From IMG/VR virus record IMGVR_UViG_3300037070_001380, positions 1 through 35,056 of that record: a stretch of DNA of 35,056 bases. One strand, 5' to 3'. Of this stretch, positions 1-35,056 are shown piece by piece; the stretch's first letter is position 1, and each line of letters begins with the position of its first letter. Made by a program: the position numbers and the translations under genes. This DNA is from a virus. The notes under the pieces were generated by a model. The model made no database searches, was not told the origin of the DNA, and saw only the letters and a list, made by a program, of their open reading frames with translations.

Positions 1-186
1 CGTCTCGGTGAACTGGTCAGGGTGCAGAGGAAGAATGGCACCTGGCGGGAGTGCAAGTACCCTGTTGACGGACACCCACCTCTCTTCCGTACGAGGAAGG
101 TGGCTCCGACAGGGACGGGAGCACCGGGATTGATCTACGTACCGTGGAGATACCGGAGGTACACCAGGGCTGGGGTTCGGTGCTGA
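1..186 (+). CDS. 3' end of an unrecognised protein (partial)
   Basis: Frame 1 is open from the window edge to TGA at 184-186 and reads a basic, aromatic-rich C-terminus of 61 residues (contains LVRVQRKNGTWRECKYPVDG and ends RYTRAGVRC). The other two plus frames have stops at 9-11 and 131-133, and third positions here are mostly G or C, which supports coding. It overlaps the start of the helicase gene by 43 bases, or by 7 bases if the helicase begins at its second GTG (180). I do not recognise a family, and the start lies outside the window. It could still be non-coding leader. Confidence 0.45.
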   Translation, partial: RLGELVRVQRKNGTWRECKYPVDGHPPLFRTRKVAPTGTGAPGLIYVPWRYRRYTRAGVRC

Positions 187-1739
187 CCTTACGCCCGTAT
201 CAGACCGAGGGTGTTGAGCGCATCCTGGATCGGCGGAACCTGCTGCTGGCGATGGTGATGGGTAGCGGCAAGACGGTCACCTCGGTTGCCGCCATCCGTA
301 TCCTCCGTCGCCAGCTTCAGGTTCGTAACGGAGCGGTGTTCGCACTGAAGAGCACGAAGTTCCAGTGGGTGCGTGAGATCGCCAAGGCCGACCCGAGGGC
401 CACCGTCCAGGTGGTGGACGGCACGAAGGCTCAGAGGGTTAAGGCACTCCGTGCCGCCCACCGGTACAACTACACCATCTTGCACTACGAGTGCTTGGTG
501 AACGACTGGGCAGAGATCAAGGAGTACCTGCCTCTCGACTACCTGATCATGGATGAGATCTCTGCCTTAAAGGGGTTCTCGGCCAAGCGCACCAAGAGGG
601 CCAAGATCCTCGGTCAGCACTGTGACGTGCGTATCGGTCTATCCGGTCAGCCTCTGGAGAACAAGCCCGAGGAACTGTTCTCCATCATGGAGTTCATCGA
701 CCCCGACGTGCTCGGCTCCTTCGTCAAGTGGGATCGCACATTCATCGTGAGAGATACCTGGGGCCGACCTCAGCGCTACCGCAACCTCCACCTGATCCAG
801 AAGCGTCTCGGCCCAGCGATGTACCGCAAGAGCCGGGAGGACATCAAGGAGTGGTTGCCCGAGAAGATCGAGATCGAGATGCCGGTGGTCCTCGACCCGG
901 CCACCATGCGCCTCCACGATCTGGTCAAGACCGACCTGTCCGACGCCATCGACAAGGCGCTGGCGTCGGGCGGGCGTGGTGGCTTCGATCTCGACCAGCA
1001 CTACGGCCACGCCATCGCTGCTGACGACCGCACGATGATGGGTCAGGTGATGAGTCGACTACTCGCCATGCGGATGCTGTCCAGCCACCCGCGTCTTCTC
1101 CTGTCGAGTGCGGACAACTTCGATAGTCCGGTATCACGCAAGGGATCGGAGTACGCCAGCGAACTGAAGGCCGAGCACCTCCTCGACAACCTGCCTCAGG
1201 AGAACGCCAAGTTCGACGCTCTGATCGAGACGGTGACGGAGATACTGGACGAGGATCCTGCACACAAGGTCGTCATCTTCTCCTACTTCAAGCCGATGAT
1301 CGCCATGATGGGGGCGCGGTTCGTCAAGTTGAAGCAGCCCTTCACCACCCTCACTGGTGACGTGACCTCGGCTGACGAGAGGTTCCGGCGCATCGAGAAG
1401 TTCAACACCGACCCTCGCTGTCGCATCTTCCTGTCGTCTGACGCTGGTGCCTACGGCGTGGACCTCAACCAAGGCTCTCACTGCATTCAGTATGACCTTC
1501 CGTGGTCAGCGGGTGCCTTGGCTCAGCGAGTCGCTCGCATCGACCGCACGTCTTCGGGCTTCGATCAGATTCGTATCATATTCATGTATGGACACAACAC
1601 CATCGAGGAGAGGATGTACCGGATGCTCGTTCAGAAGGCCAAGGTGGCACGGGCCTTCATCGACGGTGAGTTCGACACCCGCAGCGGCACGCTGAAGCTC
1701 GACCTGGAGTCGCTACGTGAGTTCCTCGACGCAGCCTGA
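144..1739 (+). CDS. SNF2/DEAD-like superfamily 2 DNA helicase
   Basis: Probable ATP-dependent DNA translocase or helicase of phage replication or recombination. Visible in order: Q-motif-like LTLRPYQTEG (residues 14-23), Walker A MGSGKT (about 39-44), Walker B IMDEIS, motif III-like SGQPLEN (SNF2 proteins usually read SGTPxxN), and in the second RecA lobe SSDAGAYGVDLNQG (motif V) and QRVARIDRTSS (motif VI). At 531 residues it is a compact core without accessory domains, as is usual for phage versions. GTG at 144 gives the longest frame. GTG at 180 would give MLTLRPYQ and only a 7-base overlap with the upstream frame, so it is an equally good start; neither has a strong ribosome site. Family confidence is high; the exact role is inferred. 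Confidence 0.9.
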   Translation: MEIPEVHQGWGSVLTLRPYQTEGVERILDRRNLLLAMVMGSGKTVTSVAAIRILRRQLQVRNGAVFALKSTKFQWVREIAKADPRATVQVVDGTKAQRVKALRAAHRYNYTILHYECLVNDWAEIKEYLPLDYLIMDEISALKGFSAKRTKRAKILGQHCDVRIGLSGQPLENKPEELFSIMEFIDPDVLGSFVKWDRTFIVRDTWGRPQRYRNLHLIQKRLGPAMYRKSREDIKEWLPEKIEIEMPVVLDPATMRLHDLVKTDLSDAIDKALASGGRGGFDLDQHYGHAIAADDRTMMGQVMSRLLAMRMLSSHPRLLLSSADNFDSPVSRKGSEYASELKAEHLLDNLPQENAKFDALIETVTEILDEDPAHKVVIFSYFKPMIAMMGARFVKLKQPFTTLTGDVTSADERFRRIEKFNTDPRCRIFLSSDAGAYGVDLNQGSHCIQYDLPWSAGALAQRVARIDRTSSGFDQIRIIFMYGHNTIEERMYRMLVQKAKVARAFIDGEFDTRSGTLKLDLESLREFLDAA

Positions 1740-1878
1740 GTGGGAACCCCCACGGTGCATACACGGGTACATCATCCTCGGCTGCCCTCATGATGACTGC
1801 CCCACTCAGATCGCCTACCTCGATCAGCAGGGGGCAGCGATGCGAGAATGGGATCGGCGTAACACAACACCTCACTAA
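1717..1878 (+). CDS. Small Cys/His metal-binding-like phage protein
   Basis: A 53-residue frame from GTG 1717 to TAA 1876-1878, overlapping the helicase end by 23 bases. GGAG at 1706-1709 lies 7 bases before the GTG. The protein has a compact metal-site pattern, C14-x-H16 and C23-P-H25-D-D-C28, in the segments PPRCIHGYIILGCPHDDCP, then an acidic/aromatic tail with REWD. Short proteins of this look are common in actinobacteriophages; the function is unknown. It accounts for what would otherwise be a 157-base gap. Confidence 0.6.
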   Translation: MSSSTQPEWEPPRCIHGYIILGCPHDDCPTQIAYLDQQGAAMREWDRRNTTPH

Positions 1879-1896
1879 AGGGCTATAGTTACTTGC
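1860..1896 (+). promoter_or_regulatory. Candidate leaderless promoter before the 1897 gene
   Basis: TATAGT at 1884-1889 resembles a sigma-70 type -10 element and is followed after 7 bases by the ATG at 1897. This is the geometry of leaderless transcripts common in actinobacteria, and there is no Shine-Dalgarno sequence before this ATG. The -35 region is poor. TAACACAACAC at 1860-1870 recurs before the minus-strand gene starting at 28029. Inference from sequence only. Confidence 0.35.
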
Positions 1897-2385
1897 ATGG
1901 TTGCACGACAAGTCAGGCGCAAGAAGGAAACGACCGAGGATCTCGACGCCCAGGTGGCCGACTACCTCCTCAACCGCTCCACCCGTGAGCGGTCGGGTTA
2001 CCAGGAGGACACCTACAAGCGGCGCTTCATGGCGCTGCTGGAAGAGCAGGGCGTGCTCCAGGAGGGTGGGCACCGCATCCTCATGCTCAACGAGCCGGTG
2101 GTCTTCCACTCCTACAAGGCGGGCAAGATGAAGGAGTCGGAGGTCACCGGCATCCGTCGTGTGGAGCGGTCTGGTCAGACCAACCTCAACGAGGAGCGGA
2201 CGATGGCCTACCTGGCCAAGCGCAAGCTGCTCGACGCCTGTACCACGACGGTCACGGTGCTCAACGAGGACGCCATCCTCGCTCTGAACTTCGATGAGAA
2301 GATCAGTGACGAGGATCTCGCCAAGCTGTACGACACGTCGCCCCCGACGTACGCCTTCTACTTGGTCGAAGGCGACGGGGAGTGA
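1897..2385 (+). CDS. Hypothetical phage protein, 162 aa
   Basis: I do not recognise the family. The protein is hydrophilic, with a basic N-terminus (VARQVRRKKE), a likely helical region around residues 15-55 (LDAQVADYLLNRSTRER, then KRRFMALLEEQGVL), and a C-terminal part rich in Asp/Glu ending YLVEGDGE. No transmembrane segment or cysteine motif is visible apart from a single Cys. The next gene starts inside its stop codon (GTGA at 2382), so the two are translationally coupled. The ATG lacks a Shine-Dalgarno sequence and may be leaderless. Good codon bias and clean boundaries support it as real. Confidence 0.75.
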   Translation: MVARQVRRKKETTEDLDAQVADYLLNRSTRERSGYQEDTYKRRFMALLEEQGVLQEGGHRILMLNEPVVFHSYKAGKMKESEVTGIRRVERSGQTNLNEERTMAYLAKRKLLDACTTTVTVLNEDAILALNFDEKISDEDLAKLYDTSPPTYAFYLVEGDGE

Positions 2386-2579
2386 GTGGCGACACCCTCG
2401 GTCGCCTGCTCATCCTGCTGATCATCATCCTGGTCGGCGTGATCCCGATGGCCTGGTTGAAGTTCCGGGCCAACCGGGAGGTGGAGGAAGACCCCAAGGT
2501 GTCGGCGGCGGAGATGAAGTCGCTGCTCAACCGGATCAACCGTGAGGCGACGGACTACCCAGATCGACAGAGCTACTAG
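2382..2579 (+). CDS. Small single-pass membrane protein
   Basis: 65 residues. Residues 6-26 (GRLLILLIIILVGVIPMAWL) form one strong transmembrane helix, followed by a basic then mixed-charge cytoplasmic-type tail (KFRANREVEEDPKVSAAEMK). The GTG start overlaps the upstream TGA (GTGA). The stop at 2577-2579 directly precedes a promoter at 2582. The function is unknown; small anchored proteins of this type in phages may act as superinfection-exclusion factors or membrane tethers, but nothing here shows which. Confidence 0.7.
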   Translation: MSGDTLGRLLILLIIILVGVIPMAWLKFRANREVEEDPKVSAAEMKSLLNRINREATDYPDRQSY

Positions 2580-2581
2580 AG

Positions 2582-2610
2582 TTGCTAGCAAGTACTTCGT
2601 GCGCTAGTAT
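2582..2610 (+). promoter_or_regulatory. Sigma-70-type promoter
   Basis: TTGCTA at 2582-2587 (4 of 6 to TTGACA) is separated by exactly 17 bases from TAGTAT at 2605-2610 (4 of 6 to TATAAT, with the key first, second and last bases). Transcription would start near 2617, giving a leader of about 20 bases with the ribosome site AGGAG at 2629-2633 before ATG 2638. It sits in the only real gap between 1717 and 4127, so it probably drives the zinc-finger to polymerase operon. Confidence 0.65.
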
Positions 2611-2637
2611 CTCACTCGTCCCACACATAGGAGCAAC

Positions 2638-2973
2638 ATGACCCTGGACTACGCCTCGGACTTGACGACACCCTTCGTGCCGACCATCGCACACGAACGG
2701 ATGGGCTTCGTCAGGTGCGGCACGATGGGCCATTCGTGGTTCGACTACGACAGCAACTGGACCACCCGCATGGGCACGCCGCTGACGCTGCGCTGCGAGC
2801 GGTGTGGCACCGAGCGGCGTGACGTGATCGGCACCTACGGCAACCTGGTGTCCCGCAGCTACGCCTACCCGGACCACTACCGCTACCCCAAGGGTGAGCG
2901 CCCGACCAGGGATGAGTTCAGGGTGTTGCTCCTGATGCAACGCATGCAAGAAGCAAGGAGCAAGCGCAGATGA
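2638..2973 (+). CDS. Conserved-type phage zinc-binding protein, 111 aa
   Basis: First gene after the 2582-2610 promoter, with AGGAG 5 bases before the ATG. It has a zinc-ribbon-like arrangement, C27-x4-H32 and C53-x2-C56 (LRCERCGTER), followed by a conserved-looking segment with YAYPDHYRYPKGERPTRDEF and a basic C-terminus (EARSKRR). This layout is familiar from many actinobacteriophage hypothetical proteins. The role is unknown; nucleic-acid contact is plausible from the metal site and basic tail. Its stop overlaps the ATG of the next gene (ATGA). Confidence 0.75.
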   Translation: MTLDYASDLTTPFVPTIAHERMGFVRCGTMGHSWFDYDSNWTTRMGTPLTLRCERCGTERRDVIGTYGNLVSRSYAYPDHYRYPKGERPTRDEFRVLLLMQRMQEARSKRR

Positions 2974-3392
2974 GTGACATACCACAGCTACCGATAGACC
3001 AGCCCGAGGTCGTGCCCAACGACTTCAAGGCCGAGTTCCCCTGTCCCGAGCCGGGGTGCGACAAGGTCTACCCCTCGCGTCTGGGCCTACAGGGGCACCA
3101 AATCTCCCACAAGCCTCCGGTCAACTGCCCGGAGTGCGGCAAGGAGTACAAGTCTCCCGGTGCTCTCGGCAACCACCGCAAGAACCAGCACGGGGTACCG
3201 GCGATGTACCCGGCTGTTGCACCGAAGAAGGCAAAGGTGCCTATCAACCCGTCGTGGCACTACGACGACGTGTTCGAGTCGGTCGTCGCATCGCTGTGGC
3301 CTAGCGGTTTGGTCCCCGTACGGTGTGTCCTGCCCTTGGTGGAGTGGCGCGAGGCGACCCGAGAGTTCCTGGAGAAGGTGCAGAGTGAGTGA
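2970..3392 (+). CDS. Tandem C2H2 zinc-finger protein
   Basis: 140 residues with two adjacent classical C2H2 fingers: C25-x4-C30-x12-H43-x3-H47 and C53-x2-C56-x12-H69-x4-H74. The spacing and the hydrophobic positions (Y34/L40, Y60/L66) match the eukaryotic-type finger, and the linker between the fingers is only 5 residues. The C-terminal 60 residues (PSWHYDDVFESVVASLWPSGL and so on) are unrelated and acidic/aromatic. Two fingers in tandem could bind specific DNA, so it may be a transcription factor or accessory to the adjacent MerR-like protein and replication genes. Starts by ATGA overlap. Confidence 0.8.
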   Translation: MSDIPQLPIDQPEVVPNDFKAEFPCPEPGCDKVYPSRLGLQGHQISHKPPVNCPECGKEYKSPGALGNHRKNQHGVPAMYPAVAPKKAKVPINPSWHYDDVFESVVASLWPSGLVPVRCVLPLVEWREATREFLEKVQSE

Positions 3393-3666
3393 CGACGACG
3401 ACTTCCCCATCCACAAGATGCCCGACGAGGTGTGGGAACAGGAGGTGGACGGCTTCGCCCACACCGTGACCATCAACGCCATGCACTTCCTGGAGGCAGG
3501 ACTGTGCCCGGACATCCGCTACGACCCGGCCATCGCCAAGGTGATTGCTGAGGAGGTCTTCCCCGAGGTGTCCGACATGTGCAGGTCGCTGGCGCATCGT
3601 TTGGCCGAACGCATCGACACGTTGGCCGAGCTACACATGTTGGAAGAAGGCCACCACCATGAGTGA
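3385..3666 (+). CDS. Hypothetical acidic helical protein, 93 aa
   Basis: GTG 3385 overlaps the end of the zinc-finger gene by 8 bases (stop TGA 3390-3392). The protein begins MSDDDDFPIHKMPDEVWEQE, is acidic, looks largely helical (FAHTVTINAMHFLEAGL, KVIAEEVFPEVSDMCRSLAHRL) and ends in a His-rich tail (EEGHHHE). No family recognised. The longer upstream extension of this frame to 3160 is antisense-like shadow inside the finger gene and was dropped. Sandwiched in an operon with DNA-binding proteins. Confidence 0.65.
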   Translation: MSDDDDFPIHKMPDEVWEQEVDGFAHTVTINAMHFLEAGLCPDIRYDPAIAKVIAEEVFPEVSDMCRSLAHRLAERIDTLAELHMLEEGHHHE

Positions 3667-4126
3667 TGCCGCCATCGAAGAGCGCTTCGCTGACCTCGAC
3701 TACCCCGGCCGACGCAAGCCGGTCAACCGTGACAAGAGCACCGCACCATCGGAGCCAGTGGTGTGGGATGCCAGACCAGCGTTCTACAAGGTGGGTGGCG
3801 AGCGGCGGGAGTTCTACACCATCTCCCACCTGTCTAAGGCTCTGGGCTACAGCCAGCAGTCGATCCGTGCCTGGGAGGCGGCGCGGCTGATGCCACCGGC
3901 TCCGTTCCGCTCACCCCGGACGAAGAAACCGGTCGCCAACGGACGGTCGAATAAAGGCCGTCGCCTCTGGACACACGATGCCATCACTGGTATCTTGCGT
4001 CTGGCGAAGAAGCACAAGGTGATCCTCCCCAACGCCAAGGGGATCAGGAACCCACCGACGCCAGCCTTCGCACAGGATGTCGCCAAGATGTTCCGAGAAC
4101 TTCAAGGCGAGAACCAAAGCCAGTAG
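3659..4126 (+). CDS. MerR-like helix-turn-helix DNA-binding protein
   Basis: 155 residues. Residues 51-80 (EFYTISHLSKALGYSQQSIR then AWEAARLMPP) read as the MerR/excisionase-type winged helix: strand, first helix, turn, recognition helix with S-x2-IRxWE. It is followed by a basic wing-like segment (FRSPRTKKP, GRSNKGRRLW) and a helix (THDAITGILRLAKKH). The first 50 residues look disordered. It lies immediately before the ssDNA-binding protein and DNA polymerase, so it may regulate the operon or act at a replication site. ATG overlaps the upstream stop by 8 bases. Confidence 0.7.
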   Translation: MSDAAIEERFADLDYPGRRKPVNRDKSTAPSEPVVWDARPAFYKVGGERREFYTISHLSKALGYSQQSIRAWEAARLMPPAPFRSPRTKKPVANGRSNKGRRLWTHDAITGILRLAKKHKVILPNAKGIRNPPTPAFAQDVAKMFRELQGENQSQ

Positions 4127-4156
4127 CCAGTATCTCAACGAAAGCAGACAGTCACC

Positions 4157-4885
4157 ATGCCGACGAAGCGTGCCGTGATCCGGCAACCAGTCCCCGCCGA
4201 AGATGACGGCGACGAGGATCCCGCTCCCCGCCTGAAGGCGGCTCCCAATGAGGGGCTGCGGGTCAAGCGAGGTTGGGGCGAGGCCCAGAAGCAGATGGAC
4301 TCCACGTCCACTTACGCCCAGGCGTTCAAGCCTGACGAGCGGGGCTGCATCATCAAGTTCTTGGAGGACGATCCGTACGCTGGGTTCAAGCGGCACTGGA
4401 TCGACCAGACCCTTCAGGACGAGGGTGGCAGGCCAGTCAAGACCAGGCGCCCGTACACCTGCATGAAGTCCTTCACGGGGGACAACGGCAAGCCCAAGGA
4501 GTGCCCGCTGTGCGACGTGGGTGACAAGCCGCAGGCTGTGTCGTGCTTCAACATCGTCATCTGTGCCGAGGACGGCAGCTTGGCCCTGAAGTCGTGGGAC
4601 ATGGGCGCCAAGGTCTACAACCTCGCCAAGACCTACGCCGACAACGTCAAGATCGGGCCGTTGACGAAGAACTTCTACCACGTCACCAAGACGGGCAAGC
4701 AGCAGCAGTCGCAGACCAACATGTCTCCGGTCAGGGCGACCTCTCTGGCCGAGGACTACGACGTGCCGGTGCCGACCGACGCCGCACTCAACGCCATCGA
4801 CATGTACACCGAGGACATCATCAAGATCACGTCGATGAAAGACCTGCGGGAGTTGGCCGAAGAGATGGTGGACGACTACGAGTGA
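4157..4885 (+). CDS. gp32-like single-stranded DNA-binding protein
   Basis: 242 residues with the features of T4 gp32-type SSBs: a helical N-terminal segment, a core with IIKFLEDDPYAGFKRHW, a possible zinc site H80, C102, C116, C119 (KECPLCDVGDKP; T4 gp32 uses one His and three Cys), an OB-like strand series (VSCFNIVICAEDG), and an acidic C-terminus (ELAEEMVDDYE) of the kind used to recruit replication partners. It is translationally coupled to the polymerase (GTGA at 4882), which fits coating of the template strand. Family call is from motif layout; a search would settle it. Confidence 0.65.
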   Translation: MPTKRAVIRQPVPAEDDGDEDPAPRLKAAPNEGLRVKRGWGEAQKQMDSTSTYAQAFKPDERGCIIKFLEDDPYAGFKRHWIDQTLQDEGGRPVKTRRPYTCMKSFTGDNGKPKECPLCDVGDKPQAVSCFNIVICAEDGSLALKSWDMGAKVYNLAKTYADNVKIGPLTKNFYHVTKTGKQQQSQTNMSPVRATSLAEDYDVPVPTDAALNAIDMYTEDIIKITSMKDLRELAEEMVDDYE

Positions 4886-6981
4886 GCACGGGGGGAGAGT
4901 CGGGAGGACGTGCGCGGGTACCGCACGTCCTCCTGACGGCTGGCGAGGTGGAAGCTGCCGTCGCTGAAGTCATGCGCTCCGACATGTTCGTCCTCGACAT
5001 CGAGACGGACTCGGAGCGACCACAGTCCAACGCCCTGATGTGGGTGGGCCTGGGCACAGCAGGAAAGAACTTCCTCATCCCCTGCGACCACCCCAAGGGT
5101 GCGGTGCTGGTGCGGGAGCACACCGAGAAGCGTTCGGTCCACGACATCTACCCGGTCGGCCACCCCAAGACGCTGACGCCTGGCGGCAAGCTACGCAACG
5201 CCAACGAGAACGTGAAGGTGCCGACCACCTACCACCCTCGGCCCAAACAGGTGTATCCCGACGAACTGTGTCGGCTACTGCGTCCTCTCCTCTTCAGCGA
5301 CATCCCCAAGCTTGGGCACAACGTCAAGTTCGACATCCTCTCCTTCGCCAAGTACTACGGTGGTGAGATACCACCGGGTCCGTACCACGACACCGTCATC
5401 CTGCGCCACGTCCTCAACGAGAACCTCTCCGACTACAGCCTGAAGGAGTTGACGTTCGCCTGGTTCTCCATCCCCAAGGAGGATCGCAAGCGGTTCTACC
5501 CCAACATCGGCAAGATCGGGGTCGGCAAGTTCGGCCTCGATGAGGTGGCCCGGTACCTCGCCAAGGATCTCCGTTACTGCTGGTATCAGTTCAAACACTG
5601 GTATCCCAGGCTCCAGGCCAAGGGGTTGGAGGCGGTCTACGAGTTCGAGATGGCGGTCTACCCGGTGCTGATGGACATCGAACACCGTGGCTTCCCCGTC
5701 GACCTGTCAGCCATGGACGCCGTGCGTAAGGAGTTGGAGGGCAAGCTGCAAGGCATCTCCGAGGCGTGCGCCCAGCTTGCCGGGGGCGAGTTCTCGATGT
5801 CCGACTACGACGCCAAGCGGTGGGTGCTGTTCGGTGAGGGCACGCCCTCGTTCCCCATCGATTCCGAGTCTGGCAGGACGCTGAGGACCAAGCCGTTGGA
5901 GTCCCAGCACCTAAAGGTGATCAGCCGCACGCCCAAGGAGAAGGTGCCCCAGGTCACCCAGGCGGTGCTGGAGATCTATGAGGGCAGGGGCAACGAGATG
6001 GCCTCCCTCATGCTCCAGTGGTCCGAGTACGAGAAGCTGCGGGGCACCTTCGTGGAGGGCATCACCAGCATGCTCCACCCCCACGGCGATGAGTTGCCGA
6101 CGATCCACACGTCCTTCGCGCAGCACCGTACGGTCACTGGTCGACTGGTTTCGGTCAAGCCCAACCTCCAGCAGCTACCACGGGGCACGGTGATCCGTGA
6201 CCTGTTCGTTGCCGGTCCCGGTCACGTCCTGATCGTGGCCGACTACGACCAGATCGAACTGCGCTGTCTTGCCCTGCTGGCTGACGAGCGCACGATGATC
6301 TCCATCTTCAAGGAGGGCCGGGACATCCACCGGGAGGCGGCAGCGGTGGCGATGCGGGTCGCCATCGAGGCGGTCACTGGCGTCCAACGAGACGTTGGTA
6401 AGACCCTCAACTTCGCCACCGGATATGGGGCCGGGGCCGAGCGCATCGCCAGGGTGGCCAAGACCACCAAGCAGCGGGGCCAGCGGTTCCTTGATCGTTA
6501 CTACGCCACCTTCTCCAGGCTGGAACCATGGAAGGCGAAAGTCCTGGCTGCGGCCATGAAGACGGGTGTGAAGACTGAGCCGCTCCGCAAGCCCCCGTAC
6601 GTGACGATCCCGCCGATAGGCCGGTTACGCAGGCTCCCTGATCTCTATCGCTTCCAGCAGGATGACCGCTACCTCCGCTACCGAGCCGAGCGCCAGGCGA
6701 TCAACGCCGTGGTCCAGGGCTTTGCTAGCAACATCACCAAGCTGGCGATGATCGACCTCCACACCAGGCTCCAGCCCTACCCCGCACACATGCTCGTCCA
6801 GGTCCACGACGAGATAGTCATCCAGGTCGAGGAGGCATACCTCGATACGGTCATGCCCATAGTCACCGAGACGATGACGGGCGTCCTCGACTCTGACAGT
6901 CATCCCATCTTGGGGCAGGAGATCCCCCTTATAGTTTCATCCAAGGCCGGGTACACCTGGGCCTCAGCGAAGGGCAAGTAG
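4882..6981 (+). CDS. polA: Family A DNA polymerase with 3'-5' exonuclease
   Basis: Replicative-type phage polymerase, 699 residues, template-directed dNTP addition plus proofreading. Exonuclease motifs: Exo I DIET (D39), Exo II LGHNVKFDI, Exo III YLAKDLRYCWY. Polymerase motif A VADYDQIELR (catalytic Asp about 454), motif B from R503 (R-x3-K-x3-F-x3-YG) with Phe at the sugar-selecting position, motif C VQVHDEIV (H642-D643). There is no 5' nuclease domain. An insertion of about 50 residues lies between Exo I and Exo II. The start is GTG 4882 overlapping the SSB stop; the frame is open further upstream to 4543 but that part lies inside the SSB gene. Confidence 0.95.
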   Translation: MSTGGESGGRARVPHVLLTAGEVEAAVAEVMRSDMFVLDIETDSERPQSNALMWVGLGTAGKNFLIPCDHPKGAVLVREHTEKRSVHDIYPVGHPKTLTPGGKLRNANENVKVPTTYHPRPKQVYPDELCRLLRPLLFSDIPKLGHNVKFDILSFAKYYGGEIPPGPYHDTVILRHVLNENLSDYSLKELTFAWFSIPKEDRKRFYPNIGKIGVGKFGLDEVARYLAKDLRYCWYQFKHWYPRLQAKGLEAVYEFEMAVYPVLMDIEHRGFPVDLSAMDAVRKELEGKLQGISEACAQLAGGEFSMSDYDAKRWVLFGEGTPSFPIDSESGRTLRTKPLESQHLKVISRTPKEKVPQVTQAVLEIYEGRGNEMASLMLQWSEYEKLRGTFVEGITSMLHPHGDELPTIHTSFAQHRTVTGRLVSVKPNLQQLPRGTVIRDLFVAGPGHVLIVADYDQIELRCLALLADERTMISIFKEGRDIHREAAAVAMRVAIEAVTGVQRDVGKTLNFATGYGAGAERIARVAKTTKQRGQRFLDRYYATFSRLEPWKAKVLAAAMKTGVKTEPLRKPPYVTIPPIGRLRRLPDLYRFQQDDRYLRYRAERQAINAVVQGFASNITKLAMIDLHTRLQPYPAHMLVQVHDEIVIQVEEAYLDTVMPIVTETMTGVLDSDSHPILGQEIPLIVSSKAGYTWASAKGK

Positions 6982-7004
6982 CCCCAGAATGGTGTGTTAC
7001 TGTG

Positions 7005-7178
7005 ATGGATGTGCCTACGGGAGTTCTCACCACCGTGACTGAGCGGGTCGTCGTCCTGGCTGACGACTACGCTGATCGTCTTGTGTCTTCTCTCTCCTCG
7101 GCTGCCTCAGAGCAGGAGCTTCGGGACGGGATCTCTGGTGCGTTCATCTCCTTCCTCGCTGAAGTGCTGACGGGATGA
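7005..7178 (+). CDS. Small hypothetical helical protein, 57 aa
   Basis: Open from ATG 7005 to TGA 7176-7178, with the following gene starting inside the stop (ATGA). The sequence (VTERVVVLADDYADRLVSSL, then SEQELRDGISGAFISFLAEV) is amphipathic and helical. A better-supported start may be GTG 7035, which has GGGAG at 7019-7023, about 11 bases upstream, and would give 47 residues. No family recognised. Confidence 0.5.
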   Translation: MDVPTGVLTTVTERVVVLADDYADRLVSSLSSAASEQELRDGISGAFISFLAEVLTG

Positions 7179-7543
7179 GCGACGGCTGGTACCAACGTCG
7201 AGTTGCTCGCGCACGGCAGACCCCTGCGCCCCAGCAGCAACAGCAGTACCCGCAGCAGAGGCAGGCGTACTACCCGCAGCAACAGCAGCGTCCCCCGCCT
7301 GGCTACATCCCGCAGCAGCCGGTGCCGACCACCATCGGCAACCTGTGGGAGCAGATGCAGCAGTGGCATGGCGGCAAGGCGCACCAGGTCGATCCTCACC
7401 CCTGCCCGGAGTGCGGCAGCGACCAGTACTTCTCCCGCACCGGAGCCGAGGCCCGTCGTGGGCCTCCTCCCGCACCGCACTGCTTCGCCTGTGGGTACAA
7501 CGGGATGTTCGATCAGGGTCTGGCATCCACTTGGAATGCATGA
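7175..7543 (+). CDS. Gln/Pro-rich protein with C-terminal zinc ribbon
   Basis: 122 residues. Residues 16-50 are a Gln/Pro/Tyr-rich low-complexity tract, probably disordered. Residues 74-110 form a four-Cys zinc ribbon, C77-x2-C80 and C103-x2-C106 (HPCPECGSDQYFSRTG, then CFACGYNG). Similar ribbon proteins sit near replication genes in actinophages, but their role is not established. It is the last gene before the separate recA promoter region. Confidence 0.7.
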   Translation: MSDGWYQRRVARARQTPAPQQQQQYPQQRQAYYPQQQQRPPPGYIPQQPVPTTIGNLWEQMQQWHGGKAHQVDPHPCPECGSDQYFSRTGAEARRGPPPAPHCFACGYNGMFDQGLASTWNA

Positions 7544-7568
7544 TCTGGAACTGTGGTATCGTGCCACG

Positions 7569-7600
7569 TTGTAGTCACTTCAAAGATCCGGTATCTTTGA
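7569..7600 (+). promoter_or_regulatory. Promoter overlapped by a palindromic operator, upstream of recA
   Basis: TTGTAG (7569-7574), a 17-base spacer and TATCTT (7592-7597) make a plausible promoter. An 8-bp perfect inverted repeat, TCAAAGAT (7580-7587) and ATCTTTGA (7593-7600) around a 5-base centre, covers the spacer and the -10 element, the place a repressor would bind. Transcription would start near 7604, leaving a leader of about 60 bases before the recA-like gene. Confidence 0.5.
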
Positions 7601-7610
7601 CGACGGTAGT

Positions 7611-7648
7611 TACTCCGGGAGGGTCTAGGCGGAAGTCCTCCCGGAGTA
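7611..7648 (+). promoter_or_regulatory. Stable leader hairpin upstream of recA-like gene
   Basis: TACTCCGGGAGG (7611-7622) pairs perfectly with CCTCCCGGAGTA (7637-7648): 12 bp with a 14-base loop. No T-run follows, so it is not a classic terminator. It ends 4 bases before the ribosome site AAGGGAG (7653-7659) of GTG 7664, so it may stabilise the mRNA or influence initiation. Confidence 0.6.
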
Positions 7649-7663
7649 GCCCAAGGGAGTGCC

Positions 7664-8725
7664 GTGCCTGACGTTGACGCCCTGATCGCACAGATCAACA
7701 AGGAGATGAAATCGGAGGTGCTGGTCTACGCCAGCAGCTTGCCCTCCTTCCAACGGGTCACCACCGGCTCCCTCTCCTTCGATCTGGCTCTCGGTGGTGG
7801 CTGGCCGCTCAACTGTTGGAACGAGATCGTCGGCCTGGAGTCCAACGGCAAGACTGTGCTGGCCCTGAAGACCATCGCCGCCAACATGCGTGACGACCCC
7901 GAGTACAAGTGCCTGTGGGTCGCCAGCGAGGACTTCAACACTGCATGGGCCGAGCAGCTTGGCGTCGACCTGTCTCGCACTGTGCTGGCTCAGACCAACG
8001 TGATGGAAGAGGCGTACGAGATCATGCTCACCGCCCTCGACAGCCAGTCGGTGGACGCTGTCGTCCTCGACTCCTACCCCGCTCTGATACCCACGTCAGA
8101 GGGTGAGGGCGACATGGACACCTGGGTTGTCGGCCTCGGTGCTCGCCTCACCAACAAGCTGATGCGTAAGTCACCACCAGCCCAGCGTCGCAAGGAGGGT
8201 GAGCGCAACTGCCTGGCGCTGATCATCAACCAGTGGCGTGACCGCATTGGGGTGATGTTCGGTGACCCCCGCACGACACCGGGTGGCAAGGGCAAGAACT
8301 TCAGCTACTTCACTCGGGTGGACGTGGCCCGTGACGGGTGGATCGAACATGAGAAGGTCAAGGTCGGCCTCAACATCAAGATCCTGACGATGAAGAACAA
8401 GACGGCACCGCCGATGCGTACTGGTGTCACACCGTTCTACTTCACCGAGTGTGCGCCCTGGGTCAAGGGTGACTACGACATCGTCAGCCAGTTGTTCAAC
8501 ATCGGCTTGACCTACGACCTGATCGAGCGCAAGGGTGCGTGGTATCACTACAACGGAGAGCGTTGGAACGGAAGAGATGCCGCCATCCAATCATTGGGGG
8601 AAGACTTGGACCTTCGTGCCCAGGTCGATCAAGAGGTGCGGCGGCTGCTGCTAGGGGTTTCCGCCACCTCGGTGCAGCAGCCGTCGCCCACCAAGAAGCA
8701 GCGCACAGTGAGGAAAAAGTCATGA
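7664..8725 (+). CDS. recA: RecA-like recombinase
   Basis: 353 residues; ATP-dependent strand-exchange recombinase of the RecA family. Walker A GLESNGKT (57-64; E. coli RecA has GPESSGKT), Walker B VDAVVLDSYPAL (Asp about 136), and an L2-type region NQWRDRIGVMFGDPRTTPGG that closely follows the RecA pattern NQ-R-x2-IGVMFGxPxTTxGG. The C-terminus is basic (PTKKQRTVRKKS). It starts with GTG 7664 behind AAGGGAG, and is probably expressed from its own promoter. It likely works with the nucleases and RuvC-like resolvase encoded just downstream in recombination-dependent replication. Confidence 0.9.
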   Translation: MPDVDALIAQINKEMKSEVLVYASSLPSFQRVTTGSLSFDLALGGGWPLNCWNEIVGLESNGKTVLALKTIAANMRDDPEYKCLWVASEDFNTAWAEQLGVDLSRTVLAQTNVMEEAYEIMLTALDSQSVDAVVLDSYPALIPTSEGEGDMDTWVVGLGARLTNKLMRKSPPAQRRKEGERNCLALIINQWRDRIGVMFGDPRTTPGGKGKNFSYFTRVDVARDGWIEHEKVKVGLNIKILTMKNKTAPPMRTGVTPFYFTECAPWVKGDYDIVSQLFNIGLTYDLIERKGAWYHYNGERWNGRDAAIQSLGEDLDLRAQVDQEVRRLLLGVSATSVQQPSPTKKQRTVRKKS

Positions 8726-8883
8726 GCGAGCGCAACGAGGGCAGTGGAGCCGAAGTCCTTTGGACTGTTGGCGATGTCAAGCACGACCGAGTCCAGATGT
8801 TCTACACCGACCCGGATACGGGCGACACTGCGGTGCAGTGTCGCCACGACTGCATGTGCAAGAAGCCGAAGAAGGAAGAGTGA
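8722..8883 (+). CDS. Small hypothetical protein, 53 aa
   Basis: ATG 8722 overlaps the recA-like stop (ATGA). The protein reads with HDRVQMFYTDPDTGDTAVQC and ends CRHDCMCKKPKKEE, with three Cys and a His in 8 residues that could bind a metal. No family recognised. Translational coupling on both sides supports it as a real gene. Confidence 0.55.
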   Translation: MSERNEGSGAEVLWTVGDVKHDRVQMFYTDPDTGDTAVQCRHDCMCKKPKKEE

Positions 8884-9104
8884 TGGATGGACTCAGGGAA
8901 GCAGCGCAGTGGGCGTTCGAACACTTCGAAGCGATGGATCGGGCCAACGCCAAGATCCACTGCGCTCCGGTGAGGTACAGCCCGCTCACGTTCCGCCTGT
9001 GCCGTGCCCTGATCGACGTGTGGCCCGAAGAGGAAGACATCACCCAGGAGATGCAGTGGGTGGGCCAGCACGACGGTTTGTACGCGGAGGATCCAGGGCG
9101 ATGA
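8883..9104 (+). CDS. Hypothetical protein, 73 aa
   Basis: ATG 8883 shares the A of the upstream TGA (TGATG). The sequence is helical and acidic/aromatic (REAAQWAFEHFEAMDRANAK, FRLCRALIDVWPEEEDI). No known motif. The stop at 9102-9104 overlaps the next ATG. Function unknown. Confidence 0.6.
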   Translation: MDGLREAAQWAFEHFEAMDRANAKIHCAPVRYSPLTFRLCRALIDVWPEEEDITQEMQWVGQHDGLYAEDPGR

Positions 9105-9385
9105 GCACACTGCTCGACACAACGGACGCCATGGTGTGGGCCGAAGAGTTCTGTCGCATCTTCGCCGGGGCCACGATCATGCCCAACGAACGCCTCGCTG
9201 AGTTTGAGATGACGCCCATCGTGGACGAGGGTACGATGGTCGGCTGGTTCGCCAACGCCATCGAGACTGGCCGCACCGCTGGTGCCCAGGCTCACTGCCC
9301 GCATACCTACGCCGACGTGTTCTTCATCGTTGAAGATGATCTCAGGTCGTGCCGAGGGTGCGGCAAGGTCTGGAGCGAGCCATGA
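9101..9385 (+). CDS. Conserved-type actinophage protein (FCRIF/DEG-GWFANAI type)
   Basis: 94 residues, starting by ATGA overlap. It contains WAEEFCRIFAGATI and VDEGTMVGWFANAIETG, which I recognise as a recurring actinobacteriophage hypothetical protein, then a possible zinc site C66-x-H68 and C84-x2-C87 (LRSCRGCGKVW). Function has not been assigned to the family as far as I know. Sits in a chain of overlapping small genes between recA and the nuclease genes. Confidence 0.75.
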   Translation: MSTLLDTTDAMVWAEEFCRIFAGATIMPNERLAEFEMTPIVDEGTMVGWFANAIETGRTAGAQAHCPHTYADVFFIVEDDLRSCRGCGKVWSEP

Positions 9386-9603
9386 CGCATCGCAGGTTCG
9401 TACTCCGTCGTGATGTCGATATCACTGGCGTCTCGGGGGTCGGCATCGTGGCCGAGGGGATCCTCTTCACCGATGGCGTGGCCGTGCTCCACTGGCAGAG
9501 CCAGTGGCCGTCGTCCGTCGTCCACTACGAGCGGGGCTTGGAGTCCATCGAGCACGTTCATGGTCACGGTGGGAACACCAAGATCGTCTGGCTGGATGAG
9601 TGA
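9382..9603 (+). CDS. Conserved-type actinophage beta-rich protein, 73 aa
   Basis: ATG 9382 overlaps the upstream stop (ATGA). It reads HRRFVLRRDVDITGVSGVGI, VAEGILFTDGVAVLHWQS and a His/Gly-rich end (VHGHGGNTKIVWLDE). This is a pattern I know from many actinobacteriophages, where it is annotated as hypothetical. Predicted mostly beta strand; no catalytic signature. The next gene starts inside its stop codon (GTGA). Confidence 0.75.
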   Translation: MTHRRFVLRRDVDITGVSGVGIVAEGILFTDGVAVLHWQSQWPSSVVHYERGLESIEHVHGHGGNTKIVWLDE

Positions 9604-9875
9604 AGTACCGCTACGAGAAGTGCCTGCTCTGTGACGACGAGGTCGGAGACGACACAGCCACGCTGTACACCGAGGATGGTCCGCAGCAGGTCCACCGTGT
9701 GTGCATGCTGCGCGAGGTGATGGGTGGCATCGGTCACTGCATCGCCCATGAGTACTGGTGCGTGCAGAAGGACGACCCCGATGGCGGGTTGACCAGGTAC
9801 CAGAGCGCTCGCCTGGTCGACGCCTATTACCACGTCGTCGGCATGCCCGACCCCGTCGTCGTCCCGGACGAGTGA
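9600..9875 (+). CDS. Conserved-type phage Cys/His protein, 91 aa
   Basis: GTG 9600 overlaps the upstream TGA. The N-terminal C8-x2-C11 with H32-x2-C35 (VHRVCMLREVMGGIGHCIAH) suggests a treble-clef or ribbon zinc site; H46, H50 and C54 (HEYWC) follow. The LRxVMGGIGH segment is typical of a recurrent actinophage hypothetical family. Function unknown. Confidence 0.75.
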   Translation: MKYRYEKCLLCDDEVGDDTATLYTEDGPQQVHRVCMLREVMGGIGHCIAHEYWCVQKDDPDGGLTRYQSARLVDAYYHVVGMPDPVVVPDE

Positions 9876-9878
9876 AGG

Positions 9879-10208
9879 GTGGAAGTACCTGCTGAGGCCA
9901 TAGATCAGATCCAGCGACTGTGTGGACTGATCACTCGCTATGCCGACCGTGACGGCTGTTGTCCGAGGTTCATTCTTCGGCAGGCTTACGCTGCTGAGTT
10001 GGGCGATACCAAGATCTACAAGACTATTCCGCATGCAAGAGGAAGTGATTTCGGCGGCAAGTTCTCCAGTTGGGGGCGAATGTCGAGCCTGATACTGGGG
10101 AAGCATCTCGCCTTTCTTGAACGGGCTGGAGCGATCAAGCGCGATAGCCAAGTCATCACTGTTGTCGATTGGACTGTTCTGCTCACAGTCATGCAGGGTG
10201 AGGGGTGA
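9879..10208 (+). CDS. Hypothetical protein with atypical codon use, 109 aa
   Basis: Starts at GTG 9879, 3 bases after the upstream stop; the ribosome site is weak. The C-terminal part (LILGKHLAFLERAGAIKRDS, then QVITVVDWTVLL) looks like a winged-helix C-terminal half, but no family is clear. It uses noticeably more codons ending in A or T (CTT, GCT, ATT, GTT) than its neighbours, suggesting a different or more recent origin. The next gene starts inside the stop (GTGA). Confidence 0.6.
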   Translation: MEVPAEAIDQIQRLCGLITRYADRDGCCPRFILRQAYAAELGDTKIYKTIPHARGSDFGGKFSSWGRMSSLILGKHLAFLERAGAIKRDSQVITVVDWTVLLTVMQGEG

Positions 10209-10537
10209 AGGAGTGGGAGAAGGAGGAGCGTCGTCTGGCCAAGCGCCGTGGCGGTGCCCTTACTGGCGGGAGCGGCAGCGGATGGAAGCGGCGCAACGAT
10301 GTGCGCGAACCCCGCATCCTCTGGGAGCAGAAGACCACCGGCAACCGACAGTTCACGATCAAGGAGGATGTGTGGGAGGACATTCGACAGAACGCCCTCC
10401 TCGATGGGAAGATACCAGCCCTACACATCACCTTGGGTGCGAAGAAGCGCCGCCTGGTCCTGATCGAGGAGGGTGACTTTGACGAGGGTCATCCGCCAAG
10501 CGGCCCTGCAACGATTGAAAGACACGTATCGGACTAA
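10205..10537 (+). CDS. Putative Hjc-like PD-(D/E)XK endonuclease
   Basis: 110 residues. A basic N-terminus (KRRGG), a Gly/Ser-rich loop (TGGSGSGWKRRND), D32, then E41-x-K43 (RILWEQKTTG) and a strand-helix-strand tail (FTIKEDVWEDIRQNALLDGK, RRLVLIEEGDF) follow the layout of small archaeal-type Holliday-junction resolvases and related PD-(D/E)XK nucleases found in actinophages. The active-site assignment is inference. Its 3' end overlaps the next gene by 65 bases, unusually long here. Confidence 0.55.
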   Translation: MKEWEKEERRLAKRRGGALTGGSGSGWKRRNDVREPRILWEQKTTGNRQFTIKEDVWEDIRQNALLDGKIPALHITLGAKKRRLVLIEEGDFDEGHPPSGPATIERHVSD

Positions 10538-11465
10538 GTCGGGGCTACTACTGCCGCGCATCGAGCGCCACGTCATGCGCTCGAACAGCGGAGAGCGCCC
10601 GGACGATCACTCGATGCTGTACATGCATCCCTCCGACCTGGCGAAGACCGATTGGTGTGGGCGCCACGACTACTACCGCATGATCGACATGCCGGTCGAA
10701 CGTAGTGCGAAGGCCAACCCCAGCTTCCGCATGTCCAACGTCTTCGCTGAGGGTCACGCCATCCATGGCAAGTGGCAGACCTGGCTCCATGAGATGGGCG
10801 TGCTCGTCGGCATGTTCAAGTGCCGGGAGTGTGGGCACCTGTGGTACGCCAAGTCACCCAAGGTGTGCCAGTTCTGCCAGAGCGAGCGCGTCTCCTACGC
10901 CGAGTACCCGATGCGTCGGGAGCAGATGCGTGTCGAGGGCCACGCCGATGGTGCCGTCCACTTCCCTGACTGGCGCAGCCTGGTGGAGATCAAGAGCATC
11001 GGCGTCGGCACTCTGCGCTTCGAAGCTCCTCGACTGCACCAGATGTATCTCGACGGCACCAAGCCCGAGGACATCTGGAGCGCCATCACTCATCCCTTCG
11101 CCTCACACATGCGTCAGGGTCAGTTGTACCTGTGGATGACGTGGCCCATTTACGAGCAGATCATCTTCATCTACGAGTCGAAGTTCCACCAGCAGACCAA
11201 AGAGTTCGTGGTGGCCTACAACAAGTCCTTCATCGCCCCCATACTGGAGACGGTCAAGGAAGTATCACAAGGCTTCAGGGCAGGCATACCACCTGACCGC
11301 CCGGACTGGGTCACCGGCCCGGAGGGTAAGGTTTGCGCCTCCTGTGTCTATCGGAACACATGCTGGGGAGTAGACGATGTCATATCGGAGAGTGGTGACG
11401 AGCAAGTCATCCGCATCCAACGGGCCAAGCCCGCTGCCCGCAAGCGTGCCCTTCGGAGCACCTAG
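10473..11465 (+). CDS. Cas4/AddB-like PD-(D/E)XK exonuclease with Fe-S cysteines
   Basis: 330 residues. Core motifs: EGHAIHGKWQ (H95), GHAD (D159), VEIK (E172, K174) and RQGQLYLW (Q217), matching the RecB/Cas4 nuclease fold. C62 together with C288, C291 and C297 (VCASCVYRNTCWG) fits the four-Cys 4Fe-4S staple of Cas4 and AddB. An extra zinc ribbon is inserted at C117/C120 and C132/C135. Likely processes DNA ends for the RecA-like protein. GTG 10473 is the longest start, but GAGGAGG (10466-10472) abuts it and is ideally spaced for TTG 10479, which would shorten the protein by two residues. Confidence 0.85.
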   Translation: MTLTRVIRQAALQRLKDTYRTKSGLLLPRIERHVMRSNSGERPDDHSMLYMHPSDLAKTDWCGRHDYYRMIDMPVERSAKANPSFRMSNVFAEGHAIHGKWQTWLHEMGVLVGMFKCRECGHLWYAKSPKVCQFCQSERVSYAEYPMRREQMRVEGHADGAVHFPDWRSLVEIKSIGVGTLRFEAPRLHQMYLDGTKPEDIWSAITHPFASHMRQGQLYLWMTWPIYEQIIFIYESKFHQQTKEFVVAYNKSFIAPILETVKEVSQGFRAGIPPDRPDWVTGPEGKVCASCVYRNTCWGVDDVISESGDEQVIRIQRAKPAARKRALRST

Positions 11466-11880
11466 CTTCGAGATCCCCGACATCCCCGACGACATCACCA
11501 TCGTCGGGGACGAGGAACTGATGCTGCTGTTCAGTCAGTTCGTGCAGTGGCAGAACTACGCCGCCACCGACTTCGCACAGGCCGAGGTGACCGAGGCCCG
11601 AGCCGAAGCCAAGGTCCGCTACGTCGAGGCGCAGTCCATGGTGGGCAACTGGTCCAACGCCAAGGACAAGGTGACCCTGTCGCGAGCACAGATGGCGTTG
11701 GAACCTGATGTCATCGAGGTCCGCAACGAGGCGATGGTGGCCTACGCACGGCGCAAGCTCGTCGCTGTGGTGTACGAGAACTGCGAGCGGTGCGCCCAAC
11801 TGATCTCCCGTGAGTTGTCCCGGCGCATCGGTGGTGGTACCAGTCCAACACAGCGACGACAACAGAGGTGGAATCCGTAG
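11377..11880 (+). CDS. Helical phage protein, 167 aa
   Basis: ATG 11377 lies 89 bases inside the nuclease gene and has GGGGAG 6 bases upstream (11365-11370), so the long overlap appears real. After a low-complexity start, residues 45-160 are helical and charged (LLFSQFVQWQNYAATDFAQA, VTEARAEAKVRYVEAQSMVG, MVAYARRKLVAVVYENCERC), compatible with coiled coil. Similar proteins follow Cas4-like nucleases in actinophages and are of unknown function; association with the nuclease is inference from position. Confidence 0.7.
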   Translation: MSYRRVVTSKSSASNGPSPLPASVPFGAPSFEIPDIPDDITIVGDEELMLLFSQFVQWQNYAATDFAQAEVTEARAEAKVRYVEAQSMVGNWSNAKDKVTLSRAQMALEPDVIEVRNEAMVAYARRKLVAVVYENCERCAQLISRELSRRIGGGTSPTQRRQQRWNP

Positions 11881-12144
11881 ATGATCGCACTAGTTAGACG
11901 ACTGGCGCTGCCCATCGCCATCACCTCCATCGTCGTCAACGGCGTGATGCTGATCGCCTCACTGGTCATCTGGATCATGGCGATCAAGCTCGGCTGGCTC
12001 GACAAGGTCGAGTTCGTCTCGCATGTGTCGATGCTGGCGCTGGTCTTCTCAGCGGTGTCGGGCGTTGCTGCCGCCGTTGCTGGGGTGCTGGCGCTGGTGC
12101 CGACTGATGACCTCTTGGAAGTGCCGACTGAGGAAGACACATGA
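11881..12144 (+). CDS. Small two-TM membrane protein
   Basis: 87 residues. Two hydrophobic helices at about 10-35 (LPIAITSIVVNGVMLIASLV) and 49-75 (MLALVFSAVSGVAAAVAGVL), with an acidic tail (TDDLLEVPTEEDT). ATG 11881 follows the upstream TAG directly, and its own stop overlaps the RuvC start (ATGA). It could be a holin-type or exclusion protein, but its place in the recombination block argues against a lysis role. Function unknown. Confidence 0.65.
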   Translation: MIALVRRLALPIAITSIVVNGVMLIASLVIWIMAIKLGWLDKVEFVSHVSMLALVFSAVSGVAAAVAGVLALVPTDDLLEVPTEEDT

Positions 12145-12647
12145 ACGGTCGGCTCCCCAAGCGTGTGCTCGGTGTCGACCCCGGCCAGAAGGGAGCGATG
12201 GCTTTCCTCTCGGTTCAAGGAGAGATCGAGGAACTAGAGGACATGCCAGTCATCGGCAAGGAGGTCAACGCCCACATGGTTTCCTTCTTGATACAGGGGT
12301 ATGGACCAATCCTCGTCGCCGTGGTCGAGGCGGCGCACTCGATGCCCCGGGAAGGCCATGCTGGGGCGTTCACCTACGGCACCGGCTACGGCAAGGTGCT
12401 TGGTGTGCTCGCCGCTCTCGACGTGCCCATCGAGTTGGCATCGGCCAGCACCTGGAAGAAGGCCATGGGCCTGACCACAGACAAGGATCTGTCCCGGTCC
12501 AAGGCCACCAGTCGCTGGCCTACCTACGCCGACAGCTTCAAGTTGAAGAAGCACGATGGCCGAGCCGAGGCAGCACTGCTGGCGATGTGGTGGATCAACC
12601 AGCACCGTACTCCGAGGATGATCAAGCGTCGCTTAGTGACCGACTGA
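12141..12647 (+). CDS. ruvC: RuvC-like Holliday-junction resolvase
   Basis: 168 residues with the RNase H-fold acidic set: D13 in VLGVDPGQKG, E63 in VAVVEAAHSMP, and HDGRAEA (D139, E143) near the C-terminus, as in RuvC. TYGTGYGKVLGVL and ASTWKKAMGL also match phage RuvC proteins. It would cleave four-way junctions left by RecA-like strand exchange before packaging. It begins by ATGA overlap with the membrane-protein gene. Confidence 0.85.
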   Translation: MNGRLPKRVLGVDPGQKGAMAFLSVQGEIEELEDMPVIGKEVNAHMVSFLIQGYGPILVAVVEAAHSMPREGHAGAFTYGTGYGKVLGVLAALDVPIELASASTWKKAMGLTTDKDLSRSKATSRWPTYADSFKLKKHDGRAEAALLAMWWINQHRTPRMIKRRLVTD

Positions 12648-12683
12648 TACTCTCCTATCCCAGGTCTTACCTGAGGAGCAAAC

Positions 12684-12974
12684 GTGGGTCACCCCCTATC
12701 CGTCGAGGAGCAGGTCATGCGGGTGTCCGCAACCTCTCCACCACAAGCCGTCGCATCGTCCATCAACCACGCCATCTTCGAAGAGTCGTTGATGCCCACC
12801 ATCAGGGCCATCGGTGCGGGAGCCGTGGCCCAGGCGTGCAAGGGGATCGCCATCGCACGGGGACAGGTCGCTGTGCGTGGCCTCGACCTCGGCTGCGCCA
12901 TCGGGTTCGACAACATCACGGGTGATCAGGGCACCGAGATCAGCGCTCAGACGTTCCGCCTCTTCCTGAGGTAG
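12684..12974 (+). CDS. spoVS: SpoVS-like (Alba-fold) protein
   Basis: 96 residues, GTG start with GAGGAG at 12673-12678. The sequence MRVSATSPPQAVASSINHAI, IRAIGAGAVAQACKGIAIAR and VRGLDLGCAIGFDNI follows stage V sporulation protein S closely (VSAxSxPxxVAxAI, IGAGAxxQAxKAxAIARG). SpoVS is a small nucleic-acid-binding-type protein needed for late sporulation in Bacillus. The first 12 residues are an extension over the usual length. In a phage it could bind nucleic acid or modulate host development; that is inference. A weak inverted repeat (12661-12673) precedes the ribosome site. Confidence 0.8.
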   Translation: MGHPLSVEEQVMRVSATSPPQAVASSINHAIFEESLMPTIRAIGAGAVAQACKGIAIARGQVAVRGLDLGCAIGFDNITGDQGTEISAQTFRLFLR

Positions 12975-12982
12975 GGCTGGCT

Positions 12983-14407
12983 GTGAGCTACGGAGGGATC
13001 TACCGGGCCAAGGCCATCAAGCTCACGGGTAGTGCGCTGACGGCCTACGTCCCCCAGGTGTTCGGGGACACGCAGATACTCATCGAGAACTTCGTCGGCA
13101 CCGCTCCATCCACCGACACCATGGGATGGGTCGCCTTCCATGGTGGCAGCCCCGAGTTCCCGGTGTGGATCGCAGCCGGGGTGGACGCCGGGTCAGTCAC
13201 GTCACAGATCGCTGCGGCGGTCGACGCTGCCCCCTACGTCAAGCGCACGGGCGACCTAATGACCGGGATCCTCCAGTCGAACCGCACGGGAGCAGCCAAC
13301 TTCGACGGTGCCGTCCACGTCGAGATCCTCTCCAACGGCACGCAGATCGGGCGGATCACCCGAGCTACCTCGACCACGGCGGGCTTCGTCACCTCGTCCG
13401 ACGCTGATCTGAAGGAGAACTTCACCGCTATTGATGACTCCTTGGCGATGCAGTGGATGACGACGATCACCCCCTGGTTCTTCAACTACAAGGACAAGCC
13501 TGACGTGCGCCACGTCGGCTACAACGCCCAAGAAGTTGCCGCCCAGTGGCCCAACGGTGTGTCCAACGGCATCATCGTGCCCGGTCACGGCGATGTCAAC
13601 GCCCGCACCTGGGATGAGAACGGTCAGGAGACGACGCCGAGGGAGGTGTGGGAGTCGTGGATGATGGACCACTCCAAGATCACCCCCATCCTCCACGCCT
13701 GCCTGTTGACCATGGATCGCAAGGTCAACAACCGGTTCGCCATGAACACTGCTCGCATCGCAGCGTTGGAACAGGTAGTGGCGACGCAGGCGGGTCAGAT
13801 CACGGCGCTGCAACAACTGGCGGCGGATCACACCACCCAGATCAACGCCCTCTTGCAGACCACGGCGCAGCAGTCCACCATGATCACGGCTCTGCAACAG
13901 ACCGACGCCACGCACACGTCGCAGATCGCCGCCAACACTGCGGGCATCACCAAGAACACGACCGACATCACCAAGAACACCGCTGACATCGCCGCCAACA
14001 AGGCAGCCATCACCAGCAACAGCCAGGGTGTCGGCACCCTGCGTACCGACGTCTTCAACACCCGCCGCTTCGTTGCCTACTGGCAGTTCTCCAACACCGT
14101 CACCGCTCCTCCTGGTGCAGGGCAGATGCGTACCAGCACCGACAACCTGACGATGTGGTTGCACAAGGTCGACACCGAGGGCTACGACCGGGCCGCTCAG
14201 TTCACCATGCTCACCGCTGGGGTTCAGATCGCCATCCGTAGTACCAACGGCAGGACCGTCAACTTCCGCAGCACTGCTGCGCCCATCGACAGTGGCACCT
14301 ACTACACCATCCCGGTGGCCATCGTCTCGGGGACGAATGACTTCAAGGGTGTCCGGGTCGAGGTCACCATCCGCACTGGCATCTGGGCCACCGACACACC
14401 ACCGTGA
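12983..14407 (+). CDS. Tail fibre/baseplate protein with central S74 chaperone domain
   Basis: 474 residues. In order: an N-terminal OB-like baseplate region (residues 1-65: AYVPQVFGDTQILI, GWVAFHGGSPEFPVW); a tail-fibre repeat (RTGDLMTGIL, 89-97); a peptidase S74 / intramolecular chaperone domain (about 136-245: TSSDADLKENF, VRHVGYNAQEVA); a long heptad-like region (255-350, repeats of ITALQQ, ITKNTTDITKNTADIAANK); and a beta-rich C-terminal domain. S74 domains trimerise fibres and normally sit at the extreme C-terminus, often cleaving themselves off; here 230 residues follow. Starts at GTG 12983, weak ribosome site. Confidence 0.85.
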   Translation: MSYGGIYRAKAIKLTGSALTAYVPQVFGDTQILIENFVGTAPSTDTMGWVAFHGGSPEFPVWIAAGVDAGSVTSQIAAAVDAAPYVKRTGDLMTGILQSNRTGAANFDGAVHVEILSNGTQIGRITRATSTTAGFVTSSDADLKENFTAIDDSLAMQWMTTITPWFFNYKDKPDVRHVGYNAQEVAAQWPNGVSNGIIVPGHGDVNARTWDENGQETTPREVWESWMMDHSKITPILHACLLTMDRKVNNRFAMNTARIAALEQVVATQAGQITALQQLAADHTTQINALLQTTAQQSTMITALQQTDATHTSQIAANTAGITKNTTDITKNTADIAANKAAITSNSQGVGTLRTDVFNTRRFVAYWQFSNTVTAPPGAGQMRTSTDNLTMWLHKVDTEGYDRAAQFTMLTAGVQIAIRSTNGRTVNFRSTAAPIDSGTYYTIPVAIVSGTNDFKGVRVEVTIRTGIWATDTPP

Positions 14408-14423
14408 CAAGCGAGGTATCACA

Positions 14424-14681
14424 ATGGTAGACATCAACGAACTGACCCGAGAGGATCTCCTCCGTGTGGTGCAGCGTGACCGCTTCGTCAAAGGGGAGAT
14501 GGCCTCGCGTATCGCTGCCCTGGTGCAGGAGAACCTCGACCTCGTCGCCATCGTGCAAGAGCTACAGCAAGACTTGGCCGACGTGCGTCAGAGCGAGGCG
14601 ATGTTGTTCGCCGCCAACACCACCAACGGTGACCAGGAAGAACAGCCCTCGCTGTTCCCCACAGGAGTACCATCGGACTGA
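14424..14681 (+). CDS. Small coiled-coil virion-region protein, 85 aa
   Basis: ATG 14424 with GAGG 7 bases upstream inside GAGGTATCACAATG, a start-site sequence repeated before the 31497 gene. Residues 1-60 are charged and helical (INELTREDLLRVVQRDRF, ASRIAALVQENLDLVAIVQE, LQQDLADVRQ), a likely coiled coil, with a short disordered tail. The frame extends upstream to 14292 only inside the fibre gene. It may be a structural accessory of the fibre. No family recognised. Confidence 0.7.
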   Translation: MVDINELTREDLLRVVQRDRFVKGEMASRIAALVQENLDLVAIVQELQQDLADVRQSEAMLFAANTTNGDQEEQPSLFPTGVPSD

Positions 14682-15253
14682 TGGCTCAGTCGTTCAACAA
14701 CTGGGGGACCAGGGACTACCCCGGGTCCATCGATGCGCCTTTCCGCGTGGCCGAGACGTTCGGCCCGACGCCGAGAGGTCACGACTACCTCGACAGCCTC
14801 CGCATGTATTGGCGGCGCACCCCGGATGCCCAGTACCCAGATGGATACCTGGGTACCGTCCCGTCTCGACGCGGTGACCGTCTCCTCGACGGCTTGAAGG
14901 CGCGCACCACCAACAGGCCCACCACCCGTGGGGTCCACAAGGGCGAGCGCATCGACACTCGCGACTACCTCTGGCCCGAGGAGTTCAACCTCTTCACCGG
15001 CCTCCAGTATCAGGCTGCGGGGATCAAGTTCTTCCCGCCTGGCATAGGCGAGTATCTCCAGGACGAGCGCTACCCAACCGACCGGAAGGTCGGGCCGCGT
15101 AGTGTGCCGGTCGGAAACCGCTACATCAACGGCGGCAACCCACAGATGCAGCCGAACCCGGATCGTCTTCCGGTGCTCAGATCCCAAGCTCCACCGTGGG
15201 CCAGCGGTGTGCGCGGTAACCCAGGTATGGCCGTGCCCTATCCAGGGAGGTAG
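14681..15253 (+). CDS. Conserved-type phage protein, 190 aa
   Basis: ATG 14681 shares a base with the upstream stop (TGATG). The protein is rich in Arg, Pro, Gly and Tyr with few predicted helices. Segments such as RTPDAQYPDGYLGTVPSRRG, GVHKGERIDTRDYLWPEEFN and FFPPGIGEYLQDERYP recall proteins found in tail regions of actinophages. No enzymatic signature. Probably a minor virion component, by location; not proven. Confidence 0.7.
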   Translation: MAQSFNNWGTRDYPGSIDAPFRVAETFGPTPRGHDYLDSLRMYWRRTPDAQYPDGYLGTVPSRRGDRLLDGLKARTTNRPTTRGVHKGERIDTRDYLWPEEFNLFTGLQYQAAGIKFFPPGIGEYLQDERYPTDRKVGPRSVPVGNRYINGGNPQMQPNPDRLPVLRSQAPPWASGVRGNPGMAVPYPGR

Positions 15254-15255
15254 CA

Positions 15256-15471
15256 GTGCTCAGTAAGTTGAAGGCCAAGCTCGAAGAGAAGGACGCCGCC
15301 AATCGTCATCCTCTCGCCATCAGGCTGGCTGCTCCAGGGATGCGGACCACCGGAGGGACTGACTGGAGTCAGGGCGGCGGCATCAACCTCGGCTCCGGTT
15401 CCAAGTTCCGTCACATGAACACCGAGCAGTTCATGGAGCACCTCGGCCACGCCGAGGAACCGCCCTCCTAA
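15256..15471 (+). CDS. Hypothetical protein, 71 aa
   Basis: GTG 15256 preceded by GGGAGG about 5 bases upstream. Short basic N-terminal helix (LSKLKAKLEEKDAANRHPLA) then a Gly-rich middle (GGTDWSQGGGINLGSGSKF) and helix (TEQFMEHLGHAEE). The stop overlaps the next start (TAATG). Unknown function, in the virion-protein cluster. Confidence 0.65.
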   Translation: MLSKLKAKLEEKDAANRHPLAIRLAAPGMRTTGGTDWSQGGGINLGSGSKFRHMNTEQFMEHLGHAEEPPS

Positions 15472-15665
15472 TGCCGGTACCGCTCCATCCGAAGCGGCGT
15501 CGTGTCATGGGCCGCAACTGGGCGGCGGAACCAGAGAAGCGGATGCTCCGCAACCTGGCGTACCGCACCAAGTATGGTCAAGGTCGACCAGCCCCCTCCT
15601 CGATGATGGTGCAGAACCTGCGTGAGCAGGAGGAAGAGCGCCGGGTGGGCTATCCTCCCGCTTAG
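15471..15665 (+). CDS. Small basic protein, 64 aa
   Basis: ATG 15471 shares its A with the upstream TAA. Very basic (PLHPKRRRVMGRNWAAEPEK, then LRNLAYRTKYGQGRP) with an acidic helix near the end (VQNLREQEEERR). Could be a nucleic-acid or virion-assembly factor. No family recognised. It is followed by a 60-base gap. Confidence 0.6.
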   Translation: MPVPLHPKRRRVMGRNWAAEPEKRMLRNLAYRTKYGQGRPAPSSMMVQNLREQEEERRVGYPPA

Positions 15666-15725
15666 AGAACTCGCTGTAGAACCTGTCGTCACAACCCGTC
15701 GTAGTACAACGAGCGAGGTAACACC

Positions 15726-15938
15726 GTGACGTACACGATCAAGGGCCGTCGTGCTGCCCAGCAGGACTCGACCCAGCCGACACAGATGACCCGGCAGTAT
15801 TCGGCTGGCAACATGAGCGTGAACGCTGCCGTCGCCCAGCCAGGATCGCCAGGACTGCCTTTCATCGGGCAGTACAACGACATCCCGGAGAAGCCGCTGG
15901 GTCGCAGCCTGCCCCGAATCAGGGATCGTCAGTTCTGA
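15726..15938 (+). CDS. Hypothetical protein, 70 aa
   Basis: GTG 15726 with GAGG at 15715-15718, in a start region (AGCGAGGTAACACCGTG) resembling that of the 14424 gene. The protein is polar and Gln/Pro/Gly-rich (YTIKGRRAAQQDSTQPTQM, QPGSPGLPFIGQYNDIPEKP), likely extended or beta. Its stop overlaps the ATG of the membrane protein. Possibly a small structural protein. Confidence 0.65.
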   Translation: MTYTIKGRRAAQQDSTQPTQMTRQYSAGNMSVNAAVAQPGSPGLPFIGQYNDIPEKPLGRSLPRIRDRQF

Positions 15939-16276
15939 TGACCGCTCCTATCACACCACCGCCCCCAGGGACGGTCTTCACAAGGGATCCTGTCGCTGTC
16001 ACGACGGCGGTCTTCACCTTCCTGCTCGCTGTCACCTCGGTGCTTCTGATCACTGGGGTCTTCTCCGACGTGGTCGGTGGTGTGATATCGGGCGTGCTCG
16101 CAGCGGCCTGGGCGGCGACGCAGTTGCTGTTCGTCAAGCCAGCCACCGTGCCCCGCCAACCACTGGCCGAACTGGCTTACGAGAACCAGCAACCAGCCGG
16201 TGATGTCCAACCCGCATCCACTCCGGTGGTGGAGATCGCAGACCTTCCCATCGACCAACCAGGAGCAACATCATGA
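15938..16276 (+). CDS. Two-TM membrane protein, holin candidate
   Basis: 112 residues. Helix 1 at about 20-42 (AVTTAVFTFLLAVTSVLLIT) and helix 2 at 45-66 (VVGGVISGVLAAAWAATQLL), then a 45-residue polar tail. Two TM helices and a gene immediately before the endolysin make it a holin or antiholin candidate. The typical-looking holin is, however, the gene just after the endolysin (17420), so this could be its partner. TGATG overlap with the upstream gene. Confidence 0.65.
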   Translation: MTAPITPPPPGTVFTRDPVAVTTAVFTFLLAVTSVLLITGVFSDVVGGVISGVLAAAWAATQLLFVKPATVPRQPLAELAYENQQPAGDVQPASTPVVEIADLPIDQPGATS

Positions 16277-16380
16277 GCGACGAACCGACCAGCGACCCCG
16301 CCGCAGGCGAAGAAGACGAAGTCCCCGACGACTACGTGTCCGACCCTGTCGACCCCGACGAGGAGGACGCCGATGGCTGA
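16273..16380 (+). CDS. Acidic micro-protein, 35 aa
   Basis: ATG 16273 (ATGA overlap with upstream, AGGAG at 16261-16265) to TGA 16378-16380, overlapping the endolysin start by 8 bases. It is almost wholly Asp, Glu and Pro (begins MSDEPTSDPAAGEEDEVPDD). It resembles the 22-residue acidic peptide at 18634 (also MSDEP). It may serve mainly for translational coupling to the endolysin. Confidence 0.55.
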   Translation: MSDEPTSDPAAGEEDEVPDDYVSDPVDPDEEDADG

Positions 16381-17389
16381 AGTTCTCTACCCGGACGGAT
16401 ACGCCAGTCCGCCAGCGATGAAGACCATCGACCAGGTCTTCGCTCGCCCGTCAGTGGTCATCCTCCACCCCGAGTACAAGAAGCGTTGGAAGGGGCTGAT
16501 GATCGCCTCGGGCGGCAAGCTCGGCATCGGTGGGGGCGGGCGTACCACCGAACAGCAGGAGCGGGTGTTCCTCGACCGCCACAACAAGGTCGGGTCCGGT
16601 GGCTGCTGCATGTACAAGGACCAGCGGTACCAACTGAAGATGGGCTACGCGCACGCTGCGCCTCCCGGCCTGTCCTTCCACGAAACCATCGTGGATGGTG
16701 GCGCCGCTGCGGTCGACGCCATTGGTGACCTGAAGTGGGCGGCACTCAACTGCCAGGCGTACGGCCTGGCCCAGGCATCATGGGGCAACGAGCTATGGCA
16801 CTTCCAGTTCGATGAGTTCCCGAACAGCGTGTCGTCTTGGAAGCGTTCGGGTAGCCCCGCTCCACAGAATTGGACGATCCCCGGGGGATCTCCAACGCCT
16901 CCAACTCCCCCATCGGGTGCCACCTACACCGTCGTGTCTGGCGACTCCTGGTACGGCATCGCCGCCAAGGTGGGATGCACGCCAGAGGCGTTGGTCGCGG
17001 CTAACCCGCCCAAGACGATGCAGACGGTGATCCATCCGGGCGACGTGCTCAACATCCCGAGTAGTGCGACCAAGCCGCTGCCTCCCACGCCGCCGCCACC
17101 GCAACCTGCGACCGACTGGATGAAGATCGGCCAGGATGCAACGACGCCTCCAGGCACCCCGAACCTGAAGAAGGGTGTCGTCCACTCCAACGTGACGTGG
17201 TTGCAGGCCGTGCTCTACTCGATGAACTGCCTTGCCGAGAGCGCCATCGACCATGACACCATGGTGCAGCAGTTCGGTGATGCGACAGCGGCTGGGGTCA
17301 AGTACTGGCAAGGGCAGAACGGGATCATCGACGACGGCATCTACGGACCACAGACTTCGGCGAAGATGTTGGCAGTGCGCGGCAAGTAA
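16373..17389 (+). CDS. Endolysin: M15 peptidase, LysM, PG-binding
   Basis: 338 residues; degrades host peptidoglycan at the end of infection. Residues 1-150 form a VanY/M15 metallopeptidase-like domain: GRTTEQQ, SFHETIVDGGAAAVDAIG with H103 and D115 as zinc ligands, and NELWHF with E140 and H143. Residues 184-228 are a LysM domain (YTVVSGDSWYGIAAKVG, then VIHPGDVLNIP), flanked by Pro/Thr linkers. Residues 268-335 resemble a PG_binding_1 domain (YWQGQNGIIDDGIYGPQTS). No signal peptide, so export depends on a holin. The S-x-H motif is spaced slightly more widely from the Asp than usual. Confidence 0.9.
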   Translation: MAEVLYPDGYASPPAMKTIDQVFARPSVVILHPEYKKRWKGLMIASGGKLGIGGGGRTTEQQERVFLDRHNKVGSGGCCMYKDQRYQLKMGYAHAAPPGLSFHETIVDGGAAAVDAIGDLKWAALNCQAYGLAQASWGNELWHFQFDEFPNSVSSWKRSGSPAPQNWTIPGGSPTPPTPPSGATYTVVSGDSWYGIAAKVGCTPEALVAANPPKTMQTVIHPGDVLNIPSSATKPLPPTPPPPQPATDWMKIGQDATTPPGTPNLKKGVVHSNVTWLQAVLYSMNCLAESAIDHDTMVQQFGDATAAGVKYWQGQNGIIDDGIYGPQTSAKMLAVRGK

Positions 17390-17419
17390 CCCTCTCAGCA
17401 GATTGGAGGACGGAGCGCC

Positions 17420-17743
17420 ATGCCAATGCCCCGTCCTCCGATCAAGTCGATGACGGACTTCATCGTCTTCTCGTTCATCACGATCATCGTCTTCATCCTG
17501 GCGGCGGCGTCGGGCGCTCTCATCTTCTCGACCATCTTCCGCCCGGAGGAAGACAACAGCCAGTTGGTGACCATCCTGGCCGATATCACAACGTCGTTGA
17601 TCGCTGCGTTGGTGGGCTTCCTTGCTGGCAAGGGCCAAGGTCGCTCTGACGCTGAGGAGGCTCGCAAGGAGCAGGAGATCCGCATCGAGGAGATCAAGGC
17701 CGGGGTACCTCCTGTTCCGGCGTCGAAGGACGGTGACAAGTGA
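17420..17743 (+). CDS. Probable holin, two TM segments
   Basis: 107 residues, GGAGG about 9 bases before the ATG at 17420. TM1 at about 12-36 ([20 protein letters not shown]) and TM2 at 49-70 ([20 protein letters not shown]), followed by a highly charged tail ([20 protein letters not shown]). This charged C-terminus after two helices is typical of class II holins. It lies directly after the endolysin and overlaps the collagen-like gene (GTGA at 17740). Confidence 0.75.
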
Positions 17744-18588
17744 AGCCGTTGCACGGCATCGTCGTTATCTCGGTGATTGCCACGGCGCTCGTCATGGGTG
17801 CTGTCAGCGCAGCCGTCACTCTCAACAACCCGGTGCCAACCACCACGACGATGACGATTACCACCACCGTCGTGCAGACGCCGAGTGGTGGCTCGGTCGT
17901 CGTCGTCCAGGGCGAGCGGGGTGAGCGTGGCCCCCAGGGCTTGGAAGGTGACCCCGGCCCGCCAGGTCGCGATGGTGAGGATGGCCGCTCCATAGTCGGT
18001 CCCGCTGGGCCACCAGGCAGTGACGGCGAGAGCATCGTCGGCCCTGCTGGACCTCCCGGTAGCGACGGCCAGGACGGCAGCAATGGGCTGGCAGGCGAGT
18101 CGATCACCGGCCCGTCTGGTCCGGTTGGTCCCCAAGGAGAGCCGGGACAGGACGGCAACGACGGCCAGTCGATCCAAGGAGAGCAGGGCGGGCGTGGTCC
18201 CGCTGGACCGCAAGGTCCACCCGGTGAGAACACTCCGGTACCTGGCCCCCAAGGAGAGGCTGGCGAGGTTGGCCCCGCTGGTCCTGCTGGCCCGCCAGGA
18301 AGCTCAGTGGTCGGACCCGCTGGTCCTGAGGGTCCAGCGTCACAGGTTCCCGGTCCCGCTGGTCCCGCAGGTCCACCAGGAAGCTCGGTCGTCGGTCCCG
18401 CTGGCCCACCAGGACCAGCCGGTGAGTCGATCACCGGACCCCAGGGCGAGCCGGGTCCGCAGGGAGAGCAGGGTCCACCGGGCCAAGACGGAAGTTCGGG
18501 CTGTCCTGGCAGTATCCAGACCGTTGTCGTTCACCAACGAGTTCCCTTCGATGGTGACGTGGCGATCCAGGTCTGCGTAGTTGGGTGA
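17740..18588 (+). CDS. Membrane-anchored or secreted collagen-like protein
   Basis: 282 residues. Residues 5-27 are a hydrophobic signal or anchor ([20 protein letters not shown]), then a Thr-rich stem (31-47), then Gly-X-Y collagen repeats from about G58 to G257. These are broken at intervals by a G-x-S-I/V-V/T-G motif (GRSIVG, GESIVG, GESITG, GQSIQG, GSSVVG). The C-terminal segment has two Cys (C255, C279) that could form a disulfide. The DNA contains matching internal repeats. Collagen-like domains are common in phage fibres, but this one has an export signal and is coupled to the holin gene. Possible roles: spanin-like or surface-coating factor; unproven. Confidence 0.8.
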
Positions 18589-18614
18589 AAGCAGTCGCTA
18601 AGGGCAAGAACCCC

Positions 18615-18633
18615 TGAGTGATACCGTGGCTTG
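18615..18633 (+). promoter_or_regulatory. Candidate extended -10 promoter
   Basis: TGATACCGT at 18619-18627 has the TGnTAnnnT form of an extended -10 element and ends 6 bases before ATG 18634, which lacks a ribosome site. This again fits a leaderless transcript. No -35 match is visible. Weak evidence. Confidence 0.3.
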
Positions 18634-18702
18634 ATGAGTGACGAACCAGTGACACCCGAAGAGGACACACCCGACGAAGAAGGAGACGATGACGATGAGT
18701 GA
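18634..18702 (+). CDS. Acidic micro-protein, 22 aa
   Basis: ATG 18634 to TGA 18700-18702, reading MSDEPVTPEEDTPDEEGDDD and two more acidic residues. It shares the MSDEP start and composition with the 35-residue peptide before the endolysin. It overlaps the next gene and provides its ribosome site (AAGGAG at 18680-18685). May be a leader peptide for coupling rather than a functional protein. Confidence 0.4.
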   Translation: MSDEPVTPEEDTPDEEGDDDDE

Positions 18703-18913
18703 CGAAGAGGCACCGGAAGTCCCACAGCCTCCTGCCGGGTACATTCCCGGTGATCCCGAGAGCGACGTGCCGGTCAGCCAGTCGGTCGGGGATCGGGGTG
18801 AGGTCGAACCATCTCCCGACGAAGTCCGTCAGGCCCAACTCGATGCCATCGAGAGTGGCGGTGGGGCATCGCCCGATACCGCTGCGGCCGGGGCCGAGCA
18901 CAAGGACCGTTGA
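18695..18913 (+). CDS. Acidic, Pro-rich hypothetical protein, 72 aa
   Basis: ATG 18695 lies 9 bases after AGGAG (18681-18685); ATG 18689, two codons earlier, is the alternative. The product starts MSDEEAPEVPQPPAGYIPGD and is disordered-looking and acidic throughout, ending AAGAEHKDR. Its first residues echo the two MSDEP peptides. No family recognised. Confidence 0.55.
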   Translation: MSDEEAPEVPQPPAGYIPGDPESDVPVSQSVGDRGEVEPSPDEVRQAQLDAIESGGGASPDTAAAGAEHKDR

Positions 18914-18937
18914 ACTTCGAGTCGAGGGGAGAGGTGA

Positions 18938-19342
18938 GTGGCCGTACGGGTCGATAGAGAGGTCTTCGACCCGGCAAGCGGTCACTCACCTGGTGGCGCT
19001 CAGGTCTACGACGATGGGACACGCCAAGATCCTTGGCAACCACGCCCCTTCGCCACCAAGACCGAGTACATCATGTCGGAGGCTCTTCGGCTGATGTCAG
19101 TACCAGCCGACGTGATCCGCATGACCCGTCCCGTCGTGCCACAGCAACTCTTCCCGGCTCAGTACGGCTACCCCGACGTGGCGCTGACCATCGAGGACGT
19201 GCTCAACACCGACCGTTGGTCGCCACAGATCCGTAGCTGGGTTTCAGGAACCCCACTCCAGCCACGCAGTGTTGACACAATGGAAGACATGTGGTCGGGG
19301 ACTCTGAGAGGCTTCAACGCCTCACCTAACATGGCTGGCTAA
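18938..19342 (+). CDS. Hypothetical protein, 134 aa
   Basis: GTG 18938 with GGGGAGAGG a few bases upstream. Residues 40-60 are helical (ATKTEYIMSEALRLMSVPAD); residues 60-110 are Pro/Tyr-rich (RPVVPQQLFPAQYGYPDVAL, then TIEDVLNTDRWSPQIRSWVS). No cysteine, no TM segment, no family recognised. It precedes a strong ribosome site for the next gene. Probably virion-associated from location. Confidence 0.7.
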   Translation: MAVRVDREVFDPASGHSPGGAQVYDDGTRQDPWQPRPFATKTEYIMSEALRLMSVPADVIRMTRPVVPQQLFPAQYGYPDVALTIEDVLNTDRWSPQIRSWVSGTPLQPRSVDTMEDMWSGTLRGFNASPNMAG

Positions 19343-19351
19343 GGAGGCACC

Positions 19352-19597
19352 ATGGCTGTCAACGACAGCAGAAGCATGAACGAGGACTTCGAGCAGGGGT
19401 CCATCGACAGCACCTACATCCAACTGGCCCCCGACCGGGGCGGCGTGATCGAGGTGATGCCCTTGGAGCGCCTGCAATGGCCCACCTACGCCCAGGCCGA
19501 GCGTCACGACGAGTCGCCGTTCTTCGAGGCGCACGTTCGCAAGAGCATGCACCCGCATGAGGTCATGACGACGTACGGCGGCGAACAGCGCTACTGA
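19352..19597 (+). CDS. Hypothetical protein, 81 aa
   Basis: ATG 19352 with an excellent ribosome site, AAGGAGG at 19342-19348. An acidic start (NDSRSMNEDFEQGSIDSTYI) leads into VIEVMPLERLQWPTYAQAER and a His/Glu-rich end. No recognised motif. The strong initiation signal suggests high expression. Confidence 0.7.
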   Translation: MAVNDSRSMNEDFEQGSIDSTYIQLAPDRGGVIEVMPLERLQWPTYAQAERHDESPFFEAHVRKSMHPHEVMTTYGGEQRY

Positions 19598-19600
19598 GCC

Positions 19601-19801
19601 ATGAAGCGGCGATACGACGCTTTCACCCAAGGTATGGGTGTCGAGGAGCCGTCCTACACCTGTGCCACATGCGGATACTCGTCGCCCAACCGCAAGAACT
19701 TCCGCAACGCCGATGACGGTCACGTCTGTTCGACGGGCCACTACACCGACAAGGAAGGCAACGAGAAGCGGCAGAAGAACGTGTACGCACGCCCCAGATG
19801 A
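19601..19801 (+). CDS. Small zinc-ribbon protein, 66 aa
   Basis: ATG 19601. C21-x2-C24 (YTCATCGYSS) pairs with H41-x-C43 (DGHVCSTGH), giving a likely zinc site, followed by a basic tail (EGNEKRQKNVYARPR). The start follows the upstream stop by 3 bases. Nucleic-acid binding is possible; no family name recognised. Confidence 0.65.
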   Translation: MKRRYDAFTQGMGVEEPSYTCATCGYSSPNRKNFRNADDGHVCSTGHYTDKEGNEKRQKNVYARPR

Positions 19802-19815
19802 GGCGATACTGACGT

Positions 19816-20391
19816 ATGCCTCGTATCGTCACATGTCACCTCTGTCGGCTCATCACTAAGTTCCCTGACGTCCCCGAGGGCACGCCGATGGTCCCAGCCC
19901 GGATGATCTTCAAGGACGGCTCCGACTTCACCTACAAGGACGACGACGGCCATGCCGTCATGGTGCCGATGTTCGACCCGATGCTGGAGGACTTCGTGGA
20001 GCGCCACGAACACGGGTTGGAAGACTCCACCCACCTCGCCAGCGGCGTTATCGAGGTGATGGCCGTCGAGCAGAAGACATGGGAGACGATGGACGTGGCG
20101 GCGATGATCCGCGGCCAGATCCACGAACAGACCGGCCAGTGGTATGAGGATCGGGATACCTACCGTGAGGGTGCCATCGAGTGTTACAACAAGCACGGCA
20201 ACCCGACGCTGGAGACTGGCTGCTCCGACTACCTCGATGACTCCAAGATGATCGGCAAAGCCGAGTATCACGCCGAGGGCCGTACTATCACAATCCCCCG
20301 CAAGCTGCGGCAGTATCTCTGCTACCAGTGCCCTTACCAGCAGGCGTACATCAACGTCGAGGTGAGGCGCAAGGCCGGGATGTACAAGTGA
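19816..20391 (+). CDS. Phage protein with N- and C-terminal CxxC pairs, 191 aa
   Basis: C7-x2-C10 (VTCHLCRLI) near the start and C169-x2-C172 (YLCYQCPYQQAY) near the end may join in one zinc site. Between them is a mixed domain with SDFTYKDDDGHAVMVPMFDP, a helical part (MLEDFVERHEHGLEDS, IRGQIHEQTGQWYEDRDTY) and GAIECYNKHGNPTLETGCSD. Seen in actinophages as a hypothetical protein. The stop is overlapped by the next gene (GTGA), so the two may function together. Confidence 0.7.
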   Translation: MPRIVTCHLCRLITKFPDVPEGTPMVPARMIFKDGSDFTYKDDDGHAVMVPMFDPMLEDFVERHEHGLEDSTHLASGVIEVMAVEQKTWETMDVAAMIRGQIHEQTGQWYEDRDTYREGAIECYNKHGNPTLETGCSDYLDDSKMIGKAEYHAEGRTITIPRKLRQYLCYQCPYQQAYINVEVRRKAGMYK

Positions 20392-22223
20392 CCGTCACCT
20401 ACGACTGGCGTACCGACACGACGACCGTTACGGCGATTGACAGCGTCGACCTCATCTATGACGTAACGGGCGACTTCTCAGTCATCACGACGATGGTGCA
20501 AGCGCCTTCTGCTGGTGGGTCGGCAGGGATCAAGGTGACGGATGGGTCCGTCAACCTGCTCTTCTCTGTTGGTCCGCTTGCTGGTGACAACATCATCTCT
20601 GTGCCGGTCGGGGTCAATTTCCTTGTCTTGCAGTGGACTAGTGGTACCTACACGCCGTTCACCTCCAGCGATGGGGTCGTATGGCATCCGTTGGTGAACC
20701 CCAAGGTCGATGTTGATGGCAACCCGTTGCCGTTCCCAGAGTTCCCGACCACGCCGACGCAAGCTGGGCTATTCTTCCAAACCGATCCCTCGACCACCGT
20801 GGAAGAGACGGCGGTCTATGGCTCCCCACGGGTGCTCCCTGGCACGATCCTGGCGCAACTTGATGATCCCGACCATCTTGCTGATTGGATCATCTACCCC
20901 GAGACAGAGACGCTGGCGCCCATCGGGCTGGTTCCACCTAAACCACCTGATCCTGTGACATCTTCAGCAGAGGCCACGGTCCATGCTTTCGTTGGCGCTC
21001 CCTTTGGTGATCTGGAGTTCGACGTGGGCAAGAGCGTCGGCTGGCTCAATCGGTTCGTGGATGACCTCTTCGTCACCGATGTCAATGCAGGCACCCAGCG
21101 TTACTGGGTGGTCAACTGGACGGCGTCGTTCCATGACACCTACTACAAGTTCTCGGGGAAGAGCTTCTTCCTCGACCCGGTGGCCTACCGCAAGGGTCAG
21201 GTTCAAGATGCGCTCGACTACTCCCACCGTCACCCTGAACAACTGGTGTACGACGACAACGACTGGGTGATCTTCCTCGACGCCCACGAAGGACTGTCGA
21301 CCGACACCCGCTCCAAGCCCGACGACTACCTCATCTCCACATATCAGTCGTTCATCTATCGGGAGATCGCTAGGGCTAACGACTCGGGCCTGGATCGAGT
21401 CGTCCTGCCCTTCTACGTCTTCTTGCGCCACGACCACATCCAGAACGTCAGCCAGACCTACACCGATCTCGATGATCGGTTGTTCGTGGTGACGCAGTCG
21501 GCTGGTGTGCCGTACTACTTGCCAAACCTGGGTATGACCAGGATGTTCCGGGTATCGGTGCTCAGGGATCCTGACTTCGACTGGTCGATCATCGATACCC
21601 CGGTCGCCATCCCCGACACCACCGTCAAGATCCAATTGGTGAGCTACGCCTACGCCCATTGGAGCCTCCAAGACATCCCGCCCAAACAGGCGCGGGTGCC
21701 ACCGTTGTCTCCTGGCAACGACGATGGCTGGTTGCAGCGCTGTCTGATCTCCCAGGTGGTACCGATCACCGGCCTGCCCTTTGGTGACCCGTACAACCCC
21801 ATCACCACCTGGGTTCACCCCGTCGAGGATGTGGCTGGGTTCCGTGGTCCCTGGTGTTTCGACACCTACGCTGAACTTGTCGATGGTGCTGAGATACCGT
21901 ACCCACCGCCGCCCATCGACCCAGAGGTGGCGGGGCTGATGACCCCGATGTACGACCTCGTCTTCCGCATCAACGTGCGTGATGGCGTGTGGTACGCCGG
22001 TAACGGCGTCGGCAACACTCAGTTGATCTGGAGCGACGATCTCCAAGAGTTCATCGCCTACGGCCAGCCGATCCCGGAGCCGATCCAGTTCACCGAGAAT
22101 CCTCCAGGCAGCGGCCTGTATGAGGCTGACCCGGCACTGGTCGGCGCCAATGGGCTGTACGAGATTCCTACTGGCATCATCGAGGATCCACTCGGCAGCG
22201 GACTGTACGACCCACGCCCATGA
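20388..22223 (+). CDS. Beta-sandwich plus glycosyltransferase-like protein, 611 aa
   Basis: GTG 20388 overlaps the upstream stop. Residues 1-170 are strand-rich and resemble a LamG/concanavalin-like fold (VDLIYDVTGDFSVITTMVQA, QAGLFFQTDPSTTVEETAVY). Residues 205-430 resemble a GT-A glycosyltransferase: helix, then DNDWVIFLDAHEGLSTD with D298-x-H300-E301 where GT2 enzymes have D-x-D/E, then SFIYREIARANDSGLDRVVL. The C-terminus carries repeats (NPPGSGLYEADP, GANGLYEIP, DPLGSGLYDPRP). It may decorate or bind host glycans, or modify phage particles. The upstream 60 bases of this frame lie in the previous gene. Domain calls are from pattern only. Confidence 0.6.
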   Translation: MTVTYDWRTDTTTVTAIDSVDLIYDVTGDFSVITTMVQAPSAGGSAGIKVTDGSVNLLFSVGPLAGDNIISVPVGVNFLVLQWTSGTYTPFTSSDGVVWHPLVNPKVDVDGNPLPFPEFPTTPTQAGLFFQTDPSTTVEETAVYGSPRVLPGTILAQLDDPDHLADWIIYPETETLAPIGLVPPKPPDPVTSSAEATVHAFVGAPFGDLEFDVGKSVGWLNRFVDDLFVTDVNAGTQRYWVVNWTASFHDTYYKFSGKSFFLDPVAYRKGQVQDALDYSHRHPEQLVYDDNDWVIFLDAHEGLSTDTRSKPDDYLISTYQSFIYREIARANDSGLDRVVLPFYVFLRHDHIQNVSQTYTDLDDRLFVVTQSAGVPYYLPNLGMTRMFRVSVLRDPDFDWSIIDTPVAIPDTTVKIQLVSYAYAHWSLQDIPPKQARVPPLSPGNDDGWLQRCLISQVVPITGLPFGDPYNPITTWVHPVEDVAGFRGPWCFDTYAELVDGAEIPYPPPPIDPEVAGLMTPMYDLVFRINVRDGVWYAGNGVGNTQLIWSDDLQEFIAYGQPIPEPIQFTENPPGSGLYEADPALVGANGLYEIPTGIIEDPLGSGLYDPRP

Positions 22224-22660
22224 TCACCATCGTCAGCATCGAGAACGTCTTGGCCCGAGGTGAGGATCTGCGTACGGCGCAGCCCACCAAGCAGGCCAAA
22301 GCCCTGTATGACGGTCTGCGCTCGCAGAACCAGACCTTCGGGTTGACCCGTGCTCCCGAAGAGATCACCCGGTGGTGGCTGAAGCGAGAGCACCTCGACC
22401 AGTGGGCGACCGTGATGTCATACCAGGGTTCCAGTCTGTCTTGGGAGCACTGGTGCGCTGACCAGGTCCGCAACCTTCTTGCTGAGGGCTGGGAGGTGTT
22501 CGGTTACGTCGACTCTGACGTCAGTATCTGCGCCGAGGTGCAGGCGATGGGTGTGGCGGCGATCTGTGTCGGATATCCGCATACGGCGCCAGGATGGAAG
22601 GAAGTCGCTGCTCCCAGGGCATGGGCTGAGATAGCGACTACTGTTGACCAGAGTCCCTAG
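22220..22660 (+). CDS. HAD-like phage protein, 146 aa
   Basis: ATG 22220 overlaps the upstream stop (ATGA). The C-terminal half (WEVFGYVDSDVSICAEVQAM, GVAAICVGYPHTAPGWKEVA, then PRAWAEI) matches the end of the HAD-like proteins frequent in actinophages, which read GI-x3-LV-x2-P-x5-W. The N-terminal DxD nucleophile motif of true HAD phosphatases is not visible, so catalysis is doubtful. It may be a degenerate or binding-only version. Confidence 0.5.
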   Translation: MITIVSIENVLARGEDLRTAQPTKQAKALYDGLRSQNQTFGLTRAPEEITRWWLKREHLDQWATVMSYQGSSLSWEHWCADQVRNLLAEGWEVFGYVDSDVSICAEVQAMGVAAICVGYPHTAPGWKEVAAPRAWAEIATTVDQSP

Positions 22661-22668
22661 GAGCAGCC

Positions 22669-24852
22669 GTGAGTCGTAACTCGAACTTCAATGCTGGCGC
22701 CAACGGTGGTGGGTCCAATGAGGGGGCCAACTCCGAACGTGTCGATGGTGGGTTCGTTGACTACGGCGGCAGTGATACCGGCATCCACCAGGGTCCACAG
22801 ATGACTCAGGGTCCAGCCCTGGCGCAGGGTGGGCCTCCAGAAGCCCCCACCGGCTGGGAGGGTGGTGCCCTGTCGGACATCTGGCACGTCGCCAAGAATC
22901 CGACGCAGACGCCCTTCGTCGGCGGCGCCGTTCGTGTCGGCTCCAGCCTCGCCAGGACGGCCACCTCCTTCCTGACGGCGGGCGGGTCGGAACTAACCGG
23001 CCTCGGCTACGGCCTGGCCAACGCTGCGGTCACCGACGCCGATGTCTCTGACTCGCTCAAAGACTTCTATGCCCATACCCCCATCGGCATCGCCCAGGGG
23101 TACGCCACCGGCACGGCACAGGGTCTGTACCAGGGCGGCAGGCTCGCCGCCTTCATCGCTAGCAACCCCTCGGAGGCGTACAGCCGTGTGGGCAAGTGGG
23201 GTAGCTGGGCAGCGACTCACCGCAACGAGGCTCGGCACCAGATCGCCAGTGTCACATCACGCACCGGTCGACAGATGGCCCAGGACTACTACGAGCACCC
23301 CGAGCGCGCCGTCATCGACGTCGGCCTGACCGTGGGCACCGCTGGAGCAGCAGCAATTGCAGTGAGGGGTGCCAGAGCGGCCAGAGCCGCCCGTGCGGTC
23401 GGAGAAGCAGCCGAGATCGGATCTGTTGCTGCGCGTACTGGTGCGGAGATCGGTGAGCTTGGTACGGCAGCTTCTGAGGCCACTGCTCGGGCTGCGGCAA
23501 CGGCCGGGCGCGAGGTGGCGGCGGGTGGTGAAGCAGGAACGGCGGCGGCTGAAGCTGGCGCTGCTGGAGCCGCTGGCGCAACAGCCGACGTTGCTTCTGA
23601 GGGTCGCTTCGCCCGCTTCTCTCGCGCCTTCAGCGAGCGCATGGAGAAGTTCGACACGATGGCTGAGAAGGGCATCCAGAAGAGGATCGAGCGCAGGCCC
23701 GCCAACCTCGCTCGCCGTGCGCTCGGCCAGGAACCCAAGGTGTACGGCAGGATCGGAGCGAGGCAGGAAGCCCTTGCTCAGAGGGTCGCTGGCGAGGGTG
23801 GCACTGCTCGTCAACTGATCGGCCAACGCCTCTCGCCCAGCCCCTTCAAGCCTGAGTTCACCGACAGGATGTCCGAATGGGGTCGGGCTTACGGAGAGAT
23901 GAAGTGGCGCCGTCAGGTCATGACGGGCGAGATCGAGACGGCCGGAAAGGTCAAGCGGTTGGGTGATGTCGGTGAATCCCTGGGAGAGGCCAACAAGGCT
24001 GTCCGTGACCCTCAGGGTTATGTCATGGAGAAGCTCAACAACATGCTCGGAGCGAACCTGACCCCGGAGCAGATCGCCGCTGAGACGGATCGCAGACAAA
24101 AAGAGGATCAGCAAATGCCCAGCAACCTTCCACCCCCTCAGCGGTTGCCGAATCCGTCACCGTTGCCGAACCCGACACGGCTGAACCAGCCTCCCTCCGG
24201 TCCCCCTGCACCCCCAGGGAGTGGAAATGCTGGCGGCAACAGCCCTACCGGGGGCAACCAGTATCGGTCTGGTCGTGGCTGGAGCGGCGGGATGCAGGGT
24301 CCGCTGAAGAGCAAGAAATCGAAGAGCACGGGGTTCTGGGAAGGTCGCCCCGAGTTCACAGGTGCGGCGTTCAACTACAACCGCATGCAGATCCGGCCTC
24401 TCACCGTGCAGCGGCGCAACAGCACAACTCGCTTCGATCTGGCAATGGCCGAGACGTTGGGGGCCATGCGTAACGGGCGACGCGAGGGCAACGAGGGCAA
24501 CTTCGAACCGGTTGGCGATGAAGTGGGCGGGCCTCCTCGCTCCAGGTTGTCCAACGAAGGGGCCATCGAGAATCCCAACGCCTGGATACATGAGCGTGAA
24601 CCGACGAACTATCAGGCGGAATCGGACGCTTGGGACGCGGCGCACCCCAACGTGACCTCCATCGGCATGGAACTGACCAATAACGACACGCAGATGCCCA
24701 CGGTCGGCAGAGTCGTCAAGACGGTCGGCAAGTCGATCATCACCAAGGAAGGCCGTGCGCGGGCCAAGGCTGCCTACAACGAGGTGAGGGGTGGCGGCGT
24801 TCCGCCTGGCTCGGCTGTTCCTTCGGAGCTAGAAGAAAAGCCGCCGTTCTAA
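22669..24852 (+). CDS. Large Ala/Gly-rich protein, 727 aa, unknown
   Basis: GTG 22669 with AGGAG close upstream. Regions: Gly/Asn-rich start (1-60); hydrophobic Gly-zipper-like helices (78-120, FVGGAVRVGSSLARTATSFL); a second hydrophobic helix at about 215-235 (GLTVGTAGAAAIAVRGARAA) leading to a long Ala-rich coiled region (235-320); charged helices (325-480); a Pro/Gly linker (485-550); and a mixed C-terminus ending EKPPF. Membrane-inserting and coiled segments suggest a virion protein injected with DNA, or a polymorphic-toxin-like N-terminus. Neither is proven. No cysteines are visible. Confidence 0.65.
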   Translation: MSRNSNFNAGANGGGSNEGANSERVDGGFVDYGGSDTGIHQGPQMTQGPALAQGGPPEAPTGWEGGALSDIWHVAKNPTQTPFVGGAVRVGSSLARTATSFLTAGGSELTGLGYGLANAAVTDADVSDSLKDFYAHTPIGIAQGYATGTAQGLYQGGRLAAFIASNPSEAYSRVGKWGSWAATHRNEARHQIASVTSRTGRQMAQDYYEHPERAVIDVGLTVGTAGAAAIAVRGARAARAARAVGEAAEIGSVAARTGAEIGELGTAASEATARAAATAGREVAAGGEAGTAAAEAGAAGAAGATADVASEGRFARFSRAFSERMEKFDTMAEKGIQKRIERRPANLARRALGQEPKVYGRIGARQEALAQRVAGEGGTARQLIGQRLSPSPFKPEFTDRMSEWGRAYGEMKWRRQVMTGEIETAGKVKRLGDVGESLGEANKAVRDPQGYVMEKLNNMLGANLTPEQIAAETDRRQKEDQQMPSNLPPPQRLPNPSPLPNPTRLNQPPSGPPAPPGSGNAGGNSPTGGNQYRSGRGWSGGMQGPLKSKKSKSTGFWEGRPEFTGAAFNYNRMQIRPLTVQRRNSTTRFDLAMAETLGAMRNGRREGNEGNFEPVGDEVGGPPRSRLSNEGAIENPNAWIHEREPTNYQAESDAWDAAHPNVTSIGMELTNNDTQMPTVGRVVKTVGKSIITKEGRARAKAAYNEVRGGGVPPGSAVPSELEEKPPF

Positions 24853-26214
24853 GTGCAGATCTACTTCGCCGGGGCTGAAGTCCCCAGTCACCTTGGCCTG
24901 CTGCGTGAGTGCGGCGTCGAACGTGTTGCTGTCAACATCGCCAACCTTGCTCGCCAGTCGATCACCCTCTCCAAGTGGGCCACCAAGGCGCGCCTCGAAG
25001 GTATGGAGTGGGTGCTCTATGCCGACAGTCCCAACGTCCCTGCTGACCCGGTGTTGGAACTGCTCCAGAACTGTGAAGTGCAGCCCGAGATCATCACCGG
25101 CCCAGTGTCTTGGTACGAGACGACGTGGTTGGCGAATAGCGATCTGTTGTTCCTACCAACGTGGGACGCCACCGACCCCACGATCCTGCGTGACTACACG
25201 CAGAACTATGACGGAGTGACGCTCCCCGATGCGGTGGTCGACAACCCCACCGCTGTCCGTCAAGCTCGGGCTTCGATCCCACGGCTCGGGCAACTCGCCG
25301 CCTTAACCGGTCGAACCAAGGGGTTGGAGCGTTTCGACACGCTCGTATCGAGCGCCTGGTGGGCGGTGCAGAAGTACGGCGAAACCCAGGTATGGGCTGG
25401 TAACAGAATGGTCCGTCTAAACAGCGACGACAAGCTGCTGAAGCGGGAGAAATACGCTCCCGCCATCGAGGCGTTGGGCTGCTCTCCGCAATTGATGCTG
25501 GAGGACGATCCCAACGAATCGGTGCGCTGCGCCGTCCTGTCGTGGATGGCCCTGGAACGTCATCTGGTGCGTGGCGGCGCCTCGCAGCATCTGTCTGAAG
25601 TTGCTATTCCAGATTCTGTGATCCCCTCGAACGTTGTCCCCATCGCTCCCGGAGTTGCTAGACCAGCCCCCCGACCCCGGCACCATCTGCTCCCTGTGAT
25701 GACCACCGCGAGCGCTCCCGTGACCACCACTGACGCCGATGGCAACGAGGTCGAGGAACTGCATCCGATCATCTCAGTGACCCCGGAGAGCCTGCGCCAG
25801 TGCAACACATGCTCCCTCGCTGTGGCCTGTCCCAGCTTCTCCCCCGGTGCAGTCTGTAGCTACTCGATCCCCGTCGAGATCAAGTCGAAGACGCAGTTGG
25901 TCGCCGTGATGCGCTCGGTGACCGAGATCCAGGCCCAGCGGATCTTCATGGGCCGCTTCGCAGAGGAGATCCAGGGCGAGCACAACCCGGACTTGTCCAA
26001 GGAGATGGACCGCTTCTTCTCCATGTTGGAGCGCTGGCGCAATATCGAGGACAACCGGGACACCGTCAAGCTCTCGTTGGAGACGAAAGGTAGCGGTGGG
26101 CCAGCGATGGGCGTGCTCTCTCGTCTCTTTGGAACAAGGGTGGGCCAGAACGCCACGCTTCTGGACAACTCTGTGGACAGCAACGACATCATCGACCAGA
26201 TGACCGATGACTAG
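24853..26214 (+). CDS. Two-domain phage protein with Cys cluster, 453 aa
   Basis: GTG 24853 directly after the upstream TAA. The N-terminal half (MQIYFAGAEVPSHLGLLREC, MEWVLYADSPNVPADPVLEL, LVSSAWWAVQKYGETQVWAG) recalls TIM-barrel-like phage proteins of the tRNA-guanine transglycosylase/DpdA kind, but I cannot confirm this. A flexible region (265-300) leads to a Cys cluster C317-x2-C320-x5-C326-x8-C335 (CNTCSLAVACPSF), then a helical, acidic domain (MDRFFSMLERWRNIEDNRDT). The Cys set could hold zinc or an Fe-S cluster. No queuosine-type synthesis genes are in the window. Confidence 0.6.
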   Translation: MQIYFAGAEVPSHLGLLRECGVERVAVNIANLARQSITLSKWATKARLEGMEWVLYADSPNVPADPVLELLQNCEVQPEIITGPVSWYETTWLANSDLLFLPTWDATDPTILRDYTQNYDGVTLPDAVVDNPTAVRQARASIPRLGQLAALTGRTKGLERFDTLVSSAWWAVQKYGETQVWAGNRMVRLNSDDKLLKREKYAPAIEALGCSPQLMLEDDPNESVRCAVLSWMALERHLVRGGASQHLSEVAIPDSVIPSNVVPIAPGVARPAPRPRHHLLPVMTTASAPVTTTDADGNEVEELHPIISVTPESLRQCNTCSLAVACPSFSPGAVCSYSIPVEIKSKTQLVAVMRSVTEIQAQRIFMGRFAEEIQGEHNPDLSKEMDRFFSMLERWRNIEDNRDTVKLSLETKGSGGPAMGVLSRLFGTRVGQNATLLDNSVDSNDIIDQMTDD

Positions 26215-26449
26215 CCAGACTTATCCCCACCGTTACACACACCCTGTGGGCGTGTACAGAACAGCGTGGGGGACGTGGTTCGTGCAGCTACGGCACAAGG
26301 GCGAACTGCTCTACCTTGGAACGGCCGACACCGTCGAGGGAGCAGTCGAGATACGTGACGCCTTCAAAGAGCAGAGAGCGGCCAACCCGGAGGTCGGCCG
26401 CTCAATGCAGGCGGGGGGAAGTTCGCCCGCGTTGGAGAACGCTAGCTAG
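26207..26449 (+). CDS. AP2-like DNA-binding protein, 80 aa
   Basis: ATG 26207 overlaps the upstream stop by 8 bases. Residues 14-60 (VGVYRTAWGTWFVQLRHKG, LLYLGTADTVEGAVEIRDAF) match the AP2/integrase-DBD pattern: GVYR-x3-G-W-x5, LGT-x-DT-x-EA. Stand-alone or homing-endonuclease-linked AP2 domains occur in phages and bind DNA. The tail is disordered. It is the last plus-strand gene before a convergent block and overlaps the opposite gene by 8 bases. Confidence 0.7.
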   Translation: MTSQTYPHRYTHPVGVYRTAWGTWFVQLRHKGELLYLGTADTVEGAVEIRDAFKEQRAANPEVGRSMQAGGSSPALENAS

Positions 26450-26450
26450 C
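26441..26450. repeat. Palindrome holding both convergent stop codons
   Basis: GCTAGCTAGC is a perfect 10-bp palindrome. It supplies TAG to the plus gene (26447-26449) and TAG to the minus gene (26442-26444). No hairpin terminator is seen here, so transcripts from the two strands probably overlap. Confidence 0.8.
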
Positions 26451-26897
26451 GGTCACCAACTGGCGCTTCGTGATCCGCTTTGTCGGCGGCTTCGGTGCGA
26501 CCTTCTTCGCCGCCATCACCTTCTTGCCGTTGGTCTGCTGCTCGTTGGTCTGCTGCTTCCCGTTGCTCTTGTTGGCGGCGCGGGTCGCTGCGGACTTCGC
26601 CTTGCGTTCGGCACGCTTGGCCTCTTCCGGGCCGACCAGGTCGGTGCGCTGAAGCACGATCTTGCCCCACGGGTCGCCGTTCATGGAGACGTGGCGCATA
26701 CGCACCTTGGCACCACGGCCGGTCGCTCGGGTGCGGACGATCCGCTCCATCATGAGCGGGTGGGTTTCGAAGTCCTCACCCCAGGTGAGTTCCCACAGGT
26801 CGCCGTCGAACCACAAGTCCCACGGGTAGGTCGCCTTGTCGGTCGTCGTCAGCGTCGAGGGCTGGTCGAAGTCGAAGGTCTTGATCTTGGTTGCCAC
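26442..26897 (-). CDS. Phage protein with YPWDLW-type domain, 151 aa
   Basis: GTG start at 26897 with AAGGA 6 bases upstream on the minus strand. The N-terminal half (TYPWDLWFDGDLWELTWGED, MMERIVRTRATGRGAKVRMR) follows a pattern (YPWDxWxDGxxWxLxxGxDF) familiar from Streptomyces phages and plasmids. The C-terminal half is a basic, low-complexity Lys/Ala/Asn/Gln tail, likely nucleic-acid binding or disordered. Function unknown. Last gene of the minus block 28029-26442. Confidence 0.7.
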   Translation of the reverse strand: MATKIKTFDFDQPSTLTTTDKATYPWDLWFDGDLWELTWGEDFETHPLMMERIVRTRATGRGAKVRMRHVSMNGDPWGKIVLQRTDLVGPEEAKRAERKAKSAATRAANKSNGKQQTNEQQTNGKKVMAAKKVAPKPPTKRITKRQLVTAS

Positions 26898-26923
26898 TGC
26901 TGTCCTTTCGGTGTCATATCAGC

Positions 26924-27517
26924 CTATTGGTTGTATGAGATGATTGCCAGGGCGACAGGTAGAACAACGAGACTGTGCAGTATCTTCCAGTCGACCCTCC
27001 TCACCAGCAGTTCGAACGGCCACATCCAGATGTAGAACCGGCGCCTCTGGAAGTCCGACTCGCGGATGGCCCTGGTGTAGGTGGCACCCACGGCGAAGAA
27101 TCCGATGATGATGTGCAGGGCGAAGATAGCCCAGACCAGGGCCAACGAGCCTTGGAACCATGGTTCGGTGATGTTCACGTCCCTCGGTGGGTAGTCGAAG
27201 TTCCAGTTGGTGGGGTCTTGGTCGAGGGCGGTGTCGAGGATGCCTGATGCGAGAACGGCCCATATCGGTGTTGTGAGAATCCACCATAGGGCGGTCACAG
27301 TCCACGCCTTCCAGCGGATCGCCATGTAGGCGCCGTGTCGCAGAGCGGCACCGCTGACCGCAGCGGTCGAGGCGTACGGCTTCCACCGTTCGTAGAACTT
27401 GTATCCGGCCAGAGCGCCGATGGAGCCGAAGACGAGGGCATTCATCCGCCTCCCCATGCCGTCGTAGTCACCGAAGTACGGCTCTCCGTTCGCCCGGTGG
27501 ACGAAGTCGTCCTCCAT
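26924..27517 (-). CDS. Four-TM membrane protein, 197 aa
   Basis: ATG at 27517 shares a base with the stop of the upstream minus gene (TGATG); a GTG one codon earlier is also possible. Hydrophobic segments: about 27-44 (MNALVFGSIGALAGYKF), 73-95 (TVTALWWILTTPIWAVLASG), 122-148 (LALVWAIFALHIIIGFFAVG) and 178-195 (ILHSLVVLPVALAIISY). A basic loop (YTRAIRESDFQRRRFYIW) lies between the last two. No transporter or enzyme motif recognised. Possibly a superinfection-exclusion or membrane-remodelling protein; that is guesswork. Confidence 0.7.
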   Translation of the reverse strand: MEDDFVHRANGEPYFGDYDGMGRRMNALVFGSIGALAGYKFYERWKPYASTAAVSGAALRHGAYMAIRWKAWTVTALWWILTTPIWAVLASGILDTALDQDPTNWNFDYPPRDVNITEPWFQGSLALVWAIFALHIIIGFFAVGATYTRAIRESDFQRRRFYIWMWPFELLVRRVDWKILHSLVVLPVALAIISYNQ

Positions 27518-28029
27518 CACAGCACCTTGGAAGCGAGCAGGATCGCCCGCAGCAGGTCGATGATGCGCCCACCATGGGAGGTGGCGTCCCGCATCTCTTC
27601 GTTCCAGGTGATGTCGTGGAGGGCACGGTTGCGCTCGTAGGGCAGGGTGACGCCCATGGTGAGTGCTTCGCCAGCGACGGTGTGGGCGATGGCGATCTGA
27701 ATCGCCTCGCTGACATCGGGATCACCGGCTTCGAAGCGGACGGAGAGCGGGCCGGGAATGAAGTCCTCTTCGTTGCCCTTCCACATGTAGGTGTCGGTGG
27801 TCAGGCTGATGGAGGCCAGCGGTGCCTGGACGATGTCCTTGGCGCTGGCGAACAGCACTTCGAAGGGAGAGCCGCCCGCAGCCAGCAGGACCACGACGGT
27901 TTCGCCGGTCTGGTACTGCATGACCACGGTGGGCATGAAGTCGTCGCCCTCCTTGACCTGAAGCTCCATGGCCTTCTTGGCGGTGGTGACGAGGAAGTCG
28001 TTGTCGTTGATGGTCGGTTCGTTTGCCAT
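27517..28029 (-). CDS. Hypothetical protein, 170 aa
   Basis: ATG at 28029 is 6 bases after TACACT, a -10-like element on the minus strand, with no ribosome site, so it may be leaderless. The frame is open 15 codons further upstream, but that part runs through the promoter region. The protein is strand-rich in the middle (MPTVVMQYQTGETVVVLLAA, SISLTTDTYMWKGNEEDF) with helical ends (GRIIDLLRAILLASKVL). No cysteine or known motif. First gene of the minus block. Confidence 0.65.
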   Translation of the reverse strand: MANEPTINDNDFLVTTAKKAMELQVKEGDDFMPTVVMQYQTGETVVVLLAAGGSPFEVLFASAKDIVQAPLASISLTTDTYMWKGNEEDFIPGPLSVRFEAGDPDVSEAIQIAIAHTVAGEALTMGVTLPYERNRALHDITWNEEMRDATSHGGRIIDLLRAILLASKVL

Positions 28030-28128
28030 GCTCTCAGTGTACCGTGTTGTGTTACCACTTCCACCTTGGAACACCAGGTTGATGAGATCCTTGCGCTCTC
28101 TAAGCGAGTGGTAAGGTCATACACCGAT
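28030..28128. promoter_or_regulatory. Divergent promoter region, 99 bp
   Basis: It separates the minus gene starting 28029 from the plus gene starting 28129. On the minus strand TAACACAACAC, then TACACT (-10-like) and 6 bases to the ATG. On the plus strand TTGCGC (28091-28096) and weak -10-like sequences such as TAAGGT (28112-28117); the plus ATG also lacks a ribosome site. Shared control of both blocks is plausible. Confidence 0.45.
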
Positions 28129-28395
28129 ATGGCTAGCTCCCCGCCTGACCGGGGCAACGACCCCAAGCGCAAGCCACAGCCCCTGAACTTCGTGCGTGGC
28201 GGCGGTATCTGCGACCCGAACGAGAAGGGTGGGCACGTCATGAAGGGCAGCAACCAGGCGGCTGTGTGCATGCCCACCGCTGGTACTGACACCCGTCCTC
28301 GTTGGCGCCAAGCAGGCAAGATCGGCGGGCCTTCCCGGCACAGCACCCACCACCAGCAGCACCGCAAGGGAGGGAAGCCCTATGGCAAAGCGTGA
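28129..28395 (+). CDS. Basic Gly/His-rich hypothetical protein, 88 aa
   Basis: ATG 28129; the open frame continues far upstream but only through the minus genes. Basic and polar (PPDRGNDPKRKPQPLNFVRG, THHQQHRKGGKPYGKA), with two Cys and a His (GICDPNEKGGH, AAVCMPT) that might bind metal. Probably disordered. First gene of the plus operon 28129-31813; overlaps the next gene by 14 bases. Confidence 0.6.
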   Translation: MASSPPDRGNDPKRKPQPLNFVRGGGICDPNEKGGHVMKGSNQAAVCMPTAGTDTRPRWRQAGKIGGPSRHSTHHQQHRKGGKPYGKA

Positions 28396-28696
28396 GGAAG
28401 CGCAGCCTGAGGAACAGCCCGAACCCCGCACCCCGATGCGCTCAGAGGGCATGAGCAAGGCGCCCAACCAGTGGGAGGAAGGCAACCGCAGGATCAAGGC
28501 GGCGAACCTCGCTGACTTCTTGCGAAAGCGTGGTATCACCGACGTGGGCCTCCAGACGATGCACCCGCAGATCCTCCAGCACCACATCCGTTCGGCGGGC
28601 CTGAAGTCACCACCATCGGAGGCAACCATGAAGTTGGTCGCCCAGCACCTGAAGCCATCCAGGCGTCAGCCCACCGATCCCTTCGCAGGTTTGTGA
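28382..28696 (+). CDS. Hypothetical protein, 104 aa
   Basis: ATG 28382, with GGGAGGG about 5 bases upstream inside the previous gene. Disordered N-terminus (EEAQPEEQPEPRTPMRSEGM), then a helical domain of about 60 residues (KAANLADFLRKRGITDVGLQ, MHPQILQHHIRSAGLKSP, MKLVAQHLKPSRRQ) that resembles a small DNA-binding helical bundle, without a named family. TGATG overlap with the next gene. Confidence 0.6.
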   Translation: MAKREEAQPEEQPEPRTPMRSEGMSKAPNQWEEGNRRIKAANLADFLRKRGITDVGLQTMHPQILQHHIRSAGLKSPPSEATMKLVAQHLKPSRRQPTDPFAGL

Positions 28697-29757
28697 TGAG
28701 CACCACAGACAGGAAGAGGGCATTCCAGAACTTGGTGAGGGCTGCCACCATGCCCGGTCGTTACAAGAACGACGAGGGTAAGGAAGTCATCCACACGCTG
28801 AAGCCCGAAGCCATGCCAGCCGCTCCCACTGGGCCGGAACACCCCAACATGCCATCGAGGGGCGACTATCTCCTTCCAGCGGCGTCAACGAAGCAAACCT
28901 TCGCTGCTCTGGTCGATGCCCCGGTCCTCAACCATGCGACCCGTGAGATCACCATGGGCAAGAAGATGCAGGGCTACGTCGACCCTGAGCACTACATCGC
29001 TGGCACCAAGAACTACCCCGGTGCGAACGAGATGACCGGGACCGACCGAGGGTTAAGCGAGCGGGCCGTCGCCCAACACCTCGGTCAGCCGACACCGGCC
29101 TACGGCGGCAGCACCGATGCACGTACTGACCCTTCGGGCGGTCACCGGTCCACTGAGGCCGTGTGGACCGGCAAGGAAGAGGACGTGACCAGCCCTGCTG
29201 GTGCGACCAAGTCGTACCTCAACAACAAGGGCGAGACGATGCAACGGAAGGTCCGCAGCGCTGGCCTCTTCGCCCGCTTGATGGGTGGTGAGAAGATCCT
29301 CAACCCGGCCCACCACATCATCGATCCGTCGCCGCCCAAGTACGGGCCTCGGGTGTTGACCAATACGGAACTCGACCCCCAGACGGGCAAGCCGACGAAG
29401 GTCAGTGCTGATGACGCTGGTGGCTTCGGCCATGACCAGCCGGTGCAGTGGGAAGGACACCACCGGATGATGGCGTCGGCGCTGAAGCAGAAGGCCCAGC
29501 GGGAAGCGGGGGTGAAGGATTGGGCTGTCCCTGTGCCCGTCGACATTCACTTTGGAACCGATACGGCGCTATCGAACAAGTCGTTCATCGACCTCAGTGA
29601 GGGCATCGTGGAGCAGCAGAGCAGGCGCAAGTCAGCACTGCGAGGGATGTTGAGCGGAACGCGTGGTGGCGGTCCCGATCCCAACAACCCCAAGCCACCT
29701 CGGCGTGTGCTCGGCAGCCGCATGGCACCAGGCACTTGGAACAGCAAGGCGTACTGA
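28696..29757 (+). CDS. Protein with ParB/Srx-like GHHR motif, 353 aa
   Basis: ATG 28696. The first 80 residues are polar; the middle has MQGYVDPEHYIAGTKNYPGA. Residues 253-257 (EGHHR, in VQWEGHHRMMASALKQ) match the nucleotide-binding or catalytic motif of ParB/sulfiredoxin-fold proteins (D/E-G-x-H-R-x2-A-x2), followed by VPVPVDIHF. Two further genes downstream (30220, 31038) carry the same motif and are closer to each other. Function unknown: ParB/Srx folds include CTP-dependent clamps, nucleases and kinases. The C-terminus is basic and Gly/Pro-rich. Confidence 0.6.
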   Translation: MSTTDRKRAFQNLVRAATMPGRYKNDEGKEVIHTLKPEAMPAAPTGPEHPNMPSRGDYLLPAASTKQTFAALVDAPVLNHATREITMGKKMQGYVDPEHYIAGTKNYPGANEMTGTDRGLSERAVAQHLGQPTPAYGGSTDARTDPSGGHRSTEAVWTGKEEDVTSPAGATKSYLNNKGETMQRKVRSAGLFARLMGGEKILNPAHHIIDPSPPKYGPRVLTNTELDPQTGKPTKVSADDAGGFGHDQPVQWEGHHRMMASALKQKAQREAGVKDWAVPVPVDIHFGTDTALSNKSFIDLSEGIVEQQSRRKSALRGMLSGTRGGGPDPNNPKPPRRVLGSRMAPGTWNSKAY

Positions 29758-29758
29758 C

Positions 29759-30031
29759 ATGGATGATTGGAAGCCCTCGTACCTCGGGGAGCCTCGGCCA
29801 GTTCCACCCAAGCAGCACCCGCACCCCGACAGGGCCAACGACCCTGCTCGCTCCGTCACCCGTGCGGCGCACAGTGCTCGGGGAGGGGCACCGGGCCTCA
29901 TCACCCAGCAGGCGAATGAGATGCGTGCTCGGCAACCGGACTACGGCGAGGGGTTGAGCGTGAGCACCGGGAAGCTGGCTGCGTTGCGTCGTCCTGGTGA
30001 GCGCGGCATGAACCTCGGGATGTTCATGTAA
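29759..30031 (+). CDS. Hypothetical protein, 90 aa
   Basis: ATG 29759, one base after the upstream stop. Pro/Arg-rich start (WKPSYLGEPRPVPPKQHPHP) and a helical end (LITQQANEMRARQPDYGEGL, KLAALRRPGERGMNLGMFM). No family recognised. TAATG overlap with the next gene. Located between two ParB-like genes, so a shared module is possible. Confidence 0.6.
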   Translation: MDDWKPSYLGEPRPVPPKQHPHPDRANDPARSVTRAAHSARGGAPGLITQQANEMRARQPDYGEGLSVSTGKLAALRRPGERGMNLGMFM

Positions 30032-30216
30032 TGGCGCGAGGACAGAGGACAGAGCACGACCCGAAGCGCAAGGTGACCCGCGACCTGCTCGGCTACCTGC
30101 GTCCAGGTATGGACCCCGACGAGGCGGCTATTGCTCCGAAACGGCCACAGCGGCTAGTGACACCGGACTACATCAGGGACACCAGGGCGCTCTTGGAACA
30201 CGAACGGATGGACTGA
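30031..30216 (+). CDS. Small basic protein, 61 aa
   Basis: ATG 30031 shares the A of the upstream TAA. Arg/Lys-rich (ARGQRTEHDPKRKVTRDLLG, PKRPQRLVTPDYIRDTRALL), probably a short helical protein. No family recognised. The next gene follows after 3 bases. Confidence 0.6.
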   Translation: MARGQRTEHDPKRKVTRDLLGYLRPGMDPDEAAIAPKRPQRLVTPDYIRDTRALLEHERMD

Positions 30217-30219
30217 GCC

Positions 30220-31038
30220 ATGGGTGCCTGGCACTACCTCAACACCGATCAGGTCGATGTTGGGGAGCACCCCGACCTCCCGCAGTTGCGTCGGCCCACG
30301 ATGTATGCGCGGCTGCACTCAGATCCACAGCAGACCCAAGAGACACCAGCTTCGGAGGCGAAGCCGGTGCATTTCACCAGCGAACGGGCATGGGACAAGT
30401 TTGCTCTCAACCCAGTCATCAATGGGCAACAGATGCGGACCCTGATCGACCCTGTCGAGCACCAGGAGCACGTCACCCACAGCGTCGATGTGCAGGGATA
30501 CGGCTCTATGGATCGCATGTGGAGCGAGAAGGAGGAAGAGGCTCGGGAGCACCAGACCACTGGGGTCCATGGCGCAGGTATCTACGACTGGATGGAGCGG
30601 GGGGATCGGCAGCGCTCTCCCATCACGTTGCGGGTCGATCCCGGCCAGGAGGGTTACGGCCAGGGCGAGGGGCACCACCGTGTCGCCGCCGCCGCTGCGC
30701 TCCAACGGGAGTCGGGTGAGGTTCGTCCGCTGAAGTTCAAGGCAGAACATGTGGGCTACCTGGGCGGCTCCAAGGGCTGGGACGAAACGCCCTCGACGGA
30801 TGACGAACCGACGCGCTGGCGAGGCGAAGATGAGCCGTCGCCAACCCCATCGTCACAGCGAGAGACGCCTCGCATGATGACGCCCGCCAACCAGCCGAAG
30901 CTGGGGGCGAGAACATCTCGGCTCGCCTCGTTCACCTTCGATCCTGCCCACGACAAGGCGCTCAGAGCGGCGCTTGGAACCGGAAAGGTGAAGAACGAGC
31001 GGTGGGCCAGGCGTAAGCGCGAGCGAGGGGAAGCCTGA
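30220..31038 (+). CDS. ParB/Srx-like GHHR protein, paralog A, 272 aa
   Basis: ATG 30220. Begins GAWHYLNTDQ, nearly the same as the next gene (AAWHHLNTDQ). Residues 73-165 align by eye with it: LIDPVEHQEHVTHSVDVQGY, GSMDRMWSEKEEEA, GIYDWMERG, SPITLRVDPG, and E150-G-H152-H153-R154 (GEGHHRVAAAAALQ). About 60 extra residues separate the N-terminal tag from the shared core, and a disordered basic C-terminus ends NERWARRKRERGEA. A ParB-fold activity is plausible; substrate unknown. Confidence 0.65.
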   Translation: MGAWHYLNTDQVDVGEHPDLPQLRRPTMYARLHSDPQQTQETPASEAKPVHFTSERAWDKFALNPVINGQQMRTLIDPVEHQEHVTHSVDVQGYGSMDRMWSEKEEEAREHQTTGVHGAGIYDWMERGDRQRSPITLRVDPGQEGYGQGEGHHRVAAAAALQRESGEVRPLKFKAEHVGYLGGSKGWDETPSTDDEPTRWRGEDEPSPTPSSQRETPRMMTPANQPKLGARTSRLASFTFDPAHDKALRAALGTGKVKNERWARRKRERGEA

Positions 31039-31478
31039 TGGCTGCGTGGCACCATCTCAACACTGACCAGACCGGGATCTACGTCGACCCCGTCGAGCAC
31101 GTCGCCAACCTCCAGCACTCGACCGATGCCCGGGTAGAGCACTACGGCGACATGGACCAGATGTGGGAGAGCAAAGAGCACGCCGCAGCCCTTCCAGCAG
31201 GTCACGGCCACGGCTCGGGCATCCTCGACTCACTGATGGCGGGCGAGCCGATACGCAAGCCGATCACCATGGTCTACGACCTCGATGCTCAACCAGGCGA
31301 CCGCTCGTTCCGCACCAGCCCCAAGCAGATCGACGGCCACCACCGTGTGGCAGCAGCGGCAATCGCCCAGGCGAAGCTTGGAAGGCAAATCCGGGTACCT
31401 GTCGACTACCTGCACCCGTCCGACTACCCGTTCACGTCGTCGGAAGAGTGGGCGCAGGGCAGTGAATCCGACTGGTAA
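31038..31478 (+). CDS. ParB/Srx-like GHHR protein, paralog B, 146 aa
   Basis: ATG 31038 shares a base with the upstream TGA (TGATG). A compact version of the same family: AAWHHLNTDQTGIYVDPVEH, HYGDMDQMWESKEHAAA, GSGILDSLMAGEPIRKPITM, then D99-G-H-H102-R103 (IDGHHRVAAAAIAQ) and RVPVDYLHPSDYPF. It probably represents the minimal domain. Tandem duplication with insertion or deletion of the N-terminal spacer explains the pair. Confidence 0.7.
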   Translation: MAAWHHLNTDQTGIYVDPVEHVANLQHSTDARVEHYGDMDQMWESKEHAAALPAGHGHGSGILDSLMAGEPIRKPITMVYDLDAQPGDRSFRTSPKQIDGHHRVAAAAIAQAKLGRQIRVPVDYLHPSDYPFTSSEEWAQGSESDW

Positions 31479-31496
31479 CGATACGGAGGTATCACA

Positions 31497-31700
31497 ATGT
31501 TAGGAATGATCGCTGAGATCATGGACAGCCCGGACTTTGCCGAGATCATGTTCTTGGTGGCGTTCATCCTGTTCGTCATCGAGTTCGTCATCCGCATCAT
31601 GCGCCCGGCCAACTGGGTCTACGAGTCGGTGCTGATGGTCGCCGGGTTCGCCTGTGTGGCCCTCGGCCTCCTGGCGCTACCCACCGCCGTCAGCCCATGA
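31497..31700 (+). CDS. Small two-TM membrane protein, 67 aa
   Basis: ATG 31497 behind GGAGG (31485-31489), in a start sequence GAGGTATCACAATG that also precedes the 14424 gene. TM1 about 17-35 (EIMFLVAFILFVIEFVIRIM), TM2 about 43-63 (SVLMVAGFACVALGLLALP). The next gene starts inside its stop (ATGA). Function unknown. Confidence 0.7.
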   Translation: MLGMIAEIMDSPDFAEIMFLVAFILFVIEFVIRIMRPANWVYESVLMVAGFACVALGLLALPTAVSP

Positions 31701-31813
31701 CGCCAGCCATCGTCGCCGCTCTGCTCGCTGATGGCATCTACATCGGCGGTGGGCTGCTACTGCTGATCGTCATCATCATCATCGTGATCCTGCTGTTGCG
31801 AGGTCGGGTCTAG
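31697..31813 (+). CDS. Tiny single-TM peptide, 38 aa
   Basis: ATG 31697 overlaps the upstream TGA; stop TAG 31811-31813. It is almost entirely one hydrophobic helix (IYIGGGLLLLIVIIIIVILL) with a basic end (RGRV). The last gene before the terminator. With the 31497 protein it may form a membrane complex, but no family is recognised. Confidence 0.55.
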   Translation: MTPAIVAALLADGIYIGGGLLLLIVIIIIVILLLRGRV

Positions 31814-31820
31814 GAACGCA

Positions 31821-31848
31821 AAAGGGCCACCCGTGAGGGTGGCCCTTT
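31821..31848. terminator. Bidirectional intrinsic terminator
   Basis: AAAGGGCCACCC (31821-31832) and GGGTGGCCCTTT (31837-31848) form a perfect 12-bp stem with a GTGA loop. The A/T ends give a short U-run in both directions. Convergent operons (28129-31813 plus, 34670-31874 minus) both end here. Confidence 0.9.
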
Positions 31849-31873
31849 CGCATACTCGACTATCGAGGCATCG

Positions 31874-31939
31874 TCATCGCTTCACCAGCCAGGCGAATGC
31901 GGCCATGATGAACAGCATGCAGAGGATGCCTGGGATCAT
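31874..31939 (-). CDS. Tiny hydrophobic peptide, 21 aa
   Basis: Minus-strand ATG at 31939 overlaps the stop of the 32088-31936 gene (ATGA); TGA at 31876-31874. It reads MIPGILCMLFIMAAFAWLVK plus Arg: a single TM helix with a basic end, like the plus-strand peptide at 31697 across the terminator. Too short for certainty, but the coupling supports translation. Confidence 0.4.
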   Translation of the reverse strand: MIPGILCMLFIMAAFAWLVKR

Positions 31940-32088
31940 TGCGCCTCGGCGTTGTACTCAGCGCAGCGCTCTCGCGCCTGATCCTCGGTGAGGAAGGTGT
32001 CGATGACGGCACCGTCCAGCATGATGACCCAGGAGAACGGCTCGTATGCCTGGGCATGTTCGACCACGTACTCGACTGCACTGCTCAT
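31936..32088 (-). CDS. Small hypothetical protein, 50 aa
   Basis: ATG at 32088 preceded by AAGGAG 7 bases upstream on the minus strand. The sequence (SSAVEYVVEHAQAYEPFSWV, then MLDGAVIDTFLTEDQARERC) is a plausible small alpha/beta fold with a beta hairpin and closing helix. The longer upstream frame was rejected because this start has the ribosome site and an ATGA overlap. Function unknown. Confidence 0.6.
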   Translation of the reverse strand: MSSAVEYVVEHAQAYEPFSWVIMLDGAVIDTFLTEDQARERCAEYNAEAQ

Positions 32089-32342
32089 AGGTCGACTCCT
32101 TCGGTGATGTAGGCCCACAGGTGAAGCTCGTCCATGATCCGGCGCACCGGCAGGATCACGCCGTTGGGCAGTTCGATCTCGTCGTCCAGCTTGTCCATGT
32201 CACCCGTCTCGACGGCTTCGGCGGCGAGCATGATGGCAGCCTCGGCAATCGGCACGAAGATGGAGTGGACGCTCGGGAAGTGGTTGAACTGCAAGTGATG
32301 TTGGAGCGACAAACTCCGGTCGATGGGTAGGGGATCAGGCAT
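32085..32342 (-). CDS. Hypothetical protein, 85 aa
   Basis: ATG at 32342 shares a base with the stop of the preceding minus gene (TGATG). Acidic, helical (FVPIAEAAIMLAAEAVETGD) with a strand pair (EIELPNGVILPVRRIMDELH). No family recognised. Part of the small-gene tail behind the VWA protein. Confidence 0.6.
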   Translation of the reverse strand: MPDPLPIDRSLSLQHHLQFNHFPSVHSIFVPIAEAAIMLAAEAVETGDMDKLDDEIELPNGVILPVRRIMDELHLWAYITEGVDL

Positions 32343-32524
32343 CACACCACCGCCATGATGGCGACGAGCGCCTCGTAGACCCTGGTCGCTTCTTCCAGGC
32401 TGGACTGGGCGGCGTCGAGGGCGTCGACAGCTTTGGAGACTGTTCGGACGGCGATGTTGTAGGCCAGTTCGGCCTCTTGGGTGGCATGGGCGAGCACTTG
32501 TCGGCTCACCATCACGTTGGTCAT
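32342..32524 (-). CDS. Small helical protein, 60 aa
   Basis: ATG at 32524. Nearly all helix (VLAHATQEAELAYNIAVRTV, SKAVDALDAAQSSLEEATRV), a likely coiled coil. An upstream ATG at 32581 lies inside the strong hairpin 32561-32594 and would add a Thr/Pro-rich leader; I chose 32524, although its ribosome site is weak. May partner the VWA protein encoded just upstream. Confidence 0.55.
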   Translation of the reverse strand: MTNVMVSRQVLAHATQEAELAYNIAVRTVSKAVDALDAAQSSLEEATRVYEALVAIMAVV

Positions 32525-32560
32525 GTCAGTGTCTTTCTGTGTTGGGTTGGTTGTTGTGGT

Positions 32561-32594
32561 GCGGGGGAGGGAAACCGCCATCTCCCTCCCCCGC
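32561..32594 (-). terminator. Strong hairpin after the VWA gene (terminator or attenuator)
   Basis: GCGGGGGAGGGA (32561-32572) pairs perfectly with TCCCTCCCCCGC (32583-32594): 12 bp, nearly all G-C, 10-base loop. It starts 13 bases after the VWA stop on the minus strand. No U-run follows, so termination may be partial, Rho-assisted, or the hairpin may protect the upstream mRNA. The overlapping small genes behind it suggest read-through. Confidence 0.5.
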
Positions 32595-32606
32595 CGCTGA
32601 TCGCTC

Positions 32607-34670
32607 TCAGGCGAGAGCAATCAGAATGTCACGCAACCTCTCGGGAATCTCCATGAGGTTGGTGATGCCGAATGCTTCGGGGCACCCGTACTCGACCAGG
32701 TTCTCGGCGTACCGCTTGGCGGTCAGTTCGTGCTTGGCGAACCCGAACCCGACCATCAACCGGTCTTCGGTGTGGTAGGCGAGCGTGGCCCTGTCGGCCT
32801 GTGCTCGCATGCGCCCACCGCCCCAGCCGTTAGCGCTCTTGCTCCACTGACCCTGCCACTCACCATCGGTCATGATGAGCACGACGTGGTTGACCTTGTC
32901 GAACCGCTGGTTCTCCAGGTCGGCCAGCCCCGGCGTCGGGTCGGTGGCTCCCGCCGTTTGCACGGCGATCATGCCATCGGCCTGTTCGGTTGCGTCGTAG
33001 AGCACCGTTGCGTCGGTGTCCCACAGTGTGACCGTGCAGGGGATGCCCAGCCGCTGGCAGGCCAGCTTGACTGCGTAGGCGGTCTGGCTGAGTTCCTTGG
33101 TGTAGCCGCTCATGCTGGACGAGTAGTCCAACATCAGCGACACGGCCATGTTGAATCCCGGCTGGTGGTCCTCGACCCAGTCCCGGTAGAAGTTCGTCTC
33201 CCCCGGCTGGCGAGTCTCGTAGCGAGCGACGTTGATGATGCCTCGACGCTGGTTCTCAACCCATGCGGGCTGACGATCCATCGTTGCCGCTTGGAAGGAC
33301 CGCTCAATTTCAGCGGCCAGCCCTTCGGCCTCGATGGCAGCTTCGGCGTCCTCGCTGAAACCACCGATGTAGGGGGACAGGTCCGAAGTCCTGTCCTCCA
33401 TGGCGTTGTGATACGCCTCTACGTCGCCATCCAACGCCGGGTCGGCATCGCGCTCGGCCTCGGCCTCGGCCTTGGCTTCATCGATGTCTTCCTGGGTCAG
33501 CTTGTCCTCCTTCGGAGGAATCGGCTTGGAGTGGTCACCAGCTTCGGGCGTGCCCTCGGCCTCGCTCTCGGAGTCGCCCTGGCCGTCACCGGCCTCGCCA
33601 TCGCTCTCGTCCTCGACATCGTCGGCCGGTACCGGAGTACCGCCCGTGTCGATGATGGGAGCCTCGTCCTCTTCCTCTTCTTCCTCGGCTTCGAAGTCGG
33701 GGAGGATGGGGATTGGCGTCGGCTCCTGCGGAGGCGTGATGTCGTTGCCCTCTTCGTCTCGGATGACTTTGCGCTTGCGACCCTGGTGGGCATGACCGAA
33801 GTCGTCCAGCTTGATGTTGGCGAGTTCGAGCAGCCCGTGCATCTCGACCACCGCCGTCACCATCGTGACCGCGTCGGTCGCACGAACGTAGCTGTCGACC
33901 ACCGCTTCGAACCGCTGGGCCAGAGCCTCACCGTAGATCGCCACGAAGTCGCGGCGTGCGCTCGCCCGCAGTTTGCGGGGAAGGTAGCGGCGCCAGATCA
34001 GCAGCGGCCAGTTCGCCACTGCGTGTTCGGGCGTCTCCATCAGTTCGGTCATCATCATCGGCGTGAGGTACTTCGCCTTGACCGGCGAGTCGCTGACGAC
34101 GGCCGTTTCCATGCGCTGGTCTTCCAGGGCGTTCCACGGTCGGTGGTATCTCGTCCAGAGGATGCGGGGCTGGTTGCCATCGTCGTCCAGCGGCGGGAGC
34201 AGTCCGGGGATCAGGTGCTCCTTGCCAGCGACCATTTCCTGAAGCTCAGTGAAGGGGTCCGACCAACGGCAGTGACCACCTTCGTGGTACATCAGGCCGC
34301 GCAGCGTGGCGGCGAGCAGGCGCTTGTCTTCGTGCTCCCGGTAGCGGATGTGGATGCGGCTGAAGTCAGTCCAGGCGACCATCTTGTGGCCCGGTGCCAC
34401 GTCGAGGCGCACGTTGACGCTCTCGGAGGCGAGCACGGCGCCGATGTTCTTGACCATGCCTCGCTGGACAGCGACAGCCTCGGGCTGGAGTCGGCTCTCG
34501 TTCGAGCGCTGACGGTCAGCGTTGCGGCGGGCCTCGTTGGCTAGGCGCTCGCCTAGGACGGCCTGTTCGCGAGCGATGCGTTGACGCTCGCGTTGCAGGA
34601 TGGTGCGGCCCTCCTCGCTGAGAGCCTGTCGGCGCTTGCGCCGCTCAGGAATGGTGATCGGTTCGTTCAT
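32607..34670 (-). CDS. VWA-domain protein with HExxH motif, CobT-like layout
   Basis: 687 residues. N-terminal Arg-rich helices (1-60); an HExxH zinc-protease-like motif H129-E-G-G-H133 (LMYHEGGHCRWSDPF); a helical middle; a long acidic, Pro-rich linker (about 310-420) with a run of Glu; then a VWA domain from about 505 with a complete MIDAS (D515-x-S517-x-S519, T579, D602 in LIMTDGEW). This is the architecture of cobaltochelatase CobT-like and MoxR-associated VWA proteins, which work with an AAA+ ATPase partner not present in this window. In phages these pairs may remodel protein complexes. ATG at 34670, weak GGAG close upstream. Confidence 0.8.
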   Translation of the reverse strand: MNEPITIPERRKRRQALSEEGRTILQRERQRIAREQAVLGERLANEARRNADRQRSNESRLQPEAVAVQRGMVKNIGAVLASESVNVRLDVAPGHKMVAWTDFSRIHIRYREHEDKRLLAATLRGLMYHEGGHCRWSDPFTELQEMVAGKEHLIPGLLPPLDDDGNQPRILWTRYHRPWNALEDQRMETAVVSDSPVKAKYLTPMMMTELMETPEHAVANWPLLIWRRYLPRKLRASARRDFVAIYGEALAQRFEAVVDSYVRATDAVTMVTAVVEMHGLLELANIKLDDFGHAHQGRKRKVIRDEEGNDITPPQEPTPIPILPDFEAEEEEEEDEAPIIDTGGTPVPADDVEDESDGEAGDGQGDSESEAEGTPEAGDHSKPIPPKEDKLTQEDIDEAKAEAEAERDADPALDGDVEAYHNAMEDRTSDLSPYIGGFSEDAEAAIEAEGLAAEIERSFQAATMDRQPAWVENQRRGIINVARYETRQPGETNFYRDWVEDHQPGFNMAVSLMLDYSSSMSGYTKELSQTAYAVKLACQRLGIPCTVTLWDTDATVLYDATEQADGMIAVQTAGATDPTPGLADLENQRFDKVNHVVLIMTDGEWQGQWSKSANGWGGGRMRAQADRATLAYHTEDRLMVGFGFAKHELTAKRYAENLVEYGCPEAFGITNLMEIPERLRDILIALA

Positions 34671-34773
34671 GGCTCCATTGTGCCCGATCCTGCATGTTAA
34701 GACAACGCCGCAAGGGAAAGAAATACTTGCGCCGACGTTGACACTACGGGCTAGAGCGCTCCTTTAGGTAGGT
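34671..34773. promoter_or_regulatory. Divergent intergenic control region, 103 bp
   Basis: Lies between the VWA gene (minus) and the 34774 gene (plus). Plus-strand candidate: AAGACA (34699-34704), 17 bases, AATACT (34722-34727). A perfect TTGACA at 34738-34743 has no good -10 at proper spacing. Minus-strand candidate: -10-like TAACAT (complement of 34694-34699) without a clear -35. The region is A-rich compared with its surroundings. Confidence 0.4.
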
Positions 34774-35056
34774 GTGAGAGCACTACCACCAACCACCATC
34801 ACCCTCCTGTACGACAGCCCAGCGATGCGGGGCACCGGCCGCTACTACGTCACGGTCACCATCGCTGGCGTCGACCACGACCTTGGCAGCTTCGCTACGG
34901 CCAGCGAGTCGGGCGCACTCGTTGCCAAGTGGCTGCGCGACCGTGGCCTCGTCCTCGCCCCTGGTTCGGCCAACCGGCTCAGTGAGGCGCAGCGGCTGGA
35001 CGCCGCCGTGGTCATCTTCGACGTGGAGCGTGGTATCACACCACCAGCGGCGATCC
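34774..35056 (+). CDS. 5' part of an unrecognised protein (partial)
   Basis: GTG 34774 opens a frame with no stop to the window edge (94 codons). It reads TITLLYDSPAMRGTGRYYVT, VTIAGVDHDLGSFATASESG, ALVAKWLRDRGLVLAPGSAN and DAAVVIFDVERGITPPAAI. Strand-rich start then a helix; no family recognised. AGGTAGG before the GTG is a weak ribosome site. G/C-rich third positions and the divergent promoter region support it. The opposite-strand frame over 34845-35039 is a shadow. Confidence 0.6.
   Translation, partial: MRALPPTTITLLYDSPAMRGTGRYYVTVTIAGVDHDLGSFATASESGALVAKWLRDRGLVLAPGSANRLSEAQRLDAAVVIFDVERGITPPAAI

Follow-up and report, generated by a model that had tools for sequence, protein, structure and literature searches.

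The window analyzed here, a 35,056-nucleotide stretch of an uncultured phage genome, encodes three proteins with a GHHR motif on its plus strand: A (28696–29757; 353 amino acids from the ATG), B (30220–31038; 272 amino acids) and C (31038–31478; 146 amino acids). In a six-frame translation of the whole window the pattern [DEN]GHHR occurs exactly three times, in EGHHRM of A (29452–29469), EGHHRV of B (30667–30684) and DGHHRV of C (31332–31349), bearing out the three positions named in an earlier sequence-only reading; across 200 dinucleotide-preserving shuffles the mean was 0.15 occurrences and the maximum 2. A single ParB/Srx domain was recognized in each protein, fusions being seen only in relatives. 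The domain of A is interrupted by long insertions and the protein has no N-terminal tag. B consists of an N-terminal tag (MGAWHYLNTDQ, 30220–30252), a linker of ∼55 residues, the domain (30400–30762, alignment A2) and a tail of ∼90 residues; in C, the tag (MAAWHHLNTDQ, 31038–31070) directly abuts the domain. Besides these 11-residue starts, B and C share DPVEH, MD.MW, HG.GI and GHHRVAAAA, as had been noticed before. Since tag and domain are ∼55 residues apart in B, the shared tag is real and separable.

Sequence comparison indicates that A, B and C are paralogous and homologous over the whole domain. C and B are 45% identical across it (E = 3.6e-17). The motif first reported in A is present, but A is more than a motif carrier: it is a full homologue, 35% identical over 97 residues (BLAST, E = 1.3e-9) to a paralogue (L001:6446–7177) in the IMG/VR contig G001, with which it groups in a tree (support 89/88). 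G001 is the only close relative of the window phage and holds five tandem paralogues. C is sister to the G001 copy L001:8001–8522, with support of 100/99 in one tree and 94/96 when the tag is removed, which places the divergence of B before the separation of the two phages; a placement of B adjacent to this pair is also not rejected (AU p = 0.24). The proposal that B and C arose by a recent tandem duplication is thus not supported, C being orthologous to the G001 copy. The tag of B has the same protein sequence as that of the C orthologue (31 of 33 nucleotides), while the bodies are 43% identical. The C-terminal peptide of A, PGTWNSKAY (29728–29754), is identical in another G001 paralogue (L001:7177–8001), and a similar EWTSGEY is found in L001:8001–8522. 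A tblastn search with A, B, C and several relatives gave no match in 50,697 phage records, and the window proteins were not found in 84,980 bacterial and archaeal genomes.

The ParB/Srx motif had been described as established, which was an assumption at the time, as a Pfam scan gives zero matches for the trio; a PHROG scan of A–C returned nothing useful. The assignment nevertheless holds by structural models and profile comparison. The AF2 model of C (pLDDT 82, pTM 0.78) has sulfiredoxin, KorB, Noc and ParB as its best Foldseek matches in the PDB (E 0.06–0.45), its VIA matches are all of ParB/Srx/SerK/SbnI/PadC type (Z up to 6.1), and its best BFVD matches are annotated “ParB/Sulfiredoxin” (top E = 2.2e-6). 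For the AF2 model of A, which is of lower confidence, Foldseek returned only noise, while in a second look with VIA 16 of 16 matches were of ParB/Srx type (Z 4.0–5.9). HHalign related the A–C family with a probability of 94.6% to a phage group containing L123:7770–8369, which itself matches PF02195 (Pfam, 5.8e-5), so that the family is tied to PF02195 indirectly. A search of PDB sequences with two family profiles (A2 and A4, hmmsearch) gave zero ParB/Srx matches. We conclude that the three proteins have the ParB/Srx fold, as predicted by the models for C and A and by sequence homology to these two for B. The G and R of the box II GxxR phosphate motif are invariant in 8 of 8 aligned sequences, and this conservation of a phosphate-binding element suggests that A, B and C probably bind a nucleoside triphosphate. 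Known ParB/Srx proteins bind CTP, ATP or GTP, or none detectably, and their specificity is not predictable (PMC12704722).

Among the genes next to the cluster, only a small basic protein upstream (28132–28395, plus strand; 79% identity) and a small predicted membrane protein directly downstream (31497–31700, plus strand; 70%) are conserved in G001. The three small plus-strand ORFs before A (28382–28696, 104 amino acids) and between A and B (29760–30031, 90 amino acids; 30031–30216, 61 amino acids) had no BLAST match there. The suggestion that the trio belongs to a multi-component system therefore stands for the arrangement seen in relatives but not for a role of these small basic neighbors of the window; the likely co-components are interleaved small genes of other phages, which have GNAT- or ART-like domains and the same kind of tag. 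Around the window cluster, ART or GNAT domain types and a location among virion genes are not evident. The G001 cluster likewise lies 23 kb from the terminase gene and is flanked by tRNA-guanine-transglycosylase (TGT)-like and VWA genes rather than head genes.

In related IMG/VR contigs, small single-domain ParB/Srx genes share long arrays with other small genes, GNAT-like and rifampin-ADP-ribosyltransferase-like ones among them, whose products are predicted to include enzymes that modify the host. The ParB/Srx copies number three in the window, five in G001 and several in G003. A short tag, L[SNG]xxQ[FW], begins many unrelated proteins in these contigs. Of 27 loci, 18 have it, at a total of 62 gene N-termini, compared with a mean of 0.5 and a maximum of 8 for 119 class-permuted tags. 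These counts are conditional, as the tag was discovered in the very loci that the GHHR motif had been used to select. Its density is 33-fold higher at N-termini than within proteins. A broader pattern matches 82 ORFs in 23 contigs, whose bodies without the tag form 29 BLAST clusters, and the tag can also sit at the C-terminus. Codons for the same tag residue differ mainly at position 3 (99, 38 and 5 differences at positions 3, 1 and 2, respectively), indicating that the constraint acts on the protein. The tagged bodies include a GNAT type (Pfam, 1e-3) and the YHGT group, which has rifampin ADP-ribosyltransferases as its sole PDB profile matches (E 0.11). The “HRG...HWT...ExE” group (alignment A6) had no match in PDB sequences, its putative ART identity coming from motif resemblance and from a match to part of mycobacteriophage I3 gp88. 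The literature searched held nothing relevant on a shared N-terminal tag in small phage proteins.

As judged from their homologues, B and C carry a divergent version of the array tag, and A has none. The tie runs only through these homologues, namely MSAQHINPNQL at L001:8522 and MATWHHLNEQLF and MAAKNHLNPKQLKLF in L150, the first of the L150 sequences being the one to compare with the tag of C. A tag profile whose training set excluded the window and G001 placed B and C outside the ten best of 1,119 window start codons.

The arrays of relatives adjoin terminase, portal or lysis genes in several cases. In L109, tagged genes occupy the interval from terminase to portal; they are found beside terminase in L148 and beside portal in L143, and the G003 array lies ahead of both terminase and portal. 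The same domains occur fused in cultured mycobacteriophages, where I3 gp88 combines an ART-like with a ParB domain and Blubba gp73 a ParB with a GNAT domain, each being encoded just upstream of the portal gene. The body of one tagged protein matches part of Rhodococcus phage E3 gp205 (42%, E = 3e-36), which is a “structural protein” by database annotation. DdrB-like ParB domains and solo GNATs have been predicted to be virion-deployed (PMC5512222), and in phage P1, DdrB is in the head and DarB has an N-terminal packaging signal (PMC9024508).

The arrays and their shared “address” sequence suggest that these proteins are cargo carried in the virus particle. Our preferred reading, to which we give a probability of about one half, is that A–C are unfused members of a polyvalent-protein arsenal that is packaged and injected, with ParB/Srx as its NTP-dependent DNA-binding or nuclease module. 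The array genes would be expressed together with virion genes, the tag would steer the protein that bears it into the particle during assembly, and the tagged proteins would enter the host along with the injected DNA. Once in the cell, the ParB/Srx members could bind or nick host or phage DNA under NTP regulation. Packaging is what the relatives point to, and it is only hinted at for the window phage itself, which most likely has a pared-down system restricted to ParB/Srx, in which two of the three copies bear a divergent tag. In a more general form, which we put forward more tentatively, uncultured phages load unfused effectors (ParB/Srx, ART-like, GNAT and others) into capsids by one short terminal tag, mixing and multiplying them as gene cassettes; the fused polyvalent proteins would be the covalent counterpart and the window trio a reduced form.

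Other functions would draw on the same fold or the same neighborhood. Phage partition or transcription factors that act as CTP-gated DNA clamps on the phage's own genome, like ParB, KorB and Noc, would have in common with A–C the fold and the conserved GxxR, and all three are among the nearest structural matches. But C is essentially one domain, lacking the helix-turn-helix and dimerization domains of these proteins, family scans of window regions named no ParA-like gene, and several diverged copies per genome fit one partition complex poorly, making this function unlikely. We regard as quite unlikely a role as accessory ATPases of DNA base modification (DpdB/DndB-like), working with the TGT-like protein encoded upstream at 24853–26214. 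That protein matches phrog_887 (queuine tRNA-ribosyltransferase; E = 1.1e-19) and is 69% conserved in G001, and in G003 a ParB/Srx gene (28991–29443) and a full-length phrog_887 gene (E = 2.8e-59) are 500 bp apart; the window match is limited to residues 295–436, however, and the array ParB copies adjoin GNAT- and ART-like genes rather than phrog_887 genes. Very unlikely, in our estimate, is that A–C serve a MoxR-VWA chaperone system encoded beside the cluster as its substrates or adaptors. A VWA-like gene does flank it (32607–34670) with homologues near the arrays in G001, G002 and G003, and G001 and G003 encode a MoxR/CobS-like ATPase (phrog_249), but the window VWA gene is on the minus strand, hence in no common operon, and the array contigs examined are mostly fragments that lack the pair. 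MoxR-VWA pairs are, moreover, common in phages.

The tag itself could instead be a docking motif for a non-capsid target, such as the host sliding clamp, or could promote self-assembly among the proteins of the array. The tag of several ParB-type copies reads NQFKLF, TQLKLF or PNQLSLF, resembling the QLxLF of clamp-binding peptides, and its possible occurrence at the C-terminus would also suit docking. However, most non-ParB tags lack the LF end (e.g., NLSPKQFHTLYRGL and NLSPVQFKDY), so that QLxLF is not the common element and we rank the clamp low; in the model of C, moreover, the LF position falls in the first strand of the domain. Docking of this kind is improbable overall.

Should the tag be a packaging signal, the first dozen residues would be enough to recognize unknown small phage genes as injected effectors, and the injected arsenal of phages could be read directly from sequence. 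There would then be a second way to deliver many activities together, as separate tagged proteins rather than one giant polyvalent protein. Since the fused form is found in cultured relatives that infect Mycobacterium smegmatis, the idea is partly testable in a laboratory host.

The closest known systems are those polyvalent proteins of phages that contain DdrB-like ParB domains (Iyer et al. 2017, PMC5512222), I3 gp88 and Blubba gp73 among them. They likewise combine ParB/Srx with ART and GNAT, and their genes neighbor virion genes; stand-alone ParB and GNAT proteins had already been noted and predicted to be packaged. The present system differs in having one domain per small gene, a tandem array, multiplied ParB/Srx and, in relatives, one tag on unrelated domains. 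With the N-terminal CTPase domain of ParB, KorB and Noc (PF02195), the window proteins share the fold, the SI...G..PI.V box I region and the box II GxxR, but they have no Pfam match, helix-turn-helix or C-terminal dimer domain, and their box II is a histidine-rich GHHR rather than GERR. Sulfiredoxin, also a small single domain, is the best VIA fold match (6ky4; Z 6.1 for C and 5.9 for A), yet sequence identity is 11–16% and a function in peroxiredoxin repair is unsupported. The N-terminal capsid targeting sequences of T4 and P1 are, like the tag, short N-terminal peptides; the P1 proteins that carry them are part of the Dar system, as is the ParB-domain protein DdrB (PMC9024508). The array tag differs from them in sequence and in its possible C-terminal position, and the direction of proteins into the head, which is the role of those sequences, is here putative.

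Three neighbouring open reading frames on the + strand of the window (G000, a 35 kb virus record), A (28696–29757), B (30220–31038) and C (31038–31478), carry the GHHR motif. A scan of all six frames of the window found [DEN]GHHR at 29452, 30667 and 31332 only, reproducing the three positions of the sequence-only reading (mean of 0.15 in shuffled sequence), and the G and R are invariant in 8/8 family members. The kinship proposed for B and C also holds, as they have an 11-residue N-terminus and the full domain in common; A is homologous across the domain too, with its best match a paralogue in the relative G001. A C-terminal peptide (PGTWNSKAY/EWTSGEY) is conserved at 29728–29754 and at the C-termini of L001:7177–8001 and 8001–8522 (L001 is the G001 locus), the bodies of the ParB paralogues being weakly similar.

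Pfam gave no match for A, B or C. The AF2 model of C (pLDDT 82, pTM 0.78) retrieved sulfiredoxin, KorB, Noc and ParB as top-ranking PDB structures with Foldseek (E 0.06–0.45), and 'ParB/Sulfiredoxin' as its best BFVD match (2.2e-6). Every VIA row was ParB/Srx-type for C (Z up to 6.1) and for the weaker model of A (pLDDT 69; Z 4.0–5.9); these Z values are middling, and the weight rests on the absence of any unrelated fold from either list. HHalign agrees, connecting the family to phage proteins that match PF02195 and ParB PHROGs. The ParB/Srx assignment made earlier is thus upheld, and fold and paralogy are established.

The only close relative found among 2.9 million IMG/VR contigs, IMGVR_UViG_3300037071_001703 (G001, 44 kb), has five tandem paralogues flanked by the same neighbours as the window cluster. 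B and C had been taken for a tandem duplication, but the copies are old and not the product of a recent one: the L001:8001 copy is the orthologue of C (support 100/99), and the tree unites A with the 6617/7177 pair (89/88). B has no firm tree position, and its grouping with C and C's orthologue was not rejected (AU p = 0.24). Its tag, the short N-terminal sequence, equals that of L001:8001 in protein (31/33 nt alike), whereas identity between the bodies is 43%; this is consistent with a module that was exchanged, or conserved, separately from the domain.

Several other genes lie in these genomes. A queuine tRNA-ribosyltransferase-like protein (24853–26214; partial match to phrog_887, E=1.1e-19) is 69% identical in G001, and in contig G003 a distance of 500 bp separates a full-length phrog_887 match (29939–31444) from a tagged ParB/Srx gene; such genes could possibly serve DNA 7-deazaguanine modification. 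The VWA-like protein at 32607–34670 has homologues near the ParB arrays of G001, G002 and G003, accompanied in G001 and G003 by a MoxR/CobS-like ATPase (phrog_249). G001 also encodes a Ku-like DNA end-binding protein (L141:2154–2945, G001 21154–21948; phrog_4873, E=3e-15), and a predicted tail protein of the window has a Peptidase_S74 (endosialidase chaperone) domain in its middle (12983–14407; Pfam 4.5e-7).

Scanning for [DE]GHHR[hydrophobic]AA yielded at least 120 viral loci, and the family profile found many small single-domain ParB/Srx genes, 2–4 per contig in several contigs. All-against-all clustering showed them interspersed with other recurring small genes, including GNATs (PF13673 and PF00583 at about 1e-3), a group with the hRG...HWT...ExE pattern typical of ADP-ribosyltransferases (by motif only), and a YHGT group, for which a profile search of the PDB matched rifampin ADP-ribosyltransferases only (E 0.11). 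One array contains an untagged Staphylococcal-nuclease-like gene (L012:3545–3961; PF00565, 1.2e-13).

Many array proteins start similarly (MSNLSPKQF, MAASDHLGPQW, MSAENLSSQQW, MANNLSSNQF). The expression L[SNG][PSRKQED].?Q[FW], derived from the data in which it was counted and safeguarded by permuted controls and N-terminal concentration, matched 62 gene starts in 18/27 loci, at 33 times its density inside proteins; 119 class-permuted controls gave a mean of 0.5 and a maximum of 8. Without their tags, 82 ORFs tagged under a looser pattern formed 29 BLAST clusters; where residues were identical, their codons differed mostly at position 3. A C-terminal version occurs in three large L150 paralogues and some L082 proteins. 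The tandem 275–285 aa paralogues of L150 (3612–6129 and 7150–8001) end in KGLSxQFLPGMEGFV (three) or the similar STQF...QPKLPGLEDY (one), which by sequence are the tag element at the C-terminus.

By homology, the window belongs with the array phages as regards the domain. The B and C tag (LNTDQ, without F/W) is divergent, and an array-trained tag profile placed neither protein in its top ten on the window. It is probably the same element, bridged by the L150 ParB/Srx starts MATWHHLNEQLF and MAAKNHLNPKQLKLF, that of an L150 GNAT-like gene assigned by motif (MAKKHLNLNQF), and the G001 starts MSAQHINPNQL and MSAADHLQPAQ.

We propose that the arrays would form an unfused polyvalent arsenal, packaged in the virion and then injected, in which ParB/Srx members would act as NTP-dependent DNA-acting modules; packaging, injection and activity are what we infer, and we put the whole chain at about one in two. 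The nucleotide is not predictable for ParB/Srx proteins (PMC12704722). PHROGs confirmed terminase and portal in L148, L143 and G003, and terminase in G001. In L109 terminase and portal flank tagged genes, in L143 and L148 such genes adjoin either terminase or portal, and the G003 array and its lysin are upstream of both on the same strand. In G001, by contrast, 23 kb separate terminase and ParB cluster. The body of a tagged L018/L109 protein resembles Rhodococcus phage E3 gp205 (42% over 187 aa, E 3e-36), annotated in GenBank as 'structural protein', and also matches a Planktothrix phage 'large polyvalent protein'.

Tandem multiplication, or a tag common to unrelated domains, was not found in the literature searched, which excluded most subscription journals; phages are already known to encode both solo ParB/Srx proteins and polyvalent proteins. 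Packaging has been predicted for DdrB-like ParB proteins and solo mycobacteriophage GNATs by Iyer et al. (PMC5512222), and the head of phage P1 contains DdrB, with the 30 N-terminal residues of DarB being sufficient for that protein's packaging (PMC9024508). In cultured mycobacteriophages array domains are fused just upstream of portal: I3 gp88 joins ART-like (E 1.4e-5 at Z=10,000) and ParB (1.2e-9) domains, and Blubba gp73 joins ParB (3.9e-11) and the array GNAT (BLAST 2.8e-10). These two proteins (L152:11320–13047 and L153:11890–13404) occupy the same slot with different cassettes, as if cassettes were exchanged.
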